Assembly: GCF_020622065.1 (NCBI RefSeq)
Contig: NZ_JAHRYQ010000001.1
Location: 930,001-994,000 of the forward strand
DNA: 64,000 bases
Direction: 5' to 3'
From: Geothrix sp.
Lineage (GTDB): Bacteria; Acidobacteriota; Holophagae; Holophagales; Holophagaceae
Part shown: positions 1 through 64,000 of the stretch, one piece after another
Layout: each line of letters starts with the position of its first letter
How positions within the stretch are numbered: the stretch's first letter is position 1
Position numbers and translations under genes: made by a program
Notes under the pieces: generated by a model
The model's input: only the letters and a program-made list of their open reading frames with translations
What the model was told of the DNA's origin: nothing
Databases searched by the model: none

Positions 1-678
1 CGCCGCCGCGAAGCTGGTGTCACCGGCGGCTTCCCAGCCTTCGGGGAGCGGACGCAGATCGCCCCGCCAGGGATCGGGGCCGCCCTCGGGGGCCTCGCCG
101 TGGCGCGTGGGCACCAGCGGGATCTGCCGGAAGGCCGTGCGCAGCTCGCCTTCCCAGGCCACCGCCGCCGAAGGGTCGAGATCGCCCTTGCTGAGGTGGA
201 TGAGGCTGGCAAGGGCTGCCTGGCGGTGGAGCAGGGGCCTGGTCTTGAGGTGATCGACAGGAGCCAGGCAAGAGATGACGGTGAGCAGGCCCGCCAGACG
301 CAGGCGCCCCGCCAGGGCCGGCTCCTGTTCCAGGTCGAGGAGGTCCGTGGGATCGGCCAGGCCCGTGGTCTCCAGCACCACGCGCTCGGGGCGCTGGCCC
401 TCGGGCTGGTCGCACCAGGCCTGGAGGGTGGCCACCACATCGTTCCGCAGGCTGCAGCAGACGCAGCCGTTCACCAGGTTCTCCACGCCCGCCAGCTCGG
501 GCCGCTCCGCATCCACCAGGGTGCCGTCCACGCTGACGGCGCCGAACTCGTTGATGAGCACCGCCACCCGGCGTCCTCCGGCCACTTCGGCTTTCAGAAG
601 GCGATTCACGACCGTGGTCTTCCCGGCACCCAGGGGGCCGGTGACGATGAGGACTTCCAGGGGGGCGTGATCGGTCAT
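1..678 (-). CDS. CobW/P47K-family G3E GTPase (partial, 3' end off the window)
   Basis: The reading frame is open from an ATG at 678 to the left edge, giving 226 residues with the C-terminus missing. A Walker A loop GPLGAGKTT lies at residues 14-22, the metal-binding CxCC motif (GCVCC) at 71-75 and ETTGLADP at 103-110. Together these mark the COG0523 metallochaperone GTPases, which use GTP hydrolysis to deliver zinc, cobalt or another metal to client proteins in the cytoplasm. The metal cannot be read from the sequence, and no metal-dependent client gene is adjacent. The gene is divergent from the Kdo transferase gene, with only 45 bp between the two starts, so both promoters must sit in or overlap that gap. 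Family assignment is firm; specificity is open. Confidence 0.9.
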   Translation of the reverse strand, partial: MTDHAPLEVLIVTGPLGAGKTTVVNRLLKAEVAGGRRVAVLINEFGAVSVDGTLVDAERPELAGVENLVNGCVCCSLRNDVVATLQAWCDQPEGQRPERVVLETTGLADPTDLLDLEQEPALAGRLRLAGLLTVISCLAPVDHLKTRPLLHRQAALASLIHLSKGDLDPSAAVAWEGELRTAFRQIPLVPTRHGEAPEGGPDPWRGDLRPLPEGWEAAGDTSFAAA

Positions 679-723
679 CCCTCCATGATGCCGTTTGAAT
701 GCGAAATGTGAGAGCGTGGATGC

Positions 724-2007
724 GTGGATAGCCTCGACCTCAGCTACCGGGTGGCGGTCTCTCTGGCGGGCGCCGCCGCGCGGGCCTGTGCCCGGGGCCT
801 GCCTGCTGGATGGCGGATGCGCCTGGAGGCGGAGGCGCCGGACCTGCCGGCGAACCGCTGGATCTGGCTGCATGCGGTGAGCGTGGGCGAGCTGCTTCTG
901 GCCGAAGGGCTGGTGCGGCGCCTGCGGGATACGGGCCACACCCTGCACCTCAGCACCGGCACCCCTGCCGGGCTGGCGCTGCTGGCCCAGCGGCTTCCAG
1001 CCTGGGACGGGGACACTGGCCGCGTGAGCGGCGGCGCCTTTCCTTTGGATGATCCCGCGGGCCTGGAGCCCTTCCTGCGCCGGGCGCCTGGGGCCTTTCT
1101 CGCCCTGGAGACGGAGCTCTGGCCGGGGCTGCTGGCGGCGCTCGAGGCCCGCGGCATCCCGCGCCTGATCGTGAATGGGCGCCTGACGGAGAAATCCCTC
1201 GAGCGGGGCGGTCCCTGGCTCCGCCGGGCGGCCTCGCGCCTCAGTCTGGTGGCGGCCCGGGACGAGGCCAGCGCCGAGGCTTTCCGGCGCCTGGGGGCGC
1301 CGGTCGTGGCGCTCGGCGGCAACCTCAAGGCGGACCTTCCGCCCCCCCGGCCCCTGCATGAAGGGTGGGCGGCCCTGCGGGAGGCCTGGACCGAGCATCC
1401 CGTGGTGGTGGCGGGGAACACGGTGGAAGGTGAGGAGACATTGATTCTCGAAGCCTGGGCTCAGGCGCGCGGGCGGTTCCCGGGGCTGCGACTCATCCTG
1501 GCGCCCCGCCAGCCGCGCCGCTTCGAGGCCGCGGCCGCGATCCTGGCTGCCCGGGGAACCCCCTTCCGGCGGGCCTCCGCCTGGCCTGCTGACATCTCCT
1601 GGGCCTCGACGGAGGTGCTCCTGTTGGACACGCTCGGCGACCTGCCGGCGGTCTATGCCGAGGGCACCGTGGCCCTGGTGGCCGGAGGCTGGGCTGCGCC
1701 GGGCGGGCACAATCCCCTGGAGTCCATCCGGGCCGGGGTTCCGACGCTCCTGGGGCCGGGCTTCGCCAACTTCGGGGACCTCGTTCCGTCCCTGCGGGAG
1801 GCCGGGCTGCTCCAGGTGGTGGAGACTCCGGATCTGGCGGTCGCCCTGGTGGAGGCCCTGGCCGCAGCGCCCCTTCGGCCCATGGGCAAGGTCCCCCTGC
1901 CCGAGGGGCTGCGAGGCACCCTCGACCGCACCCTGGCCTTGCTCGAGCCGCATCTTGCGGCGCTGGGCGGTGGTCAGCCCGTTCCCATCGCCCGGGTGGG
2001 GCCCTAG
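724..2007 (+). CDS. waaA: 3-deoxy-D-manno-octulosonic acid (Kdo) transferase
   Basis: The 427-residue product matches WaaA/KdtA, which transfers Kdo from CMP-Kdo to lipid A precursors at the inner membrane during lipopolysaccharide synthesis. The N-terminal glycosyltransferase fold carries HAVSVGE (residues 50-56), whose Glu is the family's catalytic base. The C-terminal half carries the CMP-Kdo-binding stretch GGHNPLES. The length is typical. The start is a GTG at 724; an ATG at 720 leads to a stop within four codons. The gene indicates an LPS-bearing outer membrane. Other LPS genes are not adjacent. Whether it adds one or more Kdo residues cannot be told. Confidence 0.93.
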   Translation: MDSLDLSYRVAVSLAGAAARACARGLPAGWRMRLEAEAPDLPANRWIWLHAVSVGELLLAEGLVRRLRDTGHTLHLSTGTPAGLALLAQRLPAWDGDTGRVSGGAFPLDDPAGLEPFLRRAPGAFLALETELWPGLLAALEARGIPRLIVNGRLTEKSLERGGPWLRRAASRLSLVAARDEASAEAFRRLGAPVVALGGNLKADLPPPRPLHEGWAALREAWTEHPVVVAGNTVEGEETLILEAWAQARGRFPGLRLILAPRQPRRFEAAAAILAARGTPFRRASAWPADISWASTEVLLLDTLGDLPAVYAEGTVALVAGGWAAPGGHNPLESIRAGVPTLLGPGFANFGDLVPSLREAGLLQVVETPDLAVALVEALAAAPLRPMGKVPLPEGLRGTLDRTLALLEPHLAALGGGQPVPIARVGP

Positions 2008-2029
2008 AATCCAGGGACACGGAGTCTTC

Positions 2030-2941
2030 ATGACGCGCCACGGGACGCACATCCTCCTGATCGATGACGACACGGCGGTGCTGGAGATGGTGCAGGCGGC
2101 CCTCTCGCACTACGGCATGGAGGTCCACGCCTATCCCGACGCGGCCCAGGCGGTGGATTTCCTCCAGACTCCCGGGGTGCCGGAATTCGACCTGGTGATC
2201 AGCGACATCAACATGGAGGGGCTGGACGGCTTCGATGTCATCCACAAGGTGAAGGCGACGCAACCGCATCTGCCGGTGGTCCTGATGACCGGCCAGGCCT
2301 CGGTGGAATACGCCATCCGGGCCATGCGCATGGGCGCCTCGAACCTGTTCATGAAGCCCATCGCCCTGCGCGACCTGGTGCAGAATGTGTTCCACCTGGT
2401 GGACCTGCACCGCGAGCTGCGCCTGGCGGACAACGGATTGCGGGGGCTCGTGAACGAGCGCCGGCACTTCCTCTTCCGCTCGGATGAGCTGGATGTCCCC
2501 AGCCTCATGCACCACCTCACGGACCGGCTGGTGCCCATGGGCTTCGCCTCCGCCAGCAACATCGATGTCATCGCCATGGCCTTCCACGAGGCCCTGGTGA
2601 ATGCCCTGGAGCATGGCAATTTTGAGCTGGATTCAAAGCTGAAAGGCGACCTCTTCGCGGTGGAGGATCCCTACACGGCCCTCCGCGCCAAGCGCATGGA
2701 GGATCCGCACTATGCAGGCCGCCTGATCGAGGTCCGCCTCGCCATGGACACGGAGCGCTTCGAACTGGAGATCAGCGACGAGGGCCGGGGCTTCGACGCG
2801 AGCCTGGTTTCGCCCCTGCCGCCGGACTCCGAGATGGCCCCCCACTGCGGCCGGGGTCTGCCGCTCATCCTCCTCGTCATGGACGAAGTCCACTTCAACG
2901 AGAAGGGGAATCAGATCCGGATGGTGCTCCGGCGGAAATAG
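2030..2941 (+). CDS. Receiver domain fused to an RsbW-like HATPase (response-regulated anti-sigma-type kinase)
   Basis: The 303-residue protein begins with a CheY-like receiver domain (about 1-125; DDD at 12-14, phospho-acceptor D59 in SDINMEG). It ends with a GHKL ATPase domain (about 165-303) of the anti-sigma-factor type. Seen there are an N-box EALVNALEHG, a G1 box DEGRGF and a C-terminal GRGL box. There is no HisKA dimerisation domain, so it is not a standard histidine kinase. In related proteins such ATPase domains phosphorylate STAS anti-anti-sigma proteins or hold sigma factors; the receiver would gate this. No sigma factor is adjacent; a STAS gene lies far away at 34996-35313. The start is ATG 2030, with GGAG five bases upstream; upstream in-frame codons overlap waaA and were rejected. 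Confidence 0.82.
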   Translation: MTRHGTHILLIDDDTAVLEMVQAALSHYGMEVHAYPDAAQAVDFLQTPGVPEFDLVISDINMEGLDGFDVIHKVKATQPHLPVVLMTGQASVEYAIRAMRMGASNLFMKPIALRDLVQNVFHLVDLHRELRLADNGLRGLVNERRHFLFRSDELDVPSLMHHLTDRLVPMGFASASNIDVIAMAFHEALVNALEHGNFELDSKLKGDLFAVEDPYTALRAKRMEDPHYAGRLIEVRLAMDTERFELEISDEGRGFDASLVSPLPPDSEMAPHCGRGLPLILLVMDEVHFNEKGNQIRMVLRRK

Positions 2942-2945
2942 CCAC

Positions 2946-2979
2946 ACGGAAAACGCGGCCCGAAGGCCGCGTTTTCCGT
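2946..2979. terminator. Perfect 15-bp hairpin between convergent genes
   Basis: Two 15-base arms (2946-2960 and 2965-2979) are perfect reverse complements around a CGAA tetraloop. The A-rich part of the left arm and T-rich part of the right arm make it usable from both directions. It begins five bases after the stop of the upstream plus-strand gene and ends 17 bases before the minus-strand trxA stop. It is therefore a likely bidirectional terminator. Confidence 0.85.
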
Positions 2980-2995
2980 CGGGATGAAGCAGGGA

Positions 2996-3316
2996 TTAGA
3001 ACGCGCTCTCGACGAAGGCCTTGAGCTGGGGTTTGGGCTGGCCGCCGATGAGCTTGTTCACGGGCTTGCCGTCCTTGAAGACGATGAGCGTGGGGATGCT
3101 CATGATGCCGAACTGGCCGGCGACCTGGGGATTCTCGTCCACATTCATCTTCACGAACTTGGCCTGGCCCTTCATTTCGGCGGCCAGTTCGTCCAGGACG
3201 GGGGCGATCATCTTGCAGGGGCCGCACCAGGGGGCCCAGAAATCCACGAGGGTGACGCCCTGCGCGACGGCCTGGGGGAAGTCGGCGTCGGTGATGTGGG
3301 CTACGAGGTCGGACAT
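2996..3316 (-). CDS. trxA: Thioredoxin
   Basis: This 106-residue protein has the thioredoxin active site WCGPC at residues 30-34 and the cis-proline loop SIPT, and the length is that of classical TrxA. It is a cytoplasmic dithiol reductant for enzymes such as ribonucleotide reductase. ATG 3316 was chosen because AAAGGAG sits five to six bases upstream; a TTG 15 bases earlier overlaps that ribosome-binding site. It is the last gene of a likely operon with ribB and the cyclic-nucleotide-binding protein, 19 bases after the latter. The hairpin at 2946-2979 follows. Confidence 0.96.
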   Translation of the reverse strand: MSDLVAHITDADFPQAVAQGVTLVDFWAPWCGPCKMIAPVLDELAAEMKGQAKFVKMNVDENPQVAGQFGIMSIPTLIVFKDGKPVNKLIGGQPKPQLKAFVESAF

Positions 3317-3335
3317 GGGAACTCCTTTCAAGTTC

Positions 3336-3830
3336 TTAGGGTAGGGGGGAGGGGCCGTCGGGATTGGCGCCGCCCCACTGGGCGATGGTGAAGATGCTCA
3401 TGTAGCGGTCGTTGGTTTCGCGGAGACGCTGGGCGAGCACTTCACAGAGGGCGTAGAGGATTTTAAGGGCGACCTTGTGCTGGGATTCGATCAGGGCCTG
3501 GAGATCCTGCAGGGGGATGAAGAAGAGCTCGGAGGGCTCATTGGCGATGGCATCCGCGGCCCGGGATGCGAGGTCGATGAGGGCCATCTCGCCGAAGTAG
3601 GCGGGTGGCTCCAGCACGGCCAGGGCCTCCTCGCCGGTGGCGCTGCGCTTGGAGATGCGGATCGATCCCTTGAGCACGATGAAGAGGCCGTCTCCGGCAT
3701 CGCCTTCCTTGAAGATCACCTCGCCGGTGTGGACCGGGCGGACCCGGCCGATCATCAGGATCTGGGCACGCTCAGCCTCGTCCAGATTCCTGAACAGGGG
3801 TGACTGGGTCAGGAAGCGGGTGTCGATCAA
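3336..3830 (-). CDS. Cyclic-nucleotide-binding domain protein without DNA-binding domain
   Basis: The 164-residue product is essentially one CRP-type cNMP-binding domain. The beta-roll and the phosphate-binding cassette FGEMALIDLASRAADA, including the Arg that contacts the cyclic phosphate, can be seen. The C-terminal helices that follow carry no helix-turn-helix, so it is not a transcription factor of the CRP type. The likely start is TTG 3830, which overlaps the ribB stop (TTGA); no other start codon fits between it and the frame's passage into ribB. Coupled translation with ribB is implied. It could be a stand-alone second-messenger sensor; its partner is unknown. Confidence 0.8.
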   Translation of the reverse strand: MIDTRFLTQSPLFRNLDEAERAQILMIGRVRPVHTGEVIFKEGDAGDGLFIVLKGSIRISKRSATGEEALAVLEPPAYFGEMALIDLASRAADAIANEPSELFFIPLQDLQALIESQHKVALKILYALCEVLAQRLRETNDRYMSIFTIAQWGGANPDGPSPLP

Positions 3831-4960
3831 CGCGGTTCCGTGGAGGGATGTTCCGGGAGAGGCTGGTCCGTGGAGGGTTCCAGGGGCACATGCGCGCAGA
3901 TGTCGAGGCCGAAGCCGCGAAGCCCAATGTACTTGGTTTCGTGCCTGCTGAGGAGGCGCATTTTTCCAATCCCGAGCTGCTGGAGGATCTGGGCGCCCAC
4001 GCCGAAATCGCGGTCGCTCATGGCCTGGGGCTGGGCCTGCCCTTCCTCGGCGACGCCCGGGGTATGGGCATGGCGGCGGAGGTACACGAGGGCGCCGCGA
4101 CCCTCCTTCGCCAGGGCGGCCATGGCCTTCTGGAAGAGGCCGGTCTGGAAGCCGTGCAGGTCGTCCGGCAGGGTCTCCACATGGACGCGGACCAGGGGCG
4201 GGGCCCCGGCGCCCAGGTCGCCCAGCACGAAGGCCAGGTGGCTGCCGCCATCCAGCAGGCTGCGGAAGCGGTGGACCTTGAGGTCGCCCCACTGGCTGGG
4301 CATGGTACGGGTTTCGAGGTGGGCGACGAGGGGCTCCTGGCGGAGCCGGTAGGCCACGAGATCGGCCACGGTCACGAGGAGCAGGCCGTGCTGGCGGCAG
4401 AAGGGGATCAGGTCCGGCACCCGGGCCATGGTCCCATCGTCCTTCATGATTTCGCAGATCACGCCGCTGGGATGCAGGCCCGCGAGCCGGGCCAGGTCCA
4501 CGCTGGCCTCGGTCTGGCCCGTGCGGGTGAGGACGCCGCCCGGGCGGGCCCGCAGGGGGAAGACATGGCCGGGCTTCACGAAGTGCTGGGGCTTGGCGTC
4601 CGGGGCGATGAGGGCCTGGATGGTGCGCGAGCGGTCCTGGGCGCTGATCCCGGTGGTGGTGCCTTCCCGGGCCTCCACGGACACGCAGAAGGCCGTCTCG
4701 AAGGGGCTGGTGTTGTCCCGGACCATGAGCGGGATCTGCAGGCGGTCCAGGACCGGGCCCTCCAGGGCGGCGCAGATGAGCCCGCGCCCGTAGGTGGCCA
4801 TGAAGGCGATGGCTTCCGGCGAGACATGTTCGGCGGCCAGGGTGAGGTCCCCCTCGTTCTCCCGGTCCTCGTCGTCCACGACCACGATCATGCGGCCTTG
4901 CCGGATGGCCTCGATGGCCTGCTCGATGGGGGCGAAGGGGGAGTCGGGGCGGTCGCTCAT
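3827..4960 (-). CDS. ribB: 3,4-dihydroxy-2-butanone 4-phosphate synthase with degenerate GTP cyclohydrolase II domain
   Basis: The N-terminal half (to about residue 205) is a RibB domain that converts ribulose 5-phosphate to the four-carbon riboflavin precursor. It has the acidic [11 protein letters not shown] at 29-39 and the HPSGVICE and DDGTMAR motifs. The C-terminal half is recognisably RibA-like ([18 protein letters not shown]) but lacks the CxC zinc motif. Where RibA has its first zinc cysteine, this protein reads [11 protein letters not shown]. The RibA half is therefore probably inactive for GTP cyclohydrolysis, a pattern known from other hybrid RibB proteins, and a separate RibA is expected elsewhere. 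ATG 4960 gives 377 residues. No FMN riboswitch is visible in the 104-bp upstream gap. Confidence 0.92.
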
Positions 4961-5064
4961 GGAACCCCAGCATCGCGCAGGAGGAGCCGGGGGGGAAGGG
5001 CGCACTCCGTGGTAAGGTTGAGCATCTTCTTATAGGCTTTCAGTTTCCCCGAGAGGAACAACCC

Positions 5065-6144
5065 ATGTCCCAGGGTGTGATCCAAGGCTCCATGCGCGAG
5101 GCGCCGCTGCCCGACATCATCCAGCTCGTAAGCCAGGGCGGGAAATCGGGGTGCTTCCATGTGCAGCAGGAAGCCTCCAAGGCCCGCATCTATCTTAAGG
5201 ACGGCCGCATCATCCACGCGGTCACCCACTCGGGGGAGGGCTTCGAGGCCCTCATGGAAGTGGCCTTGTGGCTCGAAGGCAGCTACCGGTTCGAGGAGGT
5301 GACGCCGGAGGTGCCGGCCACCATCAACAAACCCAATGCCTCCATCTTGATGGAGCTGGGCCGCCGCATGGACGAATGGCGCGTCATCAGCCAGAAGGTC
5401 CCGTCCGTGGACCTCTATCCGGCCTCCACGCTGCTTCCCGGCGAGACGCCGCACGGCGTCAATCCCCGCGAGGCCCGGGTCCTGGCGCTCGCCACGGGCT
5501 ACTTCAGCGTGGCGGAAGTGGCCGAGGTGATGCAGAAGCCGGTGCTGACCATCGCCAAGGATCTCTACGGCCTGGTGATGGCGGGTCATGTGGTGCTGAA
5601 GGGCCTCCGCAGCGGCAAGCCCCCCAAAGTCGATGCGCCCGCGGCCCCGGCCAAGGAGCCGGGCCAGGATCTGGTGCCGGTCTCCGCGCTGCTCGGGGGT
5701 GCGCCGCCCCCCGTGATTTCCAACTCCCGCGAGGAGGACACGGCCATTGTGCCGCTCCAGCGCCACGCGCCTCCCCCCCAGGCCCAGGGCTTTCCCGACG
5801 GGGACGAGGCCATCCCCGTGACGGTGGGCGGTGGCGTCGCCGGCGGTGCCCCGCCCCTGGCCCCCAAGCCCGCGCCCGTGGACGACCCCCAGCGCATGGT
5901 CAAGCTCATGAATTTCACCCAGCGCATCGCCCAGGCCGCGAAGACGGTCCTGCCCGAGGTCCAGCACGAGATGGTCAACCGGCTCCAGGCCAAGGCCACC
6001 CAGCAGATCATTTCCGGCGATGGCCCCGAAGCGGTGAAGGGATTGGCCCTGGCCATCAGCCGGGGCGCCGTGGATGCGGGCTGTGATGCTGACATGGTGC
6101 GTACCCTGAACACGCACCTGAAGGCGCTCTTCGCGTCCAAGTAG
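5065..6144 (+). CDS. DUF4388 domain protein
   Basis: The first ~100 residues match the DUF4388 (PATAN-like) domain: a start resembling GxxxxxPLPDIIQLVSQGGKSG, then a beta-rich segment with ARIYLKDGRIIHA. Such domains occur in signalling proteins of Deltaproteobacteria and Acidobacteriota, often linked to polarity or surface motility. The middle (about 190-270) is Pro/Ala-rich and probably disordered. The last 80 residues are helical and soluble. There is no signal peptide or membrane segment. ATG 5065 follows GAGAGGAAC at a good distance. The gene is divergent from ribB and is followed 10 bases later by a lipoprotein gene. The precise function is unknown. Confidence 0.75.
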   Translation: MSQGVIQGSMREAPLPDIIQLVSQGGKSGCFHVQQEASKARIYLKDGRIIHAVTHSGEGFEALMEVALWLEGSYRFEEVTPEVPATINKPNASILMELGRRMDEWRVISQKVPSVDLYPASTLLPGETPHGVNPREARVLALATGYFSVAEVAEVMQKPVLTIAKDLYGLVMAGHVVLKGLRSGKPPKVDAPAAPAKEPGQDLVPVSALLGGAPPPVISNSREEDTAIVPLQRHAPPPQAQGFPDGDEAIPVTVGGGVAGGAPPLAPKPAPVDDPQRMVKLMNFTQRIAQAAKTVLPEVQHEMVNRLQAKATQQIISGDGPEAVKGLALAISRGAVDAGCDADMVRTLNTHLKALFASK

Positions 6145-6154
6145 GCGGCCGACC

Positions 6155-7237
6155 ATGATGAATCGTCTCTTCCAGGGCCTTCTGGCCTCAGTCCTGCTGC
6201 TCTCCCTGGCCTGCAAGGAGACCGATGCCGGCGGCTCCTCCGGGGGCACCGGGGGCGTGGCCCTCTATGCCTTCGACACCACCACCAGCAAGGTGTTCGT
6301 CTGGACGGACCTGAACGCCCTGTACAGCAGCACCACGGCGCTCGCGCCTACCTATCAGATCACTTCCAACCTGTTCAGCAAGGTCACCAACCTGGCCTGG
6401 GGCGGAGTGTGCTTCGACAGCCAGCGCGGCCTGCTCTACCTGGTGTCGGACACCGGCGACATCGTCCGGTTGAGCCGCATCCGCTCGCAGACGGGCTCCG
6501 TGTCCAGCATCGATGTGGTCTCCTTCCGCCTGTCCAGCAGCGACCGCCTCACCAACGGGAAGTTCGGTCAGAGCAGCCTCGACACCCAGAACGATAGCCT
6601 CTACATCACCGAATCCGGAGACAACGGCACGCGCATCTGGGCCGTTCCCGGCGCCAGCGGCCAGTTCCAGGACGCCTCGGTCGCCCTCCAGGCGATCCAG
6701 GTGAGCGGGGATGCCGGGGGCACCGGCGTGGCCGCGGCCTCTGGCGTCGTCTACGCCTTCCTGAAGGACGGCAATCCGGTGGGTATGGATGCCCTGACGG
6801 GTCCTCGCCTCCGCAAGGGGACCGCGGCGGGGTTCGATCCGGCCCAGGTCATCCTCGGCAGCTCGACGGGGCTCGGCATCTACGGCGTCGTGGCCTTGGA
6901 CACGGCCAACGGCTACCTCTTCGTGGGCCGCCACAACACGGATGCGGGCAGCACCGCCGCGCCGATCCAGGCCTTCCGCGTCGGGCAGTTCGGCCTGTCG
7001 TACAACCAGGCGCCGGCCACCACGCTGGGAAGCGCCACGGACCAGCCGAATCTCCGGGTGCTCTCCCATCCCGGCACCAAGGACTGGCTGGTGGGCCTGC
7101 CGGGCCAGGGCACCGTGGGCTATGGCACGATCTACCTCTGGAAGGCGCCCCTGGGCGGCACGGCGGCGAAAGTCGTCACGGTGACCCCCTCCGGATCGGT
7201 CCTGAAGGGCGCGGCCATCGACGGGAACGCCTCATGA
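6155..7237 (+). CDS. Predicted lipoprotein, repeat-rich beta structure, unknown function
   Basis: The protein has 360 residues with an N-terminal hydrophobic stretch ending in SLAC (C20), which looks like a lipid-attachment cysteine, although the -3 residue is Ser. The mature part is rich in Gly, Ser and Thr, with recurrent short strands such as LYLVSDTGDIVRLS, LYITESGDNGTRIW and YLFVGRHNT. This spacing is what a beta-propeller would give, but no family was recognised. It is likely anchored in the envelope facing the periplasm. The stop overlaps the ftsX start by four bases (ATGA), so the two are translated together. A role beside FtsX is possible but unsupported. Confidence 0.7.
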   Translation: MMNRLFQGLLASVLLLSLACKETDAGGSSGGTGGVALYAFDTTTSKVFVWTDLNALYSSTTALAPTYQITSNLFSKVTNLAWGGVCFDSQRGLLYLVSDTGDIVRLSRIRSQTGSVSSIDVVSFRLSSSDRLTNGKFGQSSLDTQNDSLYITESGDNGTRIWAVPGASGQFQDASVALQAIQVSGDAGGTGVAAASGVVYAFLKDGNPVGMDALTGPRLRKGTAAGFDPAQVILGSSTGLGIYGVVALDTANGYLFVGRHNTDAGSTAAPIQAFRVGQFGLSYNQAPATTLGSATDQPNLRVLSHPGTKDWLVGLPGQGTVGYGTIYLWKAPLGGTAAKVVTVTPSGSVLKGAAIDGNAS

Positions 7238-8163
7238 CGACCTTGAGGTTGCTGGGCCTGCTGCTGCAGGATGTGGCCCGGGACCTCTTCCGCCATCGCG
7301 GCCAGTATCTCCTGGCCGTGCTGACCCTGGCCTCCGGCCTCCTGCTGGCCGGCGGTGGATTGCTGCTGGTGGAAAGCCTCGACCGCTTCGTGGGGCAGCT
7401 CGAGGGCATGGCCAAGGTGGTGGCCTACGCCGCGGAGGGGAAATCCCTCGACGAAGCAGAGGCCCGCCTGCGCCGAGATCCCCGCTTCCGCGAGGTGCGC
7501 CGGGTTTCGGCCGAGGAGAATCGCAAGCGGTTCCAGTCCGCCACCCGCGAGGCGGGGCTCCTGCTGGAAAGCGCCGGCCAGGACGCGCTGCCCGAAAGCC
7601 TGGAGCTGAGCCTTCGCCAGGATCTGGCCGCGGGGGGCAAATCCGTGGAAGTGGGCGAGAGCCTGCGGAGTCTGCCGGGCATCGGGGATGTGCTGGCGGA
7701 TCAGGAGCGGCTGGAGCAGCTGCAACGCATGGCCCGCATGCTGCGCTCCGCCCTGGCGAGCCTGGGCGTGGTGCTGCTGGTGGCCGCGGGATTCGCCACG
7801 GGCAATGTCATCCGCATGAGCATCCTGGCCCGCGAGGAAGAGATCACGATCATGCGCCTGGTGGGAGCCTCCGAGGGCTACATCCGCACGCCGCTGGTGC
7901 TGGAGGGTGCGCTGCTGGGCCTGGGCGGCAGCCTGCTGGCCCTGGCGGGCCTCTTCGGTCTGTGGCTGCCCGTCTCCCGGGGCTTCGGCAACCTGTCTCC
8001 CCTGCTGGTGGAATTGGCGCGGCTGGGCTTCTTCTCGCCCTGGAGCGTGCTGGCCCTGGCCCTGCTCGGCGCGGGTACCGGCGCCTTGGGCGCCCTGTGG
8101 GCCTTCTGGACCACGCGCCGCGCCCAGCGTGAAGAGGCGGCGTTGATGGAAGGCTCGGGCTGA
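7234..8163 (+). CDS. ftsX: FtsX-type ABC transporter permease
   Basis: The 309-residue protein has the FtsX layout: one N-terminal membrane helix (about 25-48), a periplasmic domain of about 120 residues, then three C-terminal helices. The junction EEEITIMRLVGAS is the conserved cytoplasmic loop of FtsX-family permeases. FtsX works with the ATPase FtsE to activate peptidoglycan hydrolases at the division site. No ftsE gene is next to it; upstream is a lipoprotein gene overlapping by four bases. The family is clear; true FtsX versus a paralogue is less certain without the partner. Confidence 0.85.
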   Translation: MTTLRLLGLLLQDVARDLFRHRGQYLLAVLTLASGLLLAGGGLLLVESLDRFVGQLEGMAKVVAYAAEGKSLDEAEARLRRDPRFREVRRVSAEENRKRFQSATREAGLLLESAGQDALPESLELSLRQDLAAGGKSVEVGESLRSLPGIGDVLADQERLEQLQRMARMLRSALASLGVVLLVAAGFATGNVIRMSILAREEEITIMRLVGASEGYIRTPLVLEGALLGLGGSLLALAGLFGLWLPVSRGFGNLSPLLVELARLGFFSPWSVLALALLGAGTGALGALWAFWTTRRAQREEAALMEGSG

Positions 8164-8167
8164 GGCC

Positions 8168-8752
8168 TCAGGGCTCCCGCCACCGCCGCGGATCGTCCTC
8201 GCGCAGGCCCAGTTGATCCAGCACGCGGGTGGCGAAGGTGTCGAACAGGTCGTCCAGCGTCTTCGGGCCGCTGTAGAAGCCAGGCATGATGGGCATGACC
8301 ACGGCGCCCGCATCGTGGACGCGGAGCATATTCTCCAGATGCACCCGGTTCAGGGGGGTCTCCCGCAGGCAGAGCACGAGGGGCCGGCGTTCCTTCAGGC
8401 ACACATCCGCCGCGCGGCTCACCAGGGATTCGCTCACGCCCGAGGCGATGCGGCCCAGGGCCCCGGCACTGCAGGGCACGATCGCCATGCCGTCGTGGCG
8501 GTACGAGCCCGAGGAGATGTCGGCGCCCAGATCCCGCTCATCCCGCAGACCCACCTTGGGCAGCGCGGCCAGGTCCTTCGGGGTAAGGCCGGTCTCGTCC
8601 AGCAGGCAGCGTTTCCCGGTGGGCGAGAACAGCAGCGCGATGTGCGCCACGGCCGGGTTCGCGGACATCCGCCGCAGGACGGCGGCGCCGAACGCGGAAC
8701 CGGAGGCCCCCGTGATGGCGAGGGTGAACCGGAGGCCGCTGGGATTGGTCAT
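8168..8752 (-). CDS. ubiX: Flavin prenyltransferase UbiX
   Basis: The 194-residue protein matches UbiX, which attaches a dimethylallyl unit to FMN to make the prenylated flavin cofactor of UbiD-type decarboxylases. The flavin-binding TGASGSAFG lies near residues 15-23. PCSAGALGRIASG and the LCLRETPLNRVHLENM stretch are family signatures. It is usually tied to menaquinone/ubiquinone or aromatic-acid metabolism; no ubiD is in the window. It lies 22 bases downstream of the M14 peptidase gene on the same strand. The 3' end is only four bases from the convergent ftsX stop. Confidence 0.94.
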   Translation of the reverse strand: MTNPSGLRFTLAITGASGSAFGAAVLRRMSANPAVAHIALLFSPTGKRCLLDETGLTPKDLAALPKVGLRDERDLGADISSGSYRHDGMAIVPCSAGALGRIASGVSESLVSRAADVCLKERRPLVLCLRETPLNRVHLENMLRVHDAGAVVMPIMPGFYSGPKTLDDLFDTFATRVLDQLGLREDDPRRWREP

Positions 8753-8774
8753 GGGGCGCCCCTCATTCTGGATC

Positions 8775-11381
8775 TCATTCTGGCGCAGGCCGGTAGGCCC
8801 CGAAGAAGATGGCGTTGTGCAGCAGGCGGCGGGTGAAGGGCGTCTGGCCGCGGAACACGGGATCGCCCGCCATCAGGATCACGGCGCCCTGGCCCAGGCG
8901 CTCCCGCAGGGCGTAGGCCGTCTGCTGGAGCTTCGCCTCCAGGGCCTGGGGCACCAGACCAGACACCTTCAGGCCCTCCTTGGCATAGTGGATTGGATTT
9001 TCGCCGCCGGGGCTCAGCTCCAGAATGGGATCGCTGGTGTCCAGCACCGCCCCGCCGGTTTCCGCATGGAGGCCCCAGGCCAGGGGGTGGCTGCCGTCCA
9101 CCTGCACCTTGAGGAAGGCCCCGGGGATGCTCTCCTCCAGGGCGCGCTCCTCGCGCTTGTCCCAGGGCCGTACCAGCTCCGCCGGATCGGCCTTGGGGGC
9201 TTCGCGCTTGGGATCCTTCTCCTTCAGCCGGGCTTCCTCCGCGGCCTTGGCCAGGAAGTGGAAGCCGGTCTGGGCCAGGCCCGCGCGCGAGGCGTACACG
9301 GCCCCGCCCTGGAAGGCCAGCAGGCTGCCGCCCTCCTGGACCCAGGCCTTCAGCTTGGCCGTTCCGCCTTCGCCAAGCAGTTGCTGCCAGGCCTTGCCCT
9401 GGGCGCCATCGTCCACCACCACCAGGTGGGTGAACCGCGCGAGGGAGGTGGCGCCGAGGCGGTCGGTGCGCAGCTGCACGAAGGGAAGTCCGGATTCGAT
9501 CAGCGTGTGGGCCACGGCGCCGAAGGCCATGGGATTGGCCGGCCGGTCCATGAGCACGGCGATGCGCGGGGCGCGCAGGATCAGGCTGCGGTTGGAGCCC
9601 AGATCCGGCCCCGTGGTCATCTGGGCTGAGTCTACGCCGGCGACAGGGTGGTGGTTGGCGACCGACAGGGCTTGGAGGCGAGCCCTGAGAGCGGGCGGGT
9701 TGGTGCGGTTGGGCAGCACCACCGTCCCCGCGCCGAACCGGCGCTCTTTGAGGGTGGCGGGCTCGGCCAGGGCCGTGGCCTTGAAGCCCTCCTGAAGCAG
9801 GGCGGCCAGGGTGCGTTCGGCGCCCTCGTGGCCCGCAGGGATCAAGTAGCCCCAGGCCGCTTCGGGAAGCGGGCTCTCGACATCGGCGGTCAGGGGGGAG
9901 GTCGCCACCCTCGGCCGCGTCTTCGCACGCCAGGCGGGCACATGGAAGGCCAGGGGGAGGCTCCAGGCGGTGATGTCGTAGGTGGGCTTCGGCCCCATGT
10001 GGGCCTCACCTTCGAGCAGAGCCTGGGCAAGGGCGCCCCGGGGCTGGTCCAGCGGTACCAGGTAGCTGCCGGCGGGCAGGGCGGTGGCCCTGATCAGGCC
10101 AACGGCCTCCAGTCCGGAGATGGGCAGATCCGCCCGGGTCCGCAGAACCTCGATGCCGTTGCGGGCCAGCAGGTCCGCCAGGGCCCTGGCCCGGCCGGGG
10201 TCGTCGCCCTCTGCCAGCAGGAAGGCCCCCGCGCGGTCGCCCAGGGCGGCGCGTTCGCGCCGTGTCCGCTGGAAGTCCCAGAGCAGGGCCTGCCGTCCGG
10301 CTGCGGCCGTGGCCACCGTGGCGAGGCTGGCGGCCGTGTGGCGCCGGAGACGGCCGTCGAGGGTGAGGATGTCGCCGTCCTGACGCTTGTAGGCGGGGCC
10401 GCCCTGGCCCGCCACCTCGAAGGTCATACCCACGGCGCCCTGGAAGGTGGGCCAGGTGTCGCCATAGCCCGGGTAGAACAGGTCGAACACATCGCGGCTG
10501 AAGTAGGCCCAGCCGTGGGCATCGAACACCCGCGCCAGGGCCTGGCCGAAGGCGCCCTGCCAGTGGCCCGCGAAGGGTTCCGGCAGTTCCTGATGGATGG
10601 GCTGCATGGTGGGAGGGAAGTAGTACGAGGCCTCGGGCCACATCTCGTGGTGATCCGCCAGCACCTGCGGATTCCAGCGCAGGAAGGCGGCGGTCTTGGC
10701 GCGGGTCTCGCCCTGGGTCTGCCAGACCCAGTCGCGGTTCAGGTCGAAGAGCCGATGGTTGAAGCGCCCGCTGGGCCAACGGGCGGCATTCTGCGCGTCC
10801 TGCGGATCGTTGGCGTTGAAGGGGGTGGTGGCCTCGGCCACGGCCTGGAGGTGCCGAACCCGTCCATCGGGGTTCTGCGTGAGATCCATGAGGATCACCA
10901 CGCGATCGAGCTGCTTCAGCACTTCCGGATCGCGCGCCGCGGCGAAGTGGTAGGCCACAGCCAGGGCCGCCTCGGAGCCGGAGACTTCGGATCCGTGGAC
11001 GGAGTAGCCCAGCCAGACGAAGGCGGGGTTGGTCTCCGTGATGCGCCGGGCCTCATCCTCCCCACAGGATCTCGGATCGGCGAGCTTCGCGTTGAGGGCC
11101 TGCAGCTCGTCCAGGCGCTTCAGGTTTCCGGGCGAGGTGATGACGAGGAAGGGCTGCTCGTGGCCTTCCTCCGTAAGGTTCAAAGTCGTGAGCCGCACGC
11201 GATCCGGAGCGGCGGCGGCCAGCGCGCGGACATAGGCCAGCAGCGCGGGCTGGGGCGTGTAGCGGGCGCCAAGGTCGGGCTGGGGCACTTCGGGCCGGTG
11301 GTCCGCCGCCGGCAGCAGGCCCGGCGGCAGGCCCGCCACGAGGGGCGCAGCGCAGAGGAGGGCGGGGAGGATTCTCCGCAT
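8775..11381 (-). CDS. Secreted M14-family zinc carboxypeptidase with C-terminal glutamine-amidotransferase-like domain
   Basis: The 868-residue protein starts with a signal peptide (MRRILPALL then a hydrophobic run). The M14 zinc site reads VHGSE (HxxE ligands), followed by NRDW and DHHEMWPEASYYF, and the catalytic Glu is likely in MTFEVAG. This is the variant found in large bacterial M14 peptidases rather than pancreatic-type enzymes. The C-terminal third, with a VLMDRPANP start and LVVVDDGAQGK, resembles the class-I GATase-like fold often fused to these peptidases. It should trim peptides in the periplasm or outside. ATG 11381 was chosen for the signal peptide; an in-frame TTG at 11405 overlaps the murC stop and is an alternative. 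Confidence 0.85.
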   Translation of the reverse strand: MRRILPALLCAAPLVAGLPPGLLPAADHRPEVPQPDLGARYTPQPALLAYVRALAAAAPDRVRLTTLNLTEEGHEQPFLVITSPGNLKRLDELQALNAKLADPRSCGEDEARRITETNPAFVWLGYSVHGSEVSGSEAALAVAYHFAAARDPEVLKQLDRVVILMDLTQNPDGRVRHLQAVAEATTPFNANDPQDAQNAARWPSGRFNHRLFDLNRDWVWQTQGETRAKTAAFLRWNPQVLADHHEMWPEASYYFPPTMQPIHQELPEPFAGHWQGAFGQALARVFDAHGWAYFSRDVFDLFYPGYGDTWPTFQGAVGMTFEVAGQGGPAYKRQDGDILTLDGRLRRHTAASLATVATAAAGRQALLWDFQRTRRERAALGDRAGAFLLAEGDDPGRARALADLLARNGIEVLRTRADLPISGLEAVGLIRATALPAGSYLVPLDQPRGALAQALLEGEAHMGPKPTYDITAWSLPLAFHVPAWRAKTRPRVATSPLTADVESPLPEAAWGYLIPAGHEGAERTLAALLQEGFKATALAEPATLKERRFGAGTVVLPNRTNPPALRARLQALSVANHHPVAGVDSAQMTTGPDLGSNRSLILRAPRIAVLMDRPANPMAFGAVAHTLIESGLPFVQLRTDRLGATSLARFTHLVVVDDGAQGKAWQQLLGEGGTAKLKAWVQEGGSLLAFQGGAVYASRAGLAQTGFHFLAKAAEEARLKEKDPKREAPKADPAELVRPWDKREERALEESIPGAFLKVQVDGSHPLAWGLHAETGGAVLDTSDPILELSPGGENPIHYAKEGLKVSGLVPQALEAKLQQTAYALRERLGQGAVILMAGDPVFRGQTPFTRRLLHNAIFFGAYRPAPE

Positions 11382-11401
11382 CGGATGCCCCGGGCCCGCG
11401 C

Positions 11402-12769
11402 TCAATCGAGTTCCAGGAAGGCCGGTCCGGCATGGGTGATGGAGCCTGCGCCAAAGGTGATGAGCAGATCCCCGTCGCGGGTCAGCTGTTTGAGGGCCGC
11501 GGGCAGTTCCTCCACGCGGCCCACCAGGTGGACTTCCTTCTGACCGTGGGACCGCAGGGCCGCAGCCACGGCGGCGCCATCCACGCCCTGGATGGGCTGC
11601 TCGCCCGCGGCGTAGATGTCGGTGATCACGACGGAGTCGGCCTCGAAGAAGGCCGTGCCGAATTCCTCGAGCAGGGCCTTGGTGCGGCTGTACCGGTGGG
11701 GCTGGAAGGCCGCGACGATGCGGCGGTCGGGGAATCCCGCGCGGGCCGCGGCCAGGGTGGCGGCGATCTCGGTGGGGTGGTGGCCGTAGTCGTCCACCAC
11801 CAGCACGCCGCCCTTCTCGCCCTTGAGGTGAAAGCGTCGGTCCGCGCCGGTGAAGCTGGCCAGGCTGGCGCGGATCACCTCGTGCTCGACATTCAGTTCC
11901 AGGGCGATGCCGATGGCCGCCAGGGCGTTCAGCACCATGTGGTGGCCGGGAACGCCCATGCTGAAGGCGCCGAGGTCCTGGCCGTAGGCGCTCACCCGGA
12001 AGTGGGTGCGGAAGCCGTCCTGACGGATCTCCCGGGCGCGGATGTCCACCTGCGGGTGGGTGCCGTAGGTATGCACCTGCTTCTTCAGGCGCGGACGGAC
12101 GGCGGCGGCGTTCGGATCATCCATGCAGAGGAACACGGATCCGTAGAAGGGAACCTTGTTGGCGAAGGTCACGAAGGCGTCCTGGATCTCCTCCAGGTCT
12201 TTGTAGTGGTCGAGGTGTTCGCGGTCGATGTTGGTGATGGCCGCCAGGGTGGGGTTCAGCATGAGGAAGCTGCCGTCGCTCTCATCGGCTTCCGCCACCA
12301 GGAAGGGCCCTTTGCCCAGCTTGGCGTTGCTGCCGATGGTGCCGAGCTTGCCGCCGATGACGATGGTGGGGTCGATGCCGCCCTGGCTGAGCACCTGGGC
12401 CACCATGCTGGTGGTGGTGGTCTTGCCGTGGGAGCCCGCGACGGCGATGCCGTATTTCATGCGCATCAGCTCCGCCAGCATCTCGCCGCGGGGAATGACG
12501 GGCACCTTGGCGGCGTGGGCGGCCACGACTTCGGGGTTGTCGCCCTTCACGGCCGACGAGATCACCACCACCTGGGCGCCCTCGATGGCCTGCCCGTGGT
12601 GGCCCAGGTGGACCGTGATGCCCAGCCCCCTCAGGCGCTGGGTGACGGCGCTTTCCTTCAGGTCGGAGCCCGAGACCTGATAGCCCAGGTTGGCGAGCAC
12701 CTCGGCGATGCCCGACATGCCGATGCCGCCGATGCCCACGAAATGGATGTGCTGGATCTTGCCGAACAC
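11402..12769 (-). CDS. murC: UDP-N-acetylmuramate--L-alanine ligase
   Basis: MurC adds L-alanine to UDP-MurNAc in the cytoplasm, the first peptide step of peptidoglycan synthesis. The 455-residue product opens with the Rossmann-like HFVGIGGIGMSGIAEVL, has the Mur-ligase ATP loop GSHGKTTTTSM and the ligand residues of EADESDGSF and NIDREHLDHY. The start is GTG 12769, with GGGAG at a good distance; a longer ATG start at 12835 would add a proline/arginine-rich stretch that MurC does not have. The gene is not in a dcw cluster here. Instead it is followed by the M14 peptidase and ubiX on the same strand. Confidence 0.95.
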   Translation of the reverse strand: MFGKIQHIHFVGIGGIGMSGIAEVLANLGYQVSGSDLKESAVTQRLRGLGITVHLGHHGQAIEGAQVVVISSAVKGDNPEVVAAHAAKVPVIPRGEMLAELMRMKYGIAVAGSHGKTTTTSMVAQVLSQGGIDPTIVIGGKLGTIGSNAKLGKGPFLVAEADESDGSFLMLNPTLAAITNIDREHLDHYKDLEEIQDAFVTFANKVPFYGSVFLCMDDPNAAAVRPRLKKQVHTYGTHPQVDIRAREIRQDGFRTHFRVSAYGQDLGAFSMGVPGHHMVLNALAAIGIALELNVEHEVIRASLASFTGADRRFHLKGEKGGVLVVDDYGHHPTEIAATLAAARAGFPDRRIVAAFQPHRYSRTKALLEEFGTAFFEADSVVITDIYAAGEQPIQGVDGAAVAAALRSHGQKEVHLVGRVEELPAALKQLTRDGDLLITFGAGSITHAGPAFLELD

Positions 12770-12867
12770 CAGAGGACTCCCATGTTTGAAACCGTCAGGA
12801 TACCGCCAAGGCGACCTGACGCAGGGTGGTGGCATGGCTCTGGCATGATGAAGGTTCCATCCATCCC

Positions 12868-12876
12868 AAAGGAGGT
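12868..12876 (+). promoter_or_regulatory. Near-perfect Shine-Dalgarno sequence
   Basis: AAAGGAGGT lies five bases before ATG 12882. It is the strongest ribosome-binding site noticed in the window and fixes the start of the secreted protein gene. Confidence 0.85.
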
Positions 12877-12881
12877 GCGCG

Positions 12882-13745
12882 ATGAGGCGTCCTGGTTCGC
12901 AGTTCCGCGCCGGTGCCGTGATAGCGGGTTTGGCCCTGGCCGCAACCCTGTGTGGTGCTTCGCCACAGGGGGAGCAGGACCGTCGTGTAATGCCACATCC
13001 TCAGGGCCCCGTGGGGGGGCGCGTGGTCTCCGAAGGCCCCCGCCAGTCGAATCCGGCACCCGTGGCCACCGGGGATGCCGGCGCCCGTCGCCACCCGGGC
13101 CCCCGCATGGTCGAGATGGAGCCCCGCCCGGGTCCCGCCCCCCGGGTGGCCCGCGTGGATGTCTACCCCGGCACCCAGGTGGTGGTGCCTCCCGCCTGGA
13201 ACCGCTGCACCTCGTTGCCCGACATGAGCTACTGGCGCACACGGGACCTCATGGCTGAGATCAAGTGGCTCTCCCGGAAGGGGTTCATCCCGGTGACTCC
13301 GCTGGGGGACGGCGTGGACGCCCTGACCGACTATGTCCAGCTGCCGGCCGGGTGGCGGGCCTACGGCATTTCCGTGCCGGTGGGCGGCACCATCCAGGTC
13401 GAAGTCAAACATCCCAGCCTGGCCTGGTTCCGGCTCATGCTCGTGAACAGCGCCGGGACCCCTGGCCCTGGCATGCTGCAGGCCGCCATCGCGCACCAGC
13501 CGGTCCTTGTGACCTACAAGAACCCGAACAAGGTCGCGACGGCCGTCTATGTGATCGTGGACGATCCCGCCTGGTGGTCCGATGCGAAGAACCCCTACAC
13601 CCTGGCCGTCCGTCGGGATTGGGATCCCGCCAAGACGGACCTGAGCAAGGTGAAGATCGTGGCCGGCCTCTGGGGTGCCAGCCCCAGCGTCAGCGCCGAG
13701 TTCCGCGGGCCCAGCCTGACCGGACCGGCGGTCTACCCCCGCTGA
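12882..13745 (+). CDS. Secreted protein of unknown function
   Basis: The 287-residue protein has a typical signal peptide (positive start, hydrophobic residues about 10-25). A low-complexity Pro/Gly/Arg segment (about 30-85) follows, then a folded domain of about 190 residues. That domain contains YWRTRDLMAEIKWL, a beta-rich stretch with VPVGGTIQVEV and a Tyr/Trp-rich end. The beta pattern is reminiscent of pre-peptidase C-terminal type sandwiches, but no family could be assigned. A very strong ribosome-binding site suggests high expression. The gene stands alone, divergent from murC, with two hairpins after the stop. Confidence 0.75.
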   Translation: MRRPGSQFRAGAVIAGLALAATLCGASPQGEQDRRVMPHPQGPVGGRVVSEGPRQSNPAPVATGDAGARRHPGPRMVEMEPRPGPAPRVARVDVYPGTQVVVPPAWNRCTSLPDMSYWRTRDLMAEIKWLSRKGFIPVTPLGDGVDALTDYVQLPAGWRAYGISVPVGGTIQVEVKHPSLAWFRLMLVNSAGTPGPGMLQAAIAHQPVLVTYKNPNKVATAVYVIVDDPAWWSDAKNPYTLAVRRDWDPAKTDLSKVKIVAGLWGASPSVSAEFRGPSLTGPAVYPR

Positions 13746-13751
13746 TGTTCT

Positions 13752-13819
13752 CCGGGGGTCCGCGCTGCGCGCGTACCCCCGGGACCCCCGCACCAAGGCC
13801 CGGCTGAGCCGGGCCTTGG
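13752..13819 (+). terminator. Two tandem hairpins after the secreted protein gene
   Basis: The first hairpin (arms 13752-13764 and 13770-13782) has 13-base arms with one mismatch. The second (13793-13804 and 13808-13819) has perfect 12-base arms around TGA and is followed by a short T-containing stretch. They lie between convergent genes and probably terminate transcription from the secreted protein gene and possibly from the lipid kinase gene. Confidence 0.8.
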
Positions 13820-13843
13820 CTTGTTCCTATCTCCCCTGGAGGC

Positions 13844-14791
13844 TCAAGCCCAAGGACAGGCCCCCGTCACCTGCATGCGGAAGGCCCGGGGCTCCACGGT
13901 GAGCTCGGCGCGGTCGCGCTCGGGGGCGGGCTCACCGTCGAGGTGCCAGGGCAGGGGGCGATCCAGGCAGAGCTTGGCGCGACGCAGCCGCCCCTCGTGC
14001 CGGAGGGGCGTATGTCCACCCTCGCGGAACAGCACGGGCACCTCCGCCATGAGGTCGAACCAGGAGGGGCGCGCCAGGGTCGCCCACTGCAGGGCGCCGT
14101 CGGTGGGATCGGCCCCGGGTGCGATCCAGAGGCCGCTGCCGTAGGTGGGGAGGTTGGCGAAGCAGAGGCTCCAGGCGGCCTCCGGCAGGCCGGACTGCGG
14201 GGCGCGGAACGCCGCCCGCAGCTTTTCCCGCCGATTGGCGGGGCGGGGATCCGGGGCCAGTTCGGCCTCCCAGCTCAAGGCCCCGGCCTGCCAGGTGCGC
14301 CACAGTTGCCAGCAGGCCTTGGCATAGGTGCCGAAGCCCCGGTCGGGCAGGGCGTCGAAGCGATGGGCCACGGCGGCCTCGAAGCCGGTGCCGCAGACAT
14401 TCAGGAAGGGCTCGCCATCCAGGCGCGGCAGGTCCAGCCGTAGTTCCCGGCCCTCCAGCAGGCGGCGCAGGGCGCCCGCGGGCTCCAGGGGGGTGCGGAG
14501 CCCCCGCACCAGGCCGTTGCCGCTGCCGCCGGGGAGGGCGCCCAGGGGGACCGGGCAGCCCCGTTGCACCAGGGCCTTCGCGGCGTGGTGAATCGTGCCG
14601 TCTCCGCCCCACACCAGCAGGGGGCCATCCGCGTGCAGGGCCTGATCGATGGCTGGCCCGAAGTCCCAGGGCGGACCGAACGAGAGGGGTTCCACCCGAT
14701 CCCGAAGATCCTTCGGCAGGGGACGCAGCAGCGCGTCCGGATCCTTGGGTGCGGCACCAGAGGCGGGGTTGAACAGGAGGGGGAGTTTCAT
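13844..14791 (-). CDS. Diacylglycerol/sphingosine kinase-family lipid kinase
   Basis: The 315-residue protein has the nucleotide-binding GGDGT motif at 62-66 and the following PGGSGN, which define the YegS/DagK_cat lipid kinase family. NPASGAAP at the N-terminus matches the family opening. It should phosphorylate a lipid headgroup hydroxyl, using ATP at the cytoplasmic face of the membrane; the substrate is not readable. The start overlaps the stop of the RluA-type gene by four bases (ATGA), so they are co-translated. This pairing is probably operonic convenience rather than a shared pathway. Confidence 0.88.
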   Translation of the reverse strand: MKLPLLFNPASGAAPKDPDALLRPLPKDLRDRVEPLSFGPPWDFGPAIDQALHADGPLLVWGGDGTIHHAAKALVQRGCPVPLGALPGGSGNGLVRGLRTPLEPAGALRRLLEGRELRLDLPRLDGEPFLNVCGTGFEAAVAHRFDALPDRGFGTYAKACWQLWRTWQAGALSWEAELAPDPRPANRREKLRAAFRAPQSGLPEAAWSLCFANLPTYGSGLWIAPGADPTDGALQWATLARPSWFDLMAEVPVLFREGGHTPLRHEGRLRRAKLCLDRPLPWHLDGEPAPERDRAELTVEPRAFRMQVTGACPWA

Positions 14792-15657
14792 GCCTGGAAC
14801 CGCGTCGGCGGCGCCTCCAGGCGGAGGTCCGCTCCGGTGACGGGATGCTGCAGCCCCAGCCGCCAGGCATGAAGCCAGAGGCGATCCGAGGCCCCACCTC
14901 CGTAGAGGCTGTCACCGAGGATGGGGCGGCCCAGGTGCGCGAGGTGGACGCGGATCTGATGGGTGCGGCCCGTGTGGATGCGCGCCACGATCCAGTGCCC
15001 GGGCAGGAGCCCGGCGGTTTCCTCCGAGGTGGCGGGGCGGAAATCCGTGCGGGCGGATTTGGGGTCGATGAGGTCGCCTTCGCAGCCGAAGCGGCCGGGG
15101 TCGGCCCCCCGCAGGCGACCGATGGGGGCCTCCACGGTGCAGGCCTCCAGGGGTGCGGAGATCCGGGCGAGGTAGAGCTTTTCCAGGTCCCGGCCCGCGA
15201 AGGCGGCGGCCAGACCCTTGTTGGCCTTCGGATCCTTGGCAAGCACCAGCAGGCCCGAGGTGCCCTGGTCGAGGCGGTGGTGCAGGAACAGGTTCAGGTC
15301 CGGCCGCTGGGTCTTCAGCAGGGCCAGCAGGTCGTGGCGGTCCGTGGCCCAGGTGCCCTGGGTGGCGATGCCCGCGGGCTTGTCCACGGCCAGGATCCAG
15401 GCGTCCTCGAACACCACGGGGATGGCGGTGGTGGGGACCGGGGGCAGGTCGGGATCGAAGGCCACGCGGACTTCCGTTCCGGGCTTGATGAGCTTGCCCG
15501 CCACTTTCACACGCTTGCGGTCCACCTGCACTCCGCCCAGCTTCAGGGCCTCCCGCGCCGCCCGCCGGGACAGCTCCGTGCGCTTCGCGATGAGCTGATC
15601 CAGGCGCAGTTCGGCGTCTTCGGGGTCGGCGGTGAAGGTCCATTTGCGCAGCGTCAT
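14788..15657 (-). CDS. RluA-family 23S rRNA/tRNA pseudouridine synthase
   Basis: The 289-residue protein has an N-terminal S4 RNA-binding domain (about 15-75) and the RluA catalytic motif HHRLDQGTSG, whose Asp attacks the uridine base. The VDKPAGIATQG segment is also typical. It isomerises specific uridines in rRNA or tRNA; the target (RluC, RluD or another class) cannot be decided. It is the first gene of a two-gene operon with the lipid kinase and is divergent from the large C45-type hydrolase across an 86-bp gap containing a striking inverted repeat. Confidence 0.92.
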   Translation of the reverse strand: MTLRKWTFTADPEDAELRLDQLIAKRTELSRRAAREALKLGGVQVDRKRVKVAGKLIKPGTEVRVAFDPDLPPVPTTAIPVVFEDAWILAVDKPAGIATQGTWATDRHDLLALLKTQRPDLNLFLHHRLDQGTSGLLVLAKDPKANKGLAAAFAGRDLEKLYLARISAPLEACTVEAPIGRLRGADPGRFGCEGDLIDPKSARTDFRPATSEETAGLLPGHWIVARIHTGRTHQIRVHLAHLGRPILGDSLYGGGASDRLWLHAWRLGLQHPVTGADLRLEAPPTRFQA

Positions 15658-15676
15658 GGTTCCAGACTAACTGGTG

Positions 15677-15711
15677 CGCCAAATTGCCTCAAAAAGCGAG
15701 GCAATTTGGCG
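15677..15711. repeat. Perfect 14-bp inverted repeat in a divergent intergenic region
   Basis: The arms 15677-15690 and 15698-15711 are exact reverse complements around AAAAAGC. The element is AT-rich compared with its surroundings and lies 19 bases upstream of the rluA-type start and 32 bases before ATG 15744. Its place between divergent genes suggests an operator or a 5' UTR hairpin rather than a terminator; no T-run follows on either side. Confidence 0.75.
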
Positions 15712-15743
15712 ATGGGTTTGGCATGCTGGGGGCGGAGGCTCCC

Positions 15744-18700
15744 ATGATCCGAAGGCTTTGTGTTGGGCTGGTGATGGCCGTGGCGGTCCAGGCCGCCGCA
15801 TCCGATCTGCCCGTGTCGGGCTGGACGCTGAAGCCGGGCACCACGGCGACGGTGGCGGACCTGCGCCTCGTGGCGGCCGCGGCGGGATCGGAGGCCACGC
15901 TGGCCTCGGCCCCCGTGGCACTGAAGGTCGGCGAGCTGTACCGCCTGAGCGCCACCATCCGCACCGAGGGCGTGAAGGCGGATGCCCTGGCGCGCTATCC
16001 CACCGCCCTGGGCGCCTGTCTCTCCATGGAGAGCTTCCCCTTCACCAACGCCTCACAGAGCGTGGCCGGCAGCTCGGAGCGGAAGGTCTCACTGCTGTTC
16101 CTGGCCACCAGCTCCACCGACCGCGTGCAGCTGCACCTGGGCCGCAACGGCAAGGCCACGGGCGCTGCGGCCTTCAGCGGCATCAAGCTCGAAAAGGTGG
16201 AGGACATCACCGCCTTCATCCCCCTGCAGACCGTTCGCTGGGCGGGCAAGGGCTTCCGCTACGAGATGGGCGGCTGGACCTTCCTGCACATCGAAGGGGC
16301 GCCCTATGCCCGGGGCCGCCAGCACGGTGAGCTCATGGCCGACGAGATCGTGCGCTACATGACCAAGCTCGGTGTGCTGAAGAACGCGGCGGATCCCGTG
16401 CGCGGCTGGGCCGACCAGCGCCAGACGGCGGACGCCCTCTTCTTCCGCAAATACGATGTGGAATTCCTGGAGGAGATGAAGGGCATCGCCGACGGCGCCG
16501 TGAAGGCCGGGGCAAAGTTCAGGGGCCGGGACCTCGACCTGCTCGACATCGTGACGCTCAACAGCGCCGTGGACATGAGCTCGCTGCAGGACGGCCTCAC
16601 CCACGCCCCGAACCCCCTCACGGGCCGCACCTTCATGACCGGCGACGACGAAGTGGACAAGGGCGGGAAGGGCGACCACTGCTCCTCCTTCGTGGCCACC
16701 AAGGGCGCCACCAAGAGCGGCCGCTTCCTCTTCACGCAGATGTTCATGTGGAACGGTTACACGGGCACCGAGTGGAATGTGATGCTGGATGTGGTGCCCG
16801 AGAAGGGCCACCGCATGGTGATGCAGACCTTCGCGGGTGGCATCCACAGCGGCACCGACTGGTACCTCAACGCCACGGGCCTGGTGATGGGTGAGACCAC
16901 GGTGGGGCAGACGCCCTTCAACCCGGATGGGACACCGCAGAGCAACCGCATCCGCAAGGCGGCCCAGTACGCCTCCAGCATCGACGAGGCCGCGGCCATC
17001 CTCTTCAAGCAGAACAACGGCCTCTACACCAACGACTGGACCATGGCCGACGCCAAGACCGACGAGGGTGCCTGCTTCCTGCTGGGCACCGAAAAGACCA
17101 GGATGTGGCGCACGGGCACGAAGGGCAAGGCGGCGGACACCCCGGGCAACCACCGGGACTTCATCTGGGCCAACAACAACAACCGCGATCTGGAGGTTCG
17201 CAGCGAGTACGGCGCGAACCCCGAGAACGCCCCGGCGGACCTGGCCTTCAACACCTGGAACCGCGACATCGCCTTCCAGGAAGTCTTCAAGACCTACGGC
17301 CGCACCGGCTTCGACATCGACATCGCCACGCGCGTCATGGCCACCAGCCCCATCAACCGCCCCCACGCCTGCGACGCCAAGCTCACCACCGCCGAGATGG
17401 CCGAGAAACTCGTCTTCATCGCCCACCAGGGCAAGACCACCCAGCGCGAGAAGCTCGTGGGCGGGCGCTGGATCGCCGACCTGCCGGGCGCCACGCCCCA
17501 CCTGACCCATGGGTACACGGCGTTCAGCCCCATCTGGGTGACCGCGAAGCTCCAGGCCGCCCGGGCGGCCTGGAACCCGGAAAAGGCGGTGAAGGCTGCG
17601 CCCGTGCCGGAAGTCGGTGGCGTGAAGGAGGCATTCAGCTTCGACGCGAAGGGACTCTGGACCGGAACGGTCAAGCCGGCCTCGGATGCGGAGAACTGGT
17701 TCATCAGTGCCTCGGCGGCCTACTGGCAGCAGATGAAGAACCTTCCCGCCGCGCCGGCCAAGGCCTTCGAGACCCAGGGCGCCGCCCTGGCGGATCTGAA
17801 CACCCGCCACCTCTGGCTGCAGGCCAAGGAGGGCGCCAAGGCGCCCCTGGCCACCACCACGGACTACGACCGTTACGGGGCCTACCAGATCCCCCGCATC
17901 CGCGGCGTGTTCGCCCTGCACCAGCTGCGGCTGCACCTGGGCAACGCCACCTTCGCCAAGGCCATGCAGGCGGTCCACACCCGCTTCAACGGGAAGTCCG
18001 CCCGCACCGCGGACCTCCTGAAGGCGCTCTCTGAGGCCGCCGGAAAGAATGTGGCGCCGATCCTGAGCCCCTGGCTCGAGCGCGCCGACCTGCCGGCCCC
18101 CAAGGTCCAGGCCCGGGTCGAAAAGGCCGGCGAAGCCTACGAAGTGAAGGTGGATCTCGAGCAGACGGGCTCTGCCTATCCCTTCGTGGCTTTCGTGAGC
18201 CTGGAGACGGAGAAGGGCTCGCGATTGGAGCGCGTCGAAGGCAAGGCCGGCAAGGCCAGCTTCACCTTCCACAGCGAGGCCAGGCCCACGCGGCTGGTCT
18301 TCAATGCGGGGAACGACATCCCCCTGGCCCGCGCCAACTTCTGGGTGCCGGGCAATGTGCTGGACGACTGGAGCGCCACGCGCCTGGTCTACGGGACCGG
18401 CCGAGAGGTGGAGGCCCAGCGCACCCTCGCCTTGACCTACCGGGATGCCCTGGCCGACAACATGACCGAGGTGCTGCTGCCCACCCAGGCCGACGCGGAG
18501 ACCGGCGAATCCGATCTGGCCGCCAGCGACTTGATCATCTTCGGAGGTCCCGCCGACAACGGGCTCACGGCCCGCCTCCAGGCCGCGGGCAAGCTGCCCT
18601 TCGAGGCCGGGGCCGGCTGGTTCAAGTGGCAGGGCCGCACCTACGGACGGCCCGACGACGGTCTCTTCGCCGCCTTCCCCAACCCCTGGAACCCGAAGCG

Positions 18701-18860
18701 CATGATGGTGTTCATCCTTGCCAACAGCCGCGTCCAGCAGTGGGCCATGACCAAGGCCATTCCCCGCAGCCTGCCGGGCTGGGCGGTCTACCGGGGCGGC
18801 GAGGCGCAGGCCAAGGGGCACGCTGCGGCGGAGGGGACGGCGATCTCTTTCCAGCCCTGA
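15744..18860 (+). CDS. Large secreted C45-type Ntn-hydrolase with C-terminal M1-peptidase-like region
   Basis: The 1038-residue protein starts with a signal peptide (MIRRLCVGLVMAVAVQAAAS). About residues 25-150 look like a galactose-binding jelly-roll. Residues about 170-620 resemble C45/phospholipase B-like hydrolases: APYARGRQHGELMADE, then DHCSSFVATKG, whose C313 would become the N-terminal nucleophile after self-cleavage. The remainder (about 650-1038) has an HxxxRxxxG-type helical region and the closing FWVPGNVLDDW, resembling non-catalytic C-terminal parts of M1 aminopeptidases; no zinc HExxH is present. Probable activity is amide or ester hydrolysis in the periplasm or outside. ATG 15744 follows GGAGG at five bases; a longer start would overlap the inverted repeat. 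Confidence 0.72.
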   Translation: MIRRLCVGLVMAVAVQAAASDLPVSGWTLKPGTTATVADLRLVAAAAGSEATLASAPVALKVGELYRLSATIRTEGVKADALARYPTALGACLSMESFPFTNASQSVAGSSERKVSLLFLATSSTDRVQLHLGRNGKATGAAAFSGIKLEKVEDITAFIPLQTVRWAGKGFRYEMGGWTFLHIEGAPYARGRQHGELMADEIVRYMTKLGVLKNAADPVRGWADQRQTADALFFRKYDVEFLEEMKGIADGAVKAGAKFRGRDLDLLDIVTLNSAVDMSSLQDGLTHAPNPLTGRTFMTGDDEVDKGGKGDHCSSFVATKGATKSGRFLFTQMFMWNGYTGTEWNVMLDVVPEKGHRMVMQTFAGGIHSGTDWYLNATGLVMGETTVGQTPFNPDGTPQSNRIRKAAQYASSIDEAAAILFKQNNGLYTNDWTMADAKTDEGACFLLGTEKTRMWRTGTKGKAADTPGNHRDFIWANNNNRDLEVRSEYGANPENAPADLAFNTWNRDIAFQEVFKTYGRTGFDIDIATRVMATSPINRPHACDAKLTTAEMAEKLVFIAHQGKTTQREKLVGGRWIADLPGATPHLTHGYTAFSPIWVTAKLQAARAAWNPEKAVKAAPVPEVGGVKEAFSFDAKGLWTGTVKPASDAENWFISASAAYWQQMKNLPAAPAKAFETQGAALADLNTRHLWLQAKEGAKAPLATTTDYDRYGAYQIPRIRGVFALHQLRLHLGNATFAKAMQAVHTRFNGKSARTADLLKALSEAAGKNVAPILSPWLERADLPAPKVQARVEKAGEAYEVKVDLEQTGSAYPFVAFVSLETEKGSRLERVEGKAGKASFTFHSEARPTRLVFNAGNDIPLARANFWVPGNVLDDWSATRLVYGTGREVEAQRTLALTYRDALADNMTEVLLPTQADAETGESDLAASDLIIFGGPADNGLTARLQAAGKLPFEAGAGWFKWQGRTYGRPDDGLFAAFPNPWNPKRMMVFILANSRVQQWAMTKAIPRSLPGWAVYRGGEAQAKGHAAAEGTAISFQP

Positions 18861-18954
18861 AGGTCCACAGAGGAAAGCCCGCGGCGGCTCCTGGCGGCCC
18901 CGTGGGTTTCCCCTGGGCGTACACTTCCAGGAAGTGAACCTTCCCGGAGGGCCC

Positions 18955-20178
18955 ATGGGATCCATGGAGCTGCTCAAGATCGCCGTCCACGCCATCCTGC
19001 GGAACAAGATCCGGGCTCTGCTGACGATGCTCGGCATCATCGTGGGCGTGGGGGCGGTCATCGCCATGATCGGCATCGGTGAGGGCTCCAAGCGCGCCTC
19101 CCTCGCGATCATCCGGAACATGGGCTCCAACATGCTCACGATCTTTCCGGGGGCTCCGGGGACCCACACGCACCATGGGCCGCAAGCCATGGGCTCGGCG
19201 GAGATCCTGCGGCCGGATGACGCGGAGCTCATCCAGCAGGAACTGGCCCTCTCCACGGTGCATGCGGCCACGCCCCAGGTGCAGACCACGCGGCCGGTCG
19301 TCTTCCAGAACACCAACTACCTGACGCAGCTCCAGGGCACGGGGACGGAATTCCTGGAGATCCGGGGCTGGGCGCTCCAGGCCGGGCGCTTCTTCACCGA
19401 GCCCGAGGTGAGGGGGATGGCCAAGGTCTGCGTGATCGGCCAGACCGTGAAAGACAACCTGTTCGCGCTTGGCGAGGAACCCCTGGGGCAGATCATCCGG
19501 GTGAACCACCTCCCATTCCAGGTCATCGGCGTCCTCGAAAAGAAGGGGGCAGGCATGTGGGGAGACCAGGACGACCTGATCGTGAGCCCCTACACCACGG
19601 TCATGCGAATGGTCATGGGCCGGACGACCATCCAGCGCATCATGGTCAGCGCCCACGAAGGGGAGGCTGAACTCGCCGAAGCGGAGATCACCGCCCTCCT
19701 CCGGCAGCACCTGAAAGTCCCGCCCAAGGATGTGAACCCCTTCCAGATCCGGAAGCAGGACGACATCGTGCAGATGCAGAACCAGCAGGCCAGCCTCCTG
19801 ACGGCGCTCCTGGCGGTGGCCGCCAGCATCTCCCTGGTGGTCGGCGGAATCGGGATCGCCAACATCATGCTGGTGAGCGTCACGGAGCGCACCCGGGAAA
19901 TCGGCATGCGCCGGGCGGTCGGGGCCACTCAACACCAGGTCCTCTGGCAATTCCTCACGGAGGCGGTCGCCCTGTCTCTCATGGGCGGCATCGCCGGAGT
20001 CGCTATCGGCCTGGTGGCCATCACCGCCCTGCAGCGCTTCCAGCTTCCGGCCGTGGCCGAGCCCTGGGCTGTGATGCTGGGCCTTTTCTTCAGCGGGATG
20101 GTCGGGGTGGTGGCGGGATTCCTGCCCGCGCTCAAGGCGGCGCGGCTGGATGTGATCGACGCGCTCCGGTACGAGTAG
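18955..20178 (+). CDS. MacB-type ABC transporter permease
   Basis: The 407-residue protein has the MacB/LolC permease plan. A membrane helix lies near residues 15-40 (LRNKIRALLTMLGIIVGVGAV), then a periplasmic MacB_PCD domain, then three C-terminal helices with the mechanotransmission-type TERTREIGMRRAVGA loop. It lacks an ATPase domain, and no ATPase gene is adjacent, so its partner must be encoded elsewhere. Likely cargoes in the family are peptides, macrolides or lipoproteins. ATG 18955 follows GGAGG by four bases; an in-frame GTG at 18934 is weaker. It follows the C45-type gene by 94 bases and may be co-transcribed. Confidence 0.88.
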   Translation: MGSMELLKIAVHAILRNKIRALLTMLGIIVGVGAVIAMIGIGEGSKRASLAIIRNMGSNMLTIFPGAPGTHTHHGPQAMGSAEILRPDDAELIQQELALSTVHAATPQVQTTRPVVFQNTNYLTQLQGTGTEFLEIRGWALQAGRFFTEPEVRGMAKVCVIGQTVKDNLFALGEEPLGQIIRVNHLPFQVIGVLEKKGAGMWGDQDDLIVSPYTTVMRMVMGRTTIQRIMVSAHEGEAELAEAEITALLRQHLKVPPKDVNPFQIRKQDDIVQMQNQQASLLTALLAVAASISLVVGGIGIANIMLVSVTERTREIGMRRAVGATQHQVLWQFLTEAVALSLMGGIAGVAIGLVAITALQRFQLPAVAEPWAVMLGLFFSGMVGVVAGFLPALKAARLDVIDALRYE

Positions 20179-20212
20179 GGATCCTGATGTTCCCGTTCAC
20201 AGCTCGGGGTCT

Positions 20213-20641
20213 TCAGATCGAGTAGCCGTGGCTGTCCACTTCCAGAGCCTGCTGCCGGGCGGCCAGGTCGGCGAGGGTGGTGGCGCGCAGGACGGCGCGG
20301 GCGGCCTCCGTGCTGCGCGTCCAGAGCTCGCGGACGGCCCGGGCCCCAGGGGTGGCATCGGTGGGCAGGCTGGCGGCGGTCCAGCGTCCTTCCAGGGCCT
20401 CCAGGACCTCGAGGGCCGTGATGTGGCTGGGGTGACGCGCCAACTCGCAGCCCCCGCTGGGGCCCCGCTGGACCTTCACGAGTCCTGCGGCTTTGAGGTT
20501 GCCCAGGAGCACCCGGAGGAACTTGGGGGGCAGGGCCTGGCGCTCGGCGATGGCCGCCACCAGCGCCGGTCCCCGTCCGGCCTGCAGCGCCAGATCCACC
20601 ATGAACAGCAGCCCGTAGCGCCCTTTGGCCGAACCCTTCAT
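20213..20641 (-). CDS. Rrf2-family transcriptional regulator, probably of cysteine metabolism
   Basis: The 142-residue protein has the Rrf2 winged helix with YGLLFMVDLA, IAERQALPPKFLRVLLGNL and the wing RGPSGGCELAR. Only the one Cys in the wing region is seen; the three-cysteine iron-sulfur ligand set of IscR is absent, so it should not carry a cluster. Divergent pairing with cysK suggests a CymR-like role: CymR of Firmicutes is an Rrf2 repressor that forms a complex with CysK. ATG 20641 was chosen because GGAGG lies six bases upstream. The control region is the AT-rich stretch 20655-20720. Confidence 0.85.
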   Translation of the reverse strand: MKGSAKGRYGLLFMVDLALQAGRGPALVAAIAERQALPPKFLRVLLGNLKAAGLVKVQRGPSGGCELARHPSHITALEVLEALEGRWTAASLPTDATPGARAVRELWTRSTEAARAVLRATTLADLAARQQALEVDSHGYSI

Positions 20642-20686
20642 CGCCATCCTCCAGGTCTTAATATACAACTAAAATAATTAACAAAC

Positions 20687-20714
20687 TTGACAATTTCTTT
20701 TCCATTCCCATACT
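20687..20714 (+). promoter_or_regulatory. Predicted sigma-70 promoter of cysK
   Basis: A consensus -35 TTGACA (20687-20692) is followed after 16 bases by CATACT (20709-20714), which matches TATAAT at four of six positions. It lies in a markedly AT-rich stretch about 40 bases before ATG 20752 and points at cysK. The neighbouring AT-rich bases 20655-20686 are the likely binding site for the divergent Rrf2 regulator. Confidence 0.7.
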
Positions 20715-20751
20715 CCAGAGTCCGGGCCCCGCCCGAACCCTGGAGGGAACC

Positions 20752-21720
20752 ATGAGCCGCGCCACCGATCGCCCCACCGACCGCCCCAACCGCGTCGAAC
20801 ATGCCTACGATCTGGTGGGCTACACGCCCGTCGTCCGCCTGAACCGCCTCGTGCCGAAGGGCTCGGCCAAGGTCTATGTGAAGCTCGAGAGCGCCAATCC
20901 CGGCGGCAGTGTGAAGGATCGCATCGCCTTGAGCATGATCCAGGATGCAGAGGCCCGCGGCGCGCTGAAGCCCGGCATGGCCCTCCTGGAGGCCACCAGC
21001 GGCAACACGGGCATCGGCCTGGCGTTCGTGGCTGCGGCCAAGGGCTACAAGATCACGCTGGTGATGCCCGACACCATGACGCAGGAGCGCCGGGCCCTGC
21101 TGAAGGCCTACGGGGCCGAGCTGGTGCTGACGCCGGGCTCCGGCGGCATGAAGGCCGCCGTGGACAAGGCCCAGGAGCTGGCGGATGGAGATCCCTCCTA
21201 CTTCCTCGTGCGCCAGTTCGAGAACCCTGCCAACCCGGCGGTCCACCGGCGGACCACGGCCCTGGAGATCCTGGAGCAGGTGCCGGAGCTGGATGCCTTC
21301 GTGGCCGGCGTGGGCACGGGCGGCACCGTGACCGGCGTGGGCGAGGTGCTCGCTGAGAGGAAGCCGGGCACCCTGGTGGTGGCGGTGGAGCCGGAGACCT
21401 CGCCGCTGCTGAGCACGGGCAAGGCGGGCCCGCACAAGCTCCAGGGCCTGGGGCCGAACTTCGTGCCGGGCATCCTGAACCGCCAGGCCTTCCAGCGCAT
21501 CCGTCCCGTGGGCTACGACGACGCCATCGCCACCGCCCGCCGACTGGCCCGGGAAGAGGGCCTGCTCACGGGCATCAGCACCGGCGCCATCGTCTTCGCG
21601 GCCCTGGAAGTGGCGAAGGAACTGGGCGAGGGCAAGACCGTGGTGGCCGTGCTCTGCGACACCGGCGAGCGCTACCTGACGCACCCCCTGTTCGCCGAGA
21701 TCGACGGCCCCGCGCTCTAG
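20752..21720 (+). CDS. cysK: Cysteine synthase A (O-acetylserine sulfhydrylase)
   Basis: The 322-residue product is a PLP-dependent beta-replacement enzyme making cysteine from O-acetylserine and sulfide in the cytoplasm. The PLP lysine is K55 in NPGGSVKDR. The substrate-binding loop TSGNTG and the phosphate cup [10 protein letters not shown] are intact, and the length is normal. The final EIDGPAL does not end in the Ile that usually docks into CysE, so the standard cysteine synthase complex is uncertain. It is divergent from an Rrf2 regulator and followed two bases after its stop by a DUF4395 membrane protein gene. Confidence 0.95.
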
Positions 21721-21722
21721 GC

Positions 21723-22205
21723 ATGAGGTCGGATGGGCGCGTGCCTTCAGCGGCGACCCGGCCCGGGCCGAGCTGCCCCATCGTCCCGGATCTTGGGGAT
21801 GAAACGGCGGGCCGGATCGCCGCAGGCCTGTCGCTGGGCCTCTTGGCCCTGGCGGCCGCGGGCAGCTGGGTCTGGATGATCCTGGCCCTGGCGGTGGATT
21901 TCGCGCTCCGCGCCACGGGGCGTTTCGCCTGGAGCCCCGTGGCGCGCCTGGCGGGATTCCTCCGCCGGCGGGCGCATCTCCCCGCGCGGATGATCAACGC
22001 CGGTCCCAAGCGCTTCGCGGCGGCTCTGGGCTTTCTGTTTTCGCTGGGAACCGGGTTGGCTTGGCTGGTGGGACTGCGGTCCCTGGGTCATGCCCTGGCG
22101 GCCATACTCGGCCTCTGCGCGGCTCTCGAGGCGTTCCTCGGCGTCTGCCTGGCCTGCCAGATCCATCCCTGGCTCCCTTGGCGCCACGAGAGCGGGGGCG
22201 CCTGA
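21723..22205 (+). CDS. DUF4395 family membrane protein
   Basis: The 160-residue protein has two hydrophobic pairs: about 33-65 with LALAVDFALRATG, and about 98-145 ending in GVCLACQIHPWLP. SPVARLAGFL and PKRFAAALGF between them match the DUF4395 pattern. The CLAC cysteines near the C-terminus are characteristic of the family and may react with thiols or sulfur compounds. It begins two bases after the cysK stop, which fits a role near sulfur metabolism; DUF4395 genes are often found with thioredoxin or sulfurtransferase genes. The biochemical function is unknown. Confidence 0.8.
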   Translation: MRSDGRVPSAATRPGPSCPIVPDLGDETAGRIAAGLSLGLLALAAAGSWVWMILALAVDFALRATGRFAWSPVARLAGFLRRRAHLPARMINAGPKRFAAALGFLFSLGTGLAWLVGLRSLGHALAAILGLCAALEAFLGVCLACQIHPWLPWRHESGGA

Positions 22206-22294
22206 GTCCGCAAGCCACAATGCCGCCTCGATGAATCGGCCGTCTGAAGGAGGCGGATCCCCCGCGCCTATCCTGGAGGATCCCCGAGGTGCCC

Positions 22295-22939
22295 ATGAGG
22301 ACCGTTATGCTGTCCCTCGTCACGCTGCTGCTTCCGGCCCAGACCACTGCCCAGACCACTGCCCAGGTCGCGGCCCCCGAGGCCGCCACTCCCTTCGAGC
22401 GGGCGGTGGTGCAGGAGATGAGCGAGGCTCGGATGCGGCCGAGGGCCTACGCGAAGCATCTGCGCGAACTGCGCTCCGGCTTTGAGGGCACGCTCTGGAG
22501 GCGGCCCGGCCGCGTGCCCCTGCGCACCGAAGAGGGCGTGGCGGCCCTGGACGAGGCCATCGCGTTTCTCGAGTCGGCCCGGCTCCTGGGGCCGCTGCGC
22601 TTCAATGAGGGGTTGGCCCGGGCGGCCCGGGCCCATGCCCGGGACCTCGGGCCCCGCGGCAGCCTGGACCACACCGGCTCTGACGGCAGCCGTCCGTCGG
22701 ACCGACTCAACCGGATCGGCACCTGGCATGGGCTCATCGCGGAGAACATCAGCACCGGTGAGGATGAGGCGCGACAGGTGGTGATCCAGCTGCTGATCGA
22801 CGATGGTGTGCCGGGCCGCGGCCACCGGAAGGGCCTCTTCAATCCGGACCTGCACCAGGCCGGCGCGGGTTCCGCGCCCCACCGCGACTACCGGGTGGTG
22901 ACGGTCATCGACTATGCGGACGGCTTCGTCCTAAAGTGA
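22295..22939 (+). CDS. Secreted CAP-domain (SCP/PR1-like) protein
   Basis: The 214-residue protein has a signal peptide (about 1-22) and one CAP domain. It contains LRFNEGLARAARAHARDL, a SLDHTGSDG segment with the domain's His, AENIS, and a GHRKGLFNPDL stretch that matches the second His region. Such bacterial CAP proteins are extracellular and of unclear enzymatic role. A 12-base tandem duplication just after the signal peptide encodes TTAQTTAQ. ATG 22295 is preferred over GTG 22289 because GAGG lies five bases before it. Confidence 0.87.
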   Translation: MRTVMLSLVTLLLPAQTTAQTTAQVAAPEAATPFERAVVQEMSEARMRPRAYAKHLRELRSGFEGTLWRRPGRVPLRTEEGVAALDEAIAFLESARLLGPLRFNEGLARAARAHARDLGPRGSLDHTGSDGSRPSDRLNRIGTWHGLIAENISTGEDEARQVVIQLLIDDGVPGRGHRKGLFNPDLHQAGAGSAPHRDYRVVTVIDYADGFVLK

Positions 22940-22978
22940 TCGATTTTCTGCTAGCCTGAATCATCCCTTGGGTGAGAC

Positions 22979-23764
22979 ATGGCTTTCCTTGCGCGGCTCG
23001 GCGCGCCGGTGCGCGGCTTCCTGGAGTTCCTGGGCGACCAGGCTCACCTGGTGCTGCGGACGCTGCGGGATGCCCTGGTCCTGCGGTTCGGCCAGCTGGC
23101 GGTGGTGGGGGCGCAGACGAAGCTGCAGATCCGGTTCACGGGGCTCGACGCGGGGGTGCTCGTGGCCGGGACGGCCCTGCTGCTGGGCGCGGTGACCTTG
23201 ATCCAGGCCTTCAGCCAGCTGTCCGGGCTGGGGGCCGAAAACTACATCGGCGCGCTGATGGTGCTGATCATCCTCCGGGAGCTGGGTCCGCTGCTGACGG
23301 CGGTCCTGGTCATCGGCCGCAGTTCCACCGCCATCGCCGCCGAGCTGGGCACCATGCAGCTGAATGGCGAGGTGGACGCCCTGGCCGCCCACGGCGTGAA
23401 CCCCTACCAGTACCTTCTGCTGCCCCGCTGGCTGGGCGTGCTCGTGTCGGTTTTCGCTCTGGTGGTGTTCTTCGACGCGGCGGCCCTTGCCGGAGGCTTT
23501 CTCGTGGCCAGGCTGAAGTACGGCGTCACCTTCGGATTCTTCATGGATTCGGTCCGACAGACGCTGTCCAACCGGGACTTCGCCGCGACCCTGCTGAAGA
23601 TCGTGTTCTTCTCGGGGGCCATCACCTTCCACGCCTGCCACTTCGGACTGCGGATCCGACGCAGCCAGACCGAGATCCCCCAGGCGGTCACCAAGACCGT
23701 GGTGTCGGCCCTGGTGGCGGTGTTCCTGATCGACGGCCTCGTGGCCGCGCTCTTCTACTTCTGA
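22979..23764 (+). CDS. mlaE: MlaE-type phospholipid ABC transporter permease
   Basis: The 261-residue protein matches MlaE permeases, with about six hydrophobic segments and the core RELGPLLTAVLVIGRSSTAIAAELG and LGTMQLNGEVDAL motifs. In the Mla system the permease dimer moves phospholipids between the inner membrane and the periplasmic MCE ring. The stop overlaps the next ATG by one base (TGATG). The operon mlaE-mlaF-mlaD is complete at its core. Genes for MlaB, MlaC and MlaA are not adjacent. Confidence 0.92.
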   Translation: MAFLARLGAPVRGFLEFLGDQAHLVLRTLRDALVLRFGQLAVVGAQTKLQIRFTGLDAGVLVAGTALLLGAVTLIQAFSQLSGLGAENYIGALMVLIILRELGPLLTAVLVIGRSSTAIAAELGTMQLNGEVDALAAHGVNPYQYLLLPRWLGVLVSVFALVVFFDAAALAGGFLVARLKYGVTFGFFMDSVRQTLSNRDFAATLLKIVFFSGAITFHACHFGLRIRRSQTEIPQAVTKTVVSALVAVFLIDGLVAALFYF

Positions 23765-24429
23765 TGCTCGATCTCCGCGGTCTCGCCTGCGATTCGCCGG
23801 AGGGGCGGCCCCTGATCGAGGGGCTGGACCTCTCGCTGCCGCGAGGTGCGAACCTCCTGGTGACGGGCGGCAGCGGGTCGGGCAAGAGCCGGCTGCTGAA
23901 GGTGATCGCGGGTGTGGAACGGCCCCGGGCCGGGCAGGTGCGGATCGGGGGCGTTCCCGTCTGGCCCGGCGACGGCGCCCTGGCCCTGGCGGGGCGCGTC
24001 CGGATGGGCTTCGCCTTCGCCGCCGGGGGGCTGCTTTCGAACCTGAGCCTGGCGGACAATGTGGCCCTGCCGCTGCGGTTCCGCGGCCTCCCGCACCAGG
24101 AGGTCCAAATCCGGGTCGGGGGTGCGCTGGAGCGCCTGGGCCTGAGTTCAGTGGCCGGGCTCCGGCCCCATGCAGTGAGTGGCGCCGCCCGCAAACATGC
24201 GAACCTGGCCCGCCTCCTCGCCCTGGATCCCGAGCTGGCGCTGCTGGACGAGCCCCTGGAGGGCCTGGATGCGGCGGACCGCTCGCTGGTCCTGGACCTG
24301 GTGGGCACCTGGGCGGACGACCGGGAGCGCACGCTGGTCATCGCCGCCGAGGACGCCGCCACCTTCCCGGGCCTCGAGGCCCGCCGGCTGGCCCTCGGTT
24401 CCCCCTCATCGCCGCCGGAGGCGCCATGA
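23764..24429 (+). CDS. MlaF-like ABC ATPase with degenerate catalytic motifs
   Basis: The 221-residue protein has a good Walker A (GGSGSGKS, 35-42), Walker B (LALLDEP, 158-164) and D-loop (EGLD). Three other catalytic elements differ from active MlaF. The Q-loop Gln is Ala (A86 in GFAFAAGG), the signature is VSGAA (138-142) rather than LSGGM, and the switch-loop His is Glu (E196 in VIAAED). It should bind ATP and pair with MlaE, but hydrolysis may be weak or absent. Start ATG 23764 overlaps the mlaE stop, and its own stop overlaps the MCE gene by four bases. Confidence 0.85.
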   Translation: MLDLRGLACDSPEGRPLIEGLDLSLPRGANLLVTGGSGSGKSRLLKVIAGVERPRAGQVRIGGVPVWPGDGALALAGRVRMGFAFAAGGLLSNLSLADNVALPLRFRGLPHQEVQIRVGGALERLGLSSVAGLRPHAVSGAARKHANLARLLALDPELALLDEPLEGLDAADRSLVLDLVGTWADDRERTLVIAAEDAATFPGLEARRLALGSPSSPPEAP

Positions 24430-25391
24430 ACTTCGAAAAGCAGGACGCCCGCCTCGGGCTCTTTGTCCTCCTGGCCTTGGCCTTCTTCGTGGGGCTGCTC
24501 GCCTACAAGAATGCCGGGGCCGTGACGGAGAAGACGCACCGGCTCGTGGTGCGCCTCGATGAGATGGGGGGGCTCGTGCCCGGCACCGATGTCCAGCTGA
24601 AGGGCTACCGCGTGGGAGCCGTCGATCGGGTGGACATGGTGCAGGAGGGCGTGGATTACCACTTTCTCGCCACCATCTCCGTACGCGAGGACATCCGCCT
24701 CTGGCGCGGCACCCGGGCCGTGGTGGCGCCCAAGGGCGTGGGCAGCGTGATGCTCGACCTGCAGCTGCCGGAGGTGGCGGAGCGGACCGTGGCCCTGGCC
24801 GCGGGCGACCAGATCCCGGGCGTGGCCGGGGTCTCCCTCGGCGGCGTGCTCGAGCGTGCCGACCGGCTGCTGGCCAACCTGAATGCCTCTCTGGACGCCG
24901 TGAGGGACCGCGTCCAGAAGAAGGGGCTGGGGGATCTGCTGGAGCACCCCTCCGTGGCCCAGGCCCTGCGATCCCTGGATGCCACCCTGCGCGAATTCCA
25001 GGCTCTGGCCCGCGAGGGCCGAGGCCTGACGGCCCATGCGGACCGCAGCATGGCCGGCGCCGACCGGGCCCTCGCGGACCTGGAGAAGAGCCTGGCCGTG
25101 ACGCGGTCCCTGCTGGAGGCGCGGGGGCCCGAGCTGGATCGGATCCTGGTGAACCTGGCCTCGGTGCTGCAGCAGTCCGATGGCTTGCTGACGCGCTTCC
25201 GCACCGAGGACCAGCCGGAGGTCGAGGCCAGTCTCAAGAGCCTGAGGCGGTCGTTGGCCTCCGTGGAGGAGCTTCTCCAGCTGCTCAAGCAGAAGCCCAG
25301 CCGCGCCGTCTGGGGCACGCCGTCCGAGGCGGAACGGGAGCGGGCGAGGAAGGCCCTCGATGCCGCCCAGGCCATTCCCGCCTTGAAATGA
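24426..25391 (+). CDS. mlaD: MlaD-type MCE-domain lipid-binding protein
   Basis: The 321-residue protein has one N-terminal membrane anchor (about 11-30) and one MCE domain (about 38-115) containing GLVPGTDVQLKGYRVGAVDRV. A long helical C-terminal region (about 130-310) is probably coiled coil, longer than in E. coli MlaD (183 residues). MCE proteins form hexameric rings or tubes that carry lipids across the periplasm; the long C-terminal helix suggests a needle-like extension. It is the third gene of the mla operon. Confidence 0.9.
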   Translation: MNFEKQDARLGLFVLLALAFFVGLLAYKNAGAVTEKTHRLVVRLDEMGGLVPGTDVQLKGYRVGAVDRVDMVQEGVDYHFLATISVREDIRLWRGTRAVVAPKGVGSVMLDLQLPEVAERTVALAAGDQIPGVAGVSLGGVLERADRLLANLNASLDAVRDRVQKKGLGDLLEHPSVAQALRSLDATLREFQALAREGRGLTAHADRSMAGADRALADLEKSLAVTRSLLEARGPELDRILVNLASVLQQSDGLLTRFRTEDQPEVEASLKSLRRSLASVEELLQLLKQKPSRAVWGTPSEAERERARKALDAAQAIPALK

Positions 25392-25590
25392 CAGAGCCTT
25401 CCAGGGGGGAGCCTGGCGGGGGTGGTTCGAATTTTGCGACCTTGTTTCAGACTCAACGCAGCCCATGCTGGGGACCTGTTTCCAGGGGGCGCCGTGCCAT
25501 GCGGCGGCCTTGGGTGTCCCATACGCGCCGCTCCGCCAGGAGGCTGGACCTGCCGGCGGCCAACGGCGCCCGATCCCAGAAGGAGGATTC

Positions 25591-26145
25591 ATGGGCAGCA
25601 TCGCAACCATCCACAACGGGGTGAATGTGGAGGACCTCAACGCCACGGTCGCCCAGGTGAAGGCCAACCCCGCCCTCGCCAAGTTCACCTTCCGTTCCAA
25701 GGCCAAGTGGATCAACCGGGCCCACTCCCAGAGCACCTTCGATTCCCTCTACGGAGCAGGGCAGGAGCACAAGCGGGCCATGCCGATGTTCCTCGAGGGC
25801 GACGAACCCGCCGCCCTGCTGGGCACGGATCTCGCCCCCAACGCCGGCGAGGCGGCGCTGCACGCCCTGAGCTCCTGCCTCAGTGTGACCTACGCCTACA
25901 CGGCCGCGGCCATGGGACTGGACATCACCAGCCTCAGCTTCGACATGGAGACGGATACCGATCTCCGAGGTTTCCTCGAACTGGACAAGGCCATCCGACC
26001 CGGGCTCTCCCAGATCCGGGTGAAGGTGAACCTCGCCTGCAGCGGCACGCCGCAGCAGATCAAGGAACTCCACGAGCAGGTGATGCGGACCTCACCGCTG
26101 TACGACACCTTCAAGAACCCCGTGGACATCCGCATGAGCCACTGA
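25591..26145 (+). CDS. OsmC/Ohr-family protein
   Basis: The 184-residue product has the OsmC fold: a central helix GEAALHALSSCLSV with the peroxidatic Cys C96, and the second Cys C150 in VNLACSG. Active OsmC and Ohr proteins reduce organic hydroperoxides using these two thiols. The sequence is closer to general OsmC-like proteins than to Ohr. ATG 25591 is preceded by AGGAGG. The 199 bp upstream hold no recognisable gene; the 3' end is three bases from the convergent kinase stop. Confidence 0.85.
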   Translation: MGSIATIHNGVNVEDLNATVAQVKANPALAKFTFRSKAKWINRAHSQSTFDSLYGAGQEHKRAMPMFLEGDEPAALLGTDLAPNAGEAALHALSSCLSVTYAYTAAAMGLDITSLSFDMETDTDLRGFLELDKAIRPGLSQIRVKVNLACSGTPQQIKELHEQVMRTSPLYDTFKNPVDIRMSH

Positions 26146-26148
26146 GTC

Positions 26149-28782
26149 CTATTCCCCCGTTTCACCCTGGCCCGCCAGGCCCTGCAGCATCTGCCGGAGT
26201 TCGGCGAGGGTGAAGGGCTTCTGGAGGGCCAGGACGGAGGGGAAGCCCGCAAGCAGCAGCTTCAGTTCGTTGTCCAGGAATCCTGTGGTCACGAGGACCC
26301 GGAGGCCCGGACGGAGTTGGAGGATGCGGGGGAGGGTTTCGGCCCCGCTGAGACCCGGCATGTTGTGGTCGAGGATCACGAGGTCTGCCGGCAGGCCCGC
26401 ATCCAGGCGACGGATGGCCTCCAGGCCGCTGGAGGCCGTCTCCACCAGGTGGCCGAGTTGCTCAAGCATGACCGGCAGAATGCTCCGGATCAGGGCATCG
26501 TCATCCACCACGAGGATGTGGAGGCTGGTTGCCTGGGGAGCGGAGGTGGCCGGTTTAGCCTCGGTGGCCTCGGTGCCCTTTTCCGCGGCGGGGAAGCTGA
26601 GGCTGATGCGGGTTCCCTTGCCCACCTCGCTCTGAATGTCCAGGGTGCCCCCGTGGGCCTTCATGGTGCCGTAGACCATGGCCAGGCCCAGCCCCGTGCC
26701 CCGACCCGTGGGCTTGGTGGTGAAGAAGGGCTCGGTGACGCGGGGCAGGACCTCCGCGGGAATGCCCTGGCCCGTGTCGGCCACCACCAGAACCACCTGG
26801 GCGCCCTGCCGCCGGGTGCGGACCTGGAGGGTCCCGCCGCGGGGCATGGCGTCGAAGGCGTTCACGCAGAGGTTCATGAAGGCGCTGCCCAGGGTGCTCG
26901 GCTCGCCCATGATGGGCGGGAGGTCGTCTTCGAGCTGGACATCGAAGATGAACCGCTGCCGGCTTGTGCGGACGAGCAGATCGAGCTCCTCGCGGACCAT
27001 GGCGTTGAGATCCATGATCCGGGCCTCCTGCAGCCCTTTCCGGGCGAAGTCGGTGAGGCCCTTCACCAGGTCCCGGCCCCGGCCGGCGGCCTTCTCGATG
27101 GTCTGAAGCGAGCGCGCCAGGGACTCGTCGCCCTGGGCCTTGGCCTGCAGCAGAGAGGACATCCCCAGGATGGCGGTCAGCACATTGTTCATGTCGTGGG
27201 CAATGCCTCCGGCCAGGCTGCCCAGGCTGTCCAGCTTCTGGGCGTGCTGGATCTCGGTTTCCAGCTTCAGCCGTTCATCCTCAGCACGCCGCCGCTCGGT
27301 GAGATCCTGGACGAAGACCAGCATGGCCAGGCCACCGGGAAGGTCCAGCGAGACCGACTGGGCCTCCACCCAGACTTCGCGGCCCTTGAGGGTGATGAGG
27401 GTCATGGCCATGGGCTGGGCGGGCAGGTTCGATTCGTACAGGGCGCGGGCCCGTTCCCTCACCACGGCCTGGAAGTCTGGATGGACGAAAGGAATGACCT
27501 CGCGATCCAGAATGGCGCTAGGATCTCCGGCCTCCAGGAGCCGTGCCAGCGCCAGGTTCGCGTGGAGGATGCGCCCTTCTCGGTGGATGAACATGGGGGC
27601 GGGCGAGGATTCGAAGAGCTGCCGGAAGCGGGCCTCGCTCTCGCGGATCTGCCGGCTGGTTTGGACCTCCTGGGTGATGTCTCGGAGGAAGGCGACGATC
27701 TCGCCCTTGGAACTCAAGAGGGAGGTGGTGACCTCCAGGTCGAGGAGGCGGCCGTCCTTGGCGCGATGCTGGGTCCGGAAGCGGTGCTCCACATCCAGGC
27801 CCTGCTGGATGTCCGCGAAGTGGTGGGCGGTCTCCTCAGGGGTTTCCTGAACCTCGACCAGGGAAATGGGCTGCCCCAGGAGCTCCTCCCGATCGTACCC
27901 GGACAGGCGGCAGTAGGTCTCGTTCACCCACTGGAGGTGCCCCTCCCGATCCAGGAACCACAGGCTGTCCGGCGTGGTGGCCCGGATCGCCTCGAAGCGC
28001 TGAGACCGCTCTTTCAGCTCTTCGACCATCCGCTGCTGCACCTGCGCCGACCGCACGATCCGCCGCACCCAAACGAAGATGGCGCCTGCACCCATGAGCC
28101 AGAACGAGGCCACGGCCAGCAGGGAGATGGCCTTGTGGGACAGGCCGAGGGCCGAGGGGCCCGACCCGACCGGCACGGTGACGCTGATGCCGCCCCGGAC
28201 ATCACCGACCTTGTAGCCCTGTTGGGCGTGGCAGGCCAGGCAACCCTGATCGACGAGGAAGGCGCCCATGTAGCGCAGCACCGGGCGGCCTTTCTCCTGC
28301 AACACCTCGGAGTAATCCCGGGCTCCGCGTTCGAAGGATTCGAGGGCCCTCCGCTCCCAGGCATCCGGCGCATTTTCGGGCCGGATGGGGTGGAGGCTGG
28401 TGAGGTGGCCCTGCAGCCCGTAGGCATCAGCTCCGAGTTCGTGCACCATCCGTGTCATGTAGGCGGGGTTCACCAGGGTGAGCGTCTTCCCCTGGGTGGT
28501 GGTGACATCCCGGTCCGGCCGGTGGGACAGATGCGGATTGGGGGGCGTCTTCTCGTTGAGCGGCACATAGACCCCGCCCCGCTCCGAGGCCCAGCGGCGG
28601 TAGGCCAGATCCTTGTGGTAGCTGTCCACGGCCCGGTTGAGGGCGATCTCCCGCTCCTCCCGGGTGGAGAAATACAGGACCAGCCCCAGGATGCAGCCCA
28701 CGATCACCGACCAGATGCCGAGCAGGAACAGGAAGGTCCTGGGCATGCTGGGCCGGATCAGGGCAGTGGGTATTTTGAACAT
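26149..28782 (-). CDS. Hybrid histidine kinase with a heme-binding periplasmic DUF3365 domain
   Basis: The 877-residue protein has a membrane helix near residues 15-38, a periplasmic DUF3365 (Tll0287-like) domain carrying CLACH (C181, C184, H185) for covalent heme c, and a second helix near 219-240. Two PAS domains (about 265-380 and 390-500) follow, then HisKA (H in GGIAHDMNN), HATPase_c (FFTTKP, GTGLGLAM) and a C-terminal receiver with LVILDHNMPG. It probably senses redox state or a diatomic gas. It is the last gene of the chemotaxis operon, 56 bases after cheB. ATG 28782 avoids overlap with cheB, but its ribosome-binding site is poor; ATG 28743 and a longer start at 28896 are alternatives. 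Confidence 0.85.
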   Translation of the reverse strand: MFKIPTALIRPSMPRTFLFLLGIWSVIVGCILGLVLYFSTREEREIALNRAVDSYHKDLAYRRWASERGGVYVPLNEKTPPNPHLSHRPDRDVTTTQGKTLTLVNPAYMTRMVHELGADAYGLQGHLTSLHPIRPENAPDAWERRALESFERGARDYSEVLQEKGRPVLRYMGAFLVDQGCLACHAQQGYKVGDVRGGISVTVPVGSGPSALGLSHKAISLLAVASFWLMGAGAIFVWVRRIVRSAQVQQRMVEELKERSQRFEAIRATTPDSLWFLDREGHLQWVNETYCRLSGYDREELLGQPISLVEVQETPEETAHHFADIQQGLDVEHRFRTQHRAKDGRLLDLEVTTSLLSSKGEIVAFLRDITQEVQTSRQIRESEARFRQLFESSPAPMFIHREGRILHANLALARLLEAGDPSAILDREVIPFVHPDFQAVVRERARALYESNLPAQPMAMTLITLKGREVWVEAQSVSLDLPGGLAMLVFVQDLTERRRAEDERLKLETEIQHAQKLDSLGSLAGGIAHDMNNVLTAILGMSSLLQAKAQGDESLARSLQTIEKAAGRGRDLVKGLTDFARKGLQEARIMDLNAMVREELDLLVRTSRQRFIFDVQLEDDLPPIMGEPSTLGSAFMNLCVNAFDAMPRGGTLQVRTRRQGAQVVLVVADTGQGIPAEVLPRVTEPFFTTKPTGRGTGLGLAMVYGTMKAHGGTLDIQSEVGKGTRISLSFPAAEKGTEATEAKPATSAPQATSLHILVVDDDALIRSILPVMLEQLGHLVETASSGLEAIRRLDAGLPADLVILDHNMPGLSGAETLPRILQLRPGLRVLVTTGFLDNELKLLLAGFPSVLALQKPFTLAELRQMLQGLAGQGETGE

Positions 28783-28838
28783 GGTGGGGCCGGGGAAAAT
28801 CAGGGTCGGGGTGGCCGCTGAAGGTCGGGGGAGGTCGG

Positions 28839-29918
28839 TCAGGGCTGGCGTTCGCACCACTCTGCGATGACGCGGGGTATCAAGGGAAGGGGACATTGCT
28901 CCATCACGGCGCCGCGGGCCCAGGCGACCCGGGGCATGCCGTAGACCACGCAGGTGGCTTCGTCCTGGCCGAGGGTGCGGGCGCCCCGCTGGCGCATGCG
29001 GAGGAGGCCCCTGGCGCCATCCTCGCCCATGCCCGTGAGGATGATGCCCAAGGCGTGGGGGCCGCAGGCTTCGGCCACGGATTCGAAGAGCACATCCACC
29101 GAGGGCAGGTGGCGGGAGACCCGTTCGCCCTCCTTCAGCTGGACGGCCAGGCCCGCGCCGCGGCGGACCGCGGTGAAGTGCTGGTCGCTGGGGGCGAGGT
29201 AGACCGTTCCCCCCTGAAGGGGCTCCCCGTCTTCGGCGACCTTCACGGTGGCGGCGCTGGTCCGGTCCAGACGGTCCGCAAAGGCCGGGGTGAAGCCCGG
29301 GAGCATGTGCTGAACCACGGCAATGGGTGGAAGGTTCCCTGGGATGGCTTCGAAGATCCGGCGGAGGGCCTCGGTGCCGCCCGTGCTGGAGCCGATGGCG
29401 ATGAGGCTGCGGCCGGCCCGGGCCCGGGCGGCCAGGGGAGCTATGGAAGCCATGGAGGACGGGGAGGCCAGGGAGGGTGGGACGGGGGCACTGGCGGTGC
29501 GGTGGATCCGGGCGAAGGAGGCCGCGTGCACGGTCTCGGCGATTTCAGTCCCCATGGCTTCCAGGCCCACGGCCTGATCCAGGGCGGGCTTGCCGATCAC
29601 ATCCACGGCGCCGAGGTCCAGCGCATCGAGGGCGGTGGCGGTGCCCTTGTCCGTGAGGCTGGAGAGCATCACCACCGGCATTGGATGGGCCCGCATGAGC
29701 TTGTCCAGGAAGGTGAGGCCATCCATGCGGGGCATCTCGACATCCAGCGTCAGGACATCTGGCGAGAGCTGCTTGATCTTCTCCCGGGCATCGTAGGGAT
29801 CCCGGGCCGTGCCCACGACTTCGAGCAGGGGATGGCGGGCGAGGATGGCGCTGAGCACCTGGCGGACCAGGGCGCTGTCATCCACGACGAGCACGCGCCG
29901 CTTGGCGTCCGCGGTCAT
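28839..29918 (-). CDS. cheB: Chemotaxis protein-glutamate methylesterase/deamidase
   Basis: The 359-residue protein has a receiver domain (DDS near residues 13-15; acceptor Asp in LTLDVEMPRMDG), a linker of about 50 residues rich in Ala, Ser and Pro, and a C-terminal methylesterase domain. The esterase domain shows GSSTGG (catalytic Ser), VQHM (catalytic His) and ILTGMGEDG. When phosphorylated by CheA it removes methyl groups from receptors. Its ATG overlaps the cheD stop by four bases. Confidence 0.96.
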   Translation of the reverse strand: MTADAKRRVLVVDDSALVRQVLSAILARHPLLEVVGTARDPYDAREKIKQLSPDVLTLDVEMPRMDGLTFLDKLMRAHPMPVVMLSSLTDKGTATALDALDLGAVDVIGKPALDQAVGLEAMGTEIAETVHAASFARIHRTASAPVPPSLASPSSMASIAPLAARARAGRSLIAIGSSTGGTEALRRIFEAIPGNLPPIAVVQHMLPGFTPAFADRLDRTSAATVKVAEDGEPLQGGTVYLAPSDQHFTAVRRGAGLAVQLKEGERVSRHLPSVDVLFESVAEACGPHALGIILTGMGEDGARGLLRMRQRGARTLGQDEATCVVYGMPRVAWARGAVMEQCPLPLIPRVIAEWCERQP

Positions 29919-30526
29919 GAGAAGAGCTCCACATCACCCTCGAGGGGCACTTGGCTGACTTCGCGGAAGTAGGAGCGTTCGCGGTCGAGGACGGTGTCGT
30001 TGTGGGTGTGCTCGATGCGCTTGACGAGGACCTGGCCCGTATGGGGGAAGAAGTAGACCTTGCGAGGGCAGGCACCCCCCATGTCCTCGTTCCAGAGGGG
30101 AATGCCCTCCGCCCGGAGGAAGCCGCGGACGAAGTCGATGTTCTGGGCGCCGACATCGGTGAGCCCCCGCATGACCTTGCCGCCGCCGAAGGCCTTGGCC
30201 ACCAGGCGATCCCGCTGGGCGCCAAGGTGCAGCAGGTTGTTGATGAGGTATTCCATGGCGGCGGCGCCGTAGCGGGCCGCGTAGAACACATCGGGGTCGC
30301 GCTCCCCCTGCTTGGCGGGGAGCATGAAGTGGTTCATGCCGCCCACCATGGCGATGGGGTCCAGAAGGCACGCGGCCACGCAGCTCCCCAGCACGGTGAC
30401 GATCACCTCGTCCTCGGCCGTGGCGTAGAACTCGCCGGGGAGGATCTTCATGGCCTGGCGGTTGAAGTGCCGATCCAGGTACTTGGAGGCCCGGCCGAGG
30501 ACCAGGGGAACGGGAGGCGGGCTCAC
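29915..30526 (-). CDS. cheD: Chemoreceptor glutamine deamidase CheD
   Basis: The 203-residue protein has the CheD signature: catalytic Cys in LGSCVAACL and His in GGMNHFMLP, then FGGGKVM. CheD deamidates receptor glutamines and, in some bacteria, partners CheC. No cheC or cheX gene is in this operon. The start is GTG 30526, overlapping the cheR stop (GTGA), with GGAGG seven bases upstream. An internal ATG at MKILPG is possible but would cut a conserved N-terminal region and lacks a clear ribosome-binding site. Confidence 0.93.
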   Translation of the reverse strand: MSPPPVPLVLGRASKYLDRHFNRQAMKILPGEFYATAEDEVIVTVLGSCVAACLLDPIAMVGGMNHFMLPAKQGERDPDVFYAARYGAAAMEYLINNLLHLGAQRDRLVAKAFGGGKVMRGLTDVGAQNIDFVRGFLRAEGIPLWNEDMGGACPRKVYFFPHTGQVLVKRIEHTHNDTVLDRERSYFREVSQVPLEGDVELFS

Positions 30527-31407
30527 GGGGCGCCCTCCTTCCGCCGGTAGATGGTCTGGCCCAGGGGTTGGAAGCCCAGGGCCGCATCCAGCAGGGCCTC
30601 GGAATGGCCGACGAACAGAAGGCCCCCCGGGACCAGGGCCTGCCGGAACCGGCCCAGGAGCTCCCGCTGGGTGGGCTTGTCGAAGTAGATCATCACATTG
30701 CGGCAGAAGATGGCCTGGAAGGGCCCGCCCTCCAGGGGCCAGGCGGCGTCGCGCAGGTTCATCGGGTGGAACGAGACCAGATCCCTGACCTCGGGCCGCA
30801 CCCGCGCCTGGCCGCGGCGCTCGCCCGTGCCGCGCAGGAAGGCGAAGCGCTTCCACTCATCGGACAGCCCCTCAATGCGGGCCATGGGGTAGATGCCGCG
30901 GGCGGCGGTCTCCAACACAGCGGTGTCCAGGTCCGTGGCCACGATCTGGATGCGGGCCGAGGGGCCGAAGGCCTTCAGCAGGGTCATGGCCAAGGTGTAG
31001 GGCTCCTCACCGGTGGAGCAGCCGGCGCTCCAGACGCGGAGCTTGCCTGTGGCGGCGTCCGAGGCCGCGAGCAGCTCCACCAGCCGTGTGAAATGGTGCC
31101 CTTCCCGGAAGAAGCTGGTGAGGTTCGTCGTGAGGGCGTTGATGAACTCGGCCCACTCGCTGGAGTCGGTCTCGCTGACCTTTTCCAGGTAGGCCTCGTA
31201 GTCAGGCAGGCCCAGGACGCGCAACCGCTTGGCCAGGCGGGACTGGACCATCGTGAGCTTGTGGGGGGCCAGGGCGATGCCCGAATGGCCGTGCAAGAGA
31301 TTCCGCAAGGCCTGGAAGGTTTCCTGGGACAGCGGCACGCGGTCGGGCCCGGCGATCTCCCGGAGCGCCGGGCCCCGGGGCCCGTGGTCCGCGGTGGACC
31401 GCGTCAT
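30523..31407 (-). CDS. cheR: Chemotaxis protein methyltransferase
   Basis: The 294-residue protein has the N-terminal CheR helical domain, with LTTNLTSFFREGHHF, and the S-adenosylmethionine-binding domain, with VWSAGCSTGEEPYTLAM and FCRNVMIYFDKPTQ. It methylates glutamates on chemoreceptors. The membrane receptor of this operon ends in a CheR-docking-like pentapeptide, which would tether it. The start overlaps the cheA stop by four bases. Confidence 0.96.
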   Translation of the reverse strand: MTRSTADHGPRGPALREIAGPDRVPLSQETFQALRNLLHGHSGIALAPHKLTMVQSRLAKRLRVLGLPDYEAYLEKVSETDSSEWAEFINALTTNLTSFFREGHHFTRLVELLAASDAATGKLRVWSAGCSTGEEPYTLAMTLLKAFGPSARIQIVATDLDTAVLETAARGIYPMARIEGLSDEWKRFAFLRGTGERRGQARVRPEVRDLVSFHPMNLRDAAWPLEGGPFQAIFCRNVMIYFDKPTQRELLGRFRQALVPGGLLFVGHSEALLDAALGFQPLGQTIYRRKEGAP

Positions 31408-33518
31408 GTCTCGACCGTGGCTGGGACCGTAGCTGGGACCGCGGCGGCGGTGGCCTCCATGCGCAGGAGCCCCGGCACATCGAGGATCAGGGCCACGCGG
31501 CCGTCCCCCAGGATGGTGGCGCCCGAGATGCCCTCCACGCGGCGGTAATGGGTCTCCAGGCTCTTGATGACCACCTGTTGCTGGCCCAGAAGCTCATCCA
31601 CGGCCATGGCGGCCCGCCGACCCTCGGATTCCACCAGCACCAGCAGCGTGCGGCCGGTGGTGCCGTCTGCAGCGCCGCCCTCCATCAGACGCTGGAGGCG
31701 CACCACGGGGATGAACTCGCCCCGCAGGCTGATCACCTCGCGGTCGCCCTTCACGGTCTGGATGTCCGAGGCCTGTCGCTGGAAGCTCTCCAGCACCGAG
31801 GCCAGGGGGAAGACGAAGGTCTCCTCGCCCACCCGCACCGTGAGCCCGTCCAGGATGGCCAGCGTGAGGGGCAGGACCAGGCGGATGGTGGTGCCCCGGC
31901 CGACCTGGCTTTCGACCTCGATTCGGCCCCCCAGGGCCCGCACATTCTGGCGCACCACATCCATCCCCACCCCGCGGCCGGAGAGGTCCGAGACCTGCTC
32001 GACGGTGGAGAAGCCCGGCTCGAAGATCAGCAGGTTCAGCTCCTCATCCGGGGGCCGGTTGCCGGCGGGCAGCAAGCCGCGCTCCACGGCCTTCGCGAAG
32101 ATGCGGTCCCGGTCCAGGCCGCGACCGTCGTCCTTGACCTCGATGTGGATGTGCCCGCCGCGGCTGGCGGCCCTCAGGGCGATGGTGCCCACGGCGGGCT
32201 TGCCGGAGGCGAGGCGCGCTTCCTTCTCTTCCATGCCGTGGTCCACGGCGTTGCGCACCAGGTGCGTGAGGGGATCCACCAGCATCTCGATGAAGGTCTT
32301 GTCCAGCTCCGTGGCCTGGCCCTCCATGACCAGTTCGACATCCTTCCCCAGCTGCTTGCCCAGTTCGTGGACCATGCGCGGAAAGCGTGAGAACACCATG
32401 TCCACGGGGACCATGCGGATGCCCATGACCCGCTCCTGCAGCTCGCGGGTCTGGCGATCCAGCTGGAGGAGGGCTGCACTCATCCGCTCCTCGCCCGCGG
32501 GCGTGTGGGCCAGCTGTGAGGCCTGGGCCAGCATGGCCTGGGTGATGACCAGTTCGCCCACCAGGTTCACCAGCCGGTCGATCTTGTCGGTGGCCACCCG
32601 GACCGTGGAGGCCTCCGCCTGGTTCCGCTTTTTCTGCTGCTGGTCCAGGGCCTTGCTGACGGCCTCGGGCTTCACCTTGCCCGCCTCCACCAGCAGCTCG
32701 CCCAGGTGCTTCTGCTGGGAGAGCGCGTCACGGATGTCCTTGGGGCTGACGCCGGCTTCCACCTGGAGGATCTCGCCCAGGGGGGGCACGGCATGCTCGG
32801 GCGGCAGGGGCTGGATGCGCAGGTTCTTGCCTTCCACCACGAACTCGAAGATCTCCTCCACGCTTGCCTGCGGGCAGGCCGACTCGAGGCGGAGGTCCCA
32901 GGCCAGGTGGCAGTCCTCGGGTTCCAGCTGGTCGAAGGCCGGAAGCCGCGTGGCGTCCAGCCAGGCGCGCAGGGTGCCGAGCTTGCCCAGATCCCGGAAC
33001 AGCCGCTCCAGGTTCACGCCACGGCGGAAGGCATCCACCGGGGCCTCGAAGCGGATGGCGAAGCCGGTGCCGCTCCTGGGTGCGGGGGGGGCTCCGGGAG
33101 CTGCGGGCGCCGGCGCGCCGGGCAGGGTCGCGCCGGCCTGGAGCTTGGCGACCAGGGTCTCCTGGGCCAGCTGGTCCTTGGCCGGGAGGGCCTCCTCCAG
33201 CCGGGCGTGGTGCAGGTGGCTGCGGATGAGGTCCACGCCCTGCAGCAGGAGCTCGCGCAGATCGGCGGTCATGGCCCGGGAGCCCTGGCGCACGGGCTCC
33301 AGGGTGTTCTCCAGCTGGTGGGTGAAGGCGGCCACCGCGGGAAACCCGAAGGTGCCCGCGTTGCCCTTGATGGAATGCGCCGCCCGGAACAGCGTATGCA
33401 GATCCTCCGTCTCCACGGCCTCCAGATCCAGGGACAGCAGGGTGGCCTCCATGCCATCCGCCAGTTCAGTCGCCTCCTCGAAGAAGGCCGTGCGGAATTG
33501 AGCCATCGGATCGGACAT
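31404..33518 (-). CDS. cheA: Chemotaxis sensor kinase CheA
   Basis: The 704-residue protein has the P1 phosphotransfer domain with H48 in AAHSIKGNAGTFGF, and a linker carrying an unusual helical segment (IRDALSQQKHLGELLVEAGKV) like the N-terminal domain of type II secretion ATPases. The P3 dimerisation domain begins at about TDKIDRLVNLVGEL. The P4 kinase domain follows (N-box HLVRNAVDHGMEE; GRGVGMDVV), then the P5 CheW-like domain. There is no obvious P2 CheY-binding domain of the E. coli kind. The C-terminus ends in a short PATV repeat. It lies eight bases after cheY. Confidence 0.95.
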   Translation of the reverse strand: MSDPMAQFRTAFFEEATELADGMEATLLSLDLEAVETEDLHTLFRAAHSIKGNAGTFGFPAVAAFTHQLENTLEPVRQGSRAMTADLRELLLQGVDLIRSHLHHARLEEALPAKDQLAQETLVAKLQAGATLPGAPAPAAPGAPPAPRSGTGFAIRFEAPVDAFRRGVNLERLFRDLGKLGTLRAWLDATRLPAFDQLEPEDCHLAWDLRLESACPQASVEEIFEFVVEGKNLRIQPLPPEHAVPPLGEILQVEAGVSPKDIRDALSQQKHLGELLVEAGKVKPEAVSKALDQQQKKRNQAEASTVRVATDKIDRLVNLVGELVITQAMLAQASQLAHTPAGEERMSAALLQLDRQTRELQERVMGIRMVPVDMVFSRFPRMVHELGKQLGKDVELVMEGQATELDKTFIEMLVDPLTHLVRNAVDHGMEEKEARLASGKPAVGTIALRAASRGGHIHIEVKDDGRGLDRDRIFAKAVERGLLPAGNRPPDEELNLLIFEPGFSTVEQVSDLSGRGVGMDVVRQNVRALGGRIEVESQVGRGTTIRLVLPLTLAILDGLTVRVGEETFVFPLASVLESFQRQASDIQTVKGDREVISLRGEFIPVVRLQRLMEGGAADGTTGRTLLVLVESEGRRAAMAVDELLGQQQVVIKSLETHYRRVEGISGATILGDGRVALILDVPGLLRMEATAAAVPATVPATVET

Positions 33519-33526
33519 GGGGGACC

Positions 33527-33889
33527 TCAGATGACCTTGTTGACGACATCGAGGAGCTTCTCGGGGCTGAAGGGCTTCACGATCCAGCCGGTGGCTCCCG
33601 CCTCTTTGCCCTTCTGCTTCATGTCCGGGCCGGATTCGGTGGTGAGCACCAGGATGGGCGTGAACCTGAACTCCGGCAGGGCGCGCATCCGCTGCACCAG
33701 CGTGATGCCGTCCATGCGCGGCATGTTCACATCGGTGATGACCAGGGACAGTTTCTTCCCCTGGGCCACCTCCAGGGCCTCCACGCCATCCCCCGCTTCG
33801 AGGACCTCGAACTGGGCCCCCCTCAGGGTGAAGCTGATCATCTGGCGCATGGTGCTGGAGTCATCGACGGTCAGAATGCATCCGGGCAT
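33527..33889 (-). CDS. cheY: Chemotaxis response regulator CheY
   Basis: This 120-residue single receiver domain has VDDS (D9, D10), phospho-acceptor D53 in VITDVNMPRMDG, the conserved Thr in LTTES and the Lys in VKPF. In chemotaxis it carries the signal from CheA to the flagellar motor switch. Its place between the soluble receptor-like protein and cheA makes it the operon's output protein. No standalone CheZ, CheC or CheX gene is present. Confidence 0.95.
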   Translation of the reverse strand: MPGCILTVDDSSTMRQMISFTLRGAQFEVLEAGDGVEALEVAQGKKLSLVITDVNMPRMDGITLVQRMRALPEFRFTPILVLTTESGPDMKQKGKEAGATGWIVKPFSPEKLLDVVNKVI

Positions 33890-33904
33890 GGCTCGGTTCC
33901 TTTT

Positions 33905-34999
33905 CTAGAACAGGTCTACTTCGCCCGCAGCCAGGTCGCCCCGCTTCACGGCCTTGAATTGAACGCGGGCGTCCTCGACTTCGCCCAGGGTGGCATGCAG
34001 CTCGGAGAGGACCATGGCGGGGACCTCCCCGGCCGCCAGCTTGGATTCGGCCACCCGCCAGGCATGGGCCTGTTCCATCAGGTTGCCCAGCTCCTGCAGG
34101 CAGGCCGTGAGGGTCTGGTGGACCAGATCCTCGAACTGGAGGCTGCGCACCACATGCCCCACCTGCTGGGCGATGGTGAGGGCATTGGTCTCGAGCTGGG
34201 CCACCAGGTCCTTCACGCGGGCGTTGCTGGCCTCGAGGGCATGCACCAGCACCTCGGATTCGCCCTTGGACTGGATCGCCATATTCATGTCCTTGCTGGC
34301 GATGGCCTGGACATAGGCGTCCGTGCGCTCCAGGGCCTGGCGGGTGCCACTGATCTGGTCCTGGATGGTGGCGCTCAGGGCCGTGCTCCGGTCCGCCAGC
34401 TTGGAGACCTCGCCGGCCACCACCGCAAAGCCCGCGCCGAACTGACGGGCGTGGGCCGCCTCGATGCTGGCGTTCAGGGACAGCAGGTGGGTGCGGCCCG
34501 CGATTTCGGACAGCTCCCCCAGCATGCCTTCCATGCGGTCGGAGCGCGTCCGGATGTCCTCGATCTCCCCCACCAGCTGCATGGAGGACTTGGAGATCTC
34601 GAGCATGTTCGACACGAATCCATCCAGGGTCCCCATGATCGAGGCCCCCACGGCGTCCAGGCCCTCGGTGGCCTGGCCCCCTCCCAGCGTGATCCGCATG
34701 GCCACCTGGACATCCTCCGCCAGGCGATGCTGGTGCTGGACGCTCTGGTCCAAAGTCTTGAGCGCAGCCTCCAGGGTGGCGGCCGCCTCCCGGACCAGGC
34801 TGTCCACCTGGTGGAGTTCGGGCGTCAGGAAATTCACCTGGCCCTCCAGCATGGTGGCCTCCCGGGATGCCAGCTGCCCCAGCAGCGGCGCCAGGACTCC
34901 ATCCGGGATCGCCTCGGGCAGGCCGGCCGGGGCCGGAAGCTCCAGCGCCGTGACCCCGGCCGTGGCGGCGGGCGCCGAAGGAAGGAACCACTTCCTCAT
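33905..34999 (-). CDS. Soluble receptor-like chemotaxis protein with altered tip and CheZ-like motif
   Basis: The 364-residue protein has no membrane helix. Its centre matches the MCP signalling hairpin (EIAGRTHLLSLNASIEAAH, then GFAVVAGEVSKLADRS at about 165-205). The tip reads RQFGAGF where receptors have GExGRGF, so binding to CheA/CheW may be changed. Near the C-terminus QFEDLVHQ (288-295) presents D291-x3-Q295, the arrangement of the CheZ phosphatase motif (FQDLTGQ). It may dephosphorylate CheY or be a cytoplasmic receptor; the first idea is inference from a short motif. ATG 34999 overlaps the STAS gene stop by four bases. Confidence 0.75.
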   Translation of the reverse strand: MRKWFLPSAPAATAGVTALELPAPAGLPEAIPDGVLAPLLGQLASREATMLEGQVNFLTPELHQVDSLVREAAATLEAALKTLDQSVQHQHRLAEDVQVAMRITLGGGQATEGLDAVGASIMGTLDGFVSNMLEISKSSMQLVGEIEDIRTRSDRMEGMLGELSEIAGRTHLLSLNASIEAAHARQFGAGFAVVAGEVSKLADRSTALSATIQDQISGTRQALERTDAYVQAIASKDMNMAIQSKGESEVLVHALEASNARVKDLVAQLETNALTIAQQVGHVVRSLQFEDLVHQTLTACLQELGNLMEQAHAWRVAESKLAAGEVPAMVLSELHATLGEVEDARVQFKAVKRGDLAAGEVDLF

Positions 35000-35313
35000 G
35001 AGGGAACTTCCTGGAGCAGGTCGGTCAGGCCGAGGAGGTTGAAGCGGTCCTTCCAGGCCTCCTTGAGGCCGGTCAAGGCCAGGCATCCGCCCTTGGCGCG
35101 CAAGTCGCGGTCCAGGGTCGCCAGGAGCTGCAGGCCCGAGAGGTCCAGATCTCCGATGCCCGAGAGGTCCAGGACCGCCGGCAGGCCGCTGGCGGCCGCC
35201 TGCGCCGCGATCTGCTCCCACTGCGAGTGGATGGCGAAGATGTCCAGATCGCCCTGGAGGGCCAGGGCGATCTGGGGTGTCGATGGACCGGGCGGCGAAG
35301 GTTTCCGGGCCAT
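34996..35313 (-). CDS. STAS-domain protein in the chemotaxis operon
   Basis: The 105-residue product is a single STAS domain, with the strand-loop VLDLSGIGDLDLSGLQLLATL. The Ser of DLSG lies at the position phosphorylated in SpoIIAA/RsbV anti-anti-sigma proteins. Such domains in chemotaxis operons are thought to regulate partner kinases or receptors. ATG 35313 was chosen; an in-frame TTG at 35322 overlaps the cheW stop (TTGA) and is an alternative. The stop overlaps the next gene by four bases. The kinase, if any, could be the receiver-HATPase protein at 2030-2941, but nothing links them directly. Confidence 0.82.
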   Translation of the reverse strand: MARKPSPPGPSTPQIALALQGDLDIFAIHSQWEQIAAQAAASGLPAVLDLSGIGDLDLSGLQLLATLDRDLRAKGGCLALTGLKEAWKDRFNLLGLTDLLQEVPS

Positions 35314-35318
35314 GGCGA

Positions 35319-35819
35319 TCAAGCTGTGGCCGCTTCGAGGGCGAGCAGTTCGCCGTCCGAGAGCAGGCGGTCCAGGTCGAGGAGGATCAGCATGGAATCC
35401 GAGCCCGTGGCGCCGGGCAGGGAGGCCAGGCCGGCGATGAACTCGCGGCCCAGCGCGGTCTGGGTGCCGAGCTCAGGTGCCGGCCGGATGGCCGAGGCGT
35501 CGAGATCGAGCACATCGGAGACGGAGTCCACGCGAATGCCCAGGGTGCGGCCCTGGACCTCGACGATGATGATGACGGGGCGGGTGTCCTCGGGCGCCTC
35601 TCCCAGGGCGAACCGCTGCCGCAGCTCGAGGATCGGCACGATGGCTCCCCGCAGGTTGATCACGCCGGGCATGTACGACGGCGCTTTGGGGATCCGGGTG
35701 ATGGTGGCCTGGGCCTGGATCTCCCGGACCTTCAGGATGGGCAGGGCGTAGGCCTCGCCAGCGAGGGCGAAGCAGAGCACCTGCTGGAGCGCCTGGAAAC
35801 TGCTGTCAGCGGCGGCCAT
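35319..35819 (-). CDS. cheW: Chemotaxis coupling protein CheW
   Basis: The 166-residue protein has the two-barrel CheW fold, with FALAGEAYALPILKVREI, the central GVINLRGAIVPILELRQRF and GIRVDSVSDVLDL. CheW bridges receptors and CheA. ATG 35819 is chosen because GAGGAG sits seven bases upstream, beside the receptor's stop; a longer reading would overlap it. It lies 11 bases after the membrane receptor gene. Confidence 0.95.
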   Translation of the reverse strand: MAAADSSFQALQQVLCFALAGEAYALPILKVREIQAQATITRIPKAPSYMPGVINLRGAIVPILELRQRFALGEAPEDTRPVIIIVEVQGRTLGIRVDSVSDVLDLDASAIRPAPELGTQTALGREFIAGLASLPGATGSDSMLILLDLDRLLSDGELLALEAATA

Positions 35820-35830
35820 GGCGGGGCTCC

Positions 35831-37561
35831 TCAAAAGGCTTCCCACTGCCCGTCGTCGTCGCTCCGGGGCGTGGGCACGGGCTGCTTGGCGGCGGCGAGT
35901 TCGGGCCGGGCGCTGCCGCGCTTCACGGCGGCACGGACGGGCTTGGCGGTCGGGCGGAGCGCCTGGGGGTGCGGGGCGCCATTGGGGCGGACGCGGGTGG
36001 CTTCCGTGCGACGGACTTCCACGCCGGTCTTGAACCGGGCCACGATCTCCGTCAGGGCGTGGGCCTGGGCATCCAGGGATTCGGCGGCGGCGGCGGATTC
36101 CTCCACCAGGGCAGCGTTCTGCTGCGTGACTTCGTCCATCTGGACCACGGCCTTGTTGATCTCGTTCAGGCCCGTGCTCTGCTCCTGGGTGGCCCCGGCA
36201 ATCTCGCCCACGAGCGAGGTCACGCGCTGCACATTGGTCACCACCTCCTGGATGGTGTCTCCGGCGTGGGCGGCGACCTTGGTGCCGTCCTGGGACTTGG
36301 CGACGCTTTCGCGGATGAGGACCTTGATCTCCTTGGCGGCGTCGGCGCTGCGCTTAGCGAGGTTGCGGACTTCCGCCGCCACCACCGCGAAGCCGCGGCC
36401 CTGCTCGCCGGCCCGGGCGGCCTCCACCGCGGCATTGAGCGCCAGCAGGTTGGTCTGGAAGGCGATCTCGTCCACCACGCCGATGATCTCGTTGATCTTC
36501 GCGGAGCTCTGGTTGATGGCCTCCATGGCCTCGATGACCTGACCGACGGCGGTGCCGCCGTCCTGGGCCACCTGGCGGGCCTTGCCGGATTCCTGGTTGG
36601 CGGACCGGGCGTTGTCGGCGGTCTGGTTCACATTGCTGGTGATCTGCTCCATGCTGCTGGCCGTCTCTTCAAGGCTGGCGGCCTGTTCCTCGGTGCGACG
36701 ACTCAGGTCCGTATTGCCCATGGAGATCTCGCCCGAGGCCGTGGAGATGGCCAGCGCGCTTTCCTGGATCTGCAGCACCATCTCCCGCAGTCCTTCATTG
36801 GTGGTGTTGATGATGCGTCCCAGCTCGCCCAGTTCGTCCTTCGAGCGGAGCTCAAGGCGCTGGGTCAGGTCACCCTGGGCCACGGTCTCCATGACCGCAC
36901 CCACTTCCCGCAGTGGATGGGTGATGCTGCGGGTGATGAAGAAGGACATCAAGGAGCCGGCGATCAGGGCCAACACCGAGCAGGAAACGACGATGATCAT
37001 GGCCTGTTTATAGCTGTCCTTGGCTTGCTCGTGGCGTGCGGTGACGGCACTATCGAAAAATTTGACGGTCTTGAGGACCGCATCCTGAAGGGCCTGATCC
37101 GCCGGACGGGCCTCATCGAACATCAGCCGGGTGGCTTCTTTGTCCCGGCCCGCTAGGTTGGCCTCTATGACATGGTTGTTGGCCGTTCTTACTTTCTGAA
37201 GTTGCACCTGCAGGTTCTCAAAATTCGCCTTCGCTTCCGGGCTGACGAGGGAGTCCTCGAGCTTCTTGGACAGATCGTTAAAAATGTCGCGCGCCTTGCC
37301 GATCCGCTCGACGGCTGCTTTCCGATCCGGGATGTTGTCCATGAGGAGGATGGTCCGGGTGATGCGGCTGATCGTGAAGAGCTGATCGGACATGCCATTG
37401 GCCCAGGCCACCTGCTTGTTGTAACGAGTGACGATCTCGTTGGTGTCATCCGCGATGTGGCTCATCCGGTTCAATCCGACGCCTGCGATGAGTAGGAGGA
37501 GCGCCAGGACAATTCCGAAGCCAACGCTCAGGCGAGTTCCGATCTTCAGGTTGGTGAGCAC
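35831..37561 (-). CDS. Methyl-accepting chemotaxis protein with C-terminal QWEAF tether
   Basis: The 576-residue receptor has a helix near residues 10-33, a periplasmic domain of about 140 residues that looks like a four-helix bundle, a second helix near 187-208, a HAMP domain (ITHPLREVG) and a full signalling domain. The tip [27 protein letters not shown] is intact. A Pro/Ala/Lys-rich linker ends in QWEAF, a close variant of the NWETF peptide that docks CheR and CheB. GTG 37561 follows GGAGGA; upstream ATG codons lack a ribosome-binding site. It is the first gene of the chemotaxis operon, so its upstream region should hold the operon promoter. Confidence 0.92.
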
Positions 37562-37917
37562 GGTGGTTCCTCCGAGTGGAGCGGTAGGGGAAAGGGCTAC
37601 AGGCGAGCGCATTAATTGCAAAAAAGGCCAAGGCAAAATCGACCAGGCATAATAGTTATGCTTACTTTTTCATGACACCCTCGACTGTCCACGAAGGGCT
37701 CTGGGTGATGGATGAACTTCTTCCATCGGCATCGCTGATTGACGGATAACAATTGGTGATCTTCGAGTGATCTTTGTCACAGTCCTCAGCAACTCGATCG
37801 ATACCGCCGGGAAGACACGGTCAAATCGGAGATGCACCGCGGAACGACAGGACCTGCCCGCTTGGAGCTTCCGTCGCAGATTGAGACAGGCCCCTTTTTT
37901 GGATTGGTGAGTCACCC
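37562..37917. other. 356-bp AT-rich divergent control region
   Basis: No gene is seen here. The stretch separates the chemotaxis operon from the divergent 1667-residue kinase gene, is clearly richer in A and T than its surroundings, and must hold both promoters. A palindrome with arms GCATAA/TTATGC spans 37647-37661 and includes CATAAT, similar to a -10 box. I could not place a convincing -35/-10 pair or a sigma-28 or sigma-54 site. Confidence 0.6.
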
Positions 37918-40900
37918 ATGCCTCAGGAGAGGTTCCTTCAGAAAGCCGTCCGGAGGCTGACGCTGCTCCTATCGGCCGCGGCGGGGGCCGTGGCATTCCT
38001 GGCGGCGCTGGGCACCCTGCTGAGGCGGCCCTGGCTCGCGACCCTGGGCTCGGGTCAGGTGCCCATGTCACCGCTGGGCATGGGGTTGGTGGTGCTGCTG
38101 AGCCTGGCCGTCCTCGCGGCCGAAGGTTGGAGCCGCGCCCGGGGGCTTCGGCGCCTCTCGGTCGGTGCGGCGCTGGGCGTGGCCCTCCTGAGCCTGGGGG
38201 TGGTGATCGGCCACCTCCTGAATCGCCCCTCACTGCTGGAGAACGGGCTGTTCCTGGGGCAGTCGCAGGTTCAGCACACTTCGCTGCTGACTGCCCTGGC
38301 GACCCTCTGCGCCGCCCTGTCGGCCCTGCTCCAGTGGCCCTTTCCCGAGCCTGCGTGGCGTCGCCGGCAAGGTGCCGCCGTCCTGGCGCTGGTCCCCGTC
38401 ATGATGGGCACGGTGGTCCTGGTCAGCTATGTGGCGGGCGCCCCGGTGCTGTACGGAACCGGCACCATCCCGATGTCCCTGCCTTCGGCGCTCTGCGCCG
38501 TGGGCCTCGGAATGGCCCTGACGCTGGCGGCCGGATTCGATGTCTGGCCCCTGGCGGCCTTCGGCCTCATGCCCAAGAAGGGGGGCGGCCCCGTGGACCG
38601 TTGGTACCTGATGGGACCCCTGGTGCTCTTCCTGCTGCTGGGCGTGCTGATCCTCACGGCTGGTTCGTTCTACCTGCGCGGGCAGCTCAAGGCGACCCGG
38701 GCGCGGGCCCTCGGGGAGCTGGCGGCCATCGCGGAACTCAAGGTCCGTCAGATCGAAGCCTGGTCCGGCGAGCGCCGCCTCGATGCGGAGCAGCTGTTCG
38801 AAGGCCCCCTCGTCCAAGGTCAGCTGCGGCGGTTCCTGGCGGGGGCTCCTCAGGCCTCCGAGCACGACATCCGGGCCTGGATGGAGGGGCTGCAGCGGAA
38901 CACCTACCAGCGCCTGATCCTGGCGGACGGGCAGGGCCGGATCAAGATCTCGGTGCCGGAGGCCCCCTCCTCCAGCCTGGACGCGCTGGACGCGGATGAG
39001 CTGGAGGCCGTGCTGCGGGTACCCGGGATCACGGTGAAGGATCTGCATCGGGATGCGGATCATCCTGATCTCCACCTGAGCCTGTGGGTACCCATCGGCG
39101 TCCGACCCGGCACGAGGCCCGAGGGCGTCCTCCTTCTCCTCCTGGATCCGAAGCAGTTCCTGTATCCGCTGGTGCAGTCCTGGCCAACGCAAAGCCCCAG
39201 CGCCGAGACCCTCCTCGTCCGGAGAGAGGGTGACGAGGTTCTGTTCCTGAACGAACTCCGTCATGGGGGGTACGCTCCCATGACCCTGCGGCTGCCCCTG
39301 GCGACGGCGCCCGACATGCCCGCGGCCCGGGCTGCGCGGGGCGAAGAGGGGGTGGTGACCGGCCGCGACTACCGGGGCGTGCCGGTCCTCGCTGCCCTGC
39401 ACAGGATCCCCGGGACGGCCTGGCACATGGTGGCCAAGGTGGATGAGGCCGAGATCTACGGCCCGCTTCGGCAGCGCGTGTGGATCACTGGAGCCGCGCT
39501 GATCGGGCTGCTGGCCCTGGCCGCCGCCACCCTGGGCCTGATGGTGCGGCACCATGATGCGGACATGATCCATGCGCAGCTGGCCCTCTCTCAACGGTTC
39601 GAGTGGCTCATGCGGGAAGCCAATGACATCATCCTGCTGCTGGATGGAGAGGGCCGCATCCTGGAGGCGAACCTTCAGGCCGCCGAGAGCTATGGCTATT
39701 CAGTCACCGAGCTGAGGAAGATGAAGGTCTCGGAGCTCCGGCCAGTGGCGTCGCGGTCGGAGACGGCAGGCCACCTGGAACGGCTGCAGGCCCATGGGTC
39801 CATCCGGTTCGAAACCCTCCACTGCCGCCGGGACGGCTCGACCTTCCCGGTGGAGGTCAGTGCCCGGGCCGTCCACTTCGACGGCGCCCCCGGGGTGATC
39901 AGCTTCCTGCGGGACATCACCGAGCGGGTCGCCCGGGAACGCGAGCTTCAACGGATGACCCGCCTCTACGCCGCGCTGAGCCAGGTCAATCAGGCCATCG
40001 TCTGGTCGTCCACCAAAGAGGCCCTTCTCGACAAAGTCTGCGAAGTGCTCATCGAATTTGGCCAATTCAGCATGGCCTGGATCGGCTGGAATGATGCCCT
40101 CACGCGTGGCGTGACGGTCGCCGCGCAGTCCGGCGATGTGAAGGGCTACCTGGGCCGCATCCGCGTGGAGAGCGGGGACTCGATCCTGGCGGGGGGACCG
40201 GTGGGGACGGCGATCCGGGAAGCCCGCCCATGCGTCCTGAACGACTTCCTGACGGCGGCTGGGACTGAACCCTGGCGCGATGCCGCGGCTGAATGCGGGT
40301 TCGCCGCCGTGGCCGCCTTCCCCATCCGGCAGGATGGGGGGGTGGTGGGAGCCCTGGCCGTCTACGCCCGGGAGAAGGATTTCTTCGGCCCGCAGGAGGA
40401 GGCGTTGCTGGTGGAAGCGGCGATGGACATCTCCTTCGCCCTGGACCACCTGGCGGGCGAGGCGCGCCGCCGCGAGGCGGAGGCCGCCCTCCTGGAGAGC
40501 GAGCGGTTCCTGCGGGAGGCCCAGGAGGCCGGGGGCGTCGGAACCTACACCTGGGATATCCAGGCGGATCACTGGAAGAGCAGTCCCCACCTCGATCGGA
40601 TCTTCGGCATCGACGCCGACTATCCGCGGAACCTCGTGGGCTGGACGCGCCTCGTGGCTCCCGCCTTCCAGGAGCAGATGCACACCTATGTGGCCGGGAT
40701 CATCGAACGCCATGCGCCCTTCGATCTCGACTACCCCATCGTCCGCATTTCGGACGGCGAGCTGCGCTGGGTCCACGGGGCGGGGGAGCTCCTGTGGAAC
40801 GAAGCGGGACAGCCCGTGGTTTTGCGGGGCGTCATCCAGGACATCACCGAGTCCCGGGCCCAGGCCCGCCAGCTCGAGCGCCTCACCCAGCTCTACGCCG

Positions 40901-42921
40901 CCCTGAGCCAGGTGAACCAGGCCATCGTCTGGTCCCCCACCCGCGAGGCGCTGCTCGCCAAGATCTGTGAAGTGATGGTGGCGTTCGGGCAGTTCAGCAT
41001 GGCCTGGATCGGCTGGGACGACCCATCGACCCATGAGGTCCGGGTGCTCAGCCACTATGGAGATGCCCACGGGTACCTCGATGGCCTGCAGATCCGCAGC
41101 GACGACACGCTCCTGGGCCGCGGAGCCACTGGCACGGCCATCCGAGAAGGGCGCCCCTGCGTGATGAACGACTTCCTGGGCACCTCGACCTCGGCCCCCT
41201 GGCATGCGGCGGCCGTCCGGTGCGGGTACGCGGCTTCGGCGGCCTTCCCCATCCGGCTGGCAGGCGAGGTCTGTGCGGCGCTGATGGTCTATTCCTCGGA
41301 GAAGGACTTCTTCGGCGCCCATGAAGTGGCGCTCCTCGAGGAGGCGGCCGGCGATGTCTCCTTCGCCCTGGATCACCTGGCGGGCGAGGACCGGCGGCGC
41401 GAATCGGAAGCCAAGCTGCGCAAGATCTCCGTGGCGGTGGAGCAGAATCCGCTGTCCATTGTGATCACCGATCCCCAGGGGACCATCGAGTACATCAATC
41501 CCGCCTTCACGGCGATCACCGGATACTCCGCCGCGGAGGCCCTGGGGCAGAACCCCCGCATCCTGAAATCCCTCGTCACGCCGCCCGAACACTACCAACA
41601 GATGTGGGAGACCCTGGCGCGCGGCGAGGTGTGGGTGGGCGAGTTCGAGAACCTCAAGAAGGGGGGCGAGCCGTACTACGAACGGGCCACCATCGCCCCG
41701 GTCCGGGACGAAGCGGGCATCCTCACCAGCTACATCGCCATCAAGGAGGACATCACCCAGCGGAAGCGCGACGAGGAGGAGCGCCGCGCCCTGGAAGCCC
41801 AGCTCCATCAGTCGCAGAAGCTCGAGAGCCTCGGCAGCCTGGCCGGCGGCGTGGCCCACGACATGAACAATGTGCTGGGAGCCATCCTGGGGCTGGCCTC
41901 GACGCTGCGGGAAGCGGCGGACCCCTTCTCCTCTTCAGCGAAGAACCTCGACACGATCATGAGCGCCTGCCTCCGCGGGCGCGGCGTGGTCAAGAGCCTC
42001 CTCTACTTCGCCCACAAGGATCTTCAGGAAGAGCAGCTCATCGACCTCAATGGGCTGGTCACCGAGATGAGCCACCTCCTGAGCTACACCATGCTCAAGC
42101 GTGTCCAGCTCCGGATGGACCTCCAGGATGGGCTCGGCCTGGTACGGGGCGATAACGGGGCGCTGAGCCATGCGCTCATGAACCTCTGCGTGAATGCCAT
42201 GGATGCCATGCCCGACGGCGGCGTCCTCTACATCTCGACGCGGGAGACCGCTGACGGCGGCCTGGAGCTGCGCGTGAAGGACACGGGCCAGGGCATGAGT
42301 CCGGAGGTGTTGGCCCGGGCCATGGAGCCCTTCTTCACCACCAAGCCCCAGGGGAAGGGAACTGGCCTGGGGTTGGCGATGGTCTACGGCACCATGAAGG
42401 CCCATGACGGCACGCTGGAACTGCTGAGCCAGCCAGGGGAGGGCACCGAAGCCATCCTCCGCTTCCCTGCGCATCGGGTGGGGAGGCCGGCCCCGGTCCC
42501 GTCGACCGCCCAAGACCTGCCGAAGGCCGAGCAGGCCCCGCTGAAGGTGCTGCTGGTGGATGACGACGAGTTGATCCGGGAATCGGTGGCGCCGATGCTG
42601 GAGATGCTGGGCCATGCCGTGACCACCGCGCCCGAGGGCCAGGAGGCGCTCCGGCTCCTGCAGGGCGGCCTCCCGGTGGACCTGGTGATCCTCGACATGA
42701 ACATGCCGGGCCTGAGCGGCCCGGAAACCCTGCCCCGGATCCGGGACCTCCGGCCCGGCCTGCCGGTGCTCATGGCCACAGGTTACAGCGATCAGGAGAT
42801 CGCGCCGTTGCTGGAGGAGAACCCCGGCGTGGCCAGCCTGCGAAAGCCCTTCAGCATGAAGGAGATCCAGAAGAAGATCGCCGACCTCGGCATCCGCCCG
42901 GCAGGGCCCTCCGCCTCGTAG
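37918..42921 (+). CDS. Very large hybrid histidine kinase with duplicated PAS-GAF modules
   Basis: The 1667-residue protein opens with about eight membrane helices (to about residue 250), then an extracytoplasmic sensor region to about 520 and another helix. The cytoplasmic part reads PAS (550-670), GAF (690-850), PAS (865-985), GAF (1000-1160), PAS (1170-1290), HisKA with H1314, HATPase_c and a receiver with D1593. The two GAF modules are clearly paralogous (both contain QFSMAWIGW and EKDFFG). The C-terminal half resembles the heme kinase at 26149-28782. It probably integrates membrane and cytoplasmic signals; the ligands are unknown. It is divergent from the chemotaxis operon. Confidence 0.88.
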   Translation: MPQERFLQKAVRRLTLLLSAAAGAVAFLAALGTLLRRPWLATLGSGQVPMSPLGMGLVVLLSLAVLAAEGWSRARGLRRLSVGAALGVALLSLGVVIGHLLNRPSLLENGLFLGQSQVQHTSLLTALATLCAALSALLQWPFPEPAWRRRQGAAVLALVPVMMGTVVLVSYVAGAPVLYGTGTIPMSLPSALCAVGLGMALTLAAGFDVWPLAAFGLMPKKGGGPVDRWYLMGPLVLFLLLGVLILTAGSFYLRGQLKATRARALGELAAIAELKVRQIEAWSGERRLDAEQLFEGPLVQGQLRRFLAGAPQASEHDIRAWMEGLQRNTYQRLILADGQGRIKISVPEAPSSSLDALDADELEAVLRVPGITVKDLHRDADHPDLHLSLWVPIGVRPGTRPEGVLLLLLDPKQFLYPLVQSWPTQSPSAETLLVRREGDEVLFLNELRHGGYAPMTLRLPLATAPDMPAARAARGEEGVVTGRDYRGVPVLAALHRIPGTAWHMVAKVDEAEIYGPLRQRVWITGAALIGLLALAAATLGLMVRHHDADMIHAQLALSQRFEWLMREANDIILLLDGEGRILEANLQAAESYGYSVTELRKMKVSELRPVASRSETAGHLERLQAHGSIRFETLHCRRDGSTFPVEVSARAVHFDGAPGVISFLRDITERVARERELQRMTRLYAALSQVNQAIVWSSTKEALLDKVCEVLIEFGQFSMAWIGWNDALTRGVTVAAQSGDVKGYLGRIRVESGDSILAGGPVGTAIREARPCVLNDFLTAAGTEPWRDAAAECGFAAVAAFPIRQDGGVVGALAVYAREKDFFGPQEEALLVEAAMDISFALDHLAGEARRREAEAALLESERFLREAQEAGGVGTYTWDIQADHWKSSPHLDRIFGIDADYPRNLVGWTRLVAPAFQEQMHTYVAGIIERHAPFDLDYPIVRISDGELRWVHGAGELLWNEAGQPVVLRGVIQDITESRAQARQLERLTQLYAALSQVNQAIVWSPTREALLAKICEVMVAFGQFSMAWIGWDDPSTHEVRVLSHYGDAHGYLDGLQIRSDDTLLGRGATGTAIREGRPCVMNDFLGTSTSAPWHAAAVRCGYAASAAFPIRLAGEVCAALMVYSSEKDFFGAHEVALLEEAAGDVSFALDHLAGEDRRRESEAKLRKISVAVEQNPLSIVITDPQGTIEYINPAFTAITGYSAAEALGQNPRILKSLVTPPEHYQQMWETLARGEVWVGEFENLKKGGEPYYERATIAPVRDEAGILTSYIAIKEDITQRKRDEEERRALEAQLHQSQKLESLGSLAGGVAHDMNNVLGAILGLASTLREAADPFSSSAKNLDTIMSACLRGRGVVKSLLYFAHKDLQEEQLIDLNGLVTEMSHLLSYTMLKRVQLRMDLQDGLGLVRGDNGALSHALMNLCVNAMDAMPDGGVLYISTRETADGGLELRVKDTGQGMSPEVLARAMEPFFTTKPQGKGTGLGLAMVYGTMKAHDGTLELLSQPGEGTEAILRFPAHRVGRPAPVPSTAQDLPKAEQAPLKVLLVDDDELIRESVAPMLEMLGHAVTTAPEGQEALRLLQGGLPVDLVILDMNMPGLSGPETLPRIRDLRPGLPVLMATGYSDQEIAPLLEENPGVASLRKPFSMKEIQKKIADLGIRPAGPSAS

Positions 42922-42925
42922 GTTG

Positions 42926-43219
42926 TTAGATCCGGTCGAAGCCTTCCTTGCCCTGCATCACCTTCCAGGGGAGCAGCTCGTAGTTGGCCAGGCCGTGCTG
43001 GTGGAAGGGATCGCCGTCGCGGAGGGCATCCAGGTCCGCGAGGGGGTTCTCATCCTGGACCCGCACCAGCCACATGCCGCCGAACCGGGGATCCAGGGGG
43101 CCGGAGGCCACCAGGATCCCCTGCTCCTGGAGGGTCCGGAGGTAGGCGCGGTGCGCTTCCGTGACGGCCTCGACCTCGGGCAGGGGGCGGCGGTAGCGGA
43201 CGATGATCATCGCGTACAT
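42926..43219 (-). CDS. YciI-like protein
   Basis: The 97-residue protein matches the YCII family: MIIVRYRRP at the start, HRAYLRTLQEQGILVASGPL in the middle with the family's His, and DPFHQHGLANYEL near the end with the conserved Asp and His. Family members are small dimers with a putative acid-base active site and no firmly general function. ATG 43219 follows AGGAG. It lies 16 bases downstream of the carbamate kinase gene and ends four bases from the convergent kinase stop. Confidence 0.85.
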   Translation of the reverse strand: MYAMIIVRYRRPLPEVEAVTEAHRAYLRTLQEQGILVASGPLDPRFGGMWLVRVQDENPLADLDALRDGDPFHQHGLANYELLPWKVMQGKEGFDRI

Positions 43220-43235
43220 GAGTGGCTCCTGGAGG

Positions 43236-44183
43236 TCAGTCCCGCACGATGCGCGTACCCACGGTCGCCGGATCCTCGGTGGCCAGGGCCTCGGCGGTGG
43301 TGATGAGCACCTCGTGGCCGCCGCCGTCGAGGTAGGAGAGGGCGCTCTCGATCTTGGGGCCCATGCTGCCCGGTGGGAACTGGCCTTCGACCAGATGCTT
43401 CCGGGCTTCGCTGGCGGTGATGCGGTCCATCCACCGCTGGGTGGGCTTGCCGAAATCCAGGGCGACCTTGGGCACGCCCGTGAGGATGATGAAGAGGTCG
43501 GCGCCCAGCTGGGCCGCCAGCAGCGCGCTGAGGCGGTCCTTGTCAATGACGGCTTCGACGCCCACCAGGAAGCCGCTGGCGTCGCGGATCACGGGAATGC
43601 CGCCGCCGCCGCCGGCGATCACGGAGCTCCCGGACTGCAGCAGGGTCTTGATGGCGTCGAGCTGGACGATCTCGATCGGCTTGGGCGAAGGCACCACCTT
43701 GCGCCAACCGCGGCCCGAATCCTCCTTCATTTTCCAGCGCTTGGACCGCATCAGTTCGAGGGCGCGGAATTCGGGATAGAACGGCCCCACGGGTTTCGTC
43801 GGGTCCTGGAAGCCCTTGTCCTCCTTGTCAACCACCACCTCGGTGAGCACGGAGGTCACCGGCGCGTCGAGCTTCATGAAGCGCAGGCGGTTGATGAGCA
43901 TGCGCTCCAGCATGTAGCCCATGGACCCCTGGGTCATGGCGCCGCAGATGTCCAGGCTGTAGGGGGGGATCTGCCCGGAACCGGCCTCCTGCTGGATGAG
44001 CAGGTTGCCCACCTGGGGTCCGTTGCCATGCACCACACAGAGGGCGTAGCCCTCGGCCACCACCCGCGCCAGCATCTCCGCCGTCTCCCGGGCGTTCTCC
44101 AGCTGCTCCTCCTGCAGCCCACGCTCCTTCTCCTTCAGAAGCGCGTTGCCGCCGATGGCCAGGAGTGCGATTTTTCGGGTCAT
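43236..44183 (-). CDS. arcC: Carbamate kinase
   Basis: The 315-residue protein matches ArcC, which reversibly makes ATP and carbamate from carbamoyl phosphate and ADP. AIGGNALL at the start, VVHGNGPQVGNLL, and AGGGGGIPV with the following DKDRLSALLA are the family's ligand-binding motifs. Other arginine-deiminase genes (arcA, arcB) are absent nearby, so it may serve purine, allantoin or carbamoyl phosphate metabolism. It is followed by the YciI-like gene. Confidence 0.94.
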   Translation of the reverse strand: MTRKIALLAIGGNALLKEKERGLQEEQLENARETAEMLARVVAEGYALCVVHGNGPQVGNLLIQQEAGSGQIPPYSLDICGAMTQGSMGYMLERMLINRLRFMKLDAPVTSVLTEVVVDKEDKGFQDPTKPVGPFYPEFRALELMRSKRWKMKEDSGRGWRKVVPSPKPIEIVQLDAIKTLLQSGSSVIAGGGGGIPVIRDASGFLVGVEAVIDKDRLSALLAAQLGADLFIILTGVPKVALDFGKPTQRWMDRITASEARKHLVEGQFPPGSMGPKIESALSYLDGGGHEVLITTAEALATEDPATVGTRIVRD

Positions 44184-44233
44184 GCGGATCCCCGGGAAAC
44201 CGGGATTCTAGCAAGGTGTCGGCCGGACGGCCA

Positions 44234-44767
44234 TCACAGTGGACGGATCATCAAGTCATGCACCAGCATCCGGTCCCGGTCCACCTGCTCACCCACGCGG
44301 AAGGTCGCCTCTCCGGCATCCGTGAAGCCGACCTTGGCGTAGAAGCGGATGGCACGGGGGTTCTGCTCCCAGACCTGCAGCCAGACGCCATCGTGGCCCG
44401 CCGAGGCCGCATGGTTCAGCGCGGCGGCCATCAGGGCCTGGGCGGCGCCACGGCCATGCAGAGAGGCATCCACATAGAACCGTGCCACTTCGAGCGGATT
44501 GACGAAGTGGAAAGAGGCCCTCGCTTCCTCCGGGCCGCCGGCCCGGAGCAGGGTGTAGCCCCGAAGGGCGCCCCCCTCCTCGATCACCAGCGTCCGGCAG
44601 GCCGGATCGGCCAGCTCGGCGGCCTGCCGGTCCGGCCCGAAAGTTTCCGCCAGGTGCAGCTCCAGGTTCGATGCGGGGATGAGGCCGGCATAGGTCTCGC
44701 GCCACAGGCGCTCGCCAAGGGCCGCCAGGGCCTGGGCGTCGGCGGGAAGGGCGGGTCGGATCACCAT
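44234..44767 (-). CDS. GNAT-family N-acetyltransferase
   Basis: The 177-residue protein has the GNAT fold: VIRPALPADAQALAAL at the start, the acetyl-CoA loop VDASLHGRGAAQALM (motif A) and NPRAIRFYAKVGF (motif B). The acceptor substrate is not predictable. ATG 44767 has GGAGG only one base upstream; the next codon, GTG 44764, is better spaced and is an alternative. It is divergent from glyQ across 58 bp. Confidence 0.86.
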   Translation of the reverse strand: MVIRPALPADAQALAALGERLWRETYAGLIPASNLELHLAETFGPDRQAAELADPACRTLVIEEGGALRGYTLLRAGGPEEARASFHFVNPLEVARFYVDASLHGRGAAQALMAAALNHAASAGHDGVWLQVWEQNPRAIRFYAKVGFTDAGEATFRVGEQVDRDRMLVHDLMIRPL

Positions 44768-44776
44768 GCCTCCAGC

Positions 44777-44805
44777 TTAACGAAATGGTGAAAACCCGCT
44801 ACAAT
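44777..44805 (+). promoter_or_regulatory. Predicted sigma-70 promoter of glyQ-glyS
   Basis: A -35 box TTAACG (44777-44782) and a -10 box TACAAT (44800-44805) are separated by exactly 17 bases, about 20 bases before ATG 44826. The boxes match consensus at four and five of six positions. It would drive glyQ and glyS. Confidence 0.75.
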
Positions 44806-44825
44806 GCTCGTTTTGGCGAGTCCCC

Positions 44826-45770
44826 ATGCACATCCAGGAACTGATCCTCCGCCTCCAGCGGTTCTGGGCCGACCGGGGCTGTCTCATCGGTCAGCCCTAC
44901 GATCTGGAAAAGGGCGCCGGCACCATGAACCCGCTCACCTTCTTCGGTGCGCTGGGCGCCAAGCCCTGGAATGTGGCCTATGTGGAGCCTTCGCGGCGCC
45001 CGGCCGATGGCCGCTACGGCGAGAACCCGTTCCGCGTCTACAAGCACCTGCAGTTCCAGGTGATCCTCAAGCCCAGTCCCGCCAAGGTGCAGGATCTCTA
45101 CATCGAAAGCCTCGAGGCCCTGGGCATCGACCTGTCGAAGCACGACTTGCGCTTCGAGGAGGACAACTGGGAATCCCCGACCCTGGGCGCCTGGGGCGTG
45201 GGCTGGCAGGTGGTGCTGGACGGCATGGAGATCAGCCAGTTCACCTACTTCCAGCAGGTAGGCGGCCTCGACTGCCGCCCCGTGAGCGCCGAACTGACCT
45301 ACGGCATCGAGCGCATCTGCATGTTCCTGGGCGGCTACGACAACATCTTCGACCTCGTGCACGGCGAGGTGAAGACCGACGACGGCGTCTTCCCCGTGAC
45401 CTACGGCCAGATGCGCCAGCGTGAGGAGTTCGAGCTCTCGGCCTACAGTTTCGAGCACGCGGACCTGGACCTGCACCGCACCCTCTTCGACGCCTTCGAG
45501 AAGGAGGGCTGGCGCCTGCTCAAAGACCACGGGCACTTCCTCAGCGCCTACGAACAGGCCCTCAAGATGAGCCACACCTTCAATGTGCTGGACGCACGCG
45601 GTGCCGTGAGCACCACCGAGCGCCCCGGCATCATCAAGCGCGTGCGGGATCTGGCCTGTGGGTGCGCTCGGGCGTACCTGGACTTTGAAAATGCAAAAAC
45701 GCCAGCCACAGAGAACGCGGAGGGCGCAGAGAAGGATGCTGTGGCTACCGGGAAGGGGGGTGCGAAGTGA
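44826..45770 (+). CDS. glyQ: Glycyl-tRNA synthetase alpha subunit
   Basis: The 314-residue protein is the catalytic alpha chain of the bacterial alpha2-beta2 glycyl-tRNA synthetase, with [17 protein letters not shown], the family's motif stretches and [12 protein letters not shown]. It charges tRNA-Gly in the cytoplasm. The last 20 or so residues (after LDFENAKTP) are low-complexity, rich in Ala, Glu and Lys, and are encoded partly by half of a CACAGAG-type dispersed repeat (45705-45735), so the C-terminus seems extended by a repeat insertion. The stop overlaps the glyS GTG start (GTGA). Confidence 0.96.
45705..45735 (+). repeat. CACAGAG-type dispersed repeat, half copy inside glyQ
   Basis: This stretch contains CACAGAGAACGCGGAGGGCG and continues CAGAGAAGG. 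It matches the left-arm pattern of the elements at 47849-47918 and 49474-49539 but lacks the right arm. It is read in frame as [10 protein letters not shown] near the GlyQ C-terminus. Confidence 0.7.
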
Positions 45771-47839
45771 GCGCCACCCAGACCTTCCTGCTGGAGCTGC
45801 ACTGCGAGGAGATTCCGGCGCGGTTCCTGGCGCCGCTGACGGAAGATTTCCGTTCGGCTTTCCAGGCTTGGCTGAATGGACAGGGCCTGTCACTCGCCTC
45901 GCTCGAACCGTTCTACTCGCCACGCAAACTCGCATGGCGAGCCCAGGGCCTCCCCGCCTCTCAGCCCGACCAGACCGACACCCAGGTCGGCCCGCCGCAG
46001 CGGATGTGCGTGGACGAGGCTGGCCAGGCCACGATCCAGGGCCTGAAGTTCGCCGAGAAGTGGGGCGTGGATTTCGATACCGTGCGCTTCGAGCAGCCCG
46101 CGGGGAAGAAGGAGCCTTGCGCGGTCGTCACGATCACCCGGAAAGGGCGCCCCACGGCTGAACTGCTGATGGAGGCCCTGCCGGGGCTCATCGCCGGGCT
46201 CCATGTCCCCAAGGCCATGCGCTGGGGCAAGTCGGAGTTCGAGTTCGTGCGCCCCATCCGCAACATCCTCTGCCTCTTCGGCGATCAGGTGGTGCCCATC
46301 ACGGTGGATGGCGTCACCGCCTCGAACACGACCTGGGGCCATCGCCTCTTCCACCGTCAGCATCCTGAGCCGGTGCGGATCCCCACGCCGGACGCCTACG
46401 AGTCCGCCCTGGAGGCCGCTGGGGTTGTCGTGAGTATGGAGGCTCGTCGTACACGCATCGCCCAGCAGCTGGAGGCGCTCGCCGCCGAGGTGAAGGGGCG
46501 CGTGGTCGCCGATGCGGAGCTGCTGGACACCCTGGCGGAGATCGTGGAGTATCCGACGATCGTGCGCGGCGAATTCCCGGCGGCCTTCCTGGAACTGCCC
46601 AAGGAAGTGCTGGTCACCAGCCTCCGCGAGCACCAGAAGAGCTTCTGCATCGAGGGGCCTGATGGGGCCCTGCTGCCCTTCTTCCTCACCGCCGCCAACC
46701 GCACGGATGACCCCGCGGGTTTCGTGAAGGCCGGCAACGAATGGGTGCTGAAGGCGCGGCTCTACGACGCGCGCTTCTTCTTCGCGGAGGACCGCAAGCA
46801 GGCGCTTTCGGCCCGGCTCGAAAAGCTCAAGGCGCTGACTTTCCAGCGGGAGCTTGGGAGCTATCACGACAAGACCGGGCGCGTGGTGGCGCTGGTGAAG
46901 CATCTCGCATCGCGTCTCTCGGATGACGACGACCACATCGACCGGGCCCTGGAAGCGGCGCGCATGGCCAAGTGCGATCTGCGCACCCTCATGGTCGGCG
47001 AGTTCCCGGAGCTCCAGGGGGTCATGGGTGGCGAATACCTCAAGCATGAAGGCGCCCACGAGGAAGTCTGGAAGGCCGTGAAGGAGCACTACCGGCCAGT
47101 GGGCGCCGACGACGCCATTCCGGGCACGCCCATGGGCTGCCTGCTGTCGCTCTGCGACAAGCTCGATACCGTCGCCGGCTGCTTCGCCGTAGGCCTGGTT
47201 CCCAGCGGCTCGAAGGATCCCCTCGCTCTGCGCCGGGCGGGGCAGGGCATCGTGCGGATCCTATGGGAACAGGGCTGGGCACTCCCGCCTGCCGATCTCA
47301 TCGCCGCCGCCCTCCGGGCCGTGGGCGCCAAGGCCACCAAGCCCGAGGCCGAAACCACCGAGGCCCTCCTGGCGTTCTTCAAGGATCGCGTGGCCTATCA
47401 GCTGGAAGTGGCCGGCTATGCGGGTTCGGTCCGCCGGTCGGCCCTGGCGGCTGGCTGGGAGGACCTGGTGGACCTCAAAGCCCGGTGCGAGGCGCTGTCG
47501 GCCTTTGCGGAGGACCCGCGGTTCGCCTCTCTGGCCCAGAGCGCCAAGCGCATCGGGAACATCCTGAAGGACGAAACGCCGGCTGAGCGCTTCGAGGATG
47601 GCCTGCTGACGCAGACCGAGGAAAAAGAGCTGGCAGGGCACCTGGCGAAACTGGAAGGCATCGCCGATCAAAAGGGGTTGTTGGCCGCTTTGGCCGACCT
47701 CGCCCAACCCCTGGAGACCTTCTTCAATGCCGTCATGGTGAAATGCGAGGACCCGGCCCTCCGCGCCGCCCGGCTCAGCCTGCTCCATCGCCTGCGCCAG
47801 GCCTTCCTGCGAGTGGCGGACTTCAGTCTCTGGCAATAA
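45767..47839 (+). CDS. glyS: Glycyl-tRNA synthetase beta subunit
   Basis: The 690-residue protein is the beta chain, which binds tRNA-Gly. Family signatures [14 protein letters not shown] at the N-terminus, [24 protein letters not shown], and [11 protein letters not shown] are present, and the length is normal. GTG 45767 overlaps the glyQ stop, so the two chains are translated together. A dispersed repeat lies between its stop and guaA. Confidence 0.96.
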
Positions 47840-47848
47840 AAAACATCG

Positions 47849-47918
47849 ACCACAGAGGACGCCGCGTGCGCAGAGGTACCCGTTCTTTTCTCCGCGATCT
47901 CTGCGGTATCTGCGGTTA
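47849..47918. repeat. CACAGAG-type dispersed inverted repeat between glyS and guaA
   Basis: The left arm (about 47849-47876) has CACAGAGGACGC and GCGCAGAGG. The right arm (about 47883-47918) has CTCCGCGATCTCTGCGG followed by TATCTGCGGTT. The arms are imperfect reverse complements, so the transcript could fold into a long hairpin. It fills nearly the whole 100-bp gap and therefore overlaps any guaA promoter. Confidence 0.75.
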
Positions 47919-47939
47919 AAACGATTTCAAGGGGCCTCC

Positions 47940-49469
47940 ATGCACCACGAGCGCATTGCGATCATCGACTACGGCAGCCAGTACACGCGGTTGATCACCC
48001 GGCGGTTGCGGGAGCTGGGCGCTTTCGGGCTCGTCTACAACAGCGGTGCCACGGCGAAGGAGATCGCCGGGGCGGACCTCAAGGGCGTGATCCTATCGGG
48101 CGGGCCGAATTCGGTGCTGGAGCCCGGCGCGCCGGACCTGGACCCGGCCATTCTCGAGCTCGGCGTGCCGATTCTGGGGATCTGCTACGGCCAGCAACTC
48201 CTGGCCCGCAACCTGGGCGGCCAGCTGCACCGGTCCGCCAGCCGCGAATACGGCAAGGCCGAGATCCAGGCCATGCCCGAACGCTCCATGCTCTTCGAGG
48301 GGCTGCCCCACGCCCAGCAGGTGTGGATGAGCCACGGCGATCATGTGGAGGCGGCGCCGGCAGGCTTCACGGTCACGGCGAAGACCCCCAGCGTGCCCGT
48401 GGCGGCCATGGAAGATTCGAAGCGCGGGATCTATTGCCTCCAGTTCCATCCGGAGGTCACCCACAGCACCCAGGGCACCCCCCTGCTGCTGAACTTCCTC
48501 CGGCACTGCGGCATGAGCCTGGACTGGAACGCCGGCAACTTCATCGAGGAGAAGGTGAAGGCCATCCGGGAGCAGGTGGGGCAGGGCACGGTGGTGCTGG
48601 GCCTCAGCGGCGGCGTGGACTCCAGCGTGGCGGCCCTGCTGCTGCACAAGGCCATCGGAAAGCAGCTGACCTGTGTGTTCGTGGACCACGGCCTCATGCG
48701 CAAGGACGAGATGAAGCAGGTGCAGGCCTACTTCGCGCCCTTCGAGCTGAATGTGATCTGGGTCGATGCCTCGGAGGAGTTCCTGGGCGCCCTGGCGGGC
48801 GTGTCCGACCCCGAGCAGAAGCGGAAGATCATCGGTGGCAAGTTCATCGAAGTCTTCGAGCGCGAGGCTGGCAAGGTGAAGGCCGACTTCCTCGGTCAAG
48901 GCACCACCTACCCGGATGTCATCGAATCCAGCGGCATCGGCGGGGCCATCCTGGTGAAGTCCCATCACAATGTGGGCGGCCTGCCGGAGCGCATGAAGCT
49001 GAAGCTGGTGGAGCCCCTGCGCGAGCTGTTCAAGGACGAAGTGCGGGCCACAGGCCTGGCGCTGGGTCTGCCGGAAGAGATGAACCAGCGGCACCCCTTC
49101 CCGGGGCCGGGCCTGGCGGTGCGACTGCCGGGTGCCATCACCCGCGAGCGGGCGACCATCCTCCAGAACGCCGACGCCATCTTCATGCAGGAACTGAAGG
49201 AGAGCGGCTGGTACCGCAAGACCAGCCAGGCCTTCGCGGTGCTGCTGCCCGTGCAGACCGTGGGCATCATGGGCGACGAGCGCACCTTCGAGTGGATGTG
49301 CGCCCTCCGCGCCGTGACCAGCGAGGACTTCATGACCGCCGACTGGGCCCGCATCCCTCACGAGCTGCTGGATCGCATCGCCCAGCGCATCGTCCGCGAA
49401 GTGAAGGGCATCAACCGCGTGGTCTACGACATCACCTCCAAGCCCCCGGCGACCATCGAGTACGAATGA
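47940..49469 (+). CDS. guaA: GMP synthase (glutamine-hydrolysing)
   Basis: The 509-residue protein converts XMP to GMP with glutamine and ATP. The N-terminal class-I amidotransferase domain has catalytic Cys in GICYGQQLL and the HPEVTHS motif. The ATP-pyrophosphatase domain has SGGVDSS. The C-terminal dimerisation domain ends in the family's ATIEYE. The length is normal. Copies of a dispersed repeat lie on both sides of the gene. Confidence 0.97.
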   Translation: MHHERIAIIDYGSQYTRLITRRLRELGAFGLVYNSGATAKEIAGADLKGVILSGGPNSVLEPGAPDLDPAILELGVPILGICYGQQLLARNLGGQLHRSASREYGKAEIQAMPERSMLFEGLPHAQQVWMSHGDHVEAAPAGFTVTAKTPSVPVAAMEDSKRGIYCLQFHPEVTHSTQGTPLLLNFLRHCGMSLDWNAGNFIEEKVKAIREQVGQGTVVLGLSGGVDSSVAALLLHKAIGKQLTCVFVDHGLMRKDEMKQVQAYFAPFELNVIWVDASEEFLGALAGVSDPEQKRKIIGGKFIEVFEREAGKVKADFLGQGTTYPDVIESSGIGGAILVKSHHNVGGLPERMKLKLVEPLRELFKDEVRATGLALGLPEEMNQRHPFPGPGLAVRLPGAITRERATILQNADAIFMQELKESGWYRKTSQAFAVLLPVQTVGIMGDERTFEWMCALRAVTSEDFMTADWARIPHELLDRIAQRIVREVKGINRVVYDITSKPPATIEYE

Positions 49470-49473
49470 TCGT

Positions 49474-49539
49474 TAACCGTAGAGGCCGCAGAGAAAGCCA
49501 CCTGTCTTTCTCTGTGTTCTCCGCGTCCCCTGCGGTGAA
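49474..49539. repeat. CACAGAG-type dispersed inverted repeat after guaA
   Basis: The inner stem pairs CAGAGAAAG (49489-49497) with CTTTCTCTG (49506-49514) around an 8-base loop. The outer parts (AACCGTAGAGG and CCCCTGCGGTGAA) pair imperfectly. It starts four bases after the guaA stop and is followed by six T residues, so it could also act as a terminator. Confidence 0.75.
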
Positions 49540-49559
49540 TGTTTTTTGTCCGGATCACC

Positions 49560-50006
49560 ATGGCCAAGCGCAATGAACCCGTCCGCAAGTCGGTGAAGGA
49601 CACCCTGGAGGACCTGCTGGTGGGCCACCGGGAGGCAGCCTTCAGCGGCCCCGAGTCCGCCCTGAAGTACCTGCGCCGGACCTTTGAAAGCCAGGCCAGC
49701 CTGCCCAACGCGGTGAAGGGCATCGCCTACGATCTGATGGCCGAGGCCCAGGCCCAGTGCGGCCAGTGGGAGGCCTGTGTCGAATCCGTGGGCCAGGCGG
49801 TGGGCTACCTGGCCGACCTGGAGGCCGCCTTCCCCCACGAGTACCGGCGGATGCTGGAGGGGATGACCTGCTTCGAGCGGGGCGTCCAGGCCCAGAGCGA
49901 GCTGGGGGACTTTCACGCCGCCCTGGAGCTGTGCGAGCGGGCCATCGCCCTCGACCTGGGGGCCCACTACGCGGCCAAGCGCGATTCCCTGGAATGGGCC
50001 CGATAA
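49560..50006 (+). CDS. Small TPR-like helical protein, unknown function
   Basis: The 148-residue protein is wholly helical. Helix pairs spaced like tetratricopeptide repeats are seen, for example AYDLMAEAQAQCGQWEACVESVGQA and a region with CFERGVQAQSELGDFHAALELCERAI. This suggests a protein-binding adaptor in the cytoplasm. ATG 49560 was chosen; a frame extension upstream runs into the dispersed repeat. A factor-independent terminator lies 33 bases after the stop. No partner is evident. Confidence 0.7.
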   Translation: MAKRNEPVRKSVKDTLEDLLVGHREAAFSGPESALKYLRRTFESQASLPNAVKGIAYDLMAEAQAQCGQWEACVESVGQAVGYLADLEAAFPHEYRRMLEGMTCFERGVQAQSELGDFHAALELCERAIALDLGAHYAAKRDSLEWAR

Positions 50007-50038
50007 ACCTTGAACCAGGCAACAAAGTCAAAGACGGG

Positions 50039-50064
50039 CCCGGATGAGGTTATCCGGGTTTTTT
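50039..50064 (+). terminator. Factor-independent terminator
   Basis: The stem CCCGGAT/ATCCGGG (50039-50045 and 50052-50058), with a 6-base loop, is followed directly by six T residues. It lies just after the small TPR-like gene and closes the glyQ-glyS-guaA region. Confidence 0.88.
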
Positions 50065-50137
50065 CTCCCTGTGCGATGATCTCCGACGACAGTCATCCAT
50101 CCAAGAGGCCGCTGGAGCAAGGAGTCAGGGGAGGCGC

Positions 50138-51220
50138 ATGGGCGAAGAGATTCAGGTGGTGCCGGGGCAGGTCCGCATCCTGATCGTGGACGATCTGCCC
50201 ATTATCCGCCTCTCCCTCCAGCGCATCCTCACCAAAGCCGGTTACCACTGCCGGGATGCGGAAGATGTTCCCCATGCGCTGCAGGCCCTTGAAGAGGAGC
50301 CTGCCGATCTGGTGCTCTGCGACATTCAGATGCCGGGAGCCTCGGGACTGGATCTGGTCAAGGCCCTCCAGCCGCAGATCCCGGAGATCTCGGTGCTGAT
50401 GGTGAGCTCCATGGAGGATGCGGAAACAGCCATCGAGTGCCTGCAGCAGGGGGCCTTCGGGTATGTGCTGAAGCCCTTCCAGCCGCGGGAGATCCTGGTG
50501 CAGGTCAATGCGGCCCTGCGTCGCCGGATGCTGGAGATCGCCTTCCGCGACCGCGAGGCCCAGCTTGCCCAGAAGGTCCGGGAGCAGACCCTGGAGATCC
50601 GCGCCTCCCGCGAGGAGATCGCTCTTCGCCTCATCGCGGCGACCGAGCACCGTGACAACGAGACGGGCATGCATGTCCGCCGCATCGGGCTCTATGCGGC
50701 AGAGATGGCGCGTCTGCTGGGCTGGGACCACCAGGGCATCGACACCATCCAATCGGCCGCCCCCATGCACGACATCGGCAAGATCGGCGTGCCCGACGCC
50801 ATCCTCCAGAAGCCCGGCTCCCTGGATGAAGGGGAATGGGTTGCCATGAAACGGCACACCAGCATGGGTGCCGCCATCCTCAAGGGCTCGACGGTGCCCT
50901 TCATCCAGATGGGCGCGCGCATCGCCATCGGCCACCACGAGAAGTGGGACGGCACCGGCTACCCGAGGGGCCTGAAGGGCGAGGCCATCCCCATGGAGGC
51001 GCGCATCACGACGCTGGTGGATGTCTACGATGCGGCCAGCAGCCGCCGCCACTACAAGGACTCCTGGCCTGAAGACCAGGTCATCGAGCTGATCCGAAAG
51101 GGCCGCGGCGTCCATTTCGACCCACGGCTGGTGGACCTGTTCCTGGCCAACCTGGAGAAGTTCCGGGCCATCCTCGAGGCGAACCCCGACGAAGCGCCGG
51201 ACGAGGATCCGGGGATCTGA
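50138..51220 (+). CDS. Response regulator with HD-GYP cyclic-di-GMP phosphodiesterase domain
   Basis: The 360-residue protein has an N-terminal receiver (D62 in VLCDIQMPG), a coiled linker (about 130-170) and an HD-GYP domain. The motifs HDIGKIGVPDAIL, HHEKWDGTGYP and VDVYDAASSRR are complete, so hydrolysis of cyclic-di-GMP is likely. The phosphorylated receiver would set the activity and thus motility or biofilm behaviour. No kinase is adjacent. ATG 50138 sits after GGGGAGG with short spacing. The gene ends 26 bases before the convergent NrfD operon. Confidence 0.92.
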   Translation: MGEEIQVVPGQVRILIVDDLPIIRLSLQRILTKAGYHCRDAEDVPHALQALEEEPADLVLCDIQMPGASGLDLVKALQPQIPEISVLMVSSMEDAETAIECLQQGAFGYVLKPFQPREILVQVNAALRRRMLEIAFRDREAQLAQKVREQTLEIRASREEIALRLIAATEHRDNETGMHVRRIGLYAAEMARLLGWDHQGIDTIQSAAPMHDIGKIGVPDAILQKPGSLDEGEWVAMKRHTSMGAAILKGSTVPFIQMGARIAIGHHEKWDGTGYPRGLKGEAIPMEARITTLVDVYDAASSRRHYKDSWPEDQVIELIRKGRGVHFDPRLVDLFLANLEKFRAILEANPDEAPDEDPGI

Positions 51221-51246
51221 CCCGCGGTGAGGAGCGAGGGGCGGAT

Positions 51247-52497
51247 TCAGACTGGATCGGCCTCCGGTGCGTCGAGGCGCCTCCGCCCCCGGGTGAGGGT
51301 GAATTCCCCCAGCATCATAGGTACGGCGGCCTTGAGCATGAGGGTGAAGACCAGGAAGCCGATGGCGAAGATGCCGGCGGCCACGGCGACCTCGGTGTAG
51401 GAGGGACGGTAGACATAGATCTCCCCCAGCGCATCCGGCGTGAGGCCGGGGATGATGAGCCCCATGCCCTTCTCGATGTAGACGCTGGCATAGATCAGGA
51501 CACAACCCAGGTTGAGCAATGTCCAGTTGGTGCGGAACCGGGGCACGAGGAAGAGGATGAAGGCGGCCAATCCGCAGAGGATCGAGGCCCAGGCGAAGGG
51601 CACGAGGGTGGTGTGGCCTTTGAGGCCGAACAGCAGGTACTGGAAATACACCATGTGCTCAGTACCGGAGTAGAGCTCCTTGAAAGCCTCGGCGGCCGTC
51701 AGGAACAGGTTGAAGCCCATGGTGTAGGCCATCAGCTCCGCGATCTTGAAAATGGCCTCGTCCTTGATGCTGAGCTTGGTGGTCTTCCGCAGCACCTGGA
51801 GGAGGATGAGGAGGATGGCGGGTCCCGAGCAGAAGGCCGACGCCAGGAACCGCGGCGCAAGGATGGCGGAATTCCAGAAAGGCCGCGCTGCCAGGCCGTT
51901 GTAGAGGTAGGCCGTCACGGTGTGGATGCTCACGGCCATGGGAATGGAGAGCAGCACGAGGGGCAGCACGAGCTTCTTCACATAGTGCCTGTCTGTGTAA
52001 GCGCAGAAGAGCAGGTAGGTGACCACGAACCAGTTGAGGAGGAGGTAGAGGTTCAGCACGATCACATCCCAGGCCAGCATGGACTGGGGCCAGTTCAGGC
52101 GTCCCACCAGCGGGATGATGTGCCAGAAGCGGTCGGGCCGGCCGATGTCCACCATCACGAACCCGAGGCACATGATGAGGGCGCTGATGGCGAGCATCTC
52201 GCCCAGGATGGTGATCTCCTTGATGGGCTCCCAGTCGTAGACATAGGCGGGGATGACCAGCATGATGGCCGCCGCTGCCACGCCCACCAGGAAGGTGAAG
52301 TTGCCGATGTAGAAGCCCCAGGACACCTGGTCCCGCATCCGCGTGACGATCAGCCCCTCGTTGACCTGGCCGATGTAGGCGCCGGTGCCGATGGCGATGA
52401 GCAGCAGCAGGAAGGCAATCCAGGCGTAGTAGTAGCGGTTGCCCCGGGTGATGAGTCGGAGCGTGTCGGTGATGAACTGCCAGAAATTCCGCAGCAT
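51247..52497 (-). CDS. NrfD/DsrP-type membrane quinol-interacting subunit
   Basis: The 416-residue protein has about ten membrane helices and matches the NrfD/PsrC/DsrP family. The family exchanges electrons between the quinone pool and iron-sulfur or heme partners. YYYAWIAFLL, WGFYIGNFTFLVGVA and IGRPDRFWHI are characteristic stretches. In this operon it lies with a four-cluster ferredoxin-like subunit and a tetraheme cytochrome, the arrangement seen in DsrOPJ-like and related quinone-linked complexes. No sulfate-reduction genes are in the window, so the electron partner is open. It begins four bases after the ferredoxin stop. Confidence 0.9.
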   Translation of the reverse strand: MLRNFWQFITDTLRLITRGNRYYYAWIAFLLLLIAIGTGAYIGQVNEGLIVTRMRDQVSWGFYIGNFTFLVGVAAAAIMLVIPAYVYDWEPIKEITILGEMLAISALIMCLGFVMVDIGRPDRFWHIIPLVGRLNWPQSMLAWDVIVLNLYLLLNWFVVTYLLFCAYTDRHYVKKLVLPLVLLSIPMAVSIHTVTAYLYNGLAARPFWNSAILAPRFLASAFCSGPAILLILLQVLRKTTKLSIKDEAIFKIAELMAYTMGFNLFLTAAEAFKELYSGTEHMVYFQYLLFGLKGHTTLVPFAWASILCGLAAFILFLVPRFRTNWTLLNLGCVLIYASVYIEKGMGLIIPGLTPDALGEIYVYRPSYTEVAVAAGIFAIGFLVFTLMLKAAVPMMLGEFTLTRGRRRLDAPEADPV

Positions 52498-52501
52498 GGC
52501 C

Positions 52502-53434
52502 TCAGACTCCGTAGAAATAGAAGAAGTTGGGTTGGGTATTCAGTTCTTCCTTGAGCTTGAAGACGCGCTTGTTCTCGAGGACATAGCGAATCTCGCTGGT
52601 CTTGTCGAGCAGGTTGCCGAACTTGCGCGAGCCCGTGGGGCAGATCTCCACGCAGGCCGGGTAGAGGCCCTTGCGGGTGCGCTGGATGCAGAAGGTGCAC
52701 TTCTCGACGACGCCCTTGGGCCGCGGGCGGTTGCCGAGGTAGTGTGTGTCGGGATTCACCTGGTCCGGGGGCAGGTTCGGTTCGCCCCAGTTGAAGTGGC
52801 GGGCACCGTAGGGACAGGCGGCCATGCAATAGCGGCAGCCGATGCACCAGTTGTAGTCCACGACCGTGATGCCGTCCTTCTCGCGCCAGGTGGCGCCCAC
52901 AGGGCAGACCTTCACGCAGGGCGGCTTCTTGCACTGCTGGCACTGGACCGGCATGTAGAAGTGGCCTTCGCGGGGAACCTCCGCGGGATCGTAGTACTGA
53001 TCCGCGTGCTGGAGGTTGACGCCCTCCTCCTTCTCCAGCTCAAGGACGCGGATCCACTGCACTTCCGGGCTCCGAGACTGGTTGTTCTCCTTCACGCAGG
53101 CATGAACGCAGCGGCGGCATCCGATGCAGCGGCTGAGATCCAGGGCGTAGCCGAAGATCACCCCGGGCAGGGGCGCTGTGTTGGTGACCTTGACCTCACG
53201 GCCGTACTTCTCCTTGTATTCCCTCTCGAGGCGGGCGATGACATCGCGCACTTCATCCTTCGACAGCTCGCGGAAGTTGTGCTGGAGGAACTCCTCGTGG
53301 CTGAGCTTTCCGCACCCCGTGAGGGCTGTGGCCACGGCCGCCACGGCCGTGCCGAGGAACTCGCGGCGGCTGCCGCCGCCCGGGGTGGATGAGGCGCAGC
53401 CCTCGGCGGGCTGGATGGGTTCTTGGGCCGTCAT
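52502..53434 (-). CDS. Tat-exported ferredoxin-like subunit with four 4Fe-4S cluster motifs
   Basis: The 310-residue protein starts with a twin-arginine signal (SRREFLG) followed by LTGC, so it may be a Tat lipoprotein. Cysteine groups in CIGCRRCVHACVKEN, CQQCKKPPCVKVCP, CIGCRYCMAACP and CTFCIQRTRKGLYPACVEICP fit four cubane clusters, as in DsrO/NrfC/PsrB-type subunits. It would carry electrons between the cytochrome and the NrfD-type subunit on the periplasmic side. ATG 53434 overlaps the cytochrome stop by four bases. Confidence 0.92.
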   Translation of the reverse strand: MTAQEPIQPAEGCASSTPGGGSRREFLGTAVAAVATALTGCGKLSHEEFLQHNFRELSKDEVRDVIARLEREYKEKYGREVKVTNTAPLPGVIFGYALDLSRCIGCRRCVHACVKENNQSRSPEVQWIRVLELEKEEGVNLQHADQYYDPAEVPREGHFYMPVQCQQCKKPPCVKVCPVGATWREKDGITVVDYNWCIGCRYCMAACPYGARHFNWGEPNLPPDQVNPDTHYLGNRPRPKGVVEKCTFCIQRTRKGLYPACVEICPTGSRKFGNLLDKTSEIRYVLENKRVFKLKEELNTQPNFFYFYGV

Positions 53435-54015
53435 CGGGCACCCCCCTTCCGGGCTTGGATCTGTTCGGGCCGGGTGGGCGGAGGCATGGGCTTCAGTGCC
53501 TGGAACCGCGGCGAATGGGGGTTGTGGCAATTAACGCAGAGCAGGTACTGCTTGGCGCCGTTCCAGCTGCCGGTGCGCTTGCCGTGAACGCCCACGCGCC
53601 AGTCGCGGAACTTGTCGCCATGGCACTGGCCGCATAGCTGGTAGGAGGTGTCGAACCCGATCCGCTCTCCGCTGGCCAGGCGCAGGCGGTCCCTATTCGC
53701 CGGGTCGTGACAGTCCAGGCACCAGCGGCTTTCCGGGCCGTGGTTGAGGACGATGTCCCCGTGCATGCCCGTGAGTTCCCGGCGCTGGGGGTTCACCTTC
53801 ATGGACTTGCCGTCGTGGCAGGAAGAGCAGGGGAAAATTCCCTCGCTGAAGGGAGGCTTGGGCACCTGGATGCCCTCCTGGGCCACTGCGCCAAGCGTCG
53901 GAAGAGGCGCGGGTGGCGGGGCGGGAGGGTCCGCCAGGGCGGCCAGCCCCAGGGTGACCAGGAGTCCCGCCGTCCGGGCGGGGAGCGAGAGGCGACGGAC
54001 CAGGAGTTCTTTCAT
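53431..54015 (-). CDS. Periplasmic tetraheme c-type cytochrome
   Basis: The 194-residue protein has a signal peptide (about 1-28) and four CxxCH heme sites: CSSCH (63-67), CLDCH (99-103), CGQCH (128-132) and CVNCH (160-164). Spacing and accompanying histidines resemble NapC/DsrJ-like or tetraheme doubled-CxxCH cytochromes. It is the electron entry or exit of the NrfD complex in the periplasm. ATG 54015 overlaps the DUF2339 gene stop by four bases. Confidence 0.93.
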   Translation of the reverse strand: MKELLVRRLSLPARTAGLLVTLGLAALADPPAPPPAPLPTLGAVAQEGIQVPKPPFSEGIFPCSSCHDGKSMKVNPQRRELTGMHGDIVLNHGPESRWCLDCHDPANRDRLRLASGERIGFDTSYQLCGQCHGDKFRDWRVGVHGKRTGSWNGAKQYLLCVNCHNPHSPRFQALKPMPPPTRPEQIQARKGGAR

Positions 54016-55766
54016 CGGTTCACCTTCAGCAGGCGGGGCGCGAGGATGAGCGTCGTCCCGAAGAACATGAAGGCCAGGAAGAGGGTCAGCGGACGACCCA
54101 CGGCCAGGTCTTCGAACAGGAATTTCAGGGCGGTGAGGACGAGCATCGGGTAGACCAGCCATCGCAGTTCAAGGACGGGGAGCCGGCGCCCGAGCCAGGC
54201 CAGGGCGATGGCCAGGGCCGACAGCACGCCCGTGCGGGCCACGGCCAAGGTGCCGGGGTCGGGGGCGCCCCGGGCGAGGGCCCGACAGCAGCCCCAGATC
54301 GTCAGCGCCCCGAAACCCGCGGCGGTCAGCGCCCCGAGCACCAGCACGGGGGCCCGCATGCGGGCCGCGATGGAATCCGGGGGGCGGCGCAGCAGGAACA
54401 GCGCCAGGGAGGCCGCCAGGGCCGCCAGGCTGGCGAAGCCGGCCAGGGGCAGGCGGGCGGCGGCCCCGGCAGGATCCAGGAAGGCGCGGAGGGACCAGAG
54501 GGCGAGCCCCGAGGCGACGGACGAGGCGATGAGGTAGATCGCGCCCTGCAGGATGAGGACGGCCCTGCGGAGGCGCAGCCCCGCCACCATGGCGGCCAGT
54601 CCCAGGGCACCGCTGAAGACGGCGAACAGGGGCTGTGGCAAGACGATGGGCCCCCCCAGCAGGAGGAAGATGAGGGCGAGGAAGGTGAAGAAGTTGAAAT
54701 TGGCGCGCGTCTCCTCCTGGTCCTCCGCAAAGGGGGCCGCGGCGGCATAGCAGCCCACGCCCGCCAAGGAAACGCCACCCCCGAGCAGGGCCGCGCCCGA
54801 TCCCGAGGTCAGGGCGATGCGGACGGCGCCCCCGAAGCCCACCAGCAGGACGATGGCGGTCTGCACGGATTCAAAGGCATTGATCACCCGGCGCCGCTGG
54901 AGCATCCGCCCCGCGAAGCTGCCGATGTAGAGGGCCGCCAGGGCCAGGGCCAGGGCCATGGCGCGGTCCGGGGAGATCCCGCGGTACGCCTCGGGCGGCC
55001 CCCCGGGCCAGGCGGCCAGCAGGGCGAGGATCAGCACGCCGAGATCCGCGGCGAGGGCGGTGGGCCAGCGCAGGCCGTGCCACCGCCGTCCGTAGGTGAG
55101 CCACAGGGCCGCCACCCCCAGCAGGAGGAACGCCGCGGCGAAGGGCTCGATGGCCTGGCGGATCGCCATCATGGCGAAGCCCGCCCCCAGAGAGGCGAGG
55201 GTGGCGATCCAGATGATGGGCTGGAGGTCCCGCCGCCAGGCCACGGCGCCATGCAGACCGGTGACAGCGAGGAGGAGGAGGGCCGCGGGACCGGGCGCCA
55301 GGATGCCGAACCGGGTGGTCGATTCCACAATCAGCGGATAGGCGATGAGGATGGAGGCGAGGGCGTGGAAGGCGGAATCCAGGGGGTGCTTGCCGCGGTC
55401 GGCGAGAAGCGCCCAGCTCAGGGCGTAGGCCAGGCCCAAAGCCATGCCCCAGCCGCGAGGGAGGGTGCCCGCGTCCACGAGGGCCCGGATGAAGGTGGCG
55501 CCGCCCAGGATGAGGCAGACGCGGCCGATGAGCCCCACGAAGTGGGCCGGGCTGGGTAGGGCGGGTGGGGTGGGCAGGGTGGGGTGGGATTCCAGGGCCA
55601 GGACCACCGGGGTCCCGGCGGGTTCGGGCGCTGAGGACTCCAGGGCCGAAACCCGGACCTCCAGGTGCTGGACCTGCTCCGCCAGGACAGCCAGGCGTGC
55701 CTCAAGGGAACTCGACAGGCCTTCGGCTGCAGCGGGTTTGAGAGGAGAAACCTCGGTCCTGGACAT
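54012..55766 (-). CDS. DUF2339-like polytopic membrane protein
   Basis: The 584-residue protein begins with a soluble coiled segment (about 15-50) and then has about sixteen or more hydrophobic helices rich in Ala and Leu. The layout (N-terminal coiled coil, then uninterrupted membrane helices, FEDLAVGRPL near the end) matches the DUF2339 family. Function is unknown. It is the first gene of the NrfD operon and overlaps the cytochrome gene by four bases. A link to the respiratory complex is suggested by context only. Confidence 0.72.
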   Translation of the reverse strand: MSRTEVSPLKPAAAEGLSSSLEARLAVLAEQVQHLEVRVSALESSAPEPAGTPVVLALESHPTLPTPPALPSPAHFVGLIGRVCLILGGATFIRALVDAGTLPRGWGMALGLAYALSWALLADRGKHPLDSAFHALASILIAYPLIVESTTRFGILAPGPAALLLLAVTGLHGAVAWRRDLQPIIWIATLASLGAGFAMMAIRQAIEPFAAAFLLLGVAALWLTYGRRWHGLRWPTALAADLGVLILALLAAWPGGPPEAYRGISPDRAMALALALAALYIGSFAGRMLQRRRVINAFESVQTAIVLLVGFGGAVRIALTSGSGAALLGGGVSLAGVGCYAAAAPFAEDQEETRANFNFFTFLALIFLLLGGPIVLPQPLFAVFSGALGLAAMVAGLRLRRAVLILQGAIYLIASSVASGLALWSLRAFLDPAGAAARLPLAGFASLAALAASLALFLLRRPPDSIAARMRAPVLVLGALTAAGFGALTIWGCCRALARGAPDPGTLAVARTGVLSALAIALAWLGRRLPVLELRWLVYPMLVLTALKFLFEDLAVGRPLTLFLAFMFFGTTLILAPRLLKVNR

Positions 55767-56056
55767 CGATCGTTCCTCTGAGGAGGTGGAATCGACTTTG
55801 GGTAGGGTGTTGGGCCTTCATGCCACGCCCCAGGGGGAGGAGCGTCAAGAAAAATAAAGACATTCCAAATAATGCATAAAGAAAACAATGAATGGTGTTA
55901 TCACATCGTGAAGTCCACGGTCTTCCGGGCGGCGCCAGGGCCCTGTGAGAAAACCGATGGATACAGGTGTCCCGATGGTTCGCCCGTGGGAGTGGGCATG
56001 TGCCGGCCGTCACAGCCCCGGCCCCAACCCCGCTAGGCTGGAGGACCGGAGCCCTC
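55767..56056. other. 290-bp divergent control region with AT-rich core
   Basis: No gene is seen. Bases about 55845-55905 are strongly AT-rich (poly-A and poly-T runs) within otherwise GC-rich DNA and probably hold the promoter of the NrfD/cytochrome operon. I could not assign clear -35/-10 boxes. The rest is GC-rich leader of the divergent phosphatase gene. Confidence 0.5.
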
Positions 56057-56617
56057 ATGCCTGTGTTGCACCTTCGCCGCGGAATCCTCCTCGCCTGCCT
56101 GCTCGCCCTGGCGGTGAACCTGGGTGCCCAGGGCCTGACGCGGGATCTGACGGTGGTGCTGCTCCGTCACGCCGAGCGCCAGTCGCTCTTCGATGCCGAT
56201 TCGCCCCTGGCCGAAGCCGGTCTGCGCCGAGCCCAGGCCCTGGTGCCTTTGCTGGAGGGCTTCCGGCCCGCGGCGCTCTACACTTCGGACCTGCGGCGCA
56301 CCCAGCAGACCCTGGCTCCGCTGGCGGCGAAGCTCGGCATGGTCCCGCTGGTGCGATCCAAGGACGGGAGCGAAGCCCTGGCCGCCGAGCTCCTCCGCGA
56401 TCACCGGGGCCGCACGGTGATCGTCTGCTGGCACCACGACCTGGTGAAGAAGGTGGCCCGGGGGCTGGGGGTGAAAGGGCCTCTGCCCTACTGGACTCTC
56501 GACACCTATGACCGCCTCTGGATCGTGCGGGTGCCCGCCCAGGGGGCAGTCACGCTGGAGGAGCGGATCCAGGAGCCGTCAGCGCCAGCTGCCGCCGGGG
56601 CGGCCCAGGGCCGCTAG
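56057..56617 (+). CDS. Exported histidine phosphatase-family protein
   Basis: The 186-residue protein has a signal peptide (about 1-24, ending near AQG) and a phosphoglycerate-mutase-like phosphatase domain. The catalytic LRHAER (RHxE-type) motif lies near residue 37, TSDLRRTQQT follows, and the second His is in WHHD. The substrate is unknown; similar periplasmic proteins include the lipid-A phosphatase Ais and SixA-like enzymes. ATG 56057 follows GGAG. Its last 39 bases overlap the end of the convergent FAD oxidoreductase gene. Confidence 0.85.
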   Translation: MPVLHLRRGILLACLLALAVNLGAQGLTRDLTVVLLRHAERQSLFDADSPLAEAGLRRAQALVPLLEGFRPAALYTSDLRRTQQTLAPLAAKLGMVPLVRSKDGSEALAAELLRDHRGRTVIVCWHHDLVKKVARGLGVKGPLPYWTLDTYDRLWIVRVPAQGAVTLEERIQEPSAPAAAGAAQGR

Positions 56618-58186
56618 CACCTCTTCCGCGGCCCGGAGACCGTGGTCCTGGGCCTCCTCGAAGAGGGCCAGGCCGCTGAGCTCCGTGTGCGCGAAGTGGA
56701 TGGCGCCGAAGGGGCGGGACAGGCTGAGGAAGGCCGGATCCCAGAGCAGCCCAGGCTCCGGGCGCACCATGGCATGGCCCCAGCGCATTCCATCGAGGCG
56801 CGTGACCAGGCCCTTCAGGTCGGGGTGGGCTGGCCGCAGGTCATCCATCACCATGCGCGCGCAGGCGGGCCAATCCATGGCGCGAAGGCGCGCCCGCTCG
56901 GCCTCACTATCGGCTCCGGCAAAGGGACGGTACCAGGTCCAGACCGTGGGCCCATGGTCCTTCAGGCTCTGGTGGGTGGCCACCACATAGCCCAGGGCCT
57001 CGCTGTCCCGCAGGACATTGTCCCAGGCCAGGGGAAAGCCGGTCTCCTTGGGCCGCGCCCGGAGCGTGAGGTTGGCCACCAGCCAGGGCGCGTTGCGGAT
57101 GCGGGTCGAAGCCGGGCGCGCGGAGGCGAAGCCTTCGATCACATGACGGGCCACATGCTGCGGCCCGGCGAAGATCACCCGCTGCGCCTTCCAGCCGAGG
57201 CGCCGCTGGTTCGCCGCATCCCAGACCGTGACGAGGAGGCCGTCCTTCTCCGCGCGGATGGCGGTGGCCATCGTGCCGCAACGCAAGCGGTCTCCGCAGG
57301 CCCTGCGCAGGTGGTCGATGAGGAAGCCGTTGCCCTGGGGCCAGGTGAGGAGGGGGCGCGAATCCTCGCCGGGGCCCTGTTTGCGGGCGGCAAAGTAGAA
57401 GAGGCCCGCCCAGGCGCTGGTGGTCTCCAGATGGGAACCGTAGTCGTCCCGGCAGGCGTAATCCAGCAGCCAGCGCAGACGCGGCGAGGAGAGCCCCTGC
57501 TGGTCGAGCCAGGCGGAGAAGGGGAGGCCATCCAGGGCGCGGGCCTCCGGCGCATCCGAGCACCGGGAGCGGGGAATGCTGAAGGCAGGGCGGCCCCGGG
57601 CATCACGGAAGGCGGCCCAGCGGTCCACCTCGCGGAAGAAGGCGTGGTACTGGCGCTCATCCTCAACGCTGGCGCCCGCCCGCAGGTAGAGGCCCTCCCA
57701 CCACTGGCCGTAGGCGAAGATGCGCTCCTCGGGCGCGCGAACGGTGGCTTCTTCGGCGAAGCGCGGATCGCCTTTCGCGTCGAAGCCCTCCAGGACGCCG
57801 CATTCGTCCAGCAATCGCAGCACGGCATGGTTGCCGCGGTCGGGCACGGGCAGGTAGTGGGCGGCCCAGGGGAAGGCACTCACATGGTTGCGGCCGGACC
57901 TCGAGGTGCCACCGGGCTCCGGCTCCAGCTCCAGCACCCGGAAATCATCCAGGCCACCGCCGGCCAGCCGCCAGGCGGCGCTGAGCCCCGCCACGCCGCC
58001 CCCCACGACCAGCACGGAGACGGGTTCGAAGCGCTCGGGATCGGGGAAGGCGCCGCCCCGCAGCCAATGGCCCAGGGGAAGATCCGGCCCCACGAGTTCA
58101 CCTTGGAACGGGAACTCGGGCTTCCTGCGGCAGGCCAGCGACATCGCCGACAGGGTCCCGGCGACAAGGAAATCGCGGCGCTTCAT
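56579..58186 (-). CDS. Tat-exported FAD-dependent amine oxidase/protoporphyrinogen oxidase-like protein
   Basis: The 535-residue protein starts with a twin-arginine signal (MKRRDFLVAG) and SLAC, indicating export and possibly lipid anchoring. A dinucleotide-binding VVGGGVAGLSAAWRL and the GGTSRSG loop are typical of flavin amine oxidase and protoporphyrinogen-oxidase families. It follows the spermidine-synthase-like gene by ten bases, so the substrate may be a polyamine or a polyamine-modified compound in the periplasm; this is inference. Its 3' end overlaps the convergent phosphatase gene by 39 bases. Confidence 0.82.
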   Translation of the reverse strand: MKRRDFLVAGTLSAMSLACRRKPEFPFQGELVGPDLPLGHWLRGGAFPDPERFEPVSVLVVGGGVAGLSAAWRLAGGGLDDFRVLELEPEPGGTSRSGRNHVSAFPWAAHYLPVPDRGNHAVLRLLDECGVLEGFDAKGDPRFAEEATVRAPEERIFAYGQWWEGLYLRAGASVEDERQYHAFFREVDRWAAFRDARGRPAFSIPRSRCSDAPEARALDGLPFSAWLDQQGLSSPRLRWLLDYACRDDYGSHLETTSAWAGLFYFAARKQGPGEDSRPLLTWPQGNGFLIDHLRRACGDRLRCGTMATAIRAEKDGLLVTVWDAANQRRLGWKAQRVIFAGPQHVARHVIEGFASARPASTRIRNAPWLVANLTLRARPKETGFPLAWDNVLRDSEALGYVVATHQSLKDHGPTVWTWYRPFAGADSEAERARLRAMDWPACARMVMDDLRPAHPDLKGLVTRLDGMRWGHAMVRPEPGLLWDPAFLSLSRPFGAIHFAHTELSGLALFEEAQDHGLRAAEEVLAALGRPGGSWR

Positions 58187-58196
58187 GATCGTGGGC

Positions 58197-59741
58197 TCAC
58201 GACCACCGCCGCCACTCCCGGGTGTAGAGGTGGACGAGCACCTGGTTGTCGAGGCGGTTCACCTCCACGGGCACGCGGTCCATGTCCCTGGGGAAGGCGA
58301 ACATGGCGGCCGTGGCCTCGTCAGACAGGTGGCGCAGCCCCGGCAGCACGCGGGTGGGCACCTCGAAGTCGCGTTTCGAGGCCAGGGCGAAGCCCCACAC
58401 GCCGAAGGAGGGCACGGCCAGGTGGTAGGGGCGGACCTTCAGCCCCGAGGCCTCCATGGTGGCGGCGATGCACCAGAAGGATTGCCGGGCCATGAGGGGC
58501 GAAGTGCTCTGCACGGCCACGAGCGCGTCATCGGCCAGGCGGCGCTGGAGGATGCGGTAGAACCGGGAGGTGTAGAGCTTCCCCAGGGCGTAGGTGTTGG
58601 GATCCGGGAAATCCACGAAGGCCAGGTCGAAGGGGGGGCCGGGGGTCTCCTGCAACCAGACCATGGCGTCGGCATTGACGACTTTGACTCGGGGATCGTC
58701 CAGGGCCGCGCCATTAAGTTGACGCACCATGACCTGGTTCCGGGCCATGTCGGTCATGGCCGGATCCAGATCCACCAGCACCACCTCCTGCACGGAGGGG
58801 TGCTTCAGCACTTCCCGCACGGCCAGGCCGTCGCCTCCGCCGCAGATCAGGATGCGCTTCGCATCGGGCCGGGCGCCGAAGGCCGGATGCACGAGGGCTT
58901 CGTGGTAGCGGTACTCGTCGGCTGATGAGAACTGCAGATTGCCGTTGAGGAAGAGCTGGAAGCTGCCCCGGCCGCGGGTGAGCACGATGCGCTGGTAGGC
59001 ACTGTCCTTGGCGTAGACGATCTCGTCGGCGAAGATCTCCTCCTCCACGGCCAAGGTGAACTTCCCGGCGAAGACCAGCCCCACGGCCAGCAGGGCCATC
59101 ACCACGGCGCAGCGCAGGCGGATCATCCGGGTGGGGCCGAGCTGGGACTGCAGCAGGTGCGTGGACCAGAGGCCCACGGCCGCGTTCAGCAGGCCGAAGA
59201 GGAGGCTGGTGCGCACCAGGCCCAGCTTGGGCATGAGCAGGAGCGGGAAGAGCAGGGAGGCGAAGAGGGCGCCGATGTAGTCGAGGGTGAGCACACCCGC
59301 CACCAGATCCTTGAAGCGCACCTGATCCTTGAGGATGCGCATCAGGATGGGGATTTCCAGGCCCACGAGGGTGCCCACGGCCATCACCACGCCGTAGAGC
59401 ACCACCCGGAAGGCGTGGGTGTGGGCGAAGGCCTGGAAGAGGATGGGGGCCGAGAAGCCGCCCACCAGCGCCACCGCCAGCTCCAGGTCCACGAAGCGCC
59501 GGGCCAGGCCGCGCTGGAGGAACTTCGACAGCCAGGACCCCAGCCCCATGGCGCTGAGGTAGACCCCGATCACCGTGGAGAACTGCGTGACGGAATCCCC
59601 CAGGAGGTAGCTCGACAGCGTCCCCGCCACCAGCTCATAGATCAGCCCGCAGCTGGCGATGAGCAGCACACTGATGAAGAGCAGGGGCGCCTTCAGCGTC
59701 GGCTGCGACACCTCGCCGGTGGGCTGTGGCGCATCACCCAT
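58197..59741 (-). CDS. Membrane-anchored spermidine-synthase-like aminopropyltransferase
   Basis: The 514-residue protein has about seven membrane helices (20-225) fused to a spermidine-synthase domain (240-500). The latter has the Y-H-E stretch DEYRYHEALVHPAF, the nucleotide loop GGGDG (301-305), VDLDP and the catalytic-Asp segment VDFPDP (D377), where ordinary SpeE has DSxDP. Ordinary SpeE lacks membrane helices. It would transfer an aminopropyl group from decarboxylated S-adenosylmethionine near the membrane. No adenosylmethionine decarboxylase gene is adjacent. ATG 59741 overlaps the DUF350 gene by eight bases. Confidence 0.88.
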   Translation of the reverse strand: MGDAPQPTGEVSQPTLKAPLLFISVLLIASCGLIYELVAGTLSSYLLGDSVTQFSTVIGVYLSAMGLGSWLSKFLQRGLARRFVDLELAVALVGGFSAPILFQAFAHTHAFRVVLYGVVMAVGTLVGLEIPILMRILKDQVRFKDLVAGVLTLDYIGALFASLLFPLLLMPKLGLVRTSLLFGLLNAAVGLWSTHLLQSQLGPTRMIRLRCAVVMALLAVGLVFAGKFTLAVEEEIFADEIVYAKDSAYQRIVLTRGRGSFQLFLNGNLQFSSADEYRYHEALVHPAFGARPDAKRILICGGGDGLAVREVLKHPSVQEVVLVDLDPAMTDMARNQVMVRQLNGAALDDPRVKVVNADAMVWLQETPGPPFDLAFVDFPDPNTYALGKLYTSRFYRILQRRLADDALVAVQSTSPLMARQSFWCIAATMEASGLKVRPYHLAVPSFGVWGFALASKRDFEVPTRVLPGLRHLSDEATAAMFAFPRDMDRVPVEVNRLDNQVLVHLYTREWRRWS

Positions 59742-59952
59742 GGATCGCGGCGGCGATGATGAGGCTGATGCCAAGGATGAGGCAGCCGAGGACGATGCCG
59801 AGGGCGGTGTTCTGGTCATCCTCCATCTCCTTGCGGAGGGAGAAGGGGAGGACCTTCACGAGCACGAGCCACACCAGGCCGAGGATGACGAGGCCCAGGA
59901 CGGAGAAGACGGTGGCGACGAGAAGCTGATGCAGCAGCTGGTTCGTGATCAT
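59734..59952 (-). CDS. DUF350 (YjfL-like) small membrane protein
   Basis: The 72-residue protein is two membrane helices (about 10-33 and 50-70) with a charged linker LRKEMEDDQN, the pattern of DUF350. In E. coli the family member YjfL is in a cluster with a glutathionylspermidine-synthase-like gene, and DUF350 recurs beside polyamine genes. ATG 59952 overlaps the stop of the upstream small gene by one base (TGATG) and has GGAGG six bases before it. Function is unknown. Confidence 0.85.
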   Translation of the reverse strand: MITNQLLHQLLVATVFSVLGLVILGLVWLVLVKVLPFSLRKEMEDDQNTALGIVLGCLILGISLIIAAAIHG

Positions 59953-60131
59953 CACTTACCTCCGTGGAAGCCGTTGTTGTGCAGGAAGGTGCGGTAGGCG
60001 CCTGGCGTCTGGCGGACGCTGGGCGGCAGATCGGCGCGGCGGCGCTGGCCGAAGAACTCCCGACCGAAGAAACCGTTGGCGATCATCAGGCTGAAGCCAC
60101 CGCCGAGAAAGAGCAGATAGAGGATCCGCAT
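59952..60131 (-). CDS. 59-residue membrane protein of the DUF4178/DUF350 operon
   Basis: This short protein has one N-terminal hydrophobic helix (YLLFLGGGFSLMIANGFF) and a basic, soluble tail of about 35 residues. It is placed by exact one-base overlaps at both ends (TGATG with DUF4178 before it and DUF350 after it), which is strong support for a real gene. No family was recognised. It could be a subunit or regulator of the complex formed by its neighbours. Confidence 0.78.
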   Translation of the reverse strand: MRILYLLFLGGGFSLMIANGFFGREFFGQRRRADLPPSVRQTPGAYRTFLHNNGFHGGK

Positions 60132-62155
60132 CAGCTGCCTCCGCTGTTGGGTGCGTACATGCTTTCCTGCCAGCGCCGGCTTTCGAAGGCCGCCAGGCGG
60201 AACACCATGAGCAGGGGCCCCACGAGGATGGCCACCAGGGCGAGGCCGGGGTAGAGCCACCGCATCACGCCCTGGCGCAGCTGCACCTCGATGGTGCGGA
60301 CTGGAGGCACAGGGCCATCCCACTGGGGGGCCAGGCGCAGCACATAGGTACCTGGAGGCACTGCGCTCAGGAAGACGGTCTGGGCCTGCGCCCCCTCGGA
60401 CCAGGACTCACCGCCATCCACGCCGTGATACCAGCTGGACTCCACGAGGAAGAGCTCCGCCACACCGCTGGTCTCACTCACCAGCGCACCCTCCAATCCG
60501 ACCCAGCTGTTGTTGACGGGGGCGCTGAGGGTGACGGCCAGGTTCCGGTAGCCGTTCTTGATCTCGATGGGATCGGAGAAGAAGACGGGCTCCTGGGCTT
60601 CGCCGGAGGGGGCGTTCGTGGCCGGGACCTGGGCTGGTGCCGCGGGCCTGCGGGCGGGGATGGTCTTCCGGGGGGCCTCCACAGCCGTGGGCTGGAGGTG
60701 GGCCAGCTCGAACAGATCGAGCCGCCGGCGGAACAGCTCCTGGTTGCGGTGGGTCATGGATTCCACCATCACCCCCACCAGCAGGAGGCCCAGGGCGCCC
60801 ACCACCCAGAGGGCGGACTTCGCCAAGGCGACCTTGTGGGGGTTGGGCTGGAAGGATGCGATGCCGGTGGGTGGAGGAGGGGCCCCGTGGAGCTTGAAGG
60901 CCTTCCAGACCGCCTCGGGCTCGAGGTAGGTGGAGAGGCTCCAGTTCACTTCCTCGCCACCGCCTTGGTGCGCCTGCCGCTCGCGGGTGAGGCTGCGGGG
61001 CGGGGCGACGAACTCGGTGACCTGCACCCGCTCACCCTGCTCGACCTGCCAGTAGAACTCGCCCCACACGCCCTCGACGACGGCTTCCACATCCTGGAAT
61101 CGCCGCCAGTCCGCGCCCAGGGCCGACAGGTTCTTCTGCCCGTCGCGGGCCTGGGGGAGGTCGCCGGACGCCACGGCGACGGCTACGCTCCAGTGGCCGT
61201 CGCTCTGCACCAGCCAGCGGAAGCCCTGCTGGCCGTCCAGCAGCAGGTATTCGGTCCAGGGATAGGCGGTGTCCTCAAGGGTGCAGCTGCGCCGCAGCTG
61301 GCCGATGCAGGTGACTTTTTCGCCGTCCAGCAGGCCCTCGGCGCCCAGGGGGATCACCACCTCCTGATGGGGCTGCTTCAGGCTCTTCAGGAAGGCCAGC
61401 TTGCCGTTCTCCGCGGACAGCAGGCTGCCGCAGCTGGGGCAACCCACGCGCTGCGTCTGGTCCGGTGCCCGCAGGGCCAGGGCGCCCCCACACTTGGGGC
61501 AGTTGAGGCTCTGGGCGCCCAGCTTGGGAGTCCTGCGCGTACCCCCTTGGATGCCGAGGTCGGACAGCGGCACCTCCCGGCCCAGGAAGAACAGCGGAGG
61601 CTCATCGCTGTAGTCCAGGGTGGCGAAGGCGCCGTGGCGACCGGAGAGATCTGCGAAGCGGTAGGTGGCTCCGGGTTCCACGGTCCAGGGGATCTCGCCC
61701 TCGGCGCTGTGGAAGGTGGCCTCGCTGAGCTCGCCCACGGTCCAGAGGCCGTCGGGCCCGAGGTCGGCGAGGCCACCGGCCTGCAGGCCCTCGAAGGGGG
61801 GAAGGGGGCCATGCGGAGCCTGCGTGAAGGTCAGGTAGAAGCGGCCCTGGGCCTCCGCCAGCCAGCCCCATCGGCCATCGTCGAGCGCGAGGTACCACTC
61901 GTCCCACACGCCGCCCAGGGGATGCTTCAGCTGCACCCGGCCGGCCAGCGTGAAGGCTCTGCCCGTAAAGGTCCCCGAGGCGCCCAGGCCCAGAGGCGAG
62001 CCCGTATCCACGAGGTCGGCCACCTTTCCGATCAGCTCAGGGTCGCGGTCCCGCCGCGCGGCCAGGGCCTTGCAGTAGGAGCAGACGGCCACCATGGTCC
62101 CGGGCCGGAAGCTCAGGGCGGCACCGCAGCTGGGGCAGGAGGCGAGTGTGCTCAT
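60131..62155 (-). CDS. DUF4178 protein with two zinc ribbons and C-terminal membrane helices
   Basis: The 674-residue protein begins with a zinc ribbon (CPSCG with CSYCK) and a DUF4178 domain, WDEWYLALDDGRWGWLAEAQG being typical. A second ribbon (CPKCGG with CPSCGS) and a second DUF4178-like domain (WTEYLLLDGQQGFRWLV) follow. Two membrane helices lie at about 440-460 and 635-655, separated by a beta-rich, probably periplasmic domain. Cytoplasmic domains would face the zinc-ribbon side. Function is unknown; the operon context is polyamine synthesis. ATG 62155 lies 25 bases after the aminotransferase stop, and its ribosome-binding site is weak. Confidence 0.83.
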   Translation of the reverse strand: MSTLASCPSCGAALSFRPGTMVAVCSYCKALAARRDRDPELIGKVADLVDTGSPLGLGASGTFTGRAFTLAGRVQLKHPLGGVWDEWYLALDDGRWGWLAEAQGRFYLTFTQAPHGPLPPFEGLQAGGLADLGPDGLWTVGELSEATFHSAEGEIPWTVEPGATYRFADLSGRHGAFATLDYSDEPPLFFLGREVPLSDLGIQGGTRRTPKLGAQSLNCPKCGGALALRAPDQTQRVGCPSCGSLLSAENGKLAFLKSLKQPHQEVVIPLGAEGLLDGEKVTCIGQLRRSCTLEDTAYPWTEYLLLDGQQGFRWLVQSDGHWSVAVAVASGDLPQARDGQKNLSALGADWRRFQDVEAVVEGVWGEFYWQVEQGERVQVTEFVAPPRSLTRERQAHQGGGEEVNWSLSTYLEPEAVWKAFKLHGAPPPPTGIASFQPNPHKVALAKSALWVVGALGLLLVGVMVESMTHRNQELFRRRLDLFELAHLQPTAVEAPRKTIPARRPAAPAQVPATNAPSGEAQEPVFFSDPIEIKNGYRNLAVTLSAPVNNSWVGLEGALVSETSGVAELFLVESSWYHGVDGGESWSEGAQAQTVFLSAVPPGTYVLRLAPQWDGPVPPVRTIEVQLRQGVMRWLYPGLALVAILVGPLLMVFRLAAFESRRWQESMYAPNSGGS

Positions 62156-62180
62156 CAGTATCCGGTGATTATGCAGGCTT

Positions 62181-63338
62181 CTAGACCAAGGGGAAGATGC
62201 GGTCGAGCCCGTCGCGGAAAAGGGGTTCCGGCGTCAGGAGGCTCAGGACCAGGTGCCCGTCGCCGGGCAGGTCGAAGAACGAGCCCGGGTGGACGAGGAC
62301 CGAGGCCGCTTCCAGCAGGCGCAGGGCGCAGGCCTCGTCCCCGTCCACGGCAGGGCGGCGCAGCAGGACGGACCAGCCGCCCTCGACGGGCAGCCGGGAC
62401 AGGCGGGGATGGGTCGCCAGCCCGGCATCCAGCGCGGCGAGGTTGGCGCGGAGGCGCCCGAGCACCTGAGCTCGGATTCCGGGGGCCAGCGCCAGGAGCG
62501 TCGGCGCCGCGGCCTGCGCGGGAGAGGACACGGAGAGATATTGATCTGCCAGAAAAGCGAGGGCCTCCAGGCTCGCGGCGGTTTGGGGGCCTCGCACCGC
62601 GATCCAGCCGAGCTTCAGCTGCGGCAGGGCCGCCACCTTGCTGAGGCCCGACAGCAGGAAGACCGGGCAGGGCGGCTGGGCATCGGCCAGGGCCGTGGGA
62701 AGGTGATCCTCCGGGGCCTCGAGCGGGTAATCCACGAAGACCTCGTCCACCAGGAGGGCCAGGCCGCGCCGGGCGCAGAGCTCCGTGAGTCCCTGCCATT
62801 CCGGTTTGGACAGGAAATGTCCCGTGGGATTGTTCGGATTCACCACGATGACGGCGCGGGTGCGGGGACCCACCGCGGCTTCCAGAGCCCCCAGATCCAG
62901 ATGCCAGCGGTCATGGAAGTAGGACGGTACGGGCCGCGCTTGCAGACCCTCAAGCCGGGCCAGCCAGTCGAACAGCGGATAGCTGGGACTGGGCACCAGC
63001 ACCTCGTCACCGGGATCACCCAGCAGCTTGAACAGCAGTCCGTAACCTTCGCTGGTGGAGGCCGTGAGCAGCAGTTCCTCCGCTCGGAGGCCGTGGCCAT
63101 GGTGGGCCGCGATGGCCTCCCGGGCGGTCCGTGTTCCTTGGGGATCGGGATCGTAGGCCAGCACCGAGGGCGCGGACAAGGCCGCGCGGATCTCGGCTTC
63201 CGGGTAGGCGAAGCCGCAGCGCGTGGGGTTCGACACCGTGAGATCGAGGATCGGATGGCCCGCCGCGCGCAGGCGACCCAACGCAGCCGACAGGGCATTC
63301 GGATCGAATCCGGACGGCAGGCGGGAGGAGAGGCGCAT
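62181..63338 (-). CDS. Class I/II PLP-dependent aminotransferase
   Basis: The 385-residue protein has the aspartate-aminotransferase fold. Seen are SNPTRCGF near the start, NPNNPTG (residues contacting the substrate carboxylate and PLP) and the PLP lysine in LSGLSKVAALPQLKLGW. Substrate preference cannot be read; similar enzymes act on aromatic or branched amino acids or as MalY/PatB-type lyases. ATG 63338 was chosen. It lies upstream of the DUF4178 gene on the same strand with a 25-base gap, so it may be the first gene of that operon. Confidence 0.87.
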   Translation of the reverse strand: MRLSSRLPSGFDPNALSAALGRLRAAGHPILDLTVSNPTRCGFAYPEAEIRAALSAPSVLAYDPDPQGTRTAREAIAAHHGHGLRAEELLLTASTSEGYGLLFKLLGDPGDEVLVPSPSYPLFDWLARLEGLQARPVPSYFHDRWHLDLGALEAAVGPRTRAVIVVNPNNPTGHFLSKPEWQGLTELCARRGLALLVDEVFVDYPLEAPEDHLPTALADAQPPCPVFLLSGLSKVAALPQLKLGWIAVRGPQTAASLEALAFLADQYLSVSSPAQAAAPTLLALAPGIRAQVLGRLRANLAALDAGLATHPRLSRLPVEGGWSVLLRRPAVDGDEACALRLLEAASVLVHPGSFFDLPGDGHLVLSLLTPEPLFRDGLDRIFPLV

Positions 63339-63437
63339 GGAATCAGGGTAGACGAACTGCCCTTCGGCCGACGGGAAGGGCCGGGACGGCCTGATCTTGT
63401 CTTTCCATGGATAATCGGGAAAACCCAGGAGGCTCCC

Positions 63438-64000
63438 ATGGCAAAGACACCGAAGGTCGCGGTGCTGTTGGCGGGCTGCGGCCATCTCGACGGCGCGGAG
63501 GTGCGCGAGGCGGTGCTGGCCCTGTTGGCCCTGGATCAGCACGGTGCGGCCTTCCAGTGCATCGCACCCAACGCGGATCAGTACCATGTCGTCGACCATG
63601 CCACCGGCCGCCCCGTGCCCGGTGCCCGGCGCAACATCCTGGAAGAGGCCAGCCGCATCGCGCGTATGGGCCAGTGCCTGGACCTGGCTTCGGCCGCGGC
63701 CGGCGACTACGATGCGCTGGTGATGCCGGGCGGTTATGGGGTGGCCAAGAACCACTGCACCTTCGCCATCAAGGGCGCGGAGGCCGAAGTGCGGCCCGAT
63801 GTGGCCGCCTTCATCCGGGGATTCTTCGATGCGGGCAAGCCGGTGGGGGCCATCTGCATCGCGCCGGCCCTGGTGGCCCTGGCACTGTCGGGGCGGGGGG
63901 CCGCCGAGCTCACCCTGGGCAATGATGCCGGCTGCGCCGAGGCCATGAGAACGCTCGGCCACCATCACAAGGACACCCCGAACGCGCGGGAGATCGTGGT
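63438..64000 (+). CDS. elbB: ElbB-like glyoxalase of the DJ-1/PfpI superfamily (partial)
   Basis: The frame is open from ATG 63438 to the right edge (187 codons). The opening VAVLLAGCGHLDGAEVREAV, the PGGYGVAKN stretch and the ICIAP motif with its conserved Cys match ElbB (ES1 family). E. coli ElbB has weak glyoxalase III activity, and its in vivo role is unclear. AGGAGG lies five bases before the start. The gene is divergent from the aminotransferase across 99 bp. The C-terminal end is outside the window. Confidence 0.9.
   Translation, partial: MAKTPKVAVLLAGCGHLDGAEVREAVLALLALDQHGAAFQCIAPNADQYHVVDHATGRPVPGARRNILEEASRIARMGQCLDLASAAAGDYDALVMPGGYGVAKNHCTFAIKGAEAEVRPDVAAFIRGFFDAGKPVGAICIAPALVALALSGRGAAELTLGNDAGCAEAMRTLGHHHKDTPNAREIV

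Follow-up and report, generated by a model that had tools for sequence, protein, structure and literature searches.

A soluble chemoreceptor-like protein encoded beside cheY as a candidate CheY phosphatase in a Geothrix-like bacterium

Many bacteria have a chemosensory (che) system that includes CheY but no known phosphatase gene, and how the signal is ended in such systems is a gap. The F7 stage-1 cluster consists of genes for STAS, cheY, cheA, two cheW, aer2, cheR, cheD, cheB, an mcpA-like receptor, STAS and a serine phosphatase, and in F7 stages 1-2 the clusters have cheY while cheZ is found solely in a separate F6 system (Ortega et al., 2020, PMC7184735). Deletion of the McpA-like receptor leaves the arrays unaffected, the C-terminus of McpA is strikingly conserved with a role described as 'unclear', and in Pseudomonas aeruginosa McpA a valine as second residue of what would be the CheR pentapeptide prevents CheR binding (PMC7184735). 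Earlier work, cited in PMC7184735, reported that McpA of P. aeruginosa associates with the F6 array. The function of a further group, the VC1394-type receptors, has been called unknown (PMC7534058, PMC2890568).

Among the phosphatases, CheZ has the layout AXXFQ/DXXXQ (PMC7750401). Sinorhizobium meliloti CheT, which has no recognisable kinship to known Che proteins, carries DXXXQ and dephosphorylates one CheY, and its operon also encodes the STAS protein CheS (PMC12654446). No paper assigning a phosphatase function to MCP-like proteins was found in the open-access PMC literature.

The che operon and its receptor-like protein

The window analyzed here is a stretch of 64,000 nucleotides from a Geothrix-like genome of the Holophagaceae, whose closest relative is 95% identical. 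It contains a che operon on the minus strand in the order MCP, CheW, STAS, X, CheY, CheA, CheR, CheD, CheB and hybrid histidine kinase, where X is the receptor-like protein studied here. As the initial annotation had stated, cheZ, cheC and cheX are all absent from the genes of this operon.

35831..37636, minus strand: membrane MCP of the operon, with methylation sites and a CheR-type pentapeptide (QWEAF), unlike X
35319..35846, minus strand: CheW (domain match)
34996..35313, minus strand: STAS-domain protein of 105 aa, upstream of X, between cheW and X (PF13466, 1.1e-12; PF01740, 1.8e-11)
33905..34999, minus strand: X, soluble MCP-like protein of 364 aa, candidate CheY phosphatase (PF00015, alignments A1/A3/A8, AlphaFold helices)
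34115..34138, minus strand: QFEDLVHQ, X residues 288-295, with candidate catalytic D291 and Q295 (invariance, tip spacing)
33908..33937, minus strand: tail DLAAGEVDLF, X residues 355-364, candidate docking peptide (F364 invariant; G359, V361 and L363 nearly so)
33527..33889, minus strand: CheY, proposed substrate of X, directly downstream of it (PF00072, 1.6e-27; DVN/TTE/KPF active-site residues)
31404..33518, minus strand: CheA, with Hpt, dimerisation, HATPase and CheW domains (domain matches)
30523..31407, minus strand: CheR (domain match)
29915..30451, minus strand: CheD, with an inferred ATG start and the C-terminus PLEGDVELFS (PF03975, 2.6e-29; translation)
28839..29918, minus strand: CheB (domain match)
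26149-28896, minus strand: hybrid histidine kinase after cheB, Tll0287-PAS-PAS-HisKA-HATPase-receiver (domain matches)

The ATG at 34999, which gives the N-terminus MRKWFLP, was taken as the start of X because it overlaps the 3' end of the STAS gene and most relatives start at the same place; a longer in-frame upstream reading is possible. MCPsignal (PF00015, 1.8e-18) was the sole Pfam domain of X, with no sensor domain, and there was no apparent transmembrane region. AlphaFold predicted helices at residues 33-105, 114-183, 188-322, 327-343 and 358-363, with low confidence for residues 1-29, and Foldseek searches against the PDB matched X to solved MCPs. X is like MCPs in its PF00015 signalling hairpin and fold, but differs from them in having an extra D-x3-Q helix and a tail, and in being without sensor domain, methylation sites or CheR tether. 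The methylation consensus was absent from X in both strict and loose form, whereas the adjoining membrane MCP has three sites; likewise, X has no CheR pentapeptide. In the wider X family, the methylation consensus was found in 14 of 42 members, compared with 27 of 32 other MCPs. The MCP tip is changed in the window subfamily of X (RTHLLSLNASIEAAHARQFGAGF) and degenerate in the members at loci L117, L119 and L133, in which the motif and tail described below are still there. Many X relatives keep a canonical tip.

By description, X resembles the McpA-like receptors known from F7 systems (P. aeruginosa CttP/PA0180, Vibrio cholerae VCA1088) and VC1394 of F9, each an odd MCP in a CheZ-less che cluster with STAS genes and in part also Ser-phosphatase genes. 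The end of X, EVDLF, fits the description of the McpA C-terminus with its valine at the second position, and the Vibrio member of the X family (L070) shares the F7 stage-1 order CheR-CheD-CheB-X-STAS-SpoIIE. X is soluble, whereas the McpA-like F7 receptors and VC1394 of the F9 system are membrane-anchored; hydrophobic stretches were present at the N-terminus of the Vibrio (L070), Aeromonas (L077) and Pseudomonas (L078) members. The Aeromonas and Pseudomonas plasmid loci, with their order X-CheY-STAS-CheA, may correspond to the V. cholerae F9 cluster. X is probably akin to the McpA-like and VC1394-type receptors of CheZ-less F7 and F9 systems. It also resembles S. meliloti CheT, another DXXXQ protein that is encoded in a che operon with STAS and does not belong to the recognised CheZ family, CheT being a shown phosphatase and X a candidate, but CheT has 124 aa, no MCP domain and the C-terminus GDFEAF.

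The gene directly following X is cheY (33889..33527), in agreement with the initial annotation. This CheY has the same residues as Escherichia coli CheY at the active-site positions N59 and E89. Residues of this type are rate-setting and imply slow self-dephosphorylation, and hence a use for a phosphatase. At the other end of the operon, the slot after cheB holds the hybrid histidine kinase in the window, and STAS plus a Cache-SpoIIE-HATPase protein in two relatives.

Motif and tail

QFEDLVHQ falls within the long predicted helix 188-322, and its earlier assignment to a C-terminal helix of a soluble receptor-like protein was borne out by the domain and structure predictions. The numbering of D291 and Q295 was also right, and the position given before (34112-34140) is here refined to 34138..34115, with D291 encoded at 34129..34127 and Q295 at 34117..34115. 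An aspartate and a glutamine four residues apart had been offered as ground for a possible phosphatase. This does not hold, since a bare D-x3-Q occurs in the corresponding arm of 27 of the 32 other MCPs at the loci analyzed, and the bare pattern was dropped as evidence. The fuller pattern QFxDxxxQ was found in one of the 15 MCPsignal genes of the genome, namely X, and its occurrence in its exact place is more than chance.

Conservation of the motif was assessed in an alignment (A8) of 14 sequences with 20-95% identity to X, from Acidobacteriota and from Vibrio, Aeromonas, Pseudomonas and Eleftheria (Gamma-/Betaproteobacteria). Outside the MCP tip, the only invariant columns were Q288, D291, Q295 and F364. 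D291 and Q295 were thus retained down to 20% identity, while the residues between them vary (LVH, RVS, IIV, VFK), and a conserved D-x3-Q pair in FxD context was present in every X relative examined. The distance from the tip Glu to the motif Asp was 111 residues in 22 of 23 members and 112 in one, degenerate-tip members included, and this constancy indicates a fixed position of the D/Q site on the helical bundle. The persistence of motif and tail where the tip is degenerate is what would be expected if selection moved from kinase control to the D/Q site. Among 19 Holophagaceae orthologs, a set biased by pattern-based recruitment, QVGHVVRxLQFEDLVHQTLxAC was among the best-conserved parts of X.

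The divergent members from Vibrio (L070), Eleftheria (L071), Aeromonas (L077) and Pseudomonas (L078) were recruited by tblastn ranking against plasmids with no motif requirement, and these four plasmid-borne loci make up the proteobacterial sample of the family. Ten of the ranked plasmid MCPs were inspected. The four carrying the motif were all located in che clusters, and the six without it (L073-L076, L079, L080) had no cheY or STAS neighbors where annotated. A tblastn search with C-terminal thirds against plasmids and a scan of viral contigs returned only self matches or no relatives.

The tail of X is a short predicted helix (358-363) behind a weakly predicted stretch. Its variants among members of the family (GEVDLF, GDVELF, DVTFF, DITFF, DNVELF, GEITLF) are all acidic-hydrophobic. 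Motif and tail occurred together in 41 of 74 distinct MCP-tip open reading frames, and 32 had neither, an association whose Fisher p is overstated by the kinship among members; in the single discordant case, the reading frame continues into neighboring CheY sequence, which accounts for the discordance. The tail is similar to the CheY-docking ends of the FliM (SQEEVDALL, MAKILSQEEVDALL) and CheZ2 (MDQSEIDALL) of the same genome and of E. coli CheZ (SQDQVDDLL, SQDQVDDLLDSLGF).

A DNA pattern for the tail at gene ends matched two genes only in the whole genome, X and cheD. The CheD of the window ends in EGDVELFS, the same tail as that of X, and an X-type tail was present on CheD in 15 of 16 such operons, including those of Vibrio and another acidobacterial family (GDVELF(S/T)-like ends in the window, L002, L003, L011, L012, L016, L017, L019, L022, L067, L068, L070, L127, L134 and L135). 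Several proteobacterial CheD proteins from plasmid-borne loci share it as well, some of them with no X nearby. Judged by sequence, the tail is a putative docking motif common to X and CheD with a partner within the che machinery, for which CheY would be the simplest candidate; given that CheD has the same tail, that of X may bind something other than CheY. A role of the tail as a CheR tether was judged unlikely, with valine at position 2.

Relation to CheZ and gene neighborhood

The genome encodes a CheX-domain protein (C1:1164448; L001 1456-3291, C1 about 1164.4-1166.2 kb), a HAMP-CheZ protein (C1:1249304) and a second che operon, in which a CheZ (C1:587751; L029 7545-8156, C1 about 587.5-588.2 kb) lies beside the CheY of that operon. 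The wider premise that the genome has no phosphatase elsewhere therefore fails. The initial annotation had named a CheC, CheX or CheZ gene elsewhere that explains the dephosphorylation as grounds against its reading; such genes exist, but they do not explain the X system, as they lie outside its operon and the second-operon CheZ has its own cheY. Cross-action of these proteins on the X system may occur. The initial annotation had passed over these genes, as well as the conserved tail of X and the STAS gene between cheW and X. FliM is also encoded, so the genome can build a flagellar motor switch. The CheX domain is the only Pfam domain in an open frame of ~611 aa, where it occupies the C-terminal end, and the second-operon CheZ starts with MDQSEIDALLAGG, a FliM-like CheY-docking peptide that is N-terminal and not C-terminal.

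X itself had no CheZ match in Pfam (PF04344) at E<=1 or in NCBIfam (NF041271) at E<=0.001. A profile built from the C-termini of X proteins alone, however, matched the second-operon CheZ (E 8e-6) as well as orthologs of that CheZ in further genomes. The second-operon CheZ itself scored 26.1 bits, while the best of 3000 shuffled proteins reached 19.3. E. coli CheZ scored 4.5 bits, in register but not significant. With hhalign, the similarity of X to CheZ families covered only 49 columns around the motif helix (E 2e-4, probability 47%). CheZ was not among the best 50 Foldseek matches of X in the PDB, but the search likewise missed it for a control model of a Pfam-certified CheZ. Given the lack of Pfam and NCBIfam matches and the non-significant score of E. 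coli CheZ, X was classed as an MCP-fold protein that would work like CheZ, not as a member of CheZ. The motif helices of X and CheZ could share ancestry or have converged. X is like CheZ (PF04344) in carrying D-x3-Q on a long helix, immediately preceded by [AS]xxF[QE], in the linker followed by a C-terminal candidate docking peptide, in a gene that adjoins cheY, and in a weak profile similarity to the CheZ-type protein of its own genome. It is unlike CheZ in its scaffold, an MCP signalling hairpin instead of the CheZ hairpin, and in a tail one residue shorter than the FliM/CheZ core.

In every locus with enough flank, X has cheY, STAS, or STAS and receiver-SpoIIE genes as direct neighbors, and no CheZ was found inside the X gene group; these loci come from several families of Acidobacteriota and from proteobacteria of four genera. 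Most other loci also have a STAS gene next to X; STAS and receiver-SpoIIE genes come after X in L065, L066 and the Vibrio locus L070, and the X operon of two Geothrix-type relatives closes with STAS-SpoIIE. Of 26 genomes of the genus, 14 carry both X and an ortholog of the operon CheA (at least 74% identical), and the remaining 12 lack both. In 9 genomes, judged by coordinates, and in 2 more, a CheZ-type gene instead lies no more than 4 kb from the other CheA type (36-38% identical). This pairing suggests that each system has one D-x3-Q protein adjoining cheY, either X or CheZ. The exclusivity is not absolute, as in two relatives a HAMP-CheZ gene occurs a few kb past the X operon or che genes.

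Some loci depart from the usual arrangement. L129 (5039-6814) encodes a family member of 592 aa in which QFHDITRQ is preceded by a degenerate MCP tip and followed by a second MCP-like stretch (376-465); this protein ends in DNVELF and adjoins CheY and CheA. In one Holophagaceae genome, L130 (1258-5331 and 11204-15316) holds a tandem pair of similar X-CheY-STAS-CheA units. The genome of the window itself carries a truncated second copy of the window CheA (L110 7745-8971, C2 about 405.7-407.0 kb), 76% identical over residues 228-482, with no Hpt and a cut CheW domain, ~2 kb from an IS110 transposase.

Proposed function and alternatives

The reading that we favor, and hold to be reasonably probable from sequence comparison, is that X derives from a chemoreceptor, is no longer a sensor and dephosphorylates the adjacent CheY by CheZ-type chemistry. 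The same function had been proposed for this protein on grounds that were too weak by themselves; the proposal now gains comparative support from the invariant D/Q pair, its fixed spacing, the linkage to cheY, the lack of a CheZ in the operon, the tail and the CheZ profile similarity. Like MCPs in general, X would form a dimeric antiparallel helical bundle, and its tail EVDLF would dock on the FliM/CheZ-binding face of CheY-P, raising the local CheY-P concentration. The D291/Q295 pair, located 111 residues from the hairpin tip in the C-terminal arm, would then enter the CheY active site, where, as in CheZ, Gln would position the attacking water and Asp would touch the active-site Lys. The partly kept tip may hold X at the receptor array, the site of CheY-P production. 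As counterpoints, the HAMP-CheZ near the X operon in two relatives could serve the X system, and relatives with a canonical MCP tip might still signal to CheA.

An alternative that we consider unlikely is that X docks CheY or another receiver through its tail and D/Q helix as a scaffold, sink or competitor and not as a catalyst, keeping CheY at the array or limiting free CheY-P. The similarity of the tail to FliM and CheZ docking peptides and the constant linkage of X to a receiver or STAS gene would agree with such binding, but mere binding does not need a D and a Q that stay invariant at 20% identity amid changing residues. It is quite unlikely that X is a true cytoplasmic chemoreceptor acting via CheW and CheA, with a structural helix motif and a tail that is a degenerate CheR/CheB tether. 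X does have an MCPsignal domain, its tail occupies the place of a pentapeptide tether, canonical tips occur in several relatives, and the association of P. aeruginosa McpA with the F6 array, as cited in PMC7184735, points the same way. This is opposed by the missing methylation consensus and sensor domain of X, by the changed tip of the window subfamily and its strong degeneration in L117, L119 and L133 with motif and tail retained, and by the valine that blocks CheR binding and the unaffected arrays after deletion in the McpA-like case (PMC7184735).

The STAS neighbors at most loci, the STAS and receiver-SpoIIE genes after X in L065, L066 and L070 and the STAS-SpoIIE at the operon end of two Geothrix-type relatives could also be read as a sign that X mainly serves STAS/SpoIIE partner switching, by acting on the receiver of receiver-SpoIIE proteins or by binding STAS, with the cheY linkage secondary. 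In the window and most relatives, however, a stand-alone CheY adjoins X and the operon has no SpoIIE, and we regard this option as very unlikely.

Returning to X as a phosphatase, relatives with the motif beside CheY in distant bacteria suggest, at the level of sequence, an overlooked family of receptor-shaped off-switches. In its broadest form, which we put forward tentatively and at somewhat less than even chance, this would be a widespread MCP-derived family of CheY phosphatases (QFxDxxxQ at +111, VELF/ITFF tail) in systems lacking CheZ, CheC and CheX, including McpA-like F7 and VC1394-type F9 receptors, with CheD sharing its docking site, probably on CheY, and coupling receptor deamidation to CheY-P without CheC. 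If true, a receptor-shaped phosphatase would fill the CheY-phosphatase gap, for example in F7 clusters without cheZ, and would account for the McpA-like receptors, with their conserved C-terminus and dispensability for arrays, and for the VC1394-type receptors. Annotation pipelines label X-type proteins as chemoreceptors.

A different kind of protein was seen on a Comamonadaceae plasmid (L140 2567-3028), where a 153-aa 'hypothetical protein' with LQSEDALVQ and the C-terminus GSIDLF is encoded beside cheY in a che cluster. By its sequence, it is a small non-MCP candidate phosphatase with an X-type tail.

Follow-up and report, generated by a model that had tools for sequence, protein, structure and literature searches.

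Lysine side chains extended with polyamine-derived amines are found in the hypusine of eIF5A and in diatom silaffins. Membrane-fused spermidine-synthase proteins accompanied by an AdoMet decarboxylase (AdoMetDC) occur in several bacterial phyla, and Li et al. in 2019 (Biochem J 476:2579) are said to have argued that such a pair aminopropylates something other than putrescine, the fusions reportedly being unable to replace the spermidine synthase of E. coli; to our knowledge, no acceptor was named there. A closely related kind of operon has been published as the CesT/Tir-PspA group, in which a fusion of seven transmembrane helices (7TM) to a spermidine synthase is encoded with DUF350, a novel lipoprotein and DUF4178, as in AAN56744-AAN56747 of Shewanella (PMC11237479). 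The excerpted text of that paper leaves the acceptor open, as "aminopropylation of other substrates" (PMC11237479). In E. coli, YjfC and YgiC are ATP-grasp peptide-spermidine ligases that join the polyamine to a peptide (Pederick et al. 2023, as cited in the excerpted texts of PMC12568646 and PMC12270671).

The operon described herein lies in the window, a stretch of 64,000 nucleotides of a Geothrix genome, and resembles the CesT/Tir-PspA group in having a fused aminopropyltransferase (APT), DUF350 and DUF4178 in one operon, together with a membrane partner. Unlike that group, it has no PspA or CesT/Tir gene among its adjoining genes, the flanking ones being those of an aminotransferase and a histidine phosphatase, and it has a short DUF350, a 59-residue protein (S59) in place of the lipoprotein and a Tat flavoprotein as a regular member. 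What is new here is the lysine end found in all distinct S59 proteins and in several dissimilar APT partners.

Results

Five minus-strand ORFs lie in tandem (Table 1) with spacings of -1, -1, -8 and +10, and the ORF coordinates thus bear out the initial annotation of a five-gene set with overlaps of 1, 1 and 8 bases and a gap of 10 bases.

Table 1. Genes of the operon and the end of the S59 gene, in positions of the window
Feature	Position	Strand	Basis
DUF4178 protein, 674 aa	60131..62155	-	PF13785 92 bits, two stretches; two CxxC pairs
S59, 59 aa, one hydrophobic stretch, C-terminal Gly-Gly-Lys; proposed aminopropyl acceptor	59952..60131	-	Tails of homologues and co-occurrence
Codons GGA GGT AAG, encoding the Gly-Gly-Lys tail of S59; GGAGG probably doubles as the DUF350 Shine-Dalgarno site	59955..59963	-	Sequence
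DUF350, half-length form, 72 aa	59734..59952	-	PF03994 47 bits
7TM-fused APT, PRK03612 type, 514 aa	58197..59741	-	NF002956 662 bits
Tat-type FAD protein, amine-oxidase superfamily, probable lipoprotein, 535 aa	56579..58186	-	PF01593 47 bits

The first product had been read as a double zinc-ribbon DUF4178 protein; it has two PF13785 stretches and two evident CxxC pairs, but its zinc-ribbon Pfam matches fall short of their cut-offs. DUF350, also recognized before, can be refined to a half-length form that covers positions 2-66 of the 133 of the PF03994 profile, and it is the only DUF350 match in the genome. For S59, neither Pfam nor NCBIfam gave a family match at E up to 0.1; the protein is predicted to be membrane-bound, and by charge its homologues divide evenly over the orientation, 18 against 18, with 14 equal.

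The description of the fourth product as an aminopropyltransferase fused to seven membrane helices agrees with its NF002956 score, which is over the curated whole-protein cut-off of 472 bits, and with a structure model (pLDDT 90.4) that has seven long membrane helices. Residues D275, E276, Y279, H280, E281, G301, G303-G305, D326, D377 and D380, which we take to be the catalytic motifs of spermidine synthases, are invariant in 37 APT members, as are acidic residues within the membrane helices, and in a whole-chain search the fold lists are taken up by the catalytic domain. The modelled fold and the motifs agree with a spermidine synthase, and the acceptor is not readable from them. The positive-inside rule suggests that the APT domain lies outside the cytoplasm, and decarboxylated AdoMet would therefore have to reach the outside somehow. 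The window APT carries the only Spermine_synth domain of its genome, which also encodes SpeA (830 bits), an agmatinase-like protein under the cut-off of its model and a single AdoMetDC; because of SpeA and the agmatinase-like protein, putrescine may be made in this bacterium and a role as spermidine synthase may be possible.

The earlier reading of the last product as an exported flavin amine-oxidase-like protein is in line with its PF01593 match (47.3 bits, cut-off 19.8) and its amine-oxidase fold. R3 and R4 are invariant ahead of a hydrophobic stretch in 23 aligned members, and a Cys after this stretch is conserved in at least 90% of them, because of which the protein looks like a Tat lipoprotein, its export being predicted. 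Fold matches to MAO-A (Z 27.2, rmsd 4.0 over 420) and putrescine oxidase (Z 27.2, rmsd 3.8 over 425) stand in a tie among many amine-oxidase-like enzymes, together with phytoene desaturase and others, so that the list names no substrate. PDB searches with the single sequence matched only the N-terminal Rossmann part, and those with the profile mostly so. By PF01593 and the modelled fold, it belongs to the flavin amine-oxidase superfamily, with amine oxidation as a predicted activity. Amine oxidases have an O2-activating Lys; the columns conserved in at least 90% of the 23 members include no Lys.

The recurrence of the gene set, which had been noted from the window as a unit, is far beyond chance: it was found across Acidobacteriota, and also in Gemmatimonadota (Gemmatirosa) and Alphaproteobacteria (Novosphingobium). 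Geothrix fermentans carries the operon as well (L101). Near the acidobacterial APT copies with enough flank, DUF4178 was present in 42/44, the tiny protein in 42/44, DUF350 in 43/44 and the flavoprotein in 41/44. In a set of 297 genomes searched with fixed cut-offs, S59 was detected in 48 of the 53 with the APT and in none of the 244 others, and the same counts were obtained for the flavoprotein; AdoMetDC was found in 52 of the 53. Within the family of the window's bacterium, AdoMetDC goes strictly with a full-length APT: 20 of 28 genomes have both, and the other eight have neither. The AdoMetDC gene adjoins the gene set in many loci and is unlinked in the window genome. An extra gene follows the flavoprotein gene in relatives (18/44 APT copies); its product, "c7", is a multi-TM protein of approximately 350 aa with no Pfam match and a single weak NCBIfam match below its cut-off.

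The homology search left 19 APT loci without S59, comprising contig ends, length-limited frames, and PspA-type, plasmid and fragment loci; at L097 and L098, S59 was present by tblastn, its frames having been missed through ORF length limits. Of 16 plasmid records, nine were taken (H1-H5, H8, H9, H11 and H13), and H13 (Rhodovulum), an APT fragment without S59, was excluded from the counts. When the search was repeated from two other APTs, one further record (Salinibaculum) was gained, and a scan of viral contigs gave no relatives of the Alteromonas APT.

All 50 distinct S59 proteins, a set gathered by homology, end in Lys, which is the sole invariant column and is never replaced by Arg. Among 1258 other called genes of these loci, many of them mutually related, Lys is the last residue in 4.5% and Arg, which outnumbers it, in 12.4%. 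When the small ORF adjoining DUF350 was picked automatically, 44 of 49 ended in Lys; the other five picks (L086, L061, L072, L127 and L130) were not the small protein, and the lysine-ended one stood elsewhere in the locus. Neither this invariant Lys nor the close PspA operon kinds appeared in the initial annotation.

A Shine-Dalgarno-like motif lies in the last 15 bases of 37/51 S59 genes, in many loci the stop codon of S59 runs into or directly adjoins the start of DUF350, and seven of the 14 genes without the motif keep a G-rich GGGGG run. The Lys end is kept without such a run in L053, where DUF350 has its own Shine-Dalgarno site downstream, and in L067, L072, L060, L120, L126 and L127, as well as in L061, L062, L125, L130, L131, L124 and L128. 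The codon of the last Lys alternates between AAG (32) and AAA (19). A by-product of the Shine-Dalgarno site would be a fair explanation of Gly-Gly in Acidobacteriota; Gly-Gly as a ubiquitin-like signal was set aside as confounded by that site, and for this reason no argument is drawn from it.

Lysine ends were also seen in dissimilar APT partners, namely the lipoproteins of L061 and L062, which are acidobacterial counterparts of the CesT/Tir-PspA group, a 510-aa lipoprotein of Alteromonas (L125), and the partners in Tritonibacter (L131), Novosphingobium (L124 and L128) and Ensifer (L130), the tails of L130 and L128 being drawn from a list pre-filtered for a final Lys. Next to ATP-grasp GSP_synth genes, the lipoproteins have Glu, Ser or Gly as their last residue, and Lys at 0/18 loci, these being the near-full-length ones among 30 genomes with a PF03738 match; at L145, the ORF nearest the ligase ends in Arg and overlaps a lipoprotein-like ORF, which was the one counted. 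YjfM and YgiB of E. coli both finish in Gly-Gly (0/2 with Lys). Exceptions to the lysine-tail pattern are a Burkholderia plasmid locus (L129) that has APT and FAD genes and no lysine-tailed candidate within 15 kb, a haloarchaeal DUF2617-type variant (L163) with Ile as the last residue of the exported-looking protein encoded upstream of the synthase, and G074, which has the APT-FAD pair and no S59.

Discussion

The gene set and its co-occurrence, the intact catalytic motifs, the invariance of the lysine and the Tat-type signal are all observed by computation. We propose, with a probability of roughly 0.4, that the operon is a dedicated membrane aminopropylation system whose acceptor is the C-terminal Lys of S59. 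AdoMetDC would supply decarboxylated AdoMet, from which the 7TM-fused APT would put an aminopropyl group on the side-chain amine of that Lys, and not on free putrescine; in related operons, a dissimilar lysine-tailed protein or lipoprotein would take its place. At the membrane surface, the modified protein would carry a spermidine-like tail, which the Tat-exported flavoprotein might then oxidise or trim, with DUF350 and DUF4178 as putative membrane and cytoplasmic partners. Inferred in this way are which residue accepts the group, on which side of the membrane it does so, what the flavoprotein acts on and how the cell benefits. Several observations speak against the proposal: SpeA and the agmatinase-like protein may give the cell putrescine for a spermidine synthase, L129, L163 and G074 depart from the lysine-tail pattern, and an extracytoplasmic APT domain would need a supply of decarboxylated AdoMet on that side. 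An envelope pathway that makes, attaches or oxidises a polyamine had been suggested earlier; the envelope setting and the aminopropyl chemistry fit the evidence, but making a polyamine seems less likely than attaching an aminopropyl group to an acceptor other than putrescine.

Unlikely, in our view, is an action of the APT on a membrane lipid or other small amine, with the lysine-tailed protein as an accessory subunit whose last Lys docks to the enzyme or to an acidic phospholipid. The fusion of the APT to a membrane part whose helices carry invariant acidic residues, the predicted membrane binding of the small protein and the tie of such operons to membrane structure in the excerpted text of PMC11237479 would suit this, yet Arg replaces the last Lys in none of the 50 distinct S59 proteins, though more proteins of these loci end in Arg than in Lys, and the Lys end is common to otherwise dissimilar proteins.

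We also regard as improbable that the fused APT serves the cell as its own synthase of spermidine (or aminopropylagmatine), set in the membrane, with transport and turnover of the free polyamine left to the other genes and another role for the lysine tail. In catalytic motifs and fold, the APT matches spermidine synthases, and the genome, with SpeA, the agmatinase-like protein and one AdoMetDC, has no second Spermine_synth domain. However, the APT is tightly linked to S59, DUF4178, DUF350 and the Tat flavoprotein, and eight of the 28 family genomes do without both full-length APT and AdoMetDC, so that spermidine by the APT route is not generally needed in this family; the failure of such fusions to stand in for the E. 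coli enzyme, as reported by Li et al. 2019, points the same way.

It is very unlikely that the flavoprotein oxidises the side-chain amine of the lysine tail itself, for crosslinking, while the aminopropyl group goes elsewhere: the amine-oxidase fold and the co-occurrence with S59 would allow it, but the lysine-tailed lipoproteins of L061 and L062, both PspA-type loci, have no flavoprotein match nearby, and the genomes of these loci (G008 and G164) have none at E up to 1e-60. Hardly credible is that the Shine-Dalgarno site and start of DUF350 account for the whole Gly-Gly-Lys end as a side effect, for all the frequency of the motif, of GGGGG runs and of stop/start contact, since Lys is kept in tails without such a run and AAG alternates with AAA.

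For membrane-fused APTs, the invariant Lys on an otherwise variable partner offers a concrete acceptor candidate. More tentatively still, aminopropylation of the last Lys of a dedicated membrane protein or lipoprotein, by a spermidine-synthase-type enzyme with an extracytoplasmic catalytic domain, might be an undescribed modification that gives a genetically encoded protein polyamine, the amine-side counterpart of spermidine attachment to the carboxyl end of a peptide by ATP-grasp systems. No statement of a lysine-tailed acceptor was recognised in the literature searched, and an earlier mention in Li 2019 or Pederick 2023 is possible. If true, the proposal would define a new lysine modification, would mean that tails of one kind are made by two unrelated enzymes, each in a DUF350 setting, would give a reason why DUF350 accompanies both APTs and peptide-spermidine ligases, and would provide a handle on PspA-linked envelope systems.

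The system attributed to Li et al. 2019 has the same enzyme pair and the same link to DUF350, and differs in the lysine-tailed acceptor that is proposed here. In hypusine and the silaffins, other enzymes act in other organisms, whereas here a spermidine-synthase-type enzyme would modify a bacterial membrane protein at its last residue. The ligase system of E. coli is alike in that DUF350 (YjfL) and a lipoprotein (YjfM) are encoded beside the enzyme; PF03738 (GSP_synth) has no match in the window genome (G000) at E up to 0.001, and the ATP-grasp ligases differ in being unrelated enzymes that would use a carboxyl end, and in the lipoproteins beside them, which close with Gly, Glu or Ser in place of Lys.

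Gene organization and distribution

The coordinates (see table) and spacings (-1, -1, -8 and +10) of the five minus-strand genes agree with the arrangement claimed in the initial annotation. Among named genomes, those of Geothrix and Holophagaceae are the nearest relatives, with APT identities reaching 99%. The host genome (3.35 Mb, two contigs) contains a single Spermine_synth domain, which is that of the operon's membrane-fused aminopropyltransferase (APT), one copy of DUF350, and a single gene for AdoMet decarboxylase (AdoMetDC), ~0.77 Mb from the operon on the same contig. It also encodes SpeA (830 bits against a cut-off of 369) and an agmatinase-like protein scoring under the cut-offs of its models, so that putrescine may be made.

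Features located in the window and, for c7, in two fetched loci
Feature	Region	Coordinates	Strand	Remark
DUF4178	window	60131-62155	-	operon gene 1
S59, 59-residue membrane protein	window	59952-60131	-	operon gene 2
DUF350	window	59734-59952	-	operon gene 3
Fused APT	window	58197-59741	-	operon gene 4
Flavoprotein	window	56579-58186	-	operon gene 5
PLP aminotransferase (PF00155, 140 bits)	window	62181-63392	-	25 bases before DUF4178 start
Histidine phosphatase (PF00300)	window	56057-56617	+	convergent with flavoprotein gene, 39-base overlap at its end
Downstream block	window	51247-55766	-	common to many Geothrix maps
c7	L050	4240-5325	-	
c7	L107	14733-15761	+	

The PLP aminotransferase gene keeps its place before DUF4178 in the Holophagaceae maps printed and not in those of other families, and the histidine-phosphatase gene has the same position in some of the Geothrix maps. 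The downstream block holds a 584-aa membrane protein without Pfam match, followed by ORFs that, by reading alone, resemble a cytochrome, an iron-sulfur protein and an NrfD-type membrane protein.

Fifty regions around the APTs of the surveyed Acidobacteriota genomes and 39 named loci were fetched, and maps were printed for loci with less than 93% APT identity, plus a few more. With the window, the regions hold 52 APT copies, 44 of them with enough flank to be counted (the window slice was too short and was left out). The initial annotation had proposed a search for conserved neighborhoods of the DUF4178 and 59-residue proteins, and the gene set recurs: on the same strand and within 6 kb of the APT stand DUF350 (43/44), DUF4178 and S59 (42/44 each), the flavoprotein (41/44) and AdoMetDC (24/44), the last, in most of the maps that contain it, directly before DUF4178, often with a 4-base overlap, and near the operon in none of the Holophagaceae loci examined. 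A multi-TM protein of ~350 aa (c7), which follows the flavoprotein in 18/44 copies, had no match in Pfam and one weak match, under cut-off, in NCBIfam, and may be an additional member of the pathway. The set is also found on plasmids of Gemmatirosa and Novosphingobium (ES2-1, annotated SPFH, DUF4178, DUF4178, hypothetical, DUF350, APT, FAD, speD) and in a Burkholderiales MAG (L120). Two acidobacterial loci (L061 and L062) are of the other operon kind, with a long DUF350; in L061 this is accompanied by PspA and CesT/Tir genes. At L076 (genome G074) both kinds share one site with two fused APTs in facing orientation: the flavoprotein comes after one of them, and after the other come the CesT/Tir and PspA genes of clusters c43 and c42. 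In L093, L046, L113, L119, L042 and L079 a small protein family (c18), which presumably resembles GxxExxY proteins, separates either DUF350 from the APT or the APT from the flavoprotein, depending on the locus, as if inserted more than once.

Among 297 genomes of the phylum, one set for all five queries, a full-length fused APT (NF002956 above cut-off) was found in 52, or 53 with G053, where it is split over two contigs. AdoMetDC is present in 52/53 of these and in 49/244 of the others; within the window's own family both occur in the identical 20 of 28 genomes, and eight have neither a full-length APT nor AdoMetDC. S59 (profile search, E < 1e-9) and the flavoprotein (E < 1e-190) were each matched in 48/53 APT genomes and in 0/244 others. 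A 49th S59 match (E 0.006, in G036, which has no APT) was taken as chance, and flavoprotein paralogues at 1e-63 to 1e-88 occur in six genomes without full-length APT. Fisher values for these co-occurrences ignore kinship and were not taken as probabilities.

The transferase and the flavoprotein

Across 37 APTs of less than 82% mutual identity, the spermidine-synthase motifs and three acidic residues of the membrane helices (E36, E129 and D154) are invariant. The AlphaFold model (pLDDT 90.4) has seven long membrane helices followed by a spermidine-synthase domain, and matches 1uir with Z 35.9 (rmsd 2.7 over 275). Mean Lys+Arg is 1.5 at the N-terminus, 3.1, 3.7 and 3.4 in loops 2-3, 4-5 and 6-7, 0.1, 0.6 and 1.6 in loops 1-2, 3-4 and 5-6, and 1.0 after helix 7, and the positive-inside rule predicts an internal N-terminus and a catalytic domain outside the cytoplasm. 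This placement agrees with the Tat flavoprotein and the lipoprotein partners, and needs decarboxylated AdoMet outside the cytoplasm.

The flavoprotein belongs to PF01593, and its model (pLDDT 85.5) has an amine-oxidase fold, with MAO-A and putrescine oxidase tied at Z 27.2 and many others close. In 23 members the twin arginine is invariant and a Cys nearly so, and the protein is predicted to be Tat-exported and lipid-anchored. Flavin amine oxidases have a Lys with a role in O2 use; no Lys is conserved in at least 90% of these members, and O2-using activity is therefore not assured.

The lysine tail

Homologues of S59 gathered by iterated profile gave 50 distinct ends, all upstream of an APT, and all 50 finish in Lys, the sole invariant column of their alignment (last residues GGK 44, SGK 2, and HGK, SHK, YHK and RHK one each). 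Among 1258 other called genes of those loci, Lys is last in 4.5% and Arg in 12.4%. Outside this count, Lys also ends the L061 and L062 lipoproteins (~240 aa), a 510-aa Alteromonas lipoprotein, and partners in Tritonibacter (L131), Novosphingobium (L124 and L128) and Ensifer (L130), of which L128 and L130 count less, since the list that supplied them had been preselected for a final Lys.

A nucleotide-level origin can explain the Gly-Gly, since the final 15 bases of 37/51 S59 genes include a Shine-Dalgarno-like motif, and another seven genes have a run of GGGGG; the Lys is kept without such a motif in the remaining seven and in the seven other partners. Exceptions are a haloarchaeal locus with DUF2617, whose exported-looking protein ends in Ile, Burkholderia L129, with no lysine-tailed candidate in 15 kb, and one APT-flavoprotein pair of G074 without S59.

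Discussion

The operon probably encodes a pathway dedicated to aminopropyl transfer whose acceptor is not free putrescine (probability about 0.75), a reading likelier than the specific mechanism in which the Lys tail is the acceptor. A spermidine-synthase domain accepts the terminal amine of a short carbon chain; the side chain of a C-terminal Lys would offer one of that type, and its aminopropylation would leave a tail resembling spermidine. That the APT so modifies its partner is possible, at somewhat less than even odds. More doubtful is that this would be an undescribed protein modification, an aminopropylated C-terminal Lys made by a catalytic domain outside the cytoplasm, a reading whose probability is slightly lowered by published polyamine oxidase variants and by the GGGGG runs.

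The operon kind is already known; as far as our literature search shows, the lysine tail is new, as is the regular form with flavoprotein and S59 and without PspA. For comparison we took a different enzyme, of ATP-grasp type, at 18 loci with a near-full-length GSP_synth gene from 30 genomes with any match; a single genome, G149, has both enzymes. The final residue of the lipoprotein-like protein encoded upstream is Glu at 13 loci, Ser at three and Gly at two, and Lys at none of the 18. At 13 acidobacterial loci (L135, L137, L139-L149) these lipoproteins share a conserved terminus of their own, an RGGFG-like stretch followed by a final Gly-Glu. Unlike the Lys-ended APT partners, YjfM and YgiB of E. 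coli, whose genes adjoin annotated peptide-spermidine ligases, end in Gly-Gly. In the sampled loci the last residue of the partner tracks the enzyme, Lys with the transferase and other residues with the ligase. The ligases would arrive at a similar tail by attaching spermidine at the C-terminal carboxylate, whereas the APT would do so through the Lys amine.
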